A stretch of DNA of 64,000 nt from NCBI GenBank assembly GCA_026120035.1, contig JALRME010000001.1:2989909-3053908 (forward strand). Direction: 5' to 3'. This document shows, piece by piece, positions 1-64,000 of the stretch. The notes below the pieces were generated by a model. That model saw only the letters and a list, made by a program, of their open reading frames with translations. It had not been told where the DNA came from and ran no database searches. This stretch comes from Coleophoma eucalyptorum (taxonomy: Eukaryota > Ascomycota > Leotiomycetes > Helotiales > Dermateaceae). Every line of letters begins with the position of its first letter. Positions within the stretch are counted from its first letter, which is position 1. Both the position numbers and the translations under genes were made by a program.

Positions 1-2396
<2,396 letters not shown>

Positions 2397-3380
2397 TCAG
2401 CGGAGGTGCACTCATAGTGGGTGTAAGTGGGGCTTGGGATGTGGGGGTTGGAGAGTACGTTGTTTGAAGTGAACAGCTCCGACGTTCCTAACAGTGTACG
2501 ATTCAATTCTCTCAAGAAGTAGCCGATTTCCACCCCTCCAAACTTCGTAGAACCCGTGTGTTGGAACCTATGCTACCAATGGGATTTCCTAAAGGTAATC
2601 AAGAATTCAAGAGGCCGCACCTTATGACCGTGCGTAGCTCGATGATGTACTTTATTATTAGCGTCGGTTGACTGACGGTAAGAATCTTGCAACATTTGTA
2701 CATATCAGTGATGATAAAAAGGCTATTGTATACAATACCAAGGCGGAGAGGAGCACATGGCCATTCCTAATTGGGGCAACTCATGCGATGGCCTTGAGGG
2801 CATAAGCGCATAAGTAAGAGGACAAAGCAGATCCAATCATGCCCAGAGATTTCTTTAATAACTCTGACAGCTACACGGACTCCGGCTGACCACTCGGATG
2901 GAAATATTCTTGGGGAGAAATTCTATTCAGGCTTGGGAGAAACGTTTCACACACGAGACGAGTTCATTGCTACGCCGAAAAGGATCATATCCAAAGTTAA
3001 GCGACGTTTCTTCCTTCTCTCCCCCACGGCAATTAGCAAGCGAAGAATGAAGGGCGTGAGTTTCCTCAACTAAGAGATCTACTAAGTATGTTCGGCGCTT
3101 GAGAGCGATTGGACGCAATTTTTCTGAACCCACAATGCATGACTTGGGGGATGGTCGTTATTTTGACCCATCTCGACTCAATGAGGTACCTCGATGCGGT
3201 GCTGTGATGTGGTTACTCACAATTTACTATAAGAATTGATAACTCCCACCTTCAAAAATATTTTCTACTCATAGTTTCTGAGCAATATCAACTCCTACAA
3301 AAGAATATCTCTTTCTCAATACCACCCACCCCCCAAACGACCTCATACCAATTACTCATATAACCTCCAACTCATTCAAA
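2397..3380. other. Intergenic region, kinase 3' side to HsbA-like gene promoter
   Basis: No supported gene. Short open frames on either strand have no recognisable domain. The last 80 bases are pyrimidine and A rich, as in promoters of strongly expressed fungal genes. Confidence 0.6.
3228..3380 (+). promoter_or_regulatory. Putative core promoter of the HsbA-like gene
   Basis: A TATA-like CTATAAG lies about 150 bp before the start codon. It is followed by a C/T- and A-rich leader and the favourable start context TCAAAATGG. This is inference from composition; no transcript start is known. Confidence 0.4.
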
Positions 3381-3908
3381 ATGGTGTCATTCAATACTCT
3401 CATCCTCCTTGCAACAGCGAGCACAGCTTTGGTCATCCAAAAGCGTGACACTGCAACCATCCTCGCTGATATCAAGACCATCAACACCGATCTCACCGCT
3501 CTCACCAGTGCCACTACCACTTATACCGGAGGACTTGTTCAGGCCCTCCCCATTAGCAATGCTGAAGCAACCCTCGATACCTCCATCAAGAAGGCTGGAA
3601 CCGACGCCAAGGCCCAGACTACACCTCTCTCCAGCGCCGATTCCCAGCAAGTCATCGCTGCCGCCAACCAACTCACCACCGGCATCAACGGCACCTTGGT
3701 CGCTCTTTCCGCGAAGAAGGCTGCTTTCCAGAGTGCCGGTTTGACATCTACCGTTACGGGAGATATCACCACCTTGAAGACGGATACCGATGTCTTGTCT
3801 GCTGCTTTGGTTGCTGTTGCATCCCCAGATACCAAGGACCAAGCTACCGCACTGCAAGGCAAGATTAACAGCCAATTCGCGGCTGCATCAGCGGCTTTTG
3901 CTGCATAA
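3381..3908 (+). CDS. HsbA-like hydrophobic surface-binding / cell wall galactomannoprotein
   Basis: Intronless 175-residue secreted protein. A hydrophobic signal peptide (about residues 1-18) is followed by QKR, a likely Kex2-type cleavage site near residue 22. The mature part is an Ala/Thr/Ser-rich, heptad-like helical protein with no cysteine, ending in an Ala-rich tail, the pattern of the HsbA family (PF12296). Aspergillus HsbA binds hydrophobic surfaces and helps recruit cutinase; relatives are cell-wall mannoproteins. One NGT sequon is present. Strongly biased C-ending codons give long false open frames in other frames and suggest high expression. The family assignment is by resemblance; a role in surface attachment here is inferred. 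Confidence 0.85.
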   Translation: MVSFNTLILLATASTALVIQKRDTATILADIKTINTDLTALTSATTTYTGGLVQALPISNAEATLDTSIKKAGTDAKAQTTPLSSADSQQVIAAANQLTTGINGTLVALSAKKAAFQSAGLTSTVTGDITTLKTDTDVLSAALVAVASPDTKDQATALQGKINSQFAAASAAFAA

Positions 3909-4956
3909 AAAGCCAGAAGGCTGGAATGAGCAGTGATGCGGCGAAAGGTGTGGTGAAGGGATTAATTGAATAAGCGAAGGAACATGGAGGAGAGGGGGAT
4001 AGGAGCGTGATAACGCGCTTTTCATGAATTGTTTTATAGCATTTGTATGGCCACGATGTAACGACTATCTTTCTTTTCTTGTATGACCGAAGCAGGCTTC
4101 GGACGAATCTACTTTTAAAATACAAAAAAACATTTATTACGCAAAACCTCCCTTGTGCCGTTCCAATCAGAAGGCTCCTTGTGTTTTCTAGAAACACAGA
4201 GCTATAGAACCAAACCAACCTGCAGTTTAAATCAAACAGGACTTCCCTGTGCAGAACGGGAACCTTCCTTGACTAGGAATTAGGAATCTGAGAGAGAAGA
4301 GCTCGAGTAATCAGCTGAGGCTTTCGGCCTCAAATCACGCCCCTTAGCCAAAAGAAGCTTTCGCAATCCACCTCCCTCGCTCTTGTCTCGCTTCACGGGA
4401 CCATTTTATTTCCTAAACACAAACCCCCTGAGGCTTTGCTGAAGTGCCGGGTTTCATGCCGACGAGGCCCGGAACATGTTTCAATTGATGGGATGATAAC
4501 GGTGTTCGTCCGGGGAAAGGTTCTGTAAAGGAATATATCTGACTGTACTTCTGCTAGGATTTCCGCTCGTGCGCAGACGGCGTTCTTTTTGGCGCTCGTG
4601 AGATTAATGGCTAGTTGAATTAAAGAAGAGAGTTAGTATGTGTTTTGGAGAGTTGTAATTTTCTTCTTTTTATGGTACTTAGATGATTTCTTTTACAACT
4701 GTTGTCTATGGTCATATTCTTCTTCGGCTATTTGGGTAACCCTGGTAATGGTTAATATCTGCGCCAATTAGAAGAGTTATCTTAGATTTCAATATACATT
4801 TGTATTGTTCTTGATATTAAACGTCAAAATCATAATCTACCGTTAAATCTGGAAATCCAACAATTAATGAGAAATCTCATATGTTCTCTATGACCATTCT
4901 CACCCGTTTTCCCAAAGTACGATCGCTCGTCTGCAAAAGGACATCTGGGAGATCAT
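3909..4956. other. Convergent intergenic region
   Basis: Lies between the 3' ends of the HsbA-like gene and the sulfite-oxidase-type gene. It is AT-rich after about 4600. A 6-bp stem hairpin (TGAGGC/GCCTCA, loop TTTCG) sits near 4315-4331. No gene recognised. Confidence 0.55.
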
Positions 4957-6830
4957 TTACTCCACAGGATCTCTTCCTCCCCTCGCGTCCATTTCATGCA
5001 TGTAATCCTCCTCAGCCTCAAGATCCATCTCACCTGGCCTCGTGATGGGCAAAAACGGGATGCCAAGTTCTTCGAACTGCTTCAATTTCTTTGCTGTTGC
5101 AGGTCGGCTTCTGTTGATACTGTACACCTTCACTCTGTGACAGGAAGAAGTGACATGAAGGTCCCAATTCCTGTTTAGTGCGAGTCAGTTGATGATACGA
5201 ATGCAGAGAGAACAAAACTTACCAGGCAGAGCGGACGTAGGTTGGCTGTGTATTTAGTGCGTTGTCCCACGTCCTTACGCATAGTTCCAACCAGCCCTCG
5301 GCATCAACCGGGAGGTCGATCTCCCATAATCGCCATGCATAGTAGTACTTCTCACTCATATTCTGGTAGGGTACTTCATACCACACACTCCCGCCGTCGC
5401 CACTGACCTCGACCCTAACTGGCCAATGTCCACCCCCAGAATATGCCCATCCCTTCAATTTAATAAAGCCGTCGTGGATTATTTGATCCATATCCAGAGG
5501 GCTCATGATTGCTGAGCTGACTGGCATGTCTTGAATGCTGAAGCCGGACGAATAGCTCGCATTGTGCTTCCCGACCTGGGAGTTGTAGTAAAGATATTCC
5601 TTCTTCTGTACCGGCCCGGGACTTTCATGCCCGAGGACATTGATTCTCGTCAACCACTTGCAGCTCCTCGCACCGATATAGCCAAAGACCACGGTGCGTA
5701 ATGGGAACCCATGGATCTTGGGTAAAGGTTCACCGTTCATCTCCCAGGCGAGGAGGACTTCGTTCAACTTCACTTTTCGGTATGGTACCGACACGGCGTA
5801 GTTGAACACTTCGCCTTTCTTGAAATATGTATCGGCACCCAGGAACTCAAAATGTGTTCTTTGTGGATCGACTCCATCTTTGAAGCCACCACAGTACTTA
5901 ATCAGCTTTTTGAGCGAGACACCAGTCCAGCGTGCTGTTCCGATGGCTCCTTCACCCCACTGGCCTTTGAGTTAGTATATTTCATACAACTGGGAGCATT
6001 ATCCCCGTTATGTTTTGCTTCGGAAGAAATGTAGGATTTGACTTACGGGGGCATTGATCAGTTCGTCGCCATCTCCAGGGTATTCATGAATTTGCTCGAT
6101 ACGTCTCGTGCCTGAACACTGAATCGTGACCACAGTACTCTGCCTTGGGAAAAGGTTTTCGTTCTTTAGCATCTTCATGGTAATCCGTCTTGGATTCCTG
6201 ACCAAACCTCCCATATCGAAGAAGTATGATTCTTCATCAATCTCTGGGATACCGCCGTGGTTACGCACAAAGTGATCTGCGTTGTCAGTTATGGGTTTAG
6301 ATACTAGGCGATTCTTTGGCAATGGGTTAGTATGGATGTTTGCTGCATCTCGGCCTTGAGGGATTTAAAGAACGTACTCGTGGTGGTTCTCCGTTGTAGG
6401 GAAACTGTAGGACATGGATCATATCTGGGCTCTTTTCTTTTTGGACGAAGAACCAACTCTCAGCTGGAATATCTTGAGTCGCCTTTCCCAGTGCGTAATG
6501 GTACTGTTTCCATCTTACACCTTCAAGGATAGGGTTGGTCTTTGGGAGAGGTTCAAGTTGGAACTCTGGTGGCTAATTGAAATTTCTTGTCAGTTCTCTT
6601 GATTTCGTCGGTTTCTTCGAGAAGTGTATAAGGTCACTCACTCCAGGAAAATCAAATTTCTTCATATACTCCTTGACCTTTTCTTTCCTCTCCGGGTAAT
6701 TCTCCCATTCTATATATCCATGCCATCCTGGGAGCTCTTCTTTCAATTTTAACTCTCCTTCTGGGTCGACTGGTTCCGACTTATTTCGAATCACGAGATC
6801 TGGGTGTAGAATCTCTGTTGTGATGGCCAT
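4957..6830 (-). CDS. Sulfite oxidase-type molybdopterin oxidoreductase
   Basis: Five exons with consistent phases: 6830-6642, 6572-6378, 6313-6047, 5959-5223, 5170-4957, giving 533 residues. A fungal N-terminal extension of about 150 residues precedes the Mo-cofactor domain: HFVRNHGGIP, then the Mo-ligand cysteine in TIQCSGTRR (usually QCAGNRR in sulfite oxidases), WGEGAIGTARWTGV, and the Mo-co dimerisation domain (IHDGFIKLKGWAYSGGGHWP, VSGDGG, YAWRLW). There is no cytochrome b5 or FAD domain, so this is not a full nitrate reductase. Sulfite oxidase oxidises sulfite to sulfate in sulfur amino-acid breakdown. No C-terminal SKL-type peroxisome signal is visible. The start is the first ATG matching the family N-terminus; upstream in-frame codons lack conservation. 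Sulfite as substrate is inferred. Confidence 0.9.
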
Positions 6831-8119
6831 TATGAAGGTTTGACCAAGAGTCCAAGATGATAAAGGAGTAACAGTTGAGCGAATCACTCTTCTAAAATAA
6901 TGATGGTGGTAGTTGGAACAGGATTTGGCAGAACACTGGGATGGGGAAATGAGAGGAGAGCAGGAAAAGAGTGAAATGCACAAAGGGGCCTCAAAATATA
7001 AGACTTTGTGGACCTGCCCTTTCCAAAACCTAATCCTGGTGACTTCACATGCTCAATTGAGAATGTGTGTGAACCTCTAAGAACGGGATGATTGAAACGG
7101 CGTGTCCTTGCATGGCAGGCAGTTCTGGATTGTGATTACAGGGTGGCATGAGGGCCAATGGCGAGGAGCTGGCGATTTGAGATGGTTGGGTCCCAATCAT
7201 GTCACAATGATGGTTATCGCCGAAAGAGGCTCCACCGGGAGGAAACTTAAAACAACGACGTCAGGGCCGAAGATACGGCATCAATATTGTACAGCTGTTG
7301 AGATCATCCTCACAAGCCCTTGTCTGCTCCAATATAATTGTGGATTCTTCTACGCTACCGTTGGAATCGAGAGCCAATCGAAAGCTCGGATGTAATTGTT
7401 GCACTCTGCAAAGTCATCGTTGTGATATCGTTCGTCTACGAATGTCACTATATGTATCGTAATCTGCTTGCAGACGCCTTTGCTTACAATAGCAACTTAC
7501 TGATAGGAGTATATTATCTGGGCGATAAAGATGCGTTGCAGGAAATGCAAACACTTGGTTTCAGATCGTTGAATAAGTATAATTCTCACAATGCCAAACA
7601 TGGAAAGCTGTCGGGATATGGGAGCCGTCAAAGTTGTCACGGTTAGATGTCTACTGCGAAACCAAATTGAAGATAGCTGAGCCGAACATCCCGAGACTGG
7701 AGGAAGTTCGCTCAGACTTCAGCCTCTCTGTGATTGTGGTGCTCTTGCGGTACTTCGGATGAGCCAAATATATGAAAAGACGGAAGCCGTGGCAGCAAAA
7801 GAGTCTTCGGGAGTATGTCGTCAGTGGTGCAAACTATTCTGGTGCTTCTGCAAATCCTTGCACTTTATTCCTGGCCATCTCGTCTGTAAGCGAGAACGTC
7901 ATTGAGGCCTCCACCTCCACCATTCGACCAGTTCTGTGCTTGTAGATTGTTTTTTAAAATATTACAGTTTTCTAATCTCGATGTTGGCTAGACTGCAGTA
8001 ATAAAAATTCGGGTTTGATTTAGTAAAAGCACCTAGTTCGCCTGGACCTATATGCCGCCAGCCCTTATCAGATAACATTTAAATGTACCAGTCCCTGGTC
8101 TTCCGGAACTTCCTACAAT
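6831..8119. other. Intergenic region upstream of the molybdoenzyme
   Basis: Lies between the 5' end of the sulfite-oxidase-type gene and the 3' end of the MFS gene. Plus-strand open frames at 7102-7646 have no recognisable domain and shifting frames, so they are not called. No repeat or RNA gene seen. Confidence 0.5.
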
Positions 8120-9902
8120 TCAGAATTCTATGGCAAATTTTTCGCGTAGCCATTCCCCATAATACCAGAAGAATAGAGGGCTCGGGGCTAATGCTATACC
8201 AATGAATGTGAATATGGTCATTCCCCATCCCACACCATACTTTTCGAGAAGCATAGGTGTGAACAGTGGTATGACTCCGATGATTACGCTCCTGAATAAA
8301 GCGCCAGCTGCGATGGCGCTTGCAGCATACTTTTCAAATGAGTCGATATAATAGTTCTGAACACAGTTGAAGACTGCGGCTTGACCAATGCCGTAGAAGA
8401 ATGTTGATATAATCGATATTGACCACTGAAGCAAGTCAGCCTACAAAACAAGGTAAGTGTATGAAATGACCCACGTGGGCCTTAGCTTTTACAGTCCACG
8501 CAAACCAGAATAATGATACTGAGATCAGAATTGAACCAACGCCCGCAAGGGGCAGACGGTATTCTGGTTTGGCCTCTCCATTGTGCTTGCGTGTGAGGGA
8601 TTATAGATTGTATCAATTCGGGGAACGAGTACACGGACAGCAACCAAAAAACCAAGCCCTGGGAATAAGTACAACAAACCCACTTGCAATGTGCTAAGTC
8701 CGTAATATGAGTCTTCTCCATAGATGGTCTGGAACTGAGTGTACAGCGAATATGTGGTGGCAAAGATGAGAGCTTGATAAGAGGCCATTGTGAGAACAAT
8801 TGGTTGCGTGAAGAGAATTCTTAACGGTCTCTTGAAAGACTGACTCAGTTTGACTTTAAGTGGTCTGTCGTCTTCTTCATCAAAGTAGTATTCCCCGCCT
8901 TCATTTTGTTTGAGCTCTTTCTTGCGCCTTGAAAGAAGTATTGGAACATATGTCTCATGCAGGAAGATGAAGCTAGTAGCAACAACAACGCTAGATACTA
9001 TGGCTAGTATCCAAAAGAGCCAAGGCCACTCCAGATTTTCCATGATAATACCACCGAATAAAGGCCCTGTTGGATTAGTTGGTATTTATAGTACCTGTAT
9101 GAAGGACTGCTGCATACCTAATGTAGACCCAAGAAGTGGTCCCAATAAGTACCAACCAAAGATTCCTGCTCGTTCGCCTGGCTCATACATGTCACTGATG
9201 GTTCCGCCGCTATTCGCTATGCCAACACCTGATCCAAGGTGAGCATTTTTAATTACTGAGTTTTAAAAGTACCTACTACCAAAGAATCCGTAAAACTTCG
9301 TAAGGCAATGAGCGTCGGAAGATTTGAGGCCAATGCTGTAGGTATTTGTAGTAGTGTAAAACACAATAAACAAATAAGATACAATCTCTTCCTGCCTAGA
9401 GCCAAGTTAGCTGCGTTATTTGATAAGCTCCGCAAGTTGGAGAAATGTACCAAAAGCTTCCGATAGAGGTGCTAGGAGAGGTCCGATACCGAGCATGACA
9501 ATAAACCCAGTCTGACATCCAATGACGCTGTTCTTGTCGACATCCAAAGATTCAGCTATTTTTTCGATTCCTGGGGCAAACATACTGCTTGCTCGGGGAC
9601 TGAACACTATCAATAATTTAATTATTGGCATTAGTCCAAAGGTCAATGTGTTGTGACATACTAGCCATTGACGAAATCACTGCGATATTGCCAAGTTTTT
9701 TCGACTCTTTCCATGCTCTCGGGTTTGCAGGATCTTTGTTACAGAATGAGACTTTCTAAAGATGATAATTGAGTCCCTGGAGATTTTGAAAGTTTAGAAA
9801 GGTTAGATTCGTCCTCACCTTCTTTCTACCTTCATTTTGCCGTGATTCTTGCCGTTGTAGTAGAGGCGATCTCTCGTCCTGTCGTGTTACGTTTTTCACC
9901 AT
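8120..9902 (-). CDS. DHA1-type MFS transporter, apparently frameshifted
   Basis: Drug:H+ antiporter-1-like protein spread over about seven exons: 9902-9819, 9755-9662, 9606-9451, 9395 to about 9277, 9228 down to the next intron near 9117-9067, then a long exon to about 8470, and a last exon ending at 8120. Landmarks are NKDPANPRAW before TM1, LGIGPLLAPLSEAFGRKR, GTISDMYEPGERAGIFG, WYLLGPLLGSTLGPLFGG, LHETYVPILL, KPEYRLPL, and a final FNCVQNYYIDSFEKYAASA and APSPLFFWYYGEWLR. Members export drugs, toxins or polyamines across the plasma membrane. One nucleotide appears missing near 8597-8599 and probably another near 9287-9289 (see findings). It may be a pseudogene or the sequence may have homopolymer errors. 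The start is the only in-frame ATG; it is divergent from REV1. Confidence 0.75.
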
Positions 9903-10540
9903 ACAGTCCAATTGAGGGCGCTGGCAGATCTCAACTTGAGGTTGGGGTTTTGGAGGAAGAGTTAATGAAAGTCCCAAACTACTGGCAATGAACAAAGAAA
10001 GCTAGCAGTCCAGAGTTGTGCTGAGGTTGAATCGATGACGACTGGAACACTAACCAATGAAACGATGCCCTCACCTTGGCTAGGCACTTTCGAACGGGAA
10101 AACCAAGCGACTGATAATTGATACCTCGTTCGAAGGCCCTGTAAAGATGAGGTCTTCCCAGAGTCCAATTTCAGACAAGAAAAGTCTCCTTCTCTGCTTG
10201 GGAGAGTACATTTTCCGAGTTAAATTACCTCCTACCCCGCTATGCGGCCATGACGAAGGCCAGCCACGGCAACTGCGAAACCTGGGGATAGAGTCTCGAT
10301 AAAGAATCAACGCTAAGATAAGAATCATGTGACACGCGTCAACCTCTTTTCAACGTGACGCGTCTGGAGCCTGTCTAAGGTCACCGTCATCACGAATCCA
10401 CCCATGGGAGGCAGACTGTACGTTGGCGACTTCAACAGCACGTCTTTTTCGTCGGCCTGGTTCTGAGACATGGGGCTGCCGAATACTTGTGAAGGTGATC
10501 TGGTATCAACCATCTCAATAACTTCGCCCCTCTGACGGCC
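9903..10540. promoter_or_regulatory. Divergent intergenic region, MFS transporter / REV1
   Basis: About 640 bp between the two start codons, so it should hold both promoters. No gene is recognised. A GATAAG motif lies near 10315 and ACGCGT-like sequence near 10335-10360, but I cannot assign function. Confidence 0.45.
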
Positions 10541-13500
10541 ATGGGGAGCAGACTCGAGAAAGGCTCGGAGTCCACTCGAAAGCGCATACAGGCACACACC
10601 TTTAACGACGAAGAGGGCGAAGAATATGGAGGTTCCAAATTTGGAGGTTTCACCGAATACTTCCGCCGCAAGAAAATCAAGCTTCAAAACTTGGATGCTG
10701 AACTCAGATCCTCCTCTACTCAGAACCCTAAGCTCTTTCGAGGGGTTGTCGCGCATGTAAATGGATACACCCAACCCTCCCTTAATGACCTACATCGTTT
10801 GATTGTTAGCCATGGAGGGGGTTTCTCGCAATACTTGGATGGCAAGACCTCCGTCACGCATATCATTGCTGCGAATCTTACACCAAAGAAAGCGATCGAG
10901 TTTCGGAAATACCGCATTGTGAAGCCTGCATGGGTAGTGGATAGTATCAAAGCTGAGAAGCTGCTACCATGGGATGCGTACAGAGTTGTAGATGAGGGGG
11001 TAAATCAAAGATTGCTTGGCTTTGATGATGGCAAGATCGTTACCCAAGCAAATACACAACAGCGCACCTATCGCGAGCAGACCAACACCAGCTGGTATAC
11101 AAGCCAAGTGAAATCTGTCGCCGATGATATCGATGACGAGAAAGAACCTCACTTCCCAAGCACGCAGCCACTTCTTGCACATGAGGCTGGATATGAATCA
11201 AGTCATAACGTCAAGCGAATGCAGGAATTTCAAGATACTGCAGTTCAGGCGCACAAACAGCCAGCACCAAGCTCTTCAGCCAATTTTGATGTCACTTCCT
11301 CTCTGGAAGATGCTCTGAATGCAGTTGATGACATAGAAGAAGCTGACCCAGCCCAATCGGCCAAAGATTTTATAGTACCTGCTCCTACGGCTCCATTAGA
11401 TGACCAAGATGTTCAGGATTTGGGTAGCTCAAAGAAACACTCAAACACAGGCTCGGTAGCTGCAGGAAACTTTCTCTCTGGATCCTCGGGTAAACGCACC
11501 AAGCACGACCAAGTCATAGCTTTCTACAACGAACTTCTGAAAGATGTGCCACCGCCTTCAAAGGAAGCAGAGGCAATGACAGCCGAAGAGCATAACGCAA
11601 TTCTTCTGGCCGATCCACACGTTCGAAAATCTTCAACAGCAAATCCAGGGTTTTTAAAACAATACTATGCAGAATCGAGACTCCACCATCTATCAACATG
11701 GAAGGCAGATCTAAAATCGAGGTTTCAACAGATGGCTTTAGATCGATCGCCATCTCAAAAAACCCCCATTAAGCGCAAGCCTGGAGCTAGACGCTATGTT
11801 TTACATGTCGACTTTGATAGCTTCTTTTGTGCAGTATCGTTGAGAAGTGCCCCAGAATACATCGACAAACCTGCTGTTGTGGCGCATGGAAGTGGCACAG
11901 GATCCGAGATTGCAAGCTGCAACTACCCAGCCCGAGCCTTTGGAGTCAAGAATGGAATGTGGATGAAACATGCCTTGAAATTATGTCCAGACATCAAAGT
12001 ACTGCCATACGATTTTTCTGCATATGAGGAAGCTAGTAAGGGCTTCTATGAAGCTATTATCGACGTGGGAGGCATTGTACAAAGTGTTAGCGTGGATGAA
12101 GCTCTAGTTGATGTCACTTCTCTATGCTTGCCTGCAGGTGGTTCAGACGGACTAGGGGTTAATGAAGGCAGTATCTGGCGCGAGCAAGGGAAGGCAGACG
12201 AGATTGCAACTAAACTTCGGACTCGAATCAAAGAAAAGACTGGCTGTGCAGTATCTGTCGGCATTGGCGGAAATATCCTATTAGCCAAAGTAGCATTAAG
12301 GCGAGCAAAACCAGCCGGCCAGTATCAGATCAAACCCGAAGAAATCCTCGATTTCATCGGCGAACTCAATGTAGAAAAACTACCGGGTGTTGCCTACAGT
12401 ATTGGCGGTAAGCTGGAAGAAATTGGTATCAAATTTGTCAAGGATGTCCGACAGCTATCAAAAGACCGCTTGATGACTGTACTAGGCCCAAAGACGGGGG
12501 AGAAGATTTGGGATTACTCTCGAGGAATTGATCGTACAGAAGTTGGCGAACAGGCCATCCGAAAATCTGTATCTGCAGAAGTCAACTGGGGCATACGATT
12601 TATTTCCCAACCCGAAGCTGAAGAATTTGTTCAAAACCTATGTGGTGAGCTGAATCGTCGATTGGTCGAACAACGAGTTAAGGGGAAGCAATTCACGATG
12701 AAAATTATGAGGAAAGCAGCAGATGCACCCTTGGATCCACCGAAGCATCTAGGGCATGGAAAATGCGATACTTTTAACAAAAGCATCGTCCTTGGGGTCG
12801 CTACAAACAGTGCGGAAATTCTTGGACGTGAAGCAATCTCCATTCTCAGGAGTTATGGATTCTCTCCAGGAGAGCTCAGGGGCCTTGGTGTTCAGATGAC
12901 GAAACTAGAGCCACTGAAGTCAGATGCCTTACCTGATGGAAGTCAGCGGCGCATCAACTTTAGCTCTGCTGTGCCAAAACTAGCCAAAAAGGCAACGGAG
13001 GACCCTATTGATGATCCAGAATCTCCGAAACTACAAAAAGTTCAACCTCTCTCAGTTCGGGCAGATCCAATTGATGATATCGTTACACCCCCAAAACCAA
13101 AAGCCCCGCGGGGCCGATTCCAGGACGAAGATGACCCCATTGATGACAAGATTAGTCCACTCAGACTGAAATCAACACCAGTACATCCTGCCGCAGCCAT
13201 TGCTCGTACTAACGCAGCCGATCAGAGTGCAACAAAGCCGCTCAATCTGACAGGGACCCAATTCATCATTCCTTCACAGATTGATCCTTCAGTGTTGGCA
13301 GAATTACCCCGGGATATTCGATCTAAGTTGATTGCACAGAGCAAGAGTCGACCAAGTTCTAGAGCACAATCACCAGCTGTTATTTCCCGCTCACAGAGTC
13401 CTGCCATACCAGCAGCTGCGCCTCTACCCTCTCAGTTAGATCCTGAGGTTTTTGACGCCCTTCCAGAAGATATGAAAGCCGAAGTGCTCGCTTCATACTC

Positions 13501-14287
13501 ATCACACAATGCTCACCCGTATCTTCGAAATCAGACTTTATTACCGCAGTCTCCTCGGAAACCACGATCACTGCCTCCAAAGAAAACCACACCTACTAAG
13601 CGAAGAGGTAGACCGAAAGGAGCATTTAATAGGCCGAAGCAAGACACGAACTCCGCATACATGCAATCGAACTTCAACAGAAGTGAATTTATAAGCAAAT
13701 GCAAGGACCAGACCGATTCAGAGGGTTATATCTCTGATACGCTGGATCCTGACTTCCTCTCTGCGCTACCTGAAGATGTCAGACAAGAGGTGCTCGATGA
13801 ACACCGCCGCAACCGGTTGGCCAAAAAGTCCAATCTCTTTCTTACGACAGCAAATGTCTCCAAGCGGCGGAAACCTGTGCAAGAAGGCCCAGTGTCAGGA
13901 GGAAGAAAACTTGTCCTGCCACCTCGACCACCCAAACCCACCTTCACAACTAGGAATCTAAGCACATTAAGTGAACTTCGTGACACTATCAAAGAGTGGT
14001 TCAGAGAGTTCAAGAACGAAGGGCCAAACATCGAAGATGTCGGAGCTCTAGAGAGGTATCTGAGAAGAGTCGTTGTTGATGAACGGGATCTTAGTAAGGT
14101 CGTGGGAGTCGTCAAGTGGATTGCTTGGCTGATTGACGATGCCAATACTCAGGAGGAACTTCGTAGTTCTCCCGGATGTGAGAGGAAAGGCAAAGGAATA
14201 CGCGCGTGGGAAGAGGCCCTGAAAGGAATAAAAGACAGGATTCAAGATGCTGTTAAGGAACGGGGATTGGGCCGTCTGGAGTTTTAG
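10541..14287 (+). CDS. rev1: DNA repair protein REV1 (Y-family translesion polymerase)
   Basis: Intronless, 1248 residues, full family length. Order: conserved FGGFTEYFRRKKIKLQNLD (about 34-52); BRCT domain (about 65-155, ending WVVDSIKAEKLLPWDAYRVV); catalytic core starting YVLHVDFDSFFCAV (about 417) with acidic motif SVDEALVDVTS (about 516), SVGIGGNILLAKVA and the little finger; three ubiquitin-binding-motif-like segments with a central LP (near 914, 966, 1067); and a C-terminal domain (about 1137-1205) of the kind that binds Rev7 and other Y-family polymerases. REV1 inserts dCMP opposite abasic sites and scaffolds Pol zeta in the nucleus. Three DPIDD motifs (near 821, 842, 865) lie in the linker. 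The start is the first ATG and fits the conserved N-terminus. Confidence 0.97.
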   Translation: MGSRLEKGSESTRKRIQAHTFNDEEGEEYGGSKFGGFTEYFRRKKIKLQNLDAELRSSSTQNPKLFRGVVAHVNGYTQPSLNDLHRLIVSHGGGFSQYLDGKTSVTHIIAANLTPKKAIEFRKYRIVKPAWVVDSIKAEKLLPWDAYRVVDEGVNQRLLGFDDGKIVTQANTQQRTYREQTNTSWYTSQVKSVADDIDDEKEPHFPSTQPLLAHEAGYESSHNVKRMQEFQDTAVQAHKQPAPSSSANFDVTSSLEDALNAVDDIEEADPAQSAKDFIVPAPTAPLDDQDVQDLGSSKKHSNTGSVAAGNFLSGSSGKRTKHDQVIAFYNELLKDVPPPSKEAEAMTAEEHNAILLADPHVRKSSTANPGFLKQYYAESRLHHLSTWKADLKSRFQQMALDRSPSQKTPIKRKPGARRYVLHVDFDSFFCAVSLRSAPEYIDKPAVVAHGSGTGSEIASCNYPARAFGVKNGMWMKHALKLCPDIKVLPYDFSAYEEASKGFYEAIIDVGGIVQSVSVDEALVDVTSLCLPAGGSDGLGVNEGSIWREQGKADEIATKLRTRIKEKTGCAVSVGIGGNILLAKVALRRAKPAGQYQIKPEEILDFIGELNVEKLPGVAYSIGGKLEEIGIKFVKDVRQLSKDRLMTVLGPKTGEKIWDYSRGIDRTEVGEQAIRKSVSAEVNWGIRFISQPEAEEFVQNLCGELNRRLVEQRVKGKQFTMKIMRKAADAPLDPPKHLGHGKCDTFNKSIVLGVATNSAEILGREAISILRSYGFSPGELRGLGVQMTKLEPLKSDALPDGSQRRINFSSAVPKLAKKATEDPIDDPESPKLQKVQPLSVRADPIDDIVTPPKPKAPRGRFQDEDDPIDDKISPLRLKSTPVHPAAAIARTNAADQSATKPLNLTGTQFIIPSQIDPSVLAELPRDIRSKLIAQSKSRPSSRAQSPAVISRSQSPAIPAAAPLPSQLDPEVFDALPEDMKAEVLASYSSHNAHPYLRNQTLLPQSPRKPRSLPPKKTTPTKRRGRPKGAFNRPKQDTNSAYMQSNFNRSEFISKCKDQTDSEGYISDTLDPDFLSALPEDVRQEVLDEHRRNRLAKKSNLFLTTANVSKRRKPVQEGPVSGGRKLVLPPRPPKPTFTTRNLSTLSELRDTIKEWFREFKNEGPNIEDVGALERYLRRVVVDERDLSKVVGVVKWIAWLIDDANTQEELRSSPGCERKGKGIRAWEEALKGIKDRIQDAVKERGLGRLEF

Positions 14288-14646
14288 CCTTTATAGGATA
14301 CATTTCTGCGATAGCCTTAAGAACATAGTATCAGCAGCTGCAATAGTAATCTAAATTACCTCAGGTGGTGGAATTATTTCCAAAAACATTATGTTATCGT
14401 GACCCATCTACAAAACGTACTATGTACTCTTCTCTTGTCCATTTACCGATTATAAGTCCTTGATTGAAACAGCTTCCTACAGCATCAATCTTTCAGAATT
14501 CCAATCAAACTCCAGGCTTAAGCGTCAAAATGACCTTCCCAATCCTTCCCATTTTCACCCGTGCTGTCGACCAAGCTTAAGGACACACCCGGAGTCTTCT
14601 GTACACGACTCTCCCGCTCCCGCCCAACGCCCATGCCGACATCCAC
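14288..14646. other. Convergent intergenic region, REV1 / WSC gene
   Basis: About 360 bp between two 3' ends. Plus-strand open frames starting near 14460 and 14561 run antisense through the WSC second exon and are shadows. Confidence 0.55.
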
Positions 14647-15000
14647 TCACAACCAAAGCAACCCACCCACCACCATTCCAAGTCCCAACGCACCCCAAAC
14701 CGCCGCACTCCCGCTCCTGACCATCGAACTCGGCGCCGCACTCTTTGTGATCGAGCTCTTTAGCTGGTATACACCAACCTTCAACGCGCCGCCGCAGAGT
14801 TCCGAGCTGTTTGCGACACAGGGCAGGTTGCAGAGAGAATCGTCGACTTTGGTGGACAGGGCGGAGATATATTGCGCGCAGTAGCACTCTCTAGATTTTG
14901 CACTCTTGTTAGTCTGCTATTTCTAAGCCCTTTTTCCCTCCCCGTCTCTATTTGGGAAATTCATGGAGAGAAGATAAGATGGATAGATAGGTGCAGGCGG

Positions 15001-15067
<67 letters not shown>

Positions 15068-15392
15068 ACACGAACTTGGTATATTCCAGGCCGGCGTAAG
15101 TGCTGCCAGCGCAGAACGTCAGACACACTTCGACGGTCATGGTCTCGATGGACTCGCTGGTCCCCTGCAGGGCCCGCGTCATGGCGGAGTTGTTGATCTG
15201 GGTGGTTTCATTGTAGCAGCCGAGGTAGGTGTACTGGGAGTTTCCGGGGTAGATGGTCGCGGCGGCGGAGCTGGTGCTGCTGGCTGCGCTGGAGGTGGTT
15301 GTGCTTTGGGCGGAGGTGAGGGTGCTGAGGAGGAGGAGGGAGAGGAAGGAGAGGAAGGCGAGGGGCTGGAGGAGAAGGGAGGGAGCCATCAT
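14647..15392 (-). CDS. WSC-domain cell-surface protein with hydrophobic C-terminus
   Basis: Two exons, 15392-15076 and 14890-14647, joined in phase 2 (AA+A gives Lys), yield 186 residues. Signal peptide with LSFLSLLLLSTLTSA, a Ser/Thr/Ala-rich stretch, then one WSC domain: YTYLGCYNETTQ, VEVCLTFCAG, GLEYTKECYCAQYISALS, CNLPCVANSSELCGGALKVGVYQ, with the expected cysteine series. A C-terminal hydrophobic segment (WGALGLGMVVGGLLWL) could be a GPI-attachment signal or a membrane anchor; no long cytoplasmic tail follows, unlike Wsc1-type stress sensors. The donor is non-consensus GTTCGT. WSC domains bind glycans, and such proteins act at the wall. The intron holds a long dinucleotide repeat (separate entry). 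Confidence 0.88.
15004..15061. repeat. (AG)29 microsatellite inside the WSC-gene intron
   Basis: A pure AG dinucleotide array of 58 bp on the plus strand (CT in the transcript), within intron 14891-15075. In the unspliced transcript it lies close after the donor, so it is pyrimidine-rich intronic RNA. Confidence 0.97.
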
Positions 15393-15429
15393 GGTGCGGG
15401 TGGAGAGTGTGATGGCTGAGATGAAGCTG

Positions 15430-15483
15430 GAGATGATGGGGATGCGGATGGGGATGAGATGGGGGGGGGGGAATGGGAAGGGA
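15430..15483 (+). repeat. G-run cluster with an 11-base G tract
   Basis: Plus strand shows several runs of three or more G, including G11 at 15461-15471, separated by short loops. This is G-quadruplex-permissive sequence about 40-90 bp before the WSC start codon, on that gene's template strand. Structure formation is inferred from the pattern only. Confidence 0.6.
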
Positions 15484-16004
15484 AGACAAGTGAAGAGTAG
15501 AGCAACAGGGCAAGCGAAAGATTGATGATGGCGCGTGAGGGAATGAGGTTACCTTCTCGTCGCTCTCAGCTTATCCATATTCCCCCTTCTTGCCTCTTTC
15601 TGCCTCTTCCACCTACATGCTTGGTCTCTTGGGGTCTAGCGTACGCCTTCGCTCGTGTTAGTCAGGGCCAGACCTCGCAGGTTCCTGTCCGCTTGCGGGT
15701 CTCCACGATGGACGCGAGGCCTCTGGTTGGCTGGCGCTCAGAGTAGTGCTTATCTTAGCGCCATTCACGTGCGGTGTGGCTTTCCGCCGTCGACGGGAGG
15801 GAAGCTGAAGAGTTCGGTTGGGGGCTAAGGGAAATCGTGAGATATCTAAGCTCCTCTGGGAGCACAGTTCGTATCTTTTGGCTCTTCTTTTTTCTTCTTG
15901 CTCCGACGATTCGAGGGCCAAGGGTTGTGGGTGAGTCCACGATATTGGATCCGCACCAACACCCCTCCGTGTTTGGTTCAAGCTCCTCTGCGATGGTGTT
16001 GCAC

Positions 16005-16044
16005 GCTGGCGGGCTGGCAGGCTGGCAGGCTGGCAGGCTGGCAG
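16005..16044. repeat. Tandem 8-bp repeat GCTGGCAG
   Basis: Four perfect copies (16013-16044) preceded by one degenerate copy (GCTGGCGG at 16005). A partial fifth GCT follows. Simple minisatellite in noncoding DNA. Confidence 0.95.
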
Positions 16045-16986
16045 GCTCACGTCTTGCCCCTTGGATTTTCCTGCCAGCTGTCACAGCGACCTAAGGTAAG
16101 TGATGCACCTCTCTAGGTATTTGGATGCCGCTAGAGCATAAAACTGCATACCAGCCTGCCCCGCTCAAAGCGATAAACATCTGACCGGCCAGGTCGATCA
16201 CATAAGCTTAAAGCAGATGAGATCGACCGACGAATCAAGGCCAGATGAAGGCCAAAGGATCCATTGTGTTGTCAGCCCTTCGAAACCTTTGCTGGCGCTG
16301 TTAAACACGCCCAGGTAAAAGCCCACCGTTGTTGACATTGTGGTAGCGTGAACCCCCGGCCTCCCGCCTACAAGAATGGAAGCCAGTTTGCTTGGTCTTA
16401 CTTGATCCCCCCCCCACCCGTGTGAAATCCCATGAGTACAGAATTGAAAAAACAAAATACGAAAGGTTCGCGGTAGACGATCTTGTTGCAATCTTGCCTA
16501 CATCCATCCTTGGGCGATCCATCAACTTTGCGTCTGCTCTCAACCCACAGAGTTCTCGTACATTCGTCCTGAGTTCGAATATCAGCTCAGTCCGATCGCA
16601 TGCTCCTCTGGGTAGGCTCAGGGCAGTCTGAATCCCTTTGAGTTTATCTCTGTGCTATGCGATGGTGGGGCAGACCGGCACGCTGGATGCCTGTGGGAGA
16701 TCCGGAGAAGGATTCGTCGCGTAACTTTTCTATGCGTCGCCTAAACAAGCGGGTACTTTCGGCGGCACGGCCATCTTAGAGTTAATTTATGCCCGCAGAT
16801 ATTCACTCCACCAGTGATGACGAGCACCAACACTGGTGCACAAGGAGTTTAACCCGTCATTGCCCTCTGTCTCCTCACTTTATATCCCGGAGCATGCAAG
16901 GCCATCGCATCAAGGAAATCCAAGCTATCATTTTGAATTTAACCTTCATATGGACACATTAACCATGTTCAATCTCTCCCAGCACA

Positions 16987-19900
16987 TCATCCCAAAACGG
17001 CATTAAACAAAAAATTTCTCGACGAGCTACCAATATACACCGTCTTTGGATACGGGCTGATGACCCAATTCTGAGTGACCGGATCCCAATTCGAGATATC
17101 CCTTCGTGTAATCTCGTAATCGAACGTCTTGGTTTCCCCAGCGCCAAGCTGGAGCTCGTCGAAGCCGCGGAGGACGACCTTGGGATCGGTTGGACCGCCG
17201 AGCGACAGGTACTGTGAAGAGTATATCAGCATTGAAATTTCTATTAGCGGATTGGTAGAAGGAAAAGGGGAGACTTACAAGCTGGGGAATCTCAGTGCCT
17301 GCAATACTGCCCGTGTTGGTAACTTCGCAGTGGACACAATACATGGTTTCATACAGGCCTATGTTTCCACCCGGTGCACCTCCAGCTGGGACAAGAGGTT
17401 GCGGCGAGTCATTGGTTGATCCTGGTGGTACCATATCATCTTGACCTGTCAACAGAGGCCCGTCAAGGAAAGGATACACGTAAAGGGGCACCGCGTGGAA
17501 GCCCTCTGGGAATTCGGCATTTGCTGGGTCATAATCAATAGTGCCGAATGTTAGTGCCGGTGGAGTAGTCCCTTGCGTTGGACTGTAAGTAGAATTGGCT
17601 AGCTTCGTAACATGGAGACCTGAATAGTTGAAGGTCGTGTAGGACAATCCAAAGCCAAACTCGTAAGAAGGCGTGATGTTAGCAGCATCAAAGTGGCGGT
17701 AATCTATGAAATTTCCCTCTACGAAATTGAGTTGAGGAGCTTCAGAAGTTGTGTTGTACAAGACATCGGTTCCCCAGTCGGCACGATCTTTGCCCCAAGT
17801 AAAGACAGATTTGGCTTGTGGATTCACCTTCCCATATAATACATCGGTGATTGAATTTCCAGATTCTTGGCCCGGAAGCCCAGCCCATAGGATTGCTGTG
17901 ACGTTGGGGTGGTTCTTATAGGCCTCGATAATCACCGGTCCGATTGTATGAAGGACGATGATCGTATTCGGGTTGTTCGCAGCAACAGTAGCGATAACAT
18001 TGTCTGCGTTTTGCCAAAGAGTGAGATTGTTACGATCGCCAGCATTGCCATCGACAGTGATATAGGCTTCTCCACCATTTGCATTTCCAAAGACAATAGC
18101 GGCCTCAACGCCGGTGACAGCTGCAGCAATTGCATCCAGGTCGTAATTATTGCTGATGTTGGTGAAAGTGGCACCGTAAGCCTGTGCCTGTTGAGCAAGC
18201 GCTGTAACAGGAGAAATGAGGTAAGGGAAGTTGGCAGTGCCACTTCCCCAGCCCATAGCAAGTGTACCGACGTCACAGCCACGATCGCTACATGCATTTG
18301 GCCCACCGGGATTATCGTGAGCATCTTCTCCAATAACTGCGAGGCTTTTTGGATTGGTCAGCGGCAAGGCATTGTTAATGTTCTTCAATAGCACTGTGCT
18401 CTTCGCCCCAATTTCACGAATAAGGCTGGCATGGTCATCTTGGACATCTACGTGGAAATTGACTTGAGTGAAGTCCTCTTCTGCTTGTGGGTGAAGATAA
18501 CCTGTAGTGTTGAGAGTCCAGGAGTTAAAGTTGACCAATGGCTCGTTGTATGGATCGCGACCGACTTTGTACAAGGCAGAAACAATGCGAATCACCATAT
18601 CATCGAGTCGCCATTGTGGGATGGTTCCATTCAGAACAGCATTCGTCAGGTTGGTGCCCCAGTATGTGTCGCCTGACGCTAGGCCTTGATCACCAGCCAT
18701 GGTCATGTCGAGACCAGCCAATGCACTCGCCACGCCATTGTGTTGTGCCCACCAGTCACTAACAACTAGTACTATCAGACACTATGATGAACAAGTAGCT
18801 ATGAAAAAACTCACCAAATCCTTGAAAGTCAAGCTCGTTCTTCAGAAGGTAATTGAGCATGTAGCTATTTTGGGAACCATAACTGTTGTTGATTTGGTTG
18901 TAAGAGCACATCACAGATCCAACGCCAGCTCGGACTGCATCTGCGAAAGGCCTAAGATAGATCAGTATTTAGGACCTCCGAAATCGCTTTGCAATATTGA
19001 CTTACCAGAGATACAACTCATGCATAGTCTTGTCATCAATATTGGCAGAGTAAGCAAAGTCGGTGGTCCCAGCTTCTCTGAAATGTTCCTGTTCATTTCC
19101 AATATAATGTTTGGCGCAAGCGACGACACCGGAATCCTGGATGCCAGCAACGGTTTGGGCCATGCCAACACCGGTGAGCACTGGATCAGGACTAAAGCCC
19201 TCCCACTACAATTAAGAAGTCAGTCACCGAGCAAAGGTTTTCTCCAGGTGGCAAGATTGCCTGTTCCAAAGACCTGTAATGAGCCAGATGTAATTGAAGA
19301 CAATAGCACTTACATTTCGTCCTCCCTCGGGAGCTCTACCAATTGGACCAGCTACAGGGCCTAACTGAACATCAATGCCCTTACCAGCATGTTCGGCTCC
19401 CATGGCTTGACCCCGGGCATACATAAGGTCTTTGCTCCATGTGGCAGCGGCGTTCATGCCGGAGGGAAAAGCAGAATTGAGATCAGCTACAAATATTTTA
19501 GCAACTTCATTGGTATAAATAGTGAAATAAGTAGATTTTCTCACCGAATCGAATTCCCAATGGAGAGTCTTGTAGACAAATACCACGAATTCCCAAGCGT
19601 GGGATAGAGCCAGTATTTCCAACGCAAGCTTCGCCTTCCCAACCCACACCAGTCGTCAGATTGACCTTCTCAAGAAGCTATTGTGTCACTCAAAGTCAGT
19701 GATCATTCTTCAAAGCCCAGTGAGAATGTAGAAAATTATCTGTTCGATGCCTCTTGGTAATAAACCAAGTCTCTTCTCGGGGCGAGTTTGGAAAGAAAAA
19801 CTCAAGACTTCTTTACTTACAGTCAACTGGCTGACAAAAGCCACTGCTTTCTCATAAGAATCGGTCCAGTCCTTTGCACCACCATAAACCCAAGGGGAAG

Positions 19901-19994
19901 GATAGCTTGGAGGGGAGAAGTCCCCATCTTGCTGAGCCACAGCAGGGCTTGCCAAAGCAGCAATCGCATACAGGGAGAAGGCAGACCAATGCAT
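16987..19994 (-). CDS. Secreted GH3 beta-glucosidase
   Basis: Multi-exon gene; exon 1 is 19994-19821, exon 2 starts at 19677, a long central exon runs from about 18770 to about 17278, and the last exon is 17219-16987. Signal peptide [22 protein letters not shown]3 N-terminal barrel: [73 protein letters not shown], and the nucleophile Asp in [12 protein letters not shown]-terminal GH3 domain: [56 protein letters not shown]; then a fibronectin-III-like end ([43 protein letters not shown]). It hydrolyses terminal beta-glucosides such as cellobiose outside the cell. Phases agree at the junctions tested. Upstream DNA is about 2.4 kb without a gene. Confidence 0.94.
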
Positions 19995-22410
19995 CTTGAA
20001 CTGCTAGCAATCTTGGTCACTGACTCGGATATCAGTGAAAAGAAAAAGTGAACCGGAGGCAGGCAAGCTGAAGTAGTCCAAAGGGAGTGTGCGCAGAGAT
20101 AACTAACCCCAAACCCCGCGTCCAAGACATGGAAAGCCGGAAATTTACAGTGGGCCTGATTCCATTTCCAAGTCACTTGGCCCATCTTGTAGCAAAGTCA
20201 AAATAATGCTGCAGCTGCAAGCTGCAGTGCAACCTCCGTCATTCCATGGCATGACAGATTGTGCCTATGAGATCGACCGCCAAATGAAGCCATCCATGCA
20301 CAGCAGCAGTCCAAGCTGGAGCTCTACTTGGCTCTCCGAGGTCGAAGGTGATGGTTTCTGGCTGGTGGTCGGAACGTCATAAATCAGCAAGGGAAGATCC
20401 TGGAGGGAAAGGCGTCTGGGGTAGAAGCGAGCCGTGTGGGGATTCGCTGGAGAGGCCCCGTCGGTCCGATTATCCCAATCTCAAATCGACCGGACATGGG
20501 GCCTCGGGGCATCATGGGAAAACCAGTTGATAAAATTTGCGGGCATCGTGATGGGATTTGTATGCAGGTCGTGCACCCTTCCCCTCATTTCCGCGGGGTT
20601 CAACGTCCCTGTGCCTCGCTGCAGAAAGCCTATTGAGGTTGTTAAGTAGTACATGTAAGGTCTGAAGATGCAGATTGGCTGTGGTTAAAATCCCCTGCTT
20701 ACTGCCTCTAAAGCTGCTTGTTCAAGTTGGGACGAACTCATAGACTTAACAAACCTGCTATGCAATGCAATGCAGCAGGGTTTGGAGTAACGACGTATTG
20801 GTTTTATCGAAACTCTTGGGTCGGCCTTCAGAAAAGACGCCGACATACGCCGCAGGGGGGGACTGAATAACTGTCATATTTGATTTATTATGCGATTAAA
20901 GCTGCTGTTCCTGTGAATTTAAACAACAAATTCGAACGACAAAGCCAATTTAACCCCCCCATGTTATACAATGTACTTTCCGTCTTGCTTAAGATACCAA
21001 GACTGAGTGGTTAGTCCTAGCCCGGCTTCATACTTGACATAATTCAAAATTTGTATACACCCAGATTCGCCAGGAGACACATTGATCAAATTACAGTCGC
21101 AACGCCAGGAAGGTTAACATAGTCTATTCGAAACCAAGGTACAGGTAAAAAAGTCAAAAACAAAAGACAGCAAACGCTATGCCAGAAGACCTAGTCCTAC
21201 CCAAAAGAAGAATATTTTTGTCTGTCTGCACAGTCATTTTGTCTAGCTGTTTAGTCTTCTCAAAACCCCACCATACATTGAGTATGAAATTTTGAACCCC
21301 CTCACTAACCCAAAAATTCAGGAAATGACACTGAAGACTGAGACGCCGAAAATCCTCCTTTTTAACCTTCAGCTGCAGGACCATTTGAGGCTACAATGTC
21401 AATCCCGGACCCATTGGCGAGTTTGTTCTCGAGCAATGGGGTCATGAATGCCTGTTGTCGTATAGACACGGCTAGGTCTAGAAGTTCGTCGACTGAATCA
21501 GGAACACCACTGCATTGCTGATTGGGTAGTGAACTACACAAATGATAATGCAGGCGACAGCAATACTCCGTGGTGAGATACATTATAAGACTCTGAAAGG
21601 GGTGAACGCGCCGATGCTGCATAGCTCCATGGTACTATGATGTGCCTAACGAGGGTTCGAAACGATTATGTATGAACGAAGATATTTCGTTGTCTGAATT
21701 TCTAGGAGATGGTATGCATAGCTTGCTATTCTTCTACTGCACACCGATCCAAACCATATAAGTAGATTGCTGGATCGTCGAATATTAGATCCGCGTGCAG
21801 ATAAAGCATGAAATCGAGGGTGGTAGCGGATGAGAGCTGCCCTGCAGGAGCTACTCCATTACTAGATTTTGGTAAAAATAAATTAACTACCCATCTGAAG
21901 AGGTTGAAGTGCGTGTTGAGCTCATGTTGAACCCATGTTGTATGGCGAAGTGTGAGATGATGGCAAAGGTGGAAGCCGAGGTAGAGGTACAGGAGGTACA
22001 GGTGGAGGTATAGGTGAAGATTGAGCCCCAGTCGAAGGCTACAAATAGGAATTAGGATGTGGGGAATTATGCAATGACTGCGCTATACAATTCTCGGCAT
22101 GGGCTGGATCCAAAGTGGTGTAAGATCAATAATATACAGGCACTGTATCGTTGATCACATGATATAGATGCCATAACGCGGCGACATCCTTGCTGGCATG
22201 GCATTCCGTAGACTAGTCTGCAAAGTGCTTGGACGGCAGAGGGATGTTGCGAAGCCAGTAGGAAGTCGTGATACTCGTGGGTAGAAGGTACCCACCGTTA
22301 AGCGTATGCAAGGTTGTCATCAAGTTGTAGACGTGAGTAACTGGAGGCAAGGACACCTCGAAGATGCGTCGGCGTATCCTATGGCCAAGGAAACATGCGG
22401 TGGCAGTCTG
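19995..22410. other. Long intergenic region upstream of the beta-glucosidase
   Basis: About 2.4 kb with no recognised gene. Short minus-strand open frames at 21154-21622 have no family resemblance. A GGTACAG/GGTATAG-type imperfect minisatellite lies at about 21980-22017. The beta-glucosidase promoter must lie at its left end. Confidence 0.5.
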
Positions 22411-23259
22411 CTACTCAGAAAGCATAGGATCAGTTTCTTCAGCAGAAATGGCCGATTCCACGTCTGACATAAGGCCGGCCTCTAGGTCTATATCGCTCCC
22501 GTTCTCAGTCCAGGATGGCTGGCTGGGTGAGGGGTATATCTCTCGATCCATGTGAGCAAAGTCGTGGGATAAAGACATCCATTGGCCTATGTTAAATGGG
22601 TACAAAGAAGCACCTGTGCGAACAGACAGCCCGCCTAATGACACCGCAATTGAGCTTGGTGGTGGTCCATAATGGGTAATGCTTGACGTTTGTTCCTCCC
22701 ATATATCATCTTGTCTTTGTTGAAAGTGTTCTGCCACGCTAGGAGCTACATGGACAGCCATTGATAGCCCAAAGGCGACAAAAAGTGGAAGATAAGGCGT
22801 GATTTGATTGAGGTCTACTTTTGAAGACACAGCAGCTAAGACCGAGATGGTAAGGACAGCGGCCAACGTATATGGACCATAGCTAAGACTCATTAGATCC
22901 CAATGCACCTTTTCTCTAAGCGTATGATGACCTACTGGGCAAGATTCGAATAGTAGAGAGCGGAGAAAGTCGCCGCAGAGACTGTATAAATACCCAAGGT
23001 CCTGTAAAGAGTAAGTAGGAGACCCCAATGAAGACGCAGGAGTTGGGTACCATTTCTCAATCCCACGCATGCCAACAAAGAAGAGTACTGGCATGGAGAT
23101 ACCAGATCCAAACATGCAGCCAGTTGCCATGGCCTTCAAGGCACTGGCATGTGTGTTGGAAAAGCTTCGCCCTCTATCAAACACTCTCACAAGAGAGTCG
23201 AGGCACGGCCTGGTCATTGTTGTTATGCAAAGCCATTCTTGAGCGAGGAACCTATACAT
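22411..23259 (-). CDS. Hypothetical integral membrane protein
   Basis: Uninterrupted 282-residue frame with a true ATG start. Hydrophobic segments near residues 47-63 (CMFGSGISMPVLFFVGM), 130-148 (YTLAAVLTISVLAAVS) and 156-172 (YLPLFVAFGLSMAVHVA) suggest about three membrane spans. The C-terminal part is polar and acidic (SDIDLEAGLMSDVESAISAEE). I do not recognise a family. It may have lost or hidden 5' exons, since the next 1 kb upstream has no gene. The coding call rests on length, hydrophobic pattern and a sensible polar tail. Confidence 0.5.
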   Translation of the reverse strand: MYRFLAQEWLCITTMTRPCLDSLVRVFDRGRSFSNTHASALKAMATGCMFGSGISMPVLFFVGMRGIEKWYPTPASSLGSPTYSLQDLGYLYSLCGDFLRSLLFESCPVGHHTLREKVHWDLMSLSYGPYTLAAVLTISVLAAVSSKVDLNQITPYLPLFVAFGLSMAVHVAPSVAEHFQQRQDDIWEEQTSSITHYGPPPSSIAVSLGGLSVRTGASLYPFNIGQWMSLSHDFAHMDREIYPSPSQPSWTENGSDIDLEAGLMSDVESAISAEETDPMLSE

Positions 23260-24262
23260 GTTTGCGTTTTACAAGAAGGTGATACAAGAAGGTGAGTCTG
23301 GCCAGGAACCGTGGTAAGGCCAGCAAAGAAAGGGGTGTTTTATGAGAGGGTCTATCAGGGTCAAAAGAGGGTGCAGCGTGGAAGGGTTCGTCCGAACGAA
23401 CTCAGAGTGACACAGTCTTCAGGCCAGACTTAAATGGTAACGTTAGGATTGACGACAAGACAAGCGGGGTTTCGAGGAAGCCTTACAAATGGGGAGCAAG
23501 CGGATGATATGGGAAATCTGCAGAGGTGAATGGGCAATGGCGCACTGCCTGGGTAAGAGGTAGGACCTAAGGCTTGCTTTTGATGCCTCAATCCACGACT
23601 TGGGAGAGAAGGAAGCGAATTGGAAGGCAATTCTGGGCTGTAGCAACCAACAAATCAAACCAAAGGGCACTCGCAGAATCGCAGAGAGTACGGCGGGAAA
23701 TGCTGTAATGTGGTGCCACGACTGCCATGAGCGCCTTAAAAAGGTGAGATGTTTGGGCCTAGAGAGGTCGCCTTGGTTCGCATCGGGCAGCCTCGCTTGT
23801 CTGGGGCAAATCATGGAGGGCCGTCTCGGTGAGCTCGCTAGTCGACGACATCCTCCGTCTGCCTCGAAATCTGCCCAGGCCAACAATGCTGCCTCACAGT
23901 CTGCCCGGTGTGCAAATGAGATTTCGTGAAGCAGCATTTCCTCACGATGAGCGTCTTCGGTTCGGTGAGCTGATCCATCCTTCCGTCGGCACCAAGGCTC
24001 GTACCAATGTCCACTGAAGCTAGGGAAGCTTGCTGGAGCTGCTGTAGCTGCATGCGCACTTCTTAAAGTGGGCCTGCTAAACAACAGGGCGTGTGGTACC
24101 ACGGGTGCCCAGTGCAGGGTTTCGGTCATAGCAGTTGTCCCTCGGTGTCATCTGGATATATCAGTCTTCAGCCCCACAGCCTTGTGTTGATCTTCACCAA
24201 GTGCCTCTTGAAGTCTTCAGATCCTCACTATAAGGAAGGCTGGTTTACTTCCATATCTTATA
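23260..24262. other. Intergenic region between two putative membrane-protein genes
   Basis: Holds a 228-codon minus-strand open frame (23443-24129) rich in Arg, Ser and His with no domain I recognise and no supporting structure. I treat it as noncoding; the two flanking genes are divergent, so promoters are expected here. Confidence 0.4.
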
Positions 24263-24946
24263 ATGAAAAGAATCTTTCAATCTCCTCTGGGAAAGGACCA
24301 CGCTCATTCAAGGTACCCTGACCTCATATCCGAATCTGACACTTCAATGGATCCCGAAGCATGTGAGCTTTCAATTGAGTCTCCTTGTAGGTCCTGTACC
24401 ACACGGCATCCCAACGCAGCTTGGGAAATACTACTAGCGACAGCTTCTTCTATCATAACTACTTCATACACCATACATCATGAGCGGAGGGTCGAGGTGC
24501 GTCCTCGTCAGAAAACCTGAACTTGGGCTAAATGTTCTGTTTAGGTGCTCCATATTTACAACGATGCATTGCAGGTGCCGGCCTTCGAACCCGGTCATTT
24601 TAGCTTTATTCTCAATCCCTCGCCTGGCTTGATGCTGGGCTCGTGTCTCGTGCTCGGCTGCTCGATATCCTCCTTCGTGTATCGACAGCAAGACACAGAT
24701 AAGTATCAGTCACGGATTATGGTGTCCTTGATCTCAATATCATGCACGGCCGCTTACGCAGTTGGAATCAGTGTCAACCTCGTAATGCTGGGTATAATTC
24801 CGTGGGCTCTATGTATGGCAATGATACTGAGCACCTGCATACACTGGTATATTGGAAGATACTGCCACCGGAACATCCATGTTGGGTATGACCCTGATGA
24901 GAAGGAAAGGTTGCTGAAGTATCGAAGTGGGAATATAGACCGCTGA
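24263..24946 (+). CDS. Hypothetical small four-span membrane protein
   Basis: Two exons, 24263-24496 and 24545-24946, joined in phase 0 by a 48-nt intron (donor GTGCGT, acceptor TTTAG), give 211 residues. The upstream part is polar with a CRSCTTRHPNAAWE segment; predicted membrane spans include WEILLATASSIITTSY, PGLMLGSCLVLGCSISSFVY, VSLISISCTAAYAVGISVNLV and IPWALCMAMILSTCIHWYI. The tail is charged (DPDEKERLLKYRSGN). No family recognised. It is divergent from the neighbouring membrane protein at 22411-23259, with which it shares no obvious sequence. Confidence 0.5.
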
Positions 24947-25938
24947 AATCCGTGCCAGCGACTACAATCTTGTGACAGGTATACTCATTGTAAAACGCTC
25001 GTGGAAGTAAGAACCTGACTGCTCTACAGTAGAAATAATTTCGACCAAGTATGCTTCATACATTGCGACTTGGATTAGGCCTAGTGGAAATTCCATTTTC
25101 CTTGGTTCGATTTCGTAGAGATATCGCCTTCTTCCAAATCTTTGGATCAAGATGTATATAGGGGTCTTCTACGTTTGCTACTCCAGGGATATCGTTAGCA
25201 CGATGCAAATATGGAGCATGATGCAGATATGGTTGTCCAGGTCTGGAGTAGTTCTGGTTAGGAAGCCAGTTCCTCTTAAGTCTATACTTCCGTCTTTTGG
25301 GGGTTCATGAAATGGGCGGATTATTATAACGAGTTATTATCTCTGGATCACAACTAAACATTGAATTATATCATGCATGCTTAGAAACTATGCACAAAGT
25401 TGGAGGCGGTTAAGAAGGTAAGGGCCCTGTTCTTACCTCGTGTGCTCGTTGAGTCTTTGGTATGAGCTCATTTAAGAGTAAATTATTCTTGGGAAAATTG
25501 TTTGCTTTCGGTCATTCCCGGAGGAGTGTTGCTATAATCCACACTAGTTGGGTGCCACAGCTCATGGAGGTGTGTGTCCGGAACGACAACATTACTCCTT
25601 CAAGCAGTAATGTTGTATTCATTTGATAAAATGCAGCGCTGTTGTTCTCCGTCATTGGTACATTATGAATACTGTAAGACCAATGTAGTAGCTGTACTCC
25701 TGCAAACCTCAGATCAGACCTCCTTAGTGGCCGATGTTATGCCTTGAATTTCTATACAAATAAAAAGTTCAAAATGGTTGTCATATAGGCATAAGTGGAC
25801 GCGTTTTGAAGACCGATATTGTAGGCTTCCTGAATCGAGTTTGAGAAGGTGCTTTCATTTTATAACGCCGTCTTGATGCCCGTACTTCTACGCCAATCCC
25901 ATATGGTACACTCCATGTGCTTTAATGTACATCCTCAG
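24947..25938. other. Convergent intergenic region
   Basis: About 1 kb between the 3' ends of the small membrane-protein gene and OCT1. An imperfect tandem ATGCAAATATGGAGC/ATGCAGATATGG sits near 25203-25232. Otherwise AT-rich with no gene seen. Confidence 0.5.
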
Positions 25939-28344
25939 CTACTCGATCAATCCTTGCCGTTGTTTCACGCCCCAAGAGCCAACGATTGCCATTGCATCCT
26001 TATCGCCGTTCTCAACTCTTGGGTCATCTAGAACATCAGCGAGACACTTCCAGGCATCGCGCCCACCACCCCATTTCAGTACACTTTCCTTCATCTTCTC
26101 TCCATTTTTCCTATCAATGGCCGCTGCACCTTCCCCAGATGCAAACAACACCTTCCAGATTTGTTTTGCGAGAACGCGATCAAATAAGTAACTATAGTAT
26201 GTGCTGCCGTAACCAAACAGATGTCCAAACATGCCTTGCCAGCTCGTGCCTGCAGGGTCAGCAGGGAGAACACCATAAGATCGCTGGATGTCAAGGTATA
26301 TCTGAGTGGTATCAAAAGATGGCCTTTGAGGAGCCGTTGTATGGTATTCTTGGTCGACCATAGATAACAATATTTGGTTCTCAATATCCGTTCCTTCAAA
26401 ACGCTTATCTAGTGTTAACCTATCCGCAATCATATGATATGGAAGTGGTTGATCAGTCTCATAATGACGAGCAAAGAGTCCAAGTGCAGCAGGATTGGAG
26501 ACGAAGCTTTCCATTAAGATAGAGGGTAGTTCTGCAAAGTCTGTAGCGCAACGCGTCCCAGACACATTTTGCAAAGAGGTTCTACCCATGAATGAATGCA
26601 GAGCATGACCCATTTCATGAAACACTGTTAGAACCTCGCCGAACGAGAGTAATGAGGGGGTGTTGGCGTTCTTGTGCAGTTGTTCAAAGTCGCAGATCAG
26701 AGCAATTGTTGGTAGTTGCATCAGTTTTCCTGATGTGCTAGAAGTAGCCATTCCATCATTTGCTGCTTCTTCGGGCGAAGCAAATCGTGGATTGTGAAAC
26801 GCTGCTGCTTCAGCAACTTGTTCCTCTGAGATCTCTCGAGAGCATCGTAAGGTGAAATGCGCCGGGTTCGGTGATTTACCAGGACGCGAGAAAAGATCGC
26901 AATACAGCACACCTATATGGCCATCGGTTTCTGACATTATATCTAGGCGACGAACATCATGATTCCAAGTCTCGCCCGGTGTTGTTTCCCGAGGTACAAA
27001 ACGAATACCATAGAGACGTGTAGCAACTCGCGAAATACCTTGTATGACAGTTCCCAAGGAGAAGTATGCCGCAAGAAAATCAGGGGTGCGAACACGAGAT
27101 CGAATTGATGAGAGTATTTGCGCTTGATAAAATTCCCTGTCCCATGGCTGAAGTGGTGCATTAGGAGCTTTAGAGTCTTTTGCTTTTGCCTTCATCATAT
27201 CCGTAAGTTCTGCCTCTACTATTGGCTTGTTATCTCTCGATAAAGCCTGCAAGAATTGTGAGACGGATTCGGGAGACTTTGCCATCTTGTCTTCCAATGC
27301 TACATGGCCCCAAGACTCGTACCCAGTCAAATTTGCGAGCTCCAATCGCTTTCGCAGTAAGGTGTCGAGGAGACCAAGTGAAGTTTGGGATGAAGTACGG
27401 CTTGCTATGAAAATCTCTCGTCGAGTATTTTCATTTTGAACGGTCTTCAGTGCTAGAGAAGTATAGCCACCTACAGTTGGAAGTGAGATTTTGCCCCATC
27501 GGGTAGTGAGATTCCTGGCAATCAAAGGGTCCACACCAGTCAATTTGCTGCTATCAAAAGTCAGCTGTTGTTTAGCTGGTCCCATGTGATTCGAGAATGC
27601 GTTGCCCAGTTCACTAATCTCTTGTGACAATGCTACGAAGCGGTCTCTTTGCGTTTGAGGAAGGTTGATAGCTGATCTGCTAAAGTCTCTCTTCAGAATC
27701 TCAGCAACCTTGACCTCTTGTTCAGTCCAACCTGTAACGACTTCAGGAGTTCCCAGAGCAATGTTCAATTGATCATTCAACCCAGGAGTTGTATTAAGGA
27801 CATTCATATACTCAAACATCTTCGAATATGCCTCTGTAGCAGCATTATGTATCGTTGCGTCCGGATGGGTGGCTCGTATAAAATCGCAGAGGTCGATTAC
27901 CCGACAGAGCAAGTCACTCAGCCTGTCTAGATCTTGCACGATACTTTTATAATCTTCGACTGATGATGCTCCCATGACCTTGTCCACCACTCTCTTTGCA
28001 TTTGTAAGGCTTGTGTTTACAAACTCCTCGAATCCTTTCGCATCCATGAGATATCTGTTTTGGACAAGACCCAAGCTCCTACGCCCAGGTCCATATTTTG
28101 ACGACTGTGAAAACTCTCGCCAAACGTTCGAAGAATCAAAGATCTGACGAAGGACACGGTCATCGTGGACAGCTCCCGGAGGAGAGTTGTCTACAGGCGT
28201 TGGGCGAGGCTCGTAAGTTCGTGATGCCGCAGATGCCAAACGGCGCTGAACTATTCGCCTAGCGCATGTTGTAGATATTCGTGAGAGATCGCCAATCCTG
28301 GTGATTGCTATCCTAGCCTCTGAGGCTCTTCCTAGCAAGCTCAT
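25939..28344 (-). CDS. oct1: Mitochondrial intermediate peptidase OCT1 (M3 metallopeptidase)
   Basis: Intronless, 801 residues from the first in-frame ATG (MSLLGRASEAR); the open frame extends further upstream but without an ATG. The N-terminus is basic and Ser/Arg-rich (RISTTCARRIVQRRLASAA), fitting a mitochondrial presequence. Then the M3 fold: DDRVLRQIFDSSNVWREFSQ, RSLGLVQNRYLMDAKGF, and the zinc site VFHEMGHALHSFMGRT near residue 574 with downstream FAELPSILMES holding the third ligand. OCT1 removes an octapeptide from imported precursors already cut by MPP in the matrix. Length matches fungal orthologues. Divergently paired with the MICOS gene, 199 bp between start codons. Confidence 0.95.
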   Translation of the reverse strand: MSLLGRASEARIAITRIGDLSRISTTCARRIVQRRLASAASRTYEPRPTPVDNSPPGAVHDDRVLRQIFDSSNVWREFSQSSKYGPGRRSLGLVQNRYLMDAKGFEEFVNTSLTNAKRVVDKVMGASSVEDYKSIVQDLDRLSDLLCRVIDLCDFIRATHPDATIHNAATEAYSKMFEYMNVLNTTPGLNDQLNIALGTPEVVTGWTEQEVKVAEILKRDFSRSAINLPQTQRDRFVALSQEISELGNAFSNHMGPAKQQLTFDSSKLTGVDPLIARNLTTRWGKISLPTVGGYTSLALKTVQNENTRREIFIASRTSSQTSLGLLDTLLRKRLELANLTGYESWGHVALEDKMAKSPESVSQFLQALSRDNKPIVEAELTDMMKAKAKDSKAPNAPLQPWDREFYQAQILSSIRSRVRTPDFLAAYFSLGTVIQGISRVATRLYGIRFVPRETTPGETWNHDVRRLDIMSETDGHIGVLYCDLFSRPGKSPNPAHFTLRCSREISEEQVAEAAAFHNPRFASPEEAANDGMATSSTSGKLMQLPTIALICDFEQLHKNANTPSLLSFGEVLTVFHEMGHALHSFMGRTSLQNVSGTRCATDFAELPSILMESFVSNPAALGLFARHYETDQPLPYHMIADRLTLDKRFEGTDIENQILLSMVDQEYHTTAPQRPSFDTTQIYLDIQRSYGVLPADPAGTSWQGMFGHLFGYGSTYYSYLFDRVLAKQIWKVLFASGEGAAAIDRKNGEKMKESVLKWGGGRDAWKCLADVLDDPRVENGDKDAMAIVGSWGVKQRQGLIE

Positions 28345-28543
28345 CCCCCGCGGCTTTGTGGTTGAGATTGATGAGTTGCATGTATAAAATGGTGCTGATG
28401 AGAGACGCGAGCTGTAAGCTTTATGCAGTTTTGTGCCGAGGTGCACAAGCCTTTCATAACCAACCTTCCCGAAATTCAAGCTCCGACGTCAACTTCTACG
28501 CGACAACCAGCAATCCAGCTATCAGGCCACTCTCTAATTAGTG
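28345..28543. promoter_or_regulatory. Bidirectional promoter region of OCT1 and MIC26/27
   Basis: Only 199 bp separate the two divergent ATGs, and both products are mitochondrial. A shared control region is inferred; no specific motif is claimed. Confidence 0.55.
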
Positions 28544-29384
28544 ATGGCTTCGAGACTGTTGTTCCAGTCGGTATGTTCGTTTATAATACCAATTGGTACC
28601 TTACTAAGTATCAATAGCGTTTCTCTGCTCCCGTAGCAGCCGGAGTGTTTGCAGCTGGCTACACTCTTTTTCCGAAGACAACCGTTCACGCAGAGGCCCC
28701 AGAAGGATCGCACGTATGTTGAGATGGATAACAACTGGCAATGGTTCATGCGCTTATAATATTTAGTCAAGGAAACCAATCTACGATGACTTCGAGTCTT
28801 TACCTGCTCCACTGGCTCAAAAGCCTCTGCCGACCCCAGAAGCTTCCGAACCTAGCAAAGTTTCCTCACCCACGCCCACAGACAGACTCGCCGTCCAGAT
28901 AGGGAAGACGAGAGTATTCCTTCATGCACGAGTTGCTGCTACCGAGGACAAGATCAACCAATTGATGGATAATGTGCTTGATCTCGAGTCGAGCTTCACT
29001 AGCACAGTCGCGTCATTGGCACCATCCAAGGAATCGGGAGAGAAGCTTATGCCAGGAGCAGTCTATGTACTTGTTGCCGCTATGGCCGGCAGTATTGTTT
29101 CAAGGAATAGAAACATCGTGCTTAGAGCGACTGTTCCACTGGCTGTTGGAGTCGGAGCTGGATGGGCTGTTTTACCCGTTACCATGGGTAATGTTTCAGA
29201 ATTGCTATGGAAATATGAAAAACGATTCCCAGCAATTGCGGATGGGCACATAAGAACGAAGGAAGGCATCCAAAAGGCTTGGCACATGGCACGAGTACAC
29301 ACTCAGCTTGCCGCTAATACTGTGGACGAGAAGATTGGAGCTAGCAGAGAGGCTGTTGAGGGCTGGGTCAGGAAGGGTAAATAG
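28544..29384 (+). CDS. MICOS complex subunit of the MIC26/MIC27 (apolipoprotein O-like) family
   Basis: Three exons, 28544-28570, 28618-28713, 28767-29384, all joined in phase 0; 246 residues. N-terminal MASRLLFQSRFSAPVAAGVFAAGYTLFP suggests import with a membrane span. After a Pro-rich linker come RLAVQIGKTRVFLHARVAATEDKIN, then the ApoO core with two hydrophobic stretches (PGAVYVLVAAMAGSIVSRNR and RATVPLAVGVGAGWAVLP) and a helical tail with an ANTVDEKIGASREAVEGWV motif. Members sit in the inner membrane and shape crista junctions, with MIC27 binding cardiolipin. I cannot separate MIC26 from MIC27. First exon is only 27 nt. Confidence 0.88.
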
Positions 29385-29750
29385 ATCACTACAAAGTGGT
29401 GTAATAGCACAAACATCCTCTGTACAATATAGACTTCCCTTATGTTCAATTTCGGCATCCAGCACATACTCGCAGACGCTTTACGCTGTACAGGTTACGG
29501 CATGTGTGGCCACACGTGACTTAATATAGCATGGCCTACCAAAGCAATTGACAGACAAATAAATGCGCCTAAACCATATATTATAAAAATGAACAGCCTG
29601 AGCAGTTCAATCAAATTATAGTCAATGCACGTGACACTATGATAATGATGCCTGACGCTTGAAAATGCTGCCTTACGCACCCCTCCAAATTATGCCCCTC
29701 CTCATATGTGAGTCAACAGCGCTGTTTTCTTCCTTCTACAACTGCACAAG
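29385..29750. promoter_or_regulatory. Upstream region of tyrosyl-tRNA synthetase with GCN4/CPC1 site
   Basis: A perfect TGAGTCA heptamer at 29709-29715 lies 36 bp before the start codon. TGA(C/G)TCA is the binding site of Gcn4/CPC1/CpcA, which activates amino-acid biosynthesis and aminoacyl-tRNA synthetase genes. The very short distance could place it in or near the 5' leader. No gene is seen in the interval. Confidence 0.6.
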
Positions 29751-31053
29751 ATGGCCACCAAATTGAGTCCCGAGGACTCTGTTGCCTTGATCAAGGCCAA
29801 TCTTGCCGAAGTTCTCAACCCCGAGATTATTGACAATGTCATCCTCAAGGAGAAACGCCCACTCAAGGTGTACTGGGGAACTGCGACGACAGGAAGACCA
29901 CACTGCGGATATTTTGTTCCCATTATGAAGATCGCAGAACTTCTCGCGGCGGGATGTCATGTTAAGATCCTGCTCGCAGATATTCACGGTTATCTCGATA
30001 ACATGAAAGCACCTCTCGAACTGATCGAATACCGCGCGAAATACTACGAAACTGTGATCAAGTCTACCTTGAAGGCGATTGGTGTTGATCTGAACTTGTT
30101 GGAGTTTGTACTTGGTAGTTCTTACCAATTCAACAAGGAATACACACTTGATAGATTCAAGCTTGAGGGTATCACAAGAATAAATGTGGCGCAAAAGGCT
30201 GGTGCAGAAGTTGTGAAGCAGACGGATGACCCAACCCTTGGAGGATTGATCTACCCACTCATGCAAGCACTTGATGAGGTCTACTTGGACGTCGATGCCC
30301 AATTTGGTGGTGTTGACCAAAGGAAGATCTTTACATTCGCTATGGAAAATCTGCCAAAGATAGGATACAAAGTCCGCGCACATCTCATGAATACAATGGT
30401 GCCAGGTCTTGGTGAGGCGGCTAAGATGAGTGCCAGTGATGCGGATTCAAAGATAGATCTTCTGGATGGACCAGCTGCAGTGGAGAAGAAGTTGAAAAAG
30501 GCTCTTTGCAAACCAAAAGAAGTTGAAGGCAACGGAGTCATTGCTTTCGTTGAGCACGTTATTTTCAGAGCACTTACTCTCAAGTCTGGCACGACACCAA
30601 AATTTGTTGTTCAGAGACGGGAGGGAGAGCCACTCATCTATGAGGATATCCAGAAGTTAAAGGATGATTTTACCGCGGATATTGTAAGTGATCAAAGGCT
30701 GCTCGTTCTTATTCACTACTGACCTTAACTAGCTCACGCCACAACTTTTGAAGGCCGCATTGGTTGTCCACCTTAACGAGCTTCTTGCACCAATTAAAGC
30801 CGAGTACGATGCTTCCCCAGAATGGCAAGCCATTGAAGCCCAGGCATACCCACCGGAGAAAGCTGCTGTCAAAGTCAAGAAAGTGAAGGACAAGGGCGAT
30901 CCAGCAAAGAGAGCGGCCGCTCAAGCAGCAGCAAAGAATGCTGCTGCGCAACCAGATGGACATGTCGAGGGAAAGGGCGCGGAAAAGGTCACTGTTGGAC
31001 CAAGCACTGAGGAAACCTTAGAGAAGCTAAATCTTGCTGATGAGAAGAAGTAA
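29751..31053 (+). CDS. tys1: Cytoplasmic tyrosyl-tRNA synthetase
   Basis: Two exons, 29751-30683 and 30733-31053, phase 0; 417 residues. Class I signature GRPHCGYFVPIMK (near residue 49, the HIGH equivalent), YWGTATTGRPH, DIHGYLDN, the tyrosine pocket (LIYPLMQALDEVYLDVDAQFGGVDQRK) and KMSAS loop (AAKMSASDADSKIDLLD, near residue 225). The anticodon-binding part follows, then a Lys/Ala-rich tail as in fungal enzymes. No mitochondrial presequence, so this is the cytosolic eukaryotic/archaeal type. It charges tRNA-Tyr. An upstream TGAGTCA suggests cross-pathway control. Confidence 0.96.
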
Positions 31054-31402
31054 AAATTCCAAAAATAGACAGAGCATTACCCAAGGAGGCAGAACGACCT
31101 AAACCGTTTTCAACGGTGCGAAATTCTGTTACCTGAGGTCTCCGAACTAGCACATCAGATTTGTCTTCCTCCTTTGCCTCCTAGCCTCTCAACTGCTCGC
31201 TTCTGGGTGCTACGTGTTAGTCAAACACCGCCGATCCACAAAATTTACTGCTGAGTATACACTAGGTCTTGAAATGTGTAGGTGAGATCCGATATTCTTG
31301 ACTTAGAAAGAAAGTTACAACACATAATCTTTGATCAAAAGGGGTTTGCCATTTACACAGCCTATACGATCAACTCATATGCTGCTGGCTTCATTTGACA
31401 GA
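31054..31402. other. Convergent intergenic region, TyrRS / oxygenase
   Basis: About 350 bp between two 3' ends. No gene or repeat seen. Confidence 0.6.
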
Positions 31403-32568
31403 TTACTCGGTCTTGTATTCTGTGGCGCGAGCATAACTTTGTGTGAACTGTTCTTTCACGAAAGCTGCGACAGTCATAGGCTTCGATACATCTGCGTCTG
31501 GCCCACTGTCTTCGCAGCCCGGCAAGCAGCTGAATATATAGTCAGAGTCACCATTGAAAAAGAATGGGACCGAATAACGGTCTTGACCCGATTTGTTTAT
31601 CACTCGGTGCAAATTTGATGTGAATTTGTGGTTGGTCCATCGCATCATGAGGTTTCCGAGATTCACAACATATGCACCAGGTACCGGAACGACCTGACGG
31701 ACTAGTTAGCAGAATTCAACCCTAAATAAAGAGATTAGTGTTTACATCGATCCAGTCTTGCGTCTCTTGATCCAAGACTTGTAATCCGCCAACTTCATCT
31801 TGCATAAGGAGAGTGACGGTACCAAAATCTCTGTGGGCTCCGATTCCTCTCGCTTTCGGATTTGTAGTCGGTGCCGGCGGATAGTGTATGAAGCGTAGCG
31901 TCCCGTTTCCATTTTCGCAGAACGGCTCGAAGAAGTCCTCATCCAGGCCAAGTCCAAGTGCCAGTAGTTTCAAGATTCTGATAGCTAGTCTTGCAATAAA
32001 TCAGATTCTATGATAGTCGTCTATATAGACCTAGCTCATGTAGGAGGGCAACATACTGACTCATCTTTTTATGATAATCCATACAAGTCGTCTGAAACTC
32101 CTCTCCCAAACTCTCCGGCCAAGGATTTGTACCACAACCAAATTTTCCTCTTAACACATCCGGGTCATCGGGTTTCGAGTCCTTACCTAACTTCAACCCT
32201 TCCTTATTGTCCGGTATTGTTCCAGGCTCAAGCATCTGCGCTCCAAAATCTTCATAGCCTCGTTTATAAGGATTCTTGCTCAAATCTATTTTCAGCTTCT
32301 CTTCTTGGGGCAGAGCAAAGAAGTCCTTTGCTGCTTGGAAAATATCTCTTTGCTCCTCGGAAGCGATTCCATGATTGGTGATCTGGAAGAAGCCGTAGTT
32401 TTGGCACGCTGATCTAACTTGAGAAATGAGAGTATTGCGGACTTCAGGGTCAGGAGATGAGAAAGCTGTTGGATTGTTAATTTATTTTAATTTCTATTTA
32501 ATTGACTGGATGGACTTTCCTGAAAAATCCAGAATTGGAGGAGCTGGAATCACTGTTGTAGAAGGCAT
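31403..32568 (-). CDS. 2-oxoglutarate/Fe(II) dioxygenase (isopenicillin N synthase-like fold)
   Basis: Exons 32568-32520, 32465-32057, 31989-31746, 31693-31403 give 330 residues, the normal family size. DIOX_N part: CQNYGFFQITNHGI. Catalytic jelly roll: GIGAHRDFGTVTLLMQDEVGGLQV with the HxD iron ligands, distal His in LHRVIN, and 2-oxoglutarate-binding RYSVPFF. Family members hydroxylate, desaturate or ring-close small molecules; the substrate is unknown. Exon 1 joins exon 2 in the right phase only if the intron starts GAAAGT, one base from the consensus GTAAGT; the junction would give ILDFSAFSSPDPEVR. The gene may therefore be poorly spliced. It is divergent from an NCS1 permease, suggesting joint uptake and oxidation of an N-compound (inference). 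Confidence 0.85.
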
Positions 32569-33666
32569 CACGAAACCTTCCTCCAAATACAGACTAATAT
32601 TTCAATACTGAAGATCTCGCTCTTAGCAAGATTTAATCATAGCAGGGCAGGACGGAACAATTCATTTGACAACTTATCGTCAGCATTTTGAGCCAGGATT
32701 CCCCCCATCATGCAGTCTATCTTGTTCTGATAAGAATCATATGCAACAATTCGGTAGGTACCGACCGCAAGACAAAGAGAGCGCCTTCGTGTGTCTTGCA
32801 TGAAGACGAGATCAAGAGCTCGGCCGGAACCTCAGCTCTTGTCGCAATAAAACCGGCCGAGTCATGATTGATCGACAGTGCTGTTGTGCTTAAGATAAAC
32901 CTCGAGTTTCTGAGAAAGTACATCACTTATCTCGTATCTTGTATAGAGTTTGGACCAGCTATTAAGTTTTATCTCCCTGGATATATTTGATACATCCAAC
33001 AACTAGATATGATATTCATTTGAAAATCTGTAAGAGTGCTATTCTTCTGGTTTGGTTAACCGCACACCTGTTGCTGTGCGTAGAGAGCGAAGCGATATGA
33101 ATGGGAGCTCATCGGCTATCAATTCCGATATCACCACTAACGAAGTAGGGACAAGGACATGCAATGCATGTGTGCATTTAGACTCACAAAACGCTCTCAC
33201 GATGTATGCAACTGAATCAAGAAGATAGAAAACTATGCAACTGCATTTTTCAAGAAAGGTGCCTAGAACAAATAAGACTACCTACCTACCTCATAGACGA
33301 GAGCTAGAAAGACAAGCGAGGCGTTATAGACCAGAAGCCAACAACTTTCCCAAATTCCGATGCTTGAAACACTTCATCTGTAAGCATTGATGCAAGTCCA
33401 TCTGCTTCGCAATCAAATCAAGATAACTGGGCGAAGATATGCACCCGAGGGGGTTTTGGACCCTTGGGACCGCGCCGCAAAATCTCGGCCGAATTCTTAG
33501 AGGAGTGAGATGTCCCAAACAACGAGATATTATTGCAGGAATGTACTTGGAGCTTATCAGGGCTAGTAACCTGGGGAAAATAGATTTGATCTAAGAGTAG
33601 TCCACCTCCACTTCAAGGTCTTTGGCGAAATATTTGCAGCGTAGACCACGCGTCTAGATTTTCAGT
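32569..33666. promoter_or_regulatory. Divergent intergenic region, oxygenase / NCS1 permease
   Basis: 1.1 kb with both start codons facing out. GATAAG motifs occur at 32729-32734 and, inverted, at 32673-32678 and 32926-32931; these fit GATA-factor (AreA/NIT2) sites but such motifs are not rare in this window. No gene seen. Confidence 0.45.
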
Positions 33667-35538
33667 ATGCAATACTCACTCCGCGAGAAAGCGGCAGACG
33701 TGAAGGAAAATATCCTATCGAAGAGCAAATCCTCAGGGTGGGTTCTAACCAAAGAAACAAGTTCCTTCGCTCCACCAGGAACATGGACAAATCTCGATAC
33801 GGACGTCACCCCAGTCGAGAGAAGGACTTGGACGTCCTGGACTATGCTCTTTTATTGGTTTAGTGACATCGTAAGTCATAAAACTGTGGGAGGTTTTCTT
33901 CACATAGCTAACCCACTAAAGCTCACAGCTCAATCATGGGAGAGTGGCTCGTCAGTAATCGAGGCTGGTTTGACCTGGCGAGAAGCGCTGGTTACACTGA
34001 TTATGGGAATTATAATCATCGTTATCCCAATGGTGTTCAATGGAGCCATTGGATCCAAGCTACATGTGTCTTTCCCAGTTGCAGCTAGATCAAGCTTCGG
34101 ATTTCACTTTGCCAAGTTTGCAGTCGTTATTAGATTGTGTACGGCTTTGTTTTGGCATAGTATCCAGACCTATAGCGGAGGTACTGCTGTCACGCAGATG
34201 ATCCGGGCCATTTGGCCTAGCTACCTGGATATTCCGAATCATTTACCGGCAAGTGCCGGTATCACTACTCAAGGTGAATATATACTTTTATATTTACAAT
34301 GGGATTGGTGAGCTAATACAGAGCAGGAATTGTGTCCCACTTTATCTTCTGGTCAATCCAATTTCCTTTCTGCTTGATTGCACCACACAAGATGAAGTGG
34401 TTCTTCAAAATGAAAGTTGTTGTCGTGCTGGCAACTTGCATTGGTACCGTAGCGGCTATGTTGACTCTTGCCAAGGGTAATAGCGGCGAGATCTGGAAGC
34501 AAGAAACGGCTATCCATGGCTCGAAACGATCTTGGATGATCATGGCTTACATGATGAGTATGGCTGGAGGCTGGTAAGTTCATAAAACCTAGGTTGAGAA
34601 AATCGCCAATCTAATTTTGGTTTCAGGTCGACAATGGCGACAAATATTCCCGACTTCACTCGCTACCTGAAGACTTCTCAGGGGACATATTGGCAAGCAC
34701 TTTTCGTCCCAGTTCTCAGCACCACCATTGCTTGTTTCGGTATGATCTGCACATCTTGTGCCAAAGTAGTCTATGGAAAGTACATATGGTCGCCCCTGGA
34801 CATCGCTGCCGAATGGACGTCCAGCGGTGGTCGAGCTGCAGCATTCTTTGTGGGGTTCTCTTGGGTAAGAACACAAATTGACTAGCATGGTGCAAGACTA
34901 ACAAATATTAGGCTGTTGCACAAATTGGAGTCAACATATCAGCAAATGTCATTTCATCTTCCAATGACATGTCCTTTCTATGCCCAAAGTACATCAACCT
35001 CCGAAGAGGCGCAGTGGTCACAACACTTATCGGAGGCTGGGCTATGGTACCTTGGAAAGTGGTCTACTCTGCCACTAGCTTCCTAAACTTCATGTCGGCT
35101 CTCACGGTATTCCTATCGCCTTGTTGTGCAATTCTGTGCTCCGATTTCTGGGTGGTGAAGAGACGGAATATTGATATACCTGCTCTATATAGGCCCTATG
35201 CCAGGTACAGATTTCATGCTGGCTTCAACTGGAGAGCGATTGTTGCTATCATCGTTAGTGTTGGCCCGAACATGCCTGGTATGGTGTATGCGGTAAACCC
35301 AAAGGTCCCTATTGGCGGTGCAATCTACATCTATGATATGAACTTTTTGTACGGCTTTTTCAGTGCATTTTTCATTTATTGTGTTCTTAACTTCCTTTGG
35401 CCTGCAAATGAGACGTTACTGCAGAGTTGTGTTTATTCTGACGAAGATGTGCTAGAGGGGCAGCACCGGGATGCAAGCATTGATGCTTGTCGCGACTCTC
35501 AGAAAGATATTGCACGGGAGAAAGTTAGCTCCATGTAA
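33667..35538 (+). CDS. NCS1-family nucleobase/allantoin-type permease
   Basis: Exons 33667-33870, 33922-34273, 34327-34573, 34627 to about 34866, then from 34913 to 35538, with all junction phases consistent. N-terminal cytosolic segment with NLDTDVTPVERRTWTSW, then TM1 and SWESGSSVIEAGLTWREAL; hallmark GAIGSKLHVSFPVAARSSFG, AGGWSTMATNIPDFTRYLKT, and ANVISSSNDMSFLCPKYINLRRGA. About 12 membrane spans expected. This is the Fur/uracil-allantoin-uridine branch of NCS1 rather than the Fcy (purine-cytosine) branch, judged from the DFTRY motif; it imports nucleobases or related N-compounds with a cation. The first intron (51 nt) is a multiple of three without a stop. Confidence 0.92.
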
Positions 35539-36176
35539 TACAGGTTTCTACGAGAGATATCATGCTTCTGGTGAGGTTTGGGCTATCAACTGTTGCATAC
35601 TAGCATATCATTTTATTTAGAGAAAGGAAGTAACGTAGGGGCTTCTAATTTATGAATGCATTGAAAATCTGATATTTTGTTAGAGGTTAATCTGTAGGGG
35701 TGAAGAAACACGAGAATTAAGAACTCGTAGGGCAGCTCCATGAGGGTTAAAGGGATGCAATCGAATGTTGATATAAAGCTACTTATGGAAATCCGACTCT
35801 CATTTGCTCTAGTGTCCTGCCTACATATCAGGCTGAACGTAACAACGTAATTGCTACCCGTCCTCTTCATCAGACCCTTCACGCCCTTCAAAAAGGGTCA
35901 AGGTATTCATACCCGAAGAGCCTGTCATCCCAAATTCACACCGACTGGGGCACGCCATCCAATGATCACCATAATGATCTAAATCAATGCGCATTGATTT
36001 AGATCATTATGGTGAACGGTTAGCGCGCCCTAGATCGGCAACAGTTGCTGAAAAATGAGACGAGCTGTGTCCGGAAAAGATATGAGAGAACCCCATAAAA
36101 CAAAAGAAATTTGGTAGCTCCAAATTGTTTAGAAAACAGTCTTTCAAGACCAACCAAAGCTAGAGAAGATGCTTCC
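35539..36176. other. Convergent intergenic region holding a 50-bp palindrome
   Basis: Lies between the 3' ends of the NCS1 permease and the zinc-finger gene. Apart from the palindrome (separate entry) nothing is recognised. Confidence 0.6.
35966..36015. repeat. Perfect 50-bp palindrome without spacer
   Basis: Left arm 35966-35990 is the exact reverse complement of right arm 35991-36015; the centre ATGC|GCAT falls between 35990 and 35991. I checked every base pair; pairing stops at the next base on each side (A opposite A). The arms are AT-rich with two GATC sites each. Transcripts from either side would form a 25-bp hairpin. Confidence 0.97.
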
Positions 36177-37000
36177 TTATAACGACATTATCTCCGAATC
36201 TGGATGGAAATCTCGTAGGTGCCTCGCCAAAAGATCCCGTCGGCTGAAGGTGTTGCGGGATGTCTGATTATGTGAATTGCAGCCTTCAACGGGGCACGTT
36301 CGCAAGTTGGCACTCTTGTTGTGTATTGAGGAAGAATGTCGGACTAGATCTTTCCGCGAATTGAATTTCCAGGCGCATCCGGTAACTGAACAAGAATATC
36401 TATGCTGGTATCCCGCAATATGTTGTCTGTTCATGAGCAGATTAGCCCTAAGTTGTAATTGACAAGGAAGCCGACTTTACTTGCCCCAGTTTTTCTGGTG
36501 TCGCGTATATCCTCGGACAATATGAACATCTAAATATCTTGCTTGGTTTTGAGCTGAAGGTAGACTGACTGCTAATTTGTTGCTGTGCTGATACAGAGTT
36601 GCAAGCGTGGCTCTGCATTGGCGGAGAAAAAGCCGTGGGGGCGGACAGCGATAAGGAAGTGGGAGTTCCATCGTCATATTCCAATGATGGATTAGAGAAT
36701 GGAGGCGGTGTTGAAGAAGATTGGGACGGTACTGGACCTTCGTCTGCGTCGTATTGGCTTGCATCGGAGACCGAATCAGTGCAACTGTGATCCGATTCGG
36801 TGCTGTCGTAAATATTCACAGCAGTCACTCCCCGAGTATCGTTTTCGCAAGCTTGATACCCGGATACGTCTATCAGAGAGGGTGGTTCTAAATCATGTTG
36901 TGGTCTGAGAGTGAGGGATCGAGGATCCACCACTGAGCAATTGATAGTCTCTATATAACAGACCCGACAAAACGTGTAGCTGCGAATAAAGATAACTATC
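36177..37000 (-). CDS. C2H2 zinc-finger protein, 5' end unresolved
   Basis: Two exons about an intron near 36430-36480. The upstream exon encodes a Ser/Pro/Asp-rich low-complexity region (STPPPFSNPSLEYDDG, SSQSTFSSKPSK) leading into a first finger (FRCSYCPRIYATPEKLG). The last exon holds HIAGYQHRYSCSVTGCAW with KFNSRKDLVRHSSSIH, then CPVEGCNSHNQ with FSRRDLLARHLRDFH: C2H2-like fingers of a fungal DNA-binding protein. No in-frame ATG begins the upstream exon (first Met is internal), so at least one 5' exon is missing, perhaps within 37010-37190. With the best donor (GTAAAG, after LGQ) the downstream finger is off by one base, so the junction is unresolved and the gene may be damaged. It may regulate the neighbouring catabolic genes (inference). 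Confidence 0.6.
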
Positions 37001-37448
37001 TGGACGACCACTAGCAGAAAGTGGTCGCCCGTGAAGGACTTAAAGCTGTACTGGGATTTGCCCAGTACCTATTGGCCGTCGATAAAGCGACCAATGCCTC
37101 GTGTGTTGTGCTTGCGAATGCTGTGTTTGGTTGACGGTCTCTTGCTCTCTGGGGAAGAAGCCTGAGTATTTATCTTGATGAGCCAGCCAGAGCCTCATTG
37201 ATTTTTCAGAGGCCACCAATAAACGTGCCGCTGCTGATGCAACAGCTGCTCGCTTACTCGGCGGCCTCCAGTAAGATTTGGGAATGCTACGCCTTCAAAG
37301 TGCGGTAGGAAGGCTAAGGATAATGTGGAAGGGTGAACAAAGTTTGAATGATGATCTTTAACTATTGGTGGCCGCCGTGGTGGACTTAAGCTACATCTTA
37401 CACTTTTATTTAACCTGTGATTCTGATTGCCAGGCATCCGAGGATCTC
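37001..37448. other. Interval between zinc-finger gene and amidase 3' end
   Basis: May hold the missing 5' exon of the zinc-finger gene. An imperfect inverted repeat (GGACGACCAC / GTGGTCGCCC, loop about 9 nt) lies at 37002-37030. No complete gene. Confidence 0.4.
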
Positions 37449-39647
37449 TTACGCCGCCTTCAGTGCTTTTGCAATCACATTCGTCAAGCCGATACACTCT
37501 TCCTCTCTGAACCGACGACACACAAGCTGCACAGTGATAGGTGCTCCAGCGTAATCTTCCGGCGCATCTAGAAATCCTATTAGTTACCACTCTCCCTAAA
37601 CAATTTTGTTTCCTAAGGCAAAGGGTATTACTTACACTGGGCCTGGACTTCAGCGTCGCGATCATTTGCAGGCTTATATTCCTTATCAACCGGATCAAGT
37701 TTAGGATCAACGGCAGAATGAACCGGAATGATCATTCCAGGATAATCGATCATATTAAACAAGCTCGTGTAGATGATGTTTCTGCGAGATAACGTTAGTA
37801 ATATTTTCCGCAGTTTTGGCGAAGGTTGTTTGTTACCTTGGCCATTTTCCATGCATATGAGCGACGTTCGCACTAGGAGGCAAGACCAATCCATCAATGG
37901 GTTGACCTGTACTTGTAAGGGATGACGTCGCATTCCACGCTTTCAGCCAGGCAGTCTTGACCTCATCTTTTTCCTGATTCAACTGCCAGCTTTCATAGAC
38001 CGTCAGATGCGGCGAACCATTTGCAGTCACCATCATGGGGTGCCACGGCTCACCAGAAGGGGCGAAAGTTCGATTCAAGTCCTCGCCGCCGTCAGAGGAG
38101 TAGACAGTTTGGACGATTCTCTCAGCCTCTCTGGCATCAAATGGTGATTTGAAATCAACTACCTCATAACCTGCTTTTTTTAAGGCGTCCACGGCCATAT
38201 CAATGGCTCGTCTCACCGGTGGCCAAGGCATCACATAGTCATCCCATCTCATTACTCCAAATACAGGCTTTCTTGGCTTGCCATCACTGTCAACTAGATG
38301 CTCTAGATCAGCCATATCTTGCCTCCACGGTATTTCTGGTGTCTTGGGATCTAAGAACCATGGCTTTGCATCGACAACCGCTTTCACAAACGCGGATACT
38401 CCAGATAATGAATGCGAAATTGGACCAAGAGCTGAAGCTATGGCTTCAAGACCTAAAAGTGTATTTCGTGCTCCTGCATATGGAAGACGGTGAAGCGTTG
38501 GACGAAGACCATACAGGCCATTGTAGGCCGCTGTTGACGTCAGTATCCCGAGACCTTTGCTAACTGAAGAAAGGCTATAGCCTTACATGGAATTCTAACT
38601 GAACCACCAAGATCAGTGCCTACACCAACTACACTACCATACCTAGGCCGGTGTTAGCGATCCACATCTGAATATGAGGGAAGGTTCTCTTACATAGCAA
38701 CAGTAGCTCCCTCACCTCCACTAGAGCCTTTGATTGCATTAGAAGCTAATTCTTAAACTCATGAAAAGAATTGGCAAACCTCCAGGTGTCAACTTTCTAT
38801 TGAAGGGGTTGCTGCTTTGCCCATAGACGTAGTTATCGGATTCCCCAAACTATTAGAATAGCTTCATTAGTAAACTTAATGATTTAAGATGAGTGTTAAG
38901 AACCTACCATCAAAGCTTGAGAGATGTTTGTTCGACAATGAAGGCTAATTTCCATATCAGCCCTGCCAGTTGAAAAAGTTGAGATGGGACTACCCACATG
39001 GCACCAGCGTTTTGCAAAATATCAACCAGGACAGAATTTTCTTTACTGATCTGGCCAATCCATGAGGCAATGCCCATATTACATTCTGTATTGAAATTTA
39101 GCATCCCCATTCTAAGTTGCATACTTTCACGACTTCACCTACCAGTTCCCTTAATCTGAAATTAGTCCTTCAAAGAGATAGGCATCCCAAACAATGCACC
39201 AGTAGGCTTCCCAGTCTCCGCAAAACTCGAATCTAACTCCTTAGCACGCTCTAGAGCTTGCGTGAAGAAAATCTCCGTCAAGCAATTCGTCAGCTGATGC
39301 GCCACGGCAGCGGCCTTACAAAACGCGGTTGTAACAGCCAGGCACGAGAGCTTGCCAGATGCCAGATCTGCTAGAAGATCTCCGGCGTCTTTGGTCACGA
39401 TGGCAAGCTCTTCTTCGCTCAGAATACCACATTCTGATGTGAATTCAATCACGCGGGCTTGCTCTGCAGGCGGTAGCTTATCTGCTGGGATATGCCATTC
39501 TGCTGGAATGAGTTCTAAGGATCGATCAGCAACTGAAATATTAGGCAAGACGGGTTAGATTGATGGATTGATACCAAGCTGTTGTGCATGCTTTGCTTTG
39601 ATTGCAGGCTCGAAATCAGCAGCTGTTTTGGTGGCTGGGAGACTCAT
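37449..39647 (-). pseudogene. Amidase (acetamidase-type, amidase signature family) with in-frame stop
   Basis: About ten exons from MSLPATKTAADFEPAIKAKH (39647) to IAKALKAA (37449). The amidase Ser-Ser-Lys machinery is present: Lys in GMPISLKD, cis-Ser in GGSSGGEGA, and the nucleophile Ser in GTDLGGSVRIP. The C-terminal half is intact (YNGLYGLRPT, VFGVMRWDDYVMPWPPV, GLVLPPSANVAHMHGKWPR, YPGMIIPV, APEDYAGAPITVQLVCRRF). Straight after GMPISLKD comes TAA at 39163-39165 where relatives have Ser or Cys, followed by FQIKGT in the same frame. No GT-AG intron can remove it without losing the catalytic Lys. One base change (e.g. TCA to TAA) explains it. All other junctions I tested are in phase (e.g. 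GAILHCRTNISQALM), so the lesion looks recent. Such enzymes release ammonia from amides. Confidence 0.82.
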
Positions 39648-40737
39648 TATTGGATATTAAATGACTTGTTACTGATGGTTAAATCTTTTGTTATGGACTA
39701 CTAGTTTGTATTCAGGATCAGAGAAGTTAAAATATGAGCAGAATTAGGTGCCCGCTGACGATGAGGTGTAGAAATTTTGATTGATAAGCTAGCTGCAACA
39801 ATGCCACTCTCTAAAATGGCCAGATACTAAGTGAAGTTGCGGGTCGATAAAAACATCCCGAACCTTTGTGGGGAGCACTATCGGCGAAGGCCCGGCGGCT
39901 CTGGAGTAGTGTCCGGAGACTCCCCCATATCTGCGGGCCAATCTTTGCCCTCTCCCCCTCTCACATACTTGGCCGATCATTTAAGAGATAGACAAGAGCA
40001 AAGGGTCGTCCGATAAGAAGTTGATTCAGAAATGACGTCTTATCCATGCGACGGCAACTTGTCTAGTTCCGATAAGAATCCTTGACTTGTATCATCAGAC
40101 CAATCAACAAGTGTGTACATGCCAATGACAATTGATAAGTGGTGTAGCAAAACCCAAAAGTATGCAATAGAAACGGCTTTGTATCCCACTTTTTAAGGGG
40201 TTAAGCGAGGAGCTCGGTTGTCCTGGGCCAAAGATTCTATGAGGAAGATGAGTGATATTGGAGTTCCGAATGTGCAAGTCGATATTTACACCTGATAAGG
40301 AATTTAGTCGGGATATGAATGATAGTAAATGAGTATCTCTGTGGTGATATTTGGGCTAATTTCTAACGAAGACCGCTATTAAAGCCCATAGAAATATTTA
40401 GTTCATGCTCAATAATCTTGGTACGCCTCAAGAGATGTAAGCAATAATTAAGAGCGATTTTCACCACAATCATAATCCAATGGCAGAACGCCACTGGCAT
40501 TTGGACAATAATTTATGGTTTGCTAGCTTACCCCAAAGGTGGACCACCAGATAGATATCTGTATGTGGCACAGATCCCGAGGCCCCCAAGAATCCATGCA
40601 ACCAATCCTCACTGTATTCAAATAAGACAGAATCTGCCCCACCGTTTCTATTTCCATTCTAATCAGATTTCAACGGAAGAATCACCTCGTAGTGTCCGAA
40701 CATAAAAACAAGCCACTATCTTGGGAAAAAAACCACA
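39648..40737. promoter_or_regulatory. Divergent amidase / amino-acid permease promoter region with GATAAG cluster
   Basis: GATAAG occurs at 39783, 40012, 40071, 40134 and 40294 (plus strand) and 40039-40044 (inverted): six in 517 bp, where about one every 2 kb is expected by chance for both strands. AreA/NIT2 GATA factors activate nitrogen-catabolic genes through paired GATA sites. Flanking genes are an amidase and an amino-acid permease, both classic targets. No gene seen. Confidence 0.6.
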
Positions 40738-42556
40738 ATGGAGACTAAAGAACAAGTTGATTACCATGTGTCGGCCACGGATACAAAATTCCACAGCGGT
40801 ACAAGTTCTCCAAAGACAGAAACTGAGGAAGGAGAAGTCTTCACAGCCGGAGAGGATGGCGTTGACTTTCGGACCGTCGGCTGGATCCGAGCTGCGATGT
40901 TTTTCACCAAGGTAGGCTCTTTACTACACTGATGTTGTAAATACAACCCGAGACTGACATTTTGAGCCTCATAGATGACTTTCGCTGCTGGTAAGATCTT
41001 CTAGACCATTTACTAGTTTTCAAGAAGGATAGAAAGGAGATATCTAATACTAGATAGGTGTTCTCTCGATTCCTTCAGCTTTGTATACCCTCGGCGCAGT
41101 AGCAGGAGCTATATTTATAGCATTCTGGGGCGGCTTGAATACCTGTAAGAAAAGCTTAATAATCCTATCAGAATCTTGATGTTGCAAATTCTCCCGCTAA
41201 TATGAACTCTTTCTGGGAAAAAACAGACATGGCATATCTGCAAGGCAAATTCAAGCTGCAGCACAGATCTGTACACACCGTAGCCGATGGCGCATATATC
41301 GTGACGAAACAATTCAGTAACGGGAGCGAAAAATGGTCTATCTTTGCAAAAGAAGTCACAGAATTCATCTACATAATAACCTGGATGTAAGTACAACCCG
41401 TAATCTAGTCAGCCCCTTCTTCTACTCCCTTCAGATATCCTACTCCAAACCTGCAATTATTAATCTAAAATACAGCATCTGCGCAGGCGTATCGACTCTC
41501 GGCCTTAGCATTGCGCTCAATGCTGTCTCTCGCCATGCCACCTGCTCTGTGGCTTTCGGCTTCGTCGCCTATTTCATCATTAGCAGCGTTGCATCGATCA
41601 GGAAGATCCACAAACTAGGTTGGATTACATGGGTCGGGTTTGGAAGCATTGTGACTGCAATAATGATTGTCGTAATTGCAGTCACAATTCCTGATCGGCC
41701 GGCTGCGGCACCCAAGACGGGGGATTTTGAATTGGGCTTCGCAGCCCTGCCGCCGGTAGAGACGACGTTTGCTGCGGCGTGGGCAGCGGCGTTGGCAATT
41801 TTTAGCAGTAGTGCCAATACATCTGGATTTGTAAGTTCTTATGCCTGGTCTAGAGTTTTGAAAAGAATAAATTTGATCTGGAATGCGATTGCTGATATGG
41901 GACAGGTACCTGTCATCTCAGAAATGAGGCGACCACAGGACTATTTCAAGAGCTTATACGCGTGCATGACATGGATCACATCTTCATATCTCGCTCTCGC
42001 CTTGACGGTATATGCGTACTGTGGACAATGGGTAGCCAGTCCCGCGCTGGGAAGTGCAGGCCCCACCATCAAGATCGTTGCATATGGCGTTGCGATCCCA
42101 GGTCTGATAGCAGGAGCCATGATCTGCGTACACGTAGCAGGGAAATCGCTATTTGTGCGCATACTCCGGGGAACTCATCACCTAACCTCTAATACGAAGA
42201 CACATTGGGCAGTATGGCTCGCATGTACATATGGGACAGGCCTGTTGGGCTGGATCCTATCTGAAGCAATCCCGTTCTTCTCATCACTTGTCAGCTTGAT
42301 CGGTGCCCTAGGCTTTGCGCCGTTAGGGATTTGCTTGCCAGCCTTGATGTGGTTTAGTATGCATCCAACTTACCATCGAGGTAGTTTGAAGGAAAAGGCG
42401 ATTTGGCTGGCTCATGTGGCATTGTTCTTGTTAGGTATCTTCACATTGGTGGCCGGCACATATGCCAATGTGAAGAATATTATTGATCAGTATAAGGCTG
42501 GGTTAATTGGGGCAGCGTTTCAGTGTGCTGATAACAGCGGAACTGTTGCTGCATGA
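40738..42556 (+). CDS. AAAP-family amino acid permease (Mtr-like)
   Basis: Six exons: 40738-40911, a 16-nt microexon 40975-40990, 41058 to about 41140, 41227-41386, 41476-41830, 41906-42556; phases agree throughout. Motifs of fungal amino-acid/auxin permeases: TVGWIRAAMFFTKMTFAAGVLSIP (TM1), FWGGLNTYMAYLQGKFK, STLGLSIALNAVSRHATCSV, SSSANTSGFVPVISEMRRPQDYFKSL, and CVHVAGKSLFVRILRGTHHL. About 11 membrane spans. It imports neutral or aromatic amino acids with protons, as does Neurospora Mtr. The 75-nt last intron is a multiple of three without a stop. Upstream GATAAG sites suggest nitrogen control; the gene is divergent from the broken amidase. Confidence 0.92.
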
Positions 42557-42857
42557 GCCGAAGCTAGGCAACCAAAAGAGGGGTCTAGGGTGAAACGCAA
42601 AGCAAAAGAAAATTCAAAAATTGATAGGCTACACCCAAGATCAATCCAAGTAAAGAAATCAAAGTATAGAAATAGGAATTTCATTCTGCATGGATATCAT
42701 TACAAATCCATCATCAATTTGATGGCCGCCCTCTCGCAAAAGTACATATGGCTTTCCAAAGATCCCAAGGGTTATTCCAGACATTGCCAATTACAACAAG
42801 AGCATAAATTGCAATTCCGGACATACCAACTCCAGTAGAAAATGAACCCGTCGACAG
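42557..42857. other. Convergent intergenic region, permease / calpain
   Basis: About 300 bp, A-rich near 42590-42690, nothing recognised. Confidence 0.6.
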
Positions 42858-45171
42858 TCAGGCCTTGCTGTTAGCCTTGTCAGTTGCGTCCTTCTCAGGA
42901 TCATCGACGTCAAGCTTAGTCCTGCAGATCCCCATGGCCATGGCATCAGCCGTTGGTTTCACAACTCGAATGGTGGCTGCTGATTCAACACTGAAGACCC
43001 TGAGGCCAACAACACAGCTAGCGTTCCATGGTTCAATAGGAGCAACTGGCGCTGGAGCTGTGGTTGCGGCTGCATCAGTTGGAACAGCCTCTGTTGCACC
43101 ATCGATGCCATACCCGGCGCCAGGCGCAACGTCTACAGGAGTCACAGACTGTAGAGAAACGGCATCTTTAACAGTAGTCGCTAGACCGCTGATTGTTGCG
43201 GCTTCCACAGCTGAAGTCGCTTCATCAATCTGGCCCTTGGAATTCGCTAGATCGTACGAGAGCCCTATCCGCATGAGTTTATCACGACGAGAAAGCCAGT
43301 TGTGTTGCACCACATCTTCAACCTTTGGCAAAGTAGAATCACGTTGCCCAGAGATTTGTAAGAAAACTTCGTATGTCCCTGCTTCGAGGTCGACTTCTGT
43401 CGTTGCTGAGCGATCACCACTGGAATATCCACGGACTATGTGAACTTTCTCACCTGATTTGTGGAGTCGGAATGCCAACTGGAAGGCATACTGGCCTGTT
43501 AAGCCTCCAAAATAGCGAGTGTCCAGTTGAGACAGCACAATGACAGTAGTTGATGGTTTGGAAATAATGAATTCAAACTTGGTATCATTGTAGGTACCAG
43601 ACCATGGTACTTGGAGTGTAGTCCAACGTTGAGTGACTTGCCATTCCGGATTAAACAGGCGTGTGCGCCAGATTTGGACATATCTGCGGAGGAAGTCTTC
43701 GAATGGCATCCAAAATATGCCCTCATTACCAAACTTATGGCCGAGCGCCGTTAGTGCCTCAGGAGTCCATTGCTTGGAGCCGTCACTCCAAGGACCGTTC
43801 CACTCAGTCTCACCCCAAGGATTCTTGACCATACACAGCCGTTGACCTTCATAGTCAACTGTTCGCAAGAGCGAATATGCGTGGCCATCTTCGATGCCTT
43901 GTCTACCCAGCTCATTTGGATCTGGATGACCATATTCTCTGGTACCAGCACTAACAAGAAATTCCTTGTTAACCTGAAGAAACACCTCATTCCAGAGCTG
44001 GTCTTTATCAAGGATATCGGCTGATACCATTTCGGTAGTTACACCGCCTGTAAGGTCCTCAACACCTTCACCTGGCCAACCTCCATCAATTGCTTCGTAG
44101 TCTCCGTGAGTCTTAGCAAACGCCTTTTCAATTAAAGGCACCCAGGTCTCATTTTGATCAGCACACGATCCAAAGAAGAGAGCATCTGAACCAGTTTGGA
44201 AAGTTTTGCGATATTCTTCACGGGAAACCTCGGGATCAAGCCTGGAGTGTGATCGGTCCCACACGGATCTTCGACTATCATCACAGTCATCGTAGTCAGG
44301 AGCACTGAGATACAATTTATCGTCAATGACCTCGGAAATCCAGGCGCCATCTCGATAGAAGACGAAACCGTAGACACCTACTTTCTCGTCTCGAGCTTCG
44401 CTGGGGCATATCTTTTCAATCAGATGTGGAAACTTCTCGTCTGTACAGAGACACCCTAGTGACGATATGAACCAACAATCACCTGGATTAGAAGTTAGCC
44501 ATAGTTTCACTTTAAACATAGGGAAAAATCACCTTCTGCACCCTGGCGGATATCCTTTACGTGAGCATCTTTCTGAATAAAAAATTGAGGTTTCTCAAAG
44601 ATATCTCCCACTCGCTTTGCACAAGCAGGTTGTGAAGCTGGCGCCGCAGCAGCATCTGTGCTTGCTGGCTGAATATTTCCCCAAAATATAGGAGCTCCTG
44701 TAGATGTAGCCTTCTGTGTGACATCGTATGTAATGACATTATCATCGGTGTTGTTTGGAGTGGGTGCAGCCGTGCTGTCTTCTGCAGAGAGTGGCGTCAG
44801 GCAATACTCGAAGTCGTCCAAATCAAAGTGAGGATCGGTATATTTGAGGTTATTTCGTCTGCACTCCTTCACGATGGCAGACACCTTGGCAATGCATTCT
44901 TTGACTGCCTGTTCGTAAGACTCTGTGACACATTGCCCACTGATATCTCCTTTGGGTGTTTGCTGCCCAGCTAGCTGGGCATAGATGTTGCTAGGAAGCA
45001 CAGATGGTGCTTAGGGGTGTCAGCGAGGATGATGTTAAAACTGTGATGTTTTGATAACCTACGTTTGGTGGCAGCCTCTGCGGGAGTAAGGTTGGCCTTC
45101 CAGAAGTCATTGATGATCTCTTGAGAAGAGGGTTGGGCGGTGGGAGCTGCAGTGGGGGCAGTAACCGCCAT
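42858..45171 (-). CDS. Calpain-like cysteine protease
   Basis: Exons 45171-45059, 44990-44533 and 44482-42858 give 731 residues. A helical N-terminal part (AVKECIAKVSAIVKECRRNN, YTDPHFDLDDFEYCL) precedes the C2 protease core: catalytic Cys in EGDCWFISSLGCLC (about 193), His in IEDGHAYSLLRTVDYEG (about 391), Asn in MVKNPWGETEWNGPWSDG (about 411). A beta-sandwich domain follows (WSGTYNDTKFEFIISKPST, YEVFLQISGQRD) and an Ala/Thr/Pro-rich tail. There are no EF hands. Domain layout resembles fungal calpains of the capn/DEK1-core type more than the pH-signalling PalB/Rim13, which has MIT and tandem PalB domains; that distinction is from memory. Intracellular regulatory proteolysis is the likely role. 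Confidence 0.9.
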
Positions 45172-46487
45172 AGGTACGGATGAAGATAAATAGTGTCAGT
45201 ATTCTTGGTTTATTAGTAGGGCGGTCGAAATGAGTCAGGTATAGGGAGGTCGAAAAGTGTCAACATTGAAATAGCTGTAGCTGTAGCTTAAGTAGGCCAT
45301 TTTGGATAACACATGGTCATGTGTACCTTCCTTGGTTTCAGTGGCTCCACGTAACATGGTAATTTGATTTGGAGTCCTGCACTGAGGCAGCTACGAGACA
45401 AGATAGGACAAACAAGGCAGGACGAGACAAGGCTGGGACTGACGAGCTGCAGAAGCTACGCGGCAAGCAAGCAACATGCGAAAGATCAAGCATCAGCTCT
45501 CAGGGGAAGATCCGTCTGGCACATGCCTGACAGGGATTCTGCCCGTCTGATCCACCCGATATGCTGAGCCAGGTGATCGGCGTGAAAGATATAAGATAAG
45601 ACTGTCTACCTTAATAAGATTCCCAGCATCCTAATTCTTCACTTGTGTATGACTGATCTTCCGAAATAATTTTTGAAAATAAAACTTTATAAGACATGAG
45701 ACAGCAACTGTGATTTTAAGAAAGGTCGAAGTAGGAGAGATAAGACTACAGGAACCATTTAAGGAACCATTTAAGGTACGCTCTTAGGGACGTCTCTTTT
45801 GCTACCGCGATTCGTAAATCTAGAGAACTGTATGTTACTTTGTTATCACTTATCGAAATTGGTAAGTTTAATACTTTGTTTGTGAGCAGCCTACCACTGT
45901 GGTTCTTCCCCAGCCTGCCAAACAAGCTCATGTGCATGGCTTGTGTGCTATGGCGGCTTTGATAAGGCATTTAGTGGCAGTCAATCGATATTCAAGCATC
46001 CACCGTGTGGCAAGTGTAGAAATGAGGAGTTCCGCTCAAGGCAATGGAATGTTTCATACGTTGGAGCTTCAAGACAATTGCAAAGAAGATTGAGGAACGG
46101 TGGAGGATTAAAAGTTTAACTTTTCGAACCACCCCTGGTACGCTAATTAGGCCACCGGACCGGTTCTTTACCTTGCATATCAATTGCTCTATTCACAATC
46201 TCATTTGGTTAACAAGATGCGGATAAAGACTTCATGAAGACATCGCATTAGGATATATTAAGGATGGGTAGTCCTGCTGAAAACTACTTAGGGTAAGCCT
46301 ACGCAAAGCCCTCAATAGACCCAAACGTCCCAAAAGATATGATCCTTCCACTAAAAGGCCGCACCAATGCACCTGCATGTCAGGTAACTAGATAATTCAA
46401 AGCTTTAGGGTATCAGTAATGAGTATTTTCCCACCAGTGCATGCTGAACATTCACTCCAAGGAAATATCTCTCGTCCAATATTCAAC
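45172..46487. other. Intergenic region upstream of calpain gene
   Basis: About 1.3 kb without a recognised gene. Short direct repeats GACGAGACAAGG-like near 45395-45435 and the repeat GGAACCATTTAAGG twice at about 45752-45777. GATAAG-type motifs near 45595, 45738, 45857 and 45960. Lies between the start of the calpain gene and the 3' end of the CwfJ-like gene. Confidence 0.5.
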
Positions 46488-48225
46488 TTATTGTGTGAAA
46501 TCAAACTCCTTGAACGCCGCTTTGAATGTTTCAACGTCCTTCTTCTCTTCGTCTTCCGTCTGTGAACAATCTCTCCATTGAATACGGTTCTCCAAGCTCA
46601 ATAGTTTTGCAAGGACAACTCTTCCAAACTGCAGAGAGAATCTTAGTGTGTAATCGAAGGACATGGTGAGACATTTAGTGCTGGCTTCAACGTCGTTACT
46701 TGGAGGAGTCCAGATCCAGACTCGAAAGAAATCACCCTCATCTGAGCCAATACCGGGATCTCTGGTTTCAAAGGCAGGATATGACAGATTCTCAGCCTCG
46801 ACCCGAAACGCTGCTTCTACTAAGCCCTGGCGAATGAGATTTTCAGGCATGGGAAGGAACTGCCAATGGGTATGTACACCATTGCTTTTACTGATTTCAT
46901 ATGTAACAGCGCCAACTCTATTGTCACTTTGCTTCGCAACCATGTTTTGTAAGGCTTCCTTGAATCTGCTCATCTCAGCGAACGTCTTCTCTTTAGTGCC
47001 ATCTGCCTCAGTCACCATTGCAATAGTTGGAGAATGTGTGAGTGGAATGATCAAGACATGTGCTGGATAATTAATACCCAGGGAAGAGTTGGTGGTAGAT
47101 GTGGTGAGAGGTCCTTTAGCAGTTGTGAGATACGCATCATCTCCAATGGCCGAGATAAGGTGTGTTGCCAAGTTCGGGTTCGACAAGCAGAAGAAGCATT
47201 CGCTAGGTCCAGGCGGTGGCTTGTACTCTGCTCTATGCCGCTTGTTCCGGTTTCTACCAGAATGATCATTACTAGAAAATCTGGAGTATGGCTCTGGGTC
47301 TAGAGATTTTCGTTTCTTGAGAGCTGATTGTTGTGTAAGAGGCGAAGCAGTGGTACCGATTGGCATGGGAGCTGTGAGATCAGGTGAGAATGGAAGGTTG
47401 AAAGCATAGATGGCCTTCTGCTTAGTCTGGTTGCCATAAGCAGCAACAGATATGAAGCGTGTCAAGGGCTGTATTTCAGGAGCATCCGGGGATGGTGCAT
47501 GGAAGAAAGGCTCCCGTTCATAGAAATATTCCGACGTTGAGAAGTGGTACCGTGGCCGTAGGGTAGCACATAGCTCAGATACATGCTCGTAGCTAAGAGG
47601 TTCAGTGGCTGACTCTGGCAAGGTCTTTTGAGAACCTTTGCGAATCAACGCTGGCCAAGGTGTACTGATGAGGATATCAGCTGAATTAGCACCACGTAGC
47701 GACTTCGCATCTCCGACAGTATGGAATGGCAAATATGGTTCCTTAGATACGCCCAAGATAGCATCATCAAGCTGCCCTCCCAAGGTGACAATCTTCACGC
47801 CTTCCGAAGTCTTTGTAGTTGCCCTCTTTCCTAGAAAGTGGAGGTTGTCGCAGATCTAGCATAAGCATTAGTTTATTTCATGATACATGTAGCATCAATT
47901 CGAACGTCTTACATCCTCATCTTTGGATAGCTTCTCAATAATACTTTGGGGAAGGGCGCGCGAGCCGACTGTGAAGTATGTGGGAAGAGGTATTTCGATC
48001 TTGTTATTGAGTAATTCGGCGACAATTTTGTCATCGTCTGCGAAAAGGTTCCCAACGACTAGTGCAAAGTTGAAATTTTGCTTCTTCTGCAGCCCAGATA
48101 GCTTGGTGAATAAGGAATGCAATTGACCGTTCACATCTCCAATGACTACGCTGTGAAGACGTTAGCATTTCGATTTTGACTGTACTGCACCGGACATGAG
48201 GCTGAACATACATTTTGGACGCCAT
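46488..48225 (-). CDS. CwfJ family protein (Drn1 / CWF19L1-like)
   Basis: Exons 48225-48212 (only 14 nt), 48150-47913 and 47855-46488, phases consistent, 539 residues. The N-terminal part resembles a metallophosphoesterase-like debranching-enzyme-related domain (IVVIGDVNGQLHSLFTKLSG, ALVVGNLFADD, FLGKRATTKTSEGVKIVTLGGQ). The C-terminal part is CwfJ_C_1/C_2: PPGPSECFFCLSNPNLATHLI, YPAHVLIIPLTHSPTI, and the HIT-like VHTHWQFLPMP, then FFRVWIWTP and FGRVVLAKLL. Yeast Drn1 and relatives work with debranching enzyme Dbr1 in intron lariat turnover and late spliceosome steps in the nucleus. Divergent from UTP20. Confidence 0.92.
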
Positions 48226-48603
48226 AGTGTCGTAGAGCCGGAGGCTTTGGGGATTTGCAAACAGCACCGCGTAGATAAATCTATTGTTATAAAAAGAACA
48301 TTGGGATTGGGTGTGTGGATTTAATTGCTAGAAACTGTGTTGTATTGATACTGTTTACTATGTTTCTTCAATAGAACGAACGTGAACAAAGGCAAGGTTG
48401 TGACGCGAAGTCGCCGAGCGCGCTGCTGCAAAAATCTTATCGCGAAGTCAGCCTTGCGCTAGACCCAAAACACCAGTTATGCTGTCTTTCACCGCCTAGA
48501 ATTTCTTCGAGCTCTAAATTTTGGGGATCAGAACTGGGGGAAAACATTCTTAGTTGACGTCGCAAACAAAAAGTCTGGTTCGCCGCCAGTCAACACGCCC
48601 ACA
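48226..48603. promoter_or_regulatory. Divergent promoter region, CwfJ-like / UTP20
   Basis: 378 bp between the start codons of two nuclear RNA-processing genes. A GC-richer patch (CGCGAAGTCGCCGAGCGCGC) lies near 48400-48425. Shared control is inferred. Confidence 0.5.
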
Positions 48604-51600
48604 ATGCCCGCCACTTCCTCTGGGCGGATAGTGATTACGAAGAAGGCCAAGTCGGGCACAGCACACCAAAAGAACCACCGATGGGAATCCTTTACGAGCA
48701 AAGTATCCAAATTGAACTCGCTGGACCCGATTCGCAAAGTTCGTCGCCATGGGGTTGATACGGACGATTTGGCTGCGACGACGTCGTACTTCAAAGCAGG
48801 GCTTGAAAAATGGCAGGAGCTCAATATGACCGAAGCGTTTCATAGTTTCTTGCAAGAAGTCAATCCTCTTTGCGACAGCCTACCTCAGATACTGCATTTC
48901 GAAGAGAAAATCATGGGCCTTATGGTGACTTATATTGAGAAGCGGGAACGAGAGGCCATGGAACCTCTGTTGGAACTCTTGACGGATTTTGCGCATGACT
49001 TGGGCGCGCGGTTCGAAAAACACTATGCAAAGGCTTTGGAATTGGTCACGTCGATTGCAGCAACGCCACAAGATGTGGAAGTCATCGAATGGAGTTTTAC
49101 CTGTCTGGCCTTCATGTTCAAATACCTGTCCAAATTACTCGTCCCCGATTTGCGCCCTACATTTGATCTAATGGCGCCACTTTTGGGAAAACATCGTCAG
49201 CAACCTCATATCGCACGGTTTGCCGCCGAGGCGATGAGTTTCCTTGTGAAGAAGGCCGGAGTTCCAGCGCATCGAGAGACCGCTCTTCCATTGATTGTCA
49301 TGCATGCAAAGTTAGACCTTCAAAGTATTGCTGGGACTCGACCGTTTATACTTTACTATCATGGTCTTATGACATTATTTGCAGAAGCGATGAAAGGCAA
49401 CGGACTGACAGTTCACACCTCTGGACCCGCTATCTTGAAAGCCCTTTTCGGGTGTATTGAGGAGAGTGATTTCATTGCAGCAACCGGCTCACGATGGCCT
49501 GATGTCGTGTGCGGTGTCCTTACCAGCCTGGTTCATCATACTAGTTCAGAAACTTTTAAAGAACTCTTTGAAGTGGTTTTGGAAGAAGCAAATTCTGCTG
49601 TGCAGGCGTTCCAGTCCTCACACAGCAAGGCCGACCTCACTAGGTTACTGCTATCTGCTCGTATGATAGGTGTCGCTGCGGGCGTGCGAAAAGGGTCTCG
49701 CATTTTAGGCTGGCCCGCTTTGTTGGAGGCCTCCAGCCAGATTACACAAGTACTATCCAGAAATGCGACTCATTTTGGCGTTATTGGTGGAGATTTTGAT
49801 CTTTGGAGATCACTAGTTCTGACCATCGCGATTATACTTCAATATTCCCCAATGGACGCCGTAATACCATACATATCAAAATTTATGGAACCGCTCACAA
49901 AGGACCCATTGGCCAAATGGTTTCTCACTTTCTGCTCATATCTTGCTGAAGCCGAGCCCGAAAGGTTCCGGAGCGTAGCATTACCATACTTTAGACGGTT
50001 CGTGAGTTCTTGTCATGTTTAGAGACCTAAGCTAACGCAACCTTTAGGTTTGTTGTTGCCCATTGGTCTGACAAAGACAATGAGGATACTCTACTTATTC
50101 TCCTACCTAAGATGGTTTCGTCAGGGGTTCTCCCCAGCCGGTACGGCAAGGATGGGTTTTCTTTGCCACAGTCTTGGCAAGACCAAATGGTTAGTAAATT
50201 CGAGCGCCTTGAGTTGAAACCTTTCCCCGAACAGGCGTCTCCAGCAATAATCGATAGAAGTCCCATCACATGGCACGATCGTTGTTTACCAAAGTATAAT
50301 GCTCTTCTTGAGGTACTGGAATGTACAGTTGTCCATCCTTCGACGAATGCCAGAGTTGCAGAGATATTACTGCGAAAACTGAAGTTGGCTCTACGACCTT
50401 CCTTTGCCCTGGCACCTGAAGAAGCACATTTTATTGTCGGCCGAGGGTTTAGTGCTTATTGCCGAATGATCAAGGGTGCTGGTGACGTTGATGGAGCATT
50501 GGAGCCTCTTCTTCGTGCAGCTGCACCAAGGTATGCTCGTTTGCCAAACTTCTTGGAGGCCCTGCTCGCATACCAATCGAGCCTAAAGTCATCTAAAACA
50601 ACAAAAGAAAGCCCAGCGAAGGATTTGGAGGAGGAAACAGATCTCCTGCTCCCTTCTTTGATCGCAAATCTAGCCAGCGACTCGCACGAGCTTCGTTTAC
50701 TATCTCTTCAGCTTCTGGAGGAACTTTATGGAGATGAGAAGACATCAAAAGTGCTTTCCCTCATGTATACCGTTGAGCAAACTCCTTTGGATCTCCAAAC
50801 CGCACGCTCTGCCTCCATGCATATTCGAAACCTTGCGGTACTTTATCCACAACTACCCGACGACTCCTTCCTTCGCCAAGCTATTCCGTCGTTCTGCTTC
50901 GGTATGTTGACGGTCAAATTTGCTCAAATATGGGACGATGCTAGTGCCTCCTTGAAACAAATAGCCGATAGCAAGACTGGGGAGGAAGTTGTTGCTCAGC
51001 TTATTTTCGAGTGGCTTGAAATGCCGTCCGTTGCTTGGGACGGCTCCGCAAGGAATATCGAGAAAACAGGGAATGATGGACTGACAGACTTTGAGTGTTC
51101 GAATCTGATGAAATTAATCGACCTTGCAGATGATGCTGAAGCCAATATAATCAATGCTCAAGGCAATCTCTTACATAGATTTGAAGAAGCTCAGTCATTG
51201 GTTGCATCCAGGCCGTCTTCTGCGAGACCGCAAGCACTCAGAGTTCTTGCTGGTGCGCCACACCTGGCTCAAAAGCGATCACGCCAATTCATACCTATGT
51301 TTCTCTCATGGGCTAGTAAGCAAGAAGACGAAGATGGCTCCGTTCTTAGTGACTGGACACGGAAAGATCAGAAGGCTCAGCTTGATGTGTTGGGGCTTTT
51401 CACAAACCCTAAAGTTCTTTACAAGTCAGATGAGATCTATTCTGCACTTCTAGCGCTCTTGTGCAATGGTGATATCGAAATACAGAAATCGGCTCTCAAA
51501 GCAATTTTCACATGGAAGAATAAAAGTGTTCGGCCATATGAAGAGAACCTCCTCAACCTACTGGACGAAGCCCGCTTCAAGGATGAGATTGCAATTTTGT

Positions 51601-54600
51601 TTCAAGGAGAGACTTTAATACAGCCCGAACATCGATCAGATCTTATGCCTGTACTTCTTCGTCTACTCTATGGTCGAACAATCTCTCGCAAAGGAGCTGC
51701 AAGTGGAAAGCAAGGCATGGAAGCACGAAGACTAACAGTTCTTCGCAATTTAAGCGTGGAAGATGTCGGAGGGTTCATAGATGTCTCGCTCGGCGAGCTG
51801 CGCGATCACAAATTATTCGACGAGAGCAAGCTGAGAGAAAGTGCTTTCGAAAAGCAAGTTCTTACCATTCGGAAACAGGTTGGATTCATGAACATGATCG
51901 AAGGTGTTCTTAAGGAGCTTGGCACCAAGGTTGTCCCCTTTACGCAGAAACTTTTGGAGGCAGTTCTGTACTGCCTGTTCTTCGCTGCTCGTGAGCTTGA
52001 AAGCAAATCAGAGGACGATGATGATGATGAGGGACACACAAGCCAAACTTCACTTTTAAGGGTTATTCGCCAGACTGGATTGAAATGCTTGAACCTGCTG
52101 TTCCAGAATGCCACAGAGTTTGATTGGTCGTTGTATCTTCCGACAATTGTTCAGGAGGTTGTTCACCCAAGACTACCTAACCTCCCGATTGAAACAGCAC
52201 AAGGAGTGTCTGGAATCTTGCAGTTGTTTTTCACATGGTCCACATCCTCAAAGATGGTGCTGTTCCTAGGGAGGGACGATCTGATACTTCCTAAAGTGGC
52301 GGAGTGCTTAGCTCCAGCCAAATCGAAAGATCAAGTCAAACTCTTTGCCCTGAGCATCATAAAGAATACAGTAAAGCTGGCGGGTGAGAATGAGCAAGAT
52401 CCTTCACTGTCAGCCATGGTGAAAAGCCAGCTACTTCTGCCAAACATGGATCATTTCCTTATACAAATCGGTGGAGTTCTTCGAGGCCACCAAGATATAA
52501 GTAAGGATCTACTCGAAGCCTGCGTGGAGACCGTTTCCAGTCTTGCACCGTTTGTGGCTACTTCAACACAAGGCCGTAATCTTGTCGATGTTGCTATCTT
52601 CTTATTAGACCAGCCTTCAAGGCGAGTTACGCCCAAGACAAAGAGTGGATTGTTGCTGGTGCTTGAACATTTCGTTCCTCTCTACAATCTACAGCACGAT
52701 GCAGAACTGAAAGGGAAAGTATACAATACCGTGACATCGCTCTTCGGCTTCTTCAAGGATAAAGCGAGTAGAGAAGTTTTATCTCGGGTTCTATATGTCT
52801 ATTCACAGAACGACCCTGTGATGATAGAGATCGCCGCACTGTGTACAGCTCTTAATTCGTTCCTTGAAGGTCGTTTAGATGAACCGGATTACGACAGGCG
52901 TTTGAAGGCTTTCCACGACATAAATTCAACCCGTGAGATAGCATTCACAGCTCATCAATGGAGACCGCTGCTGTATAACATGCTCTTTTATATTCGACAC
53001 GATGAAGAGTTCGGCATTCTTTCCTCAAATTCATCTGATGCATTGTGTCGATTCGTCGATACTGCCGCAGCTACGATGGCCGCGCCTACTCAGCCCGATG
53101 ATGCTTTTGCAGATGCCATGGATGAAAGCGGCGATATGAGGATTGAGAAGTCAGGCCCAGATGTGGAAACGAATTTCCAGACTATGTTGTCTACAATTTT
53201 AATTCCTGCAATCTATACTGGTGCCCGAGAGCCGTCAGAGGTCATCCGCAGAGAGTATGTGAAAGTCATGGCCCAGCTTGTACGGGCTCTTCCAGAGTGG
53301 TCCGAAGTGAACGACTTGCGTGGACTTCTTGCTGGCGACGACGAATTGGAATCTTCTTTCTTCAATAATATTCTAGCTGCTGGAAAAGGTCGTCAATCAA
53401 ATGCTCTTGGTCAGCTCCAGAAAGCGTCAGAAGAAAACGAATTAAGTGGCATGAACACGAGTCATTTCTTGATCCCTCTAATTGAGCACTTTATTTTCGA
53501 CCGTGCAGAGGGTGCAGATGGTCATAATCTTGCCGCAGAGGCTACGACCGCTGTTGCAAATCTTGCTCGGTCTCTGGAGTGGCCTCAATATCGAGCTATA
53601 CTTCGTCGTTACATTGGATACGTGCAGTCAAAACCGGAGCTTGAGAAGCAGATTATTCGTCTTCTGGGTAAAGTCATTGATACACTAGCAGTAGTTGCTA
53701 CGGAGGAGGCGAAGACAAGTACGCTTGCCTTAACAATGCCAAGCCAGACAAAGTTGGCTGATGATCTCACATCTACTATCCTACCACCCCTTATCAAGTA
53801 CATTCACCACAAGGATGAAGCCATTGTTAGTCTTCGAGTACCGGTGGCGGTGATTATTGTCAGGCTTCTGAAGCTACTCCCTGAAGAACAGTTATGGGTT
53901 CAGCTTCCAGCTGTTCTCACGGACACCTGCCACATTTTGAGGAGCAAAGCACAAGAGGCTCGTGATATGGCACGCGAAACACTTGCGAAGATATGCGCCC
54001 TACTCGGACCCTCCTGCTTCGGTTTTGTGCTGAAAGAGCTGAGGGGTGCGTTGCAAAGAGGCAACCAGCGCCATGTTCTTTCGTACACCATGCATTCAAT
54101 ACTCGTTAACACTGAGTATGCGCCGGGAGATCTTGATTACTGCCTCAAGCCAATTGTTGATGTCATAATGGACGACATTTTTGGCGATCCTGGAAAGGAG
54201 AAGGACGCAGAAGAGTATACAAGCAAGATGAAGGAGGTGAAGAGCAGCAAGAGTCATGACTCCATGGAACTGATTGCTAAGACGGCAACGCTAAGCCGTT
54301 TGAATGTTCTCCTTCACCCGATACAGCTCCTACTCCGCGAGAAACTCAACCTTCGCATGGTCCGCAAGATAGACGAGCTCCTGAACAGAATAAGCAGGGG
54401 ATTGCTGATGAATAGAGCTGCCGAGAGCCGTGACAGCTTGCAACTCTGCTATGATATTATCCAAGATGTGTACAGTGGAGAAAAACCTCAAGTCAAGAAG
54501 AAGGAAGATTACAAACTGAAGAAATTCCTGATTCAGAAAGGCGCCAAGAAATCAGGCGATCGTGGAAGCACCACAATATACACGTACAAATTAGTTGGAT

Positions 54601-56567
54601 TTGCCTTCGATGTCATGCGAACAGTTTTGAAGAAGTACGAGGCCTTGCGAAAACCAAGCAGTCTTGCGCTATTCATACCAATCATTGGCGATGCAGTTGT
54701 TGAGGCCGAAGAAGAAGTCAAGGTTGCTGCATTCCGACTATTAACTACTATTTCCAAGGTCCCATTGAAAGTTGCTCCGGACGCACCTCTTACTGGATCG
54801 GACTTGTACAGGGTCGCAGCCGCGGAAGCGACAAAATGCATTGCAGCCTCCTCCTCAACGATGTCAGATGTCTGTCAAGCAGGCCTGAAGTTTATATCTG
54901 TAGTACTTCATGATCACAAGGATATTGTGATCAAGAATAAAGCTATCGACGACATCCTGGATAAGCTGAAGGAAGATATGACCGAGCCTGATCGTCGACA
55001 TGTTACCTTCAACTTCTTGAGAGCCGTAATGGACGCCAAAATTGAAACAGCAACCGTCTACGACATCATAGAACAAGTCAAGGAAGTCATGGTCATGAAC
55101 AGCGACAAAGACACCCGCAAACTAGCGCTAAATGCCTATGTTCAATTTCTCCGGGAGTACCCTCAAACAAAAAAGCGTTGGAAGAAGCAGCTCGACTTCA
55201 TTCAAGTGAATCTACAGTATGATATCGAAGATGGACGTTACGCACTTCTTGATCTCGTACTCAGTCTTCTGGCTAAGTCATCTGATGAATATGCACAGGA
55301 AATATGTGGACAATTCTTTGGTCCCCTGATCCTAGTCTATGTTCAAGACAATAGCGAAAAATGTCGAGCCGGTGCAGGAGTTATTCTTACCCAGATTCTT
55401 CAAAAGGCAAATCGAGATCATTTGGCCGGCTTCTTAGATATTATGAGGGCTTGTGTCCGTCAATCAGAAGATTCAGATCGAGTTCGACTAGGCTTCAAGC
55501 TTTATCGGTTGTACTACGAAGCAAGAGGTAGGACCGACGAGGGAGATATTCCTATGCTTCAAGAGCACATATCAGCAGCCTTGGAAATAACCGAAGAATC
55601 CGAATCAGAATGGGAGCTGATTTATGACACACTCGAATTTATCCTTGTCCTATGCCAGACGTTCCCAGAGAAAATGCTGTCGTCTAGCAAGAGTCTGTTG
55701 TGGTCAAAAATACGTGTATGTCTTACATATCCCCACGCGTGGGTCAAGACAGATGCTGCAAAGCTCATAGAGTTCTATCTTGCAGATTTCATCAGAAGTT
55801 GTGCGGGAGACTTCAGCGAACCACTACCGCTCAAGGGCTCTGGTGGACTGACTTTAGCAGCGGATGATATCACAGAACTTGTACGCCGCTCGGTTGGTGG
55901 ACTGAAGACGCCTTCCTTGCTAGAAGGATTTGCGGCTAAGATCGAGATCAACCTGGTCATCCTAGGTCGAATAGCAGGAGCATATAATCTGAAATGGCGC
56001 TCAGACATGCCACAAGCAGACTCAGAAGGTGATGAAGATGTCGAAGAGGACAAGAAGGATCAGAAGACGGTTCTTCAGTACCTTTTCGGCAGGCTATCGT
56101 ACACTCTACGTCGTGAAACCTCGCCGCCACGAGCTTCAGCTCTGGTGCCCAAGACATCAGCACTCAGGATAGTGGAGAATATCATTGGTGTCCTCTCTGG
56201 CCCTAACATTATTCCTATTCTACGAACAATTCTTCTTCCACTTCAGAATCTCACAGATCCATCGATTCCAGTTCCTTACTCGACAGACGAGGATTTCCGA
56301 GTTGGCTATGAAGCACTAAAGTCAACTGCTACAGAGATCATGCAGTCATTGCAGGACAAGGTTGGTGTCAAAGAATACACACAAGCAATCTTGGAGGTCA
56401 GACAGGGTGTAAAAGATAGAAGAATGCAACGGAGTAGCAAGAGAAAGATCGAGGCCGTTGCTGCACCAGAGAAGTATGGAAGGGACAAGAAGAAGAAGGT
56501 GGAGCGAAAGAAGGAGAGGAGGAAGGAGAGAGGTTTGGAGCATCGAGATGCGCGACATGCTTATTAG
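48604..56567 (+). CDS. utp20: UTP20, component of the U3 snoRNP / small-subunit processome
   Basis: Two exons, 48604-49997 and 50048-56567, give 2637 residues, the usual huge size. The junction (CG|G, donor GTTCGT, acceptor TTTAG) restores YFRRFVVAHWSDKD. N-terminal motif HRWESFTSKVSKLNSLDPIRKVRRH is typical. The rest is alpha-helical HEAT/ARM-like repeat with the DRIM-type N-terminal block (LGKHRQQPHIARFAAEAMSFLVKKA) and a highly basic C-terminus (KYGRDKKKKVERKKERRKER) that probably acts as nucleolar/RNA-binding tail. UTP20 is needed for early pre-rRNA cleavages at A0-A2 and 40S biogenesis. The alternative GTGAGT donor three bases on would put the frame into a stop, so the GTTCGT donor is preferred. 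Confidence 0.96.
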
Positions 56568-57064
56568 GCGTTCAGCAGGTTGGGAAGCTCTCATATGCAT
56601 TGATCCGGCGTTTGGGACTTTGTACCAAGGTAGATAAAAGCTGTAATTACCCGCATGGTATGGAATAGAATGATGTTTAAGGGATATTTGAGCGTGCTGG
56701 CAGGGTATTCGTTCCTGGGTGCATGGTTTTATTGCCTATACGACTTGAAATAGGAATTGTGGTTCATCTTCGGACTTAGAGGAAAATCCAAGAGACCATG
56801 GTGAAATCCTCTATGTCTTGTTTGTTACTTCCTACTCCCCACACAAGGGAAGTTTAGCAGCTTACGAGTGGGTGTAGTTCGGGCAATATGCAAGGCTGAG
56901 GCTAGCCTGATCAGGTTGGTCTCTCCGCCGCCGAGGCTGGACAACTTCCATTCACTTCACCATTGAGCTTCGCCATTTCTCCTTCATCAACCATCCCGCT
57001 TTCTGTCCATGTTTCACAGCTTATCAACGACACAATCTGTTGTCAAATCTAATAAATTGTGCCC
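56568..57064. other. Intergenic region, UTP20 3' side to SNF2 gene promoter
   Basis: About 500 bp, no gene recognised. A pyrimidine-rich stretch (CATTTCTCCTTCATCAACCA) near 56972 is typical of a fungal promoter. Confidence 0.55.
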
Positions 57065-60000
57065 ATGATGGCCCACTCATGGGTTTCTGCAGGTGAGCCA
57101 CTGCAGAAAAGGGCAAGGCTGTCAAGCATTGATGCTGAGAAGGTACAAAGCATCCATTTAGGCACCACTCTAGCTTATTAGCTATATGTACTAATCATAG
57201 CTTCAATTGCAACAGGATGTTTCAACAGTAGTGTCGTCTTCCTACGATTATGTATCCAGCTTCAACTCAAAGGCCTTTGCCTTCCCAGATACTCACGTCG
57301 CTGCCGCAACGGACTTCATATTCGACATTACAAAGTATATCCCTGCGGGATGTCTGCGAATCCAACGAAGTGGACTATCGATAGAGGTTTGGAAATCATG
57401 TTGTTCTTGGGCTGCATTTGCGCATCCAAGAGATGTCTACAATTCGAGTGGGGGACTATTTCTTTTGAATGAGGTACAAGAAAAGCTATGGAAAAGTCAA
57501 ACCTTGGAGCACTACCACGGCTTACACAATGCTGGTTGGATACGAATGGAATTCAAAGTGCTAAATTGCGATTGGGGTCAAGTTCGAATATTTATACTAC
57601 CAGATGATATTGGCAGAAGATTTATCGATAGGCATCAATCTGGGCTACGTCAGTCGATGAAGTCACTACTGGCTCAACTGGATATTTCAACTGCGACTTG
57701 GACTTCTGAATGGGAGGAAGGCACACCAATTATGCATATAAACTCCGAGCTTAACGAGAAACATACGAAGGACGATGCTACACTTTTCGAGGTTTTCAAT
57801 ACACTCGCTTCCCCACAGCCTGAGCCGGAACTCATCGAAGACGAAATGGCAAAGAGTGCCATGCTGCAACTGCTGGATAGCAACATTGAAGGATTATTGA
57901 CGACGATGTATAAATATCAACGAAGGTCGGCCGCCATGATGCTTCAACGAGAGGTTCAGCCATTACGCGTGCTCGACCCGCGGCTGAGAATGGTGGAGGA
58001 CGCAAAGGGCTCAGCGTGGTACTGTGACCTTGATGCCGGGCTTTGTTTGAAAGAACCACGAAAGTATGAAACAGCTCTAGGCGGCATTTGTGCAGAGACT
58101 ATGGGCCTAGGCAAGACCTTGATCTGCCTAGCATTGATTCTTGCCACTAGAGACATGACATCACAGATTCCTGTGGAGTTTTCAGTTGGTACAATTCCAA
58201 CAAGGACTAAAGTAGGATCTTTGAAGGACATGTGTGCTGCGGCTATTGGTAGAACTGGAACTCCTTGGAAGAGGCACTTTGCTGCACTTGAGGCCGAAGG
58301 CTACGACTATTCGCAGTGCACCGAGGCGATTCGTGATGCCCCAGGATTCTATTTCCTACCCTCGCCACCAGTTAGGAGACAGTCACGGAACCCTGTTATC
58401 ATTCCACCCCGCAAGATTTATTTGACTGCTGCAACATTAGTGATTGTTCCGCCGAATTTGGTCAAACAGTGGCTACAACAGATAAAACTGCATACGAGCG
58501 GTCTCAGAGTTCTCGTTATGGACAATCTCAAAAAAAAACTTCCACCTGCATTGGAAATCGCCGAGTACGATTTAGTCCTGTTTAGTAAACAACGTTTCGA
58601 CCAAGAAGCACGAGATGGCAGCGATGAACAAGGCCGCCGAGAAACGACAACGACAAGAGTCTGCCGCTGTCCATATATCGGAGATACCCGTATACGGGAC
58701 TGTACTTGCTTTAATGTAAACCACGTTTATCGCTCACCTTTGAAAGATCTACATTTCAAGCGTCTAATTACGGATGAGGGTCACACTTTTGGAAATTCAG
58801 CGCACTCCTCTTCGACAGATGGTATCACTGTTGTTGACTACTTACGGCTATCGGCCCGTTGGATTGTATCAGGAACTCCTACTCAAGGCCTCTATGGTGC
58901 CGAAGTTGCTATTCACAGTGCTTCTAACCACAACAGCCCAAGGGCACCTCAACCCGACACGATAGTTGATGAAGCAGACACGGTTGCTTCATCTGCCTCT
59001 ACCCCATCAGCCTCAACCTCATCTTCATCCGCAGACAGCCCTAAAACTATTCTCAGGAGGCAGACCTCCGAGAAACAGAACATTGAGAGCTTCAACAGAC
59101 AAGAGCGGAAGGACTTGGAGAAACTTGGCAACATAGCAACGACCTACTTGAAGGCTCGCCCTTGGGCTAATACGCGAGATGACCTCGACACGGCTTCATG
59201 GTCTCAACACGTTATGCAGCCTCGGCACGGATCTAAATGCCATGGGAATATGGCTTGCCTAAGGACTACACTGGAGGGTATCATTATTCGTCACAGACCA
59301 GAAGATGTGGAACGTGATGTTGTTCTTCCACCACTGCATTCAAAAATTGTGATTCTTCAAGGGTCTTTACTTGATAAAATGTCTCTAAACCTTTTTTCAA
59401 TGATGATTACATCCAACGCTGTGACATCAGAACGAAGAGATGCAGACTATCTGTTTCACCCAAAGCAGCGCAAGGCTTTATTCGAACTGGTCTCCAACCT
59501 ACGTCAAGCATCTTTCTTCTGGTCAGGATATGCAGAGATAGAGGTGCGCACTACCATCGACATTGCACAGGGCTTTTTAGAGAAGAAGGAAGTGTTAGTA
59601 TCTGAAGCCGATGAGCAACTATTGTCAGAAGCTATCGAAGCTGGAAACGCTGTTCTGTCAAATAATATATGGCATGCCATTAGCAAGTGGCATGAAATGC
59701 CGCTGTACGTTCGCACAGAGTGCGAGGAAGAGGTGAGAAAAGCATGGTCGCTGGATGGAGAATCAAAGGATCCGACTTTGATCGGGGCTTCTATGCTGCA
59801 TAGCATGCAAAAATATGTGTCTAGCCACCTATGGAAAGATGATCCATCTGAGGGTCTTGCACACGATGGAGTTCTTACTATGCAGGCGGCAGAAGCGGCA
59901 CAAGAGCCTGCACCCGTGAAGCGTCCAAAAAAGAAGAATGGCGATAAGGACCCAAAGCCTATGAAAAGAGTCCCTGCACCTCCAGCGCTGGCTGGTGGCG

Positions 60001-61151
60001 TTAAAGTAGGGGGCACGTTGACATCCAAGAAGCGTGCCAGGACTTCGAGCGTTGCAGATTTATCAGCAGCAACCAATGATGTCCTCCTGCTCGATGTTGA
60101 GAGTGTTTCTAGTCAATCAAATCCTGAGGGACCAATACTCAAGCGACATAACTCAACCCCTAAATCAGCACTCAAGAGCTATAAGGGAACTGAGGTCGCA
60201 GGCACTTTACATGAATCCTCGCCTTTGAGGAACGCTGCAATCATATCTACTGCTTCAGCAAAGCTCACTTACCTAATTAATCAAATTGTCAAATTGCAGG
60301 CTGAAGAGAAGATTATCATTTTTTACGAAGCAGACAATGTTGCCTATTACATCGCCCAAGCACTAGAATGTCTGAATATCAAGCATTTGATTTACGCCAA
60401 AACCCTGACAACCGCTCGTCGATCACAATATGTGGTTACCTTCAATCATTCCGAAGTGTTTCGTGTCCTTCTGATGGACGTGTCGCAGGCTGCCTTTGGA
60501 CTTGATCTCAGTTCTGCGTCCAGAGTCTTCTTCGTCAATCCGGTATTTTCACCACAAATAGAGGCACAGGCTGTCAAGCGTGCCCATCGTATTGGCCAGC
60601 ACAAGCCCGTCTACGTTGAGACCTTGGTACTCAAGGGAAGTATTGAAGAAGTTATCTTGGAAAGACGAGAACACATGAGTAAGGAAGAACACAACAAGTG
60701 CAAAAGCATATTGGATGATGAAACGATGTACGATTGGATTCGCAATGTCCGATTCCTCTCCGTCCTTCCGGACTCATTGCCAGGTCCCGAGCAAATGGCG
60801 GAACTAGACACGCCACAGCCCATCTTTGGAAGAACCACAGTCGCTATCCACGATCCAGATGCAGACCTGGTTGCAGATGAAATAGCTGACGGGACCAAAA
60901 AGCGCAAAAAAATCCCTTCCATGGCAAGGCAAATTAACAGGGGCTCTACTGGAACAGCTGGAACGACCAGCGCAACCAGAGCGGATTGTATTACCATTTC
61001 AGATTCACCATCAGTGGATGACGAAATCGAATTGCTTGGCTATGGGCTCGATAACCCTAGGAAGAACACACTTGAAGATTCAAACGCCGCTGCTCCTGAT
61101 CCTGCTCCAAGAACACCCAAGAGAGCTCGCTTTGCTGATGATAGTGATTAG
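57065..61151 (+). CDS. SNF2-family ATPase / helicase-like chromatin or repair factor
   Basis: Exon 1 57065-57142 (26 codons, MMAHSWVSAGEPLQKRARLS) joins exon 2 57201-61151 in phase 0; 1342 residues. A long N-terminal region of unknown fold is followed by the SNF2 ATPase: motif I CAETMGLGKTLICLALI (about 326), Ia LVIVPPNLVKQWLQQIK, motif II DEGH (LITDEGHTF, about 550, in place of DEAH), and motif III SARWIVSGTPTQGL. A Cys-rich insert (CRCPYIGDTRIRDCTC) sits before motif II. A wide insert with KRPKKKNGDKDPKP basic patches separates the helicase C domain (about 1039-1176: EKIIIFYEADNVAYYIAQAL, LLMDVSQAAFGLDLSSA, AVKRAHRIGQHKPVYVETL). It resembles fungal Rad5/Rad16-like SNF2 proteins, but no RING finger is visible. 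Nuclear role inferred. Confidence 0.9.
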
Positions 61152-61655
61152 ACAGTGGCCTCTTTGTGTTCGTGATTTACGACCCTTGCTTGACCTTTAG
61201 GCGTTCTGGTGACTTATGATTTATGATGAGTATGACAAGGATGTACTTATGTTACGAAAGAAAGATGATAGACCATAGCTGGATGAAAACAGTGATTCAA
61301 GATGAGAATGTTGGTACATAAACTTCAGCGGTCTTAAAAGTATGTATAATAGAAAGAATGTGGGAATATACGAGTGTTGTATAAGTTTGCAACATGAATA
61401 TCCCAGTCTCTGGAGTGGAATTTCAGTTCACTCTTCTGACATGAATCTCTAGCTCTACATAGCCGGCCCTCGAGTGGCTTCGCGCTCTTCATAAATGGGC
61501 CCTGGAATCATTAAGTAGTTTTTATTCGTACATGTATATCACCGTTACCCCAAATGTACTCCAGCCATGCATGTTCCGCTAAATCCAAAGTGTCATCCTG
61601 AAATGACTACCTATAATATGTATAATTCTTAGGTCTCCATATCCCAAGTTCAAGC
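61152..61655. other. Convergent intergenic region, SNF2 / Zim17-like
   Basis: About 500 bp of AT-rich 3' sequence from both sides; nothing recognised. Confidence 0.6.
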
Positions 61656-62309
61656 CTACTCGCCTTCCGCACTCTTCCTGCCAAATGTCTCCCCTGGCAC
61701 CCTCGGAGTCTGTGGCTCTCCATCAGGCTTTTCTTCCCTCTCATGTGGTTTCCACTTCTGTGCACGCTCCGTCATGCTACCATCGGCCCAGAACTCCACG
61801 TCTCCATCTTCACTCAGTGTTCCTTTCTTCACAATCTGACCTTGCTCCTTCATCAGATCTTCTATAGTAAGATTTCGATCTCCAAAGATATTAAGATGAT
61901 CCGAGATGACGTGTCTGTTGCGACATTCAGGACATGTTACCAGCACCGAACCAAAGTGGTACCCGTGCTTGCTGATCGTGTGTTTGGACCGTGTGCTGCA
62001 TGGTGTACAGGTGAACGTTAATTCGTAGGACGGTGGCGGCGATTTGGGTGCATCTGTAGAAGTCTTGGAGCCTGATGATGGCAGAGATGCCGACTTGGGT
62101 TTGTGCGAGTTGGGACCAATTGGGGATACTTTTAATGGTTTGGTACTTGATGGTGTTGGAGAGGAAGGCGAGGCTATTGTGCTCTCGAATCGTCGAATCG
62201 GTCTCGAGAATACAGGACGAGTCCGAGAAATATGTGAGGGCTTTGGAGCTTGCAGAGCTCGTCTAGAGATGCCTCTAAACAGTTGTAAAGGCATTTGTAA
62301 TGGAGGCAT
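61656..62309 (-). CDS. zim17: Zim17/Tim15-like mitochondrial DNL-type zinc-finger protein
   Basis: Intronless, 217 residues. Basic, Arg/Ser-rich presequence (QLFRGISRRALQAPKPSHISRTRPVFSRPIRRFES), a Pro/Ser linker, then the DNL zinc finger: YELTFTCTPCSTRSKHTISKHGYHFGSVLVTCPECRNRHVISDHLNIFGD, with two CxxC pairs and the DHL motif (written DNL in the family name). Zim17/Hep1 keeps the mitochondrial Hsp70 chaperone Ssc1 soluble and so supports import and iron-sulfur biogenesis in the matrix. The C-terminus is a charged tail that is longer than in yeast. Start: first ATG, with a second Met five codons on. Divergent from cullin-3. Confidence 0.93.
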   Translation of the reverse strand: MPPLQMPLQLFRGISRRALQAPKPSHISRTRPVFSRPIRRFESTIASPSSPTPSSTKPLKVSPIGPNSHKPKSASLPSSGSKTSTDAPKSPPPSYELTFTCTPCSTRSKHTISKHGYHFGSVLVTCPECRNRHVISDHLNIFGDRNLTIEDLMKEQGQIVKKGTLSEDGDVEFWADGSMTERAQKWKPHEREEKPDGEPQTPRVPGETFGRKSAEGE

Positions 62310-62788
62310 GCTGGTACTTTAGTTGTGTTCAAATTCTTTCGAAGTCGACCTGTCTTCCCAGCATCTGTCGAGAGGCGGCCGGCCAGAGCTTTCTAGCAAT
62401 GACGTTGAAAATTAATTTTGGTCCGGATAAATAATGTCCCGTAACCCAACCAGCTATCAACTCCGAAGCCGATAACGAATGATAGGGCACATCGCCGAAT
62501 CTCCTGCTGCGAAACATTATTTATGGATCTTAGTCGCATTCAACAGTTGCAGCGACAACGAACACTGCTTGGATTAGCATAGCTATACGTGTGCTGTTGC
62601 ACTCTCTGAGTGGTATCGCCCTCACCCACTTACGAATATCCTCTCTTACCTCGAGCATTTGCCGCATTATGCAGAGTAACGACAGCCTCGTAGTAGCCCC
62701 GCGTATTTCGGATGACTTTTGAGTGCTGAGTCATTATTCTACAATTATCGTCCAATATTCCGCATAGTTCTATTTGAAAGAAGCAGAG
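62310..62788. promoter_or_regulatory. Divergent promoter region, Zim17-like / cullin-3
   Basis: 479 bp between start codons facing out. No gene supported and no specific motif claimed. Confidence 0.5.
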
Positions 62789-64000
62789 ATGATTTCAGGT
62801 CGTGGAAGGGGCAAGATTAGGCCTCCAAGAAGGGTAAGTTGGGCTTTCATGTTGTTTTCCACCGCCGCCATATCCGCCCTCAAAGTTGTACTTCTACCTC
62901 AAAAACTTGATGGTTGCTGGAACGCAAGGCGCATGGAATAAAATCTCTTGAAGCCGCAGTCAGAATGGCTACCAACCATTTTGATGGTGCTTTGGCGTTC
63001 ACCATCGCACAATCAATACGTCAAGTTGTACCAAGACTTTCCTCTCCCAAAGCATTCTATCTTCATTTTGTCCTCATTGTGGATTTCGGTGTCCTAGCTA
63101 ACGGCACATCATAGGGTCTTGGAGCAAGTGCCTCGAACTCAGACTTTGATACACAATGGGACATCCTTCGATCTGCCTTGCGAGAGATCCACGAGAAGAA
63201 TGCCTCGAAACTCTCATTCGAACAGCTCTACAGAGCTTCCTACAAGATCGTCCTCAAGAAACAGGGTGAGATGCTATATGATAGAGTAAAAGAATATGAA
63301 GAGCAATGGTTCGGCAGTGAGGTTATGCCCAAGATTGGAAAGCTCATCACAAAGAATCTCACCAACGTCACTCTTGGGGGTGTGCCTGGAACAACAGCGA
63401 ACGAACGTCGCATTACGGGGGAGCAGTTCCTGAAGGGGCTGAAGGCAACATGGGAGGATCACATCACTTGTATGAACATGACTACGGACGTCCTGATGTA
63501 CATGGATCGTGTCTACTGTCAAGATAATCGCAAGGCCTCGATTTTCACCACATCTATGGGCCTCTTCCGAGAACACATCTTACGATCTAGAGCTGCTGCC
63601 TCCGATTGCATAACCTTTGATATTCTGAATTATGTCATATTGGACATGATTCATATGGAGCGAGACGGAGATGTTATTGACAGAAATCTCATTAGATCGT
63701 GTGTCTACATGTTGGAAGGTCTCTACGAATCAGATGATGAGAATGAGACCGAGAAACTTTACCTGACTGTTTTCGAACCAGAGTTCATCAGAACCAGTAA
63801 CGACTTCTACTTTAAGGAATGTGAAAAACTCCTTCGAGAATCCGATGCTGGAACATGGTTACGACAAACTAGGAAGAGATTAGCAGAGGAAGCTTCTCGA
63901 TGCCAAACGACAGTCTCCCAGCTTACGGATTTGAAGATTGCCAAGGTTGTCGAAGACCAAATGATCACACTCCACTTGAATGACTTTCTGGCCATGGAGG
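62789..64000 (+). CDS. cul3: Cullin-3 (5' part; runs off the window)
   Basis: Exon 1 62789-62833 encodes MISGRGRGKIRPPRR, a start typical of fungal cullin-3; intron 62834-63114 (281 nt, branch site GCTAAC) joins in phase 0 to exon 2 from 63115, open to the end of the window. Cullin N-terminal repeats are visible: FDTQWDILRSALREIHEKNASKLSFEQLYRASYKIVLKKQGEMLYDRV, HITCMNMTTDVLMYMDRVYC, LLRESDAGTWLRQTRKRL. Cullin-3 scaffolds BTB-protein-dependent ubiquitin ligases by binding Rbx1 at its C-terminus (outside the window) and BTB adaptors at its N-terminus. The long first intron could hide a small exon but none is needed. Confidence 0.95.

Follow-up and report, generated by a model that had tools for sequence, protein, structure and literature searches.

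Palindromes are present in all species investigated, many of those without a known function measure several dozen to several hundred base pairs, and yeast has few long repeats capable of forming cruciforms, as summarized in the review PMC7999016. In Saccharomyces cerevisiae rad27-delta lines, perfect palindromes were described as arising either when quasi-palindromes were corrected or when palindromes were extended, one example being a quasi-palindrome corrected to perfect arms of 16 bp around a 1-bp spacer (PMC5677150). Inverted-repeat homogenization has been reported from coding genes of natural S. cerevisiae strains, where the longest arm described is 16 bp, a case that lay outside the reach of the authors' simulation (PMC8604942). 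In yeast DNA under high transcription, quasi-palindrome events are reported to follow the loss of RNase H2 (PMC3820800). As set out in PMC8794818 for RNA hairpins, a single template switch can create a perfect stem, in which mismatches come later. Among the perfect inverted repeats of eukaryotes surveyed in PMC13155455, zero spacer is the predominant spacer class, and fungal mi/milRNA loci are described as often associated with protein-coding genes (PMC9757828).

The palindrome analyzed here lies in a stretch of 64,000 nt of Coleophoma eucalyptorum DNA (the window). Like the rad27-delta events described in PMC5677150, it would be a local, single-copy inverted repeat, perfected or extended, with a short or absent spacer. 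Unlike those events, whose states before and after were both sequenced and whose example has 16-bp arms and a 1-bp spacer, it has 25-nt arms and no spacer and is represented by its present state alone; that the arm is longer than the 16 bp seen in the yeast examples compared is a point against the template-switch origin favored below. The template-switch RNA hairpins of PMC8794818 offer a parallel in their one-step perfect stem and later mismatches, which a second fold-back in the genome (described below) may also display. Those loci are RNA genes placed on trees of relatives, whereas the palindrome is known from the DNA of one genome. With fungal mi/milRNA loci as described in PMC9757828 it shares the predicted capacity to form a hairpin and the proximity to protein-coding genes. 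Repetitive, AT-rich inverted repeats are the commonest ones in the eukaryotes covered by PMC13155455, while the palindrome is not a simple repeat and has a G+C content of 32%. Since the perfect inverted repeats of that eukaryote survey predominantly have no spacer, we regard the palindrome as a long, non-repetitive example of an already known kind. No account of such fold-backs in Coleophoma was found among the papers listed in the literature searched, a small part of which was specific to the genus.

A perfect spacerless palindrome between convergent genes

Sequence comparison within the window established a perfect palindrome of 2 × 25 nt at 35966–36015, the right arm (35991–36015) being the exact reverse complement of the left arm (35966–35990), with 0 nt between them (coordinates on the plus strand). 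The runner-up among spacerless palindromes in the 64-kb window has a half arm of just 9 nt. With independent bases at the base composition of the window, the expected number of spacerless palindromes of 2 × 25 nt is 6e-11 per window and 4e-8 per 45.26 Mb. The palindrome is real in the given sequence and far beyond chance. The first-pass annotation had reported the same 50-bp spacerless palindrome and had called a random origin essentially impossible, and both statements stand. Its further remark that such palindromes are rarely tolerated overstates the case at a length of 50 bp, going by the account in the review PMC7999016.

The palindrome lies in the 638-bp gap between two converging genes, in a neighborhood where permease, zinc-finger and amidase genes are clustered. 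To its left, a gene with several exons on the plus strand (33667–35538, from the first to the last exon open reading frame (ORF)) encodes an NCS1-type permease. Pfam family PF02133 was found in ORFs 33667–34311 and 34969–35538, the two exon ORFs tested, and the permease stop at 35538 lies 427 nt before the palindrome. The joined permease protein (our own splice) is 87% identical to Coleophoma cylindrospora BP6252_02697, and the query returned 1396 homologues from 7994 scored. To its right, the minus strand carries a C2H2 zinc-finger gene with at least two exons and a putative start (36177–37011), delimited from its ORFs, the fingers being recognized by eye; Pfam returned 0 families for both zinc-finger ORFs. 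Its stop at 36177 lies 161 nt from the palindrome. The convergent arrangement proposed at the outset is thereby borne out by the two stops on opposite strands and by the permease family match.

The zinc-finger query (our own splice) yielded 1 homologue among 140 candidates scored, at 67% identity over 66% of the query; this protein search requires shared 5-residue words, so that absence among named proteins is not proof of absence of the gene. The zinc-finger gene at 36177–37011 may be young or fast-evolving, or the spliced query may be incomplete. Also left of the palindrome, REV1 is encoded at 10541–14287 and is 90% identical to C. cylindrospora REV1, which places the genome close to that species. 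Among the remaining 119 of the best 120 of 2136 matches, 118 are at most 70% identical, and one partial protein reaches 73% over 61%. The C. cylindrospora proteins matched by REV1 and by the permease are both listed with a longest contig of 3,254,335; they may therefore be encoded on one contig, which would point to shared linkage on the left side and is silent across the palindrome. Elsewhere in the window, a near-perfect inverted repeat at 41648–41688 (19-nt arms, 89%, 3-nt spacer) lies inside an ORF, the later part of which matches the amino-acid transporter family PF01490 (residues 192–377). Both of its arms would encode parts of a hydrophobic stretch in that putative reading frame.

Imperfect outer arms around the core

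The perfect core is nested in a longer, imperfect palindrome of 98 bp at 35941–36038. When 150 bp around the palindrome was searched against its own genome with BLAST, an opposite-strand self-match of 82% over 98 bp was returned. By alignment and from this self-match, the palindrome is extended by a left outer arm at 35941–35965 and a right outer arm at 36016–36038 (both given on the plus strand); aligned with each other, these match at 17 positions and differ at 5, with gaps of 3 nt and 1 nt. Among random places in the window, 66 out of 10,000 reached the anchored score of the outer arms and 223 out of 20,000 the unanchored (free) score, which was also reached by 28 of 5,000 shuffles. The similarity of the outer arms is above chance at moderate significance (0.7 to 1.1% of random places). 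Matched columns amount to 25/25 in the inner arms and 17/22 in the outer arms when gaps are left out (Fisher P = 0.017), or to 25/25 and 17/24 when each of the two gaps is counted as one column (P = 0.004). This longer imperfect palindrome, with decayed outer arms around a perfect core, had been overlooked in the first-pass annotation. Beyond ~50 nt the flanks are unrelated to each other and run into two plausible genes.

These features bear on an assembly or library artefact, in which a chimeric join or a fold-back read would have been built into the contig. The zinc-finger side has no named relative by which to check the gene order across the palindrome, which leaves some room for such an error. 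A simple fold-back artefact would, however, not yield imperfect outer arms, nor does it sit well with flanks that are unrelated past ~50 nt and then enter two plausible genes. A diverged second fold-back elsewhere in the genome (L015:2787–2889) also speaks against it, and we consider an assembly artefact unlikely.

Copy number and a second fold-back in the genome

The 25-nt arm was searched for across the 45.26-Mb genome (101 contigs) with up to three mismatches and was found at its own two places alone, the reversed-pattern control giving 0. A check for further copies, suggested earlier as support for a small mobile element, is thus negative. A 21-nt inner piece of the arm occurs at one further place in the genome with three mismatches, as against 1 place for the control. 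Longer queries from either side of the palindrome returned no locus but their own in BLAST-type searches of the genome at E values up to 10; such searches skip very common words, while no such skipping is stated for the pattern searches. Between the flanks of the core (66 nt on the left and 75 nt on the right) there is no shared word of at least 6 nt, a duplication of 2 to 5 nt being indistinguishable from chance. A bacterial or viral origin was also considered and set aside, a 22-mer of the arm having 0 exact matches in the GTDB collection and a 21-mer 0 exact matches in IMG/VR. The arm holds TTGAT-N4-ATCA, a pattern that we take to resemble an FNR box.

To place the palindrome among the hairpins of its genome, one 10-kb stretch from each of 18 contigs (180 kb in all) was combined with the window to give 244 kb, which was scanned for ungapped hairpins with 40 nt on each side and a spacer of at most 8 (scoring +1/−2). 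Just two hairpins, the palindrome among them, scored at least 14, while 20 equally large first-order Markov sets contained none. At least 12 was reached by 4 hairpins (Markov mean 0.25, largest 2) and at least 10 by 7 (Markov mean 2.75, largest 6). The second fold-back, at L015:2787–2889 (G000:C9:102787–102889), spans 103 bp and consists of 47-nt arms, matched at 42/47 positions, around a 9-nt spacer, and all 5 mismatches are transitions. Its sequence is unrelated to that of the palindrome in the window, and its predicted RNA fold has an energy of −66.1 kcal/mol (z = −11.2). BLAST against the genome returned no place but its own, and its inner-arm pattern occurs at its own 2 places alone in the genome (control 0). 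A family sharing the outer part of this fold-back was considered and attributed to chance, as a 19-nt pattern occurs at 19 places with up to three mismatches, compared to 36 control places; its own two places have 0 mismatches and the other 17 have 2 or 3.

A relic of a mobile element, be it a MITE, a fold-back element or a DNA transposon whose terminal repeats came to abut when its middle was lost, would account for the fold-back shape of ~100 bp and for the presence of another fold-back of similar span in the same genome (L015:2787–2889). Yet no further copy of either fold-back was found in the genome, and the two are unrelated in sequence. The flanks are also without a direct repeat of at least 6 nt, although this comparison would overlook a duplication as short as TA. 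Terminal repeats are usually best preserved at their outer ends, and in the palindrome it is the outer ends that are worst conserved. Unrelated single-copy fold-backs fit local inverted copying rather than the usual remains of mobile families. The relic offered as one option in the first-pass annotation is disfavored by the single copy and by flanks lacking a repeat of at least 6 nt, as is a mobile-element family, and we give it little credence.

Predicted folding and regulatory readings

Transcripts of either gene that run through the palindrome would fold into a hairpin. A functional version of this is that permease transcripts, zinc-finger transcripts or both form a stem of 25 to ~45 bp in their 3' region, which would set the 3' end, block read-through or serve as a Dicer-cut milRNA-like precursor. 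The predicted fold of the palindrome region is −58.5 kcal/mol as RNA (z = −10.1) and −33.6 as DNA (z = −8.4), and the palindrome lies behind both stops, at 161 nt from that of the zinc-finger gene and 427 nt from that of the permease gene. The low-energy stem-loop by which a milRNA precursor is recognized is present, trivially so for a palindrome; because any palindrome folds well, the folding energy is not independent evidence. A typical milRNA precursor is bulged, whereas the stem here is near-perfect and loopless, and Rfam at the gathering score gave 0 matches in the window. The frequent association of fungal mi/milRNA loci with protein-coding genes, as reported in PMC9757828, does lend this reading some plausibility, and we hold a functional hairpin to be improbable, if somewhat less so than an artefact. 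The palindrome would matter as a gene-regulatory signal only if RNA data showed use of the hairpin. A known RNA family was rejected, with 0 Rfam matches in the window and in the two sampled stretches L010 and L015.

The symmetry of the palindrome, its location in the permease, zinc-finger and amidase gene cluster and a near-palindrome contained in each arm (TGATYTARATCA) could be seen as marks of a candidate site bound by a dimeric regulator such as the neighboring zinc-finger protein. Perfect half sites of 25 bp are, however, far longer than those that dimers usually read. The position at two 3' ends also fits poorly. The inner motif of the arm has 12 matches in the window (4 in the palindrome) versus 8.5 expected, with 12 reached in 21 of 100 shuffles, and a longer motif has 3 matches (2 in the palindrome) versus 1.04 expected (11 of 100 shuffles). 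A cluster-wide regulator motif was rejected because the window shows no enrichment of the inner motif. The dimeric-protein option raised earlier is accordingly weakened by arm length, by 3'-end position and by the absence of motif enrichment in the window, and appears very improbable.

Template switching as the favored origin

We read the palindrome, with a probability of roughly 60%, as a mutational scar left by short-range template switching in DNA replication or repair, an origin that was absent from the options in the first-pass annotation and is favored here. Several features expected of such a scar were found. The arms are perfect and adjacent; the perfect part lies within an imperfect inverted repeat, at moderate significance (66/10,000 and 223/20,000 random places); and the second arm is local, with no source elsewhere in the genome. 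The switch may have started from an imperfect inverted repeat of ~98 bp that was already in place, or from a short central seed such as ATGCGCAT. The nascent strand would have changed its template, either to its own copy or to the sister strand, and ~25 nt would have been copied backwards before the polymerase returned. The outcome would be a perfect core made, or re-made, between decayed outer arms, so that the core here would represent a correction or extension within an older imperfect repeat. The second fold-back (L015) would then be an older event, decayed by transitions.

What this one genome shows is the perfect core, the imperfect outer arms at moderate significance, the single copy and the second fold-back; that a switch took place, in which direction and how long ago, we infer. 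Selection could equally have maintained the perfect core. The two-step history, in which an older repeat preceded a perfected core, stands on thin ground, since the outer arms are of moderate significance and the contrast between inner and outer arms varies with the way in which gaps are counted. Once formed, the palindrome probably had no selected role. If confirmed, template switching would make this a long, spacerless natural template-switch palindrome of a filamentous fungus. In that case, and with the second fold-back added, it would become possible to measure across Coleophoma genomes how often such events occur and how their sizes are distributed.

A bolder and doubtful extension is that the genome holds a class of unrelated single-copy fold-backs with a preferred arm of ~50 nt (the two seen span 98 and 103 bp), arising from a recurrent replication switch of fixed reach, some of them expressed as young hairpin RNAs. 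The fixed reach might correspond, for instance, to one Okazaki-scale single-stranded stretch. The window was chosen for its palindrome, and the unselected find is one fold-back in 180 kb, from which the Poisson interval is about 6 to 1,400 per genome. In the same sample, a perfect spacerless palindrome of 22 bp was noted at L010:4647–4668 (G000:C4:104647–104668), with no other genome match found. By eye, the left arm of the L015 fold-back itself contains a smaller inverted repeat, ATACATC...GATGTAT.
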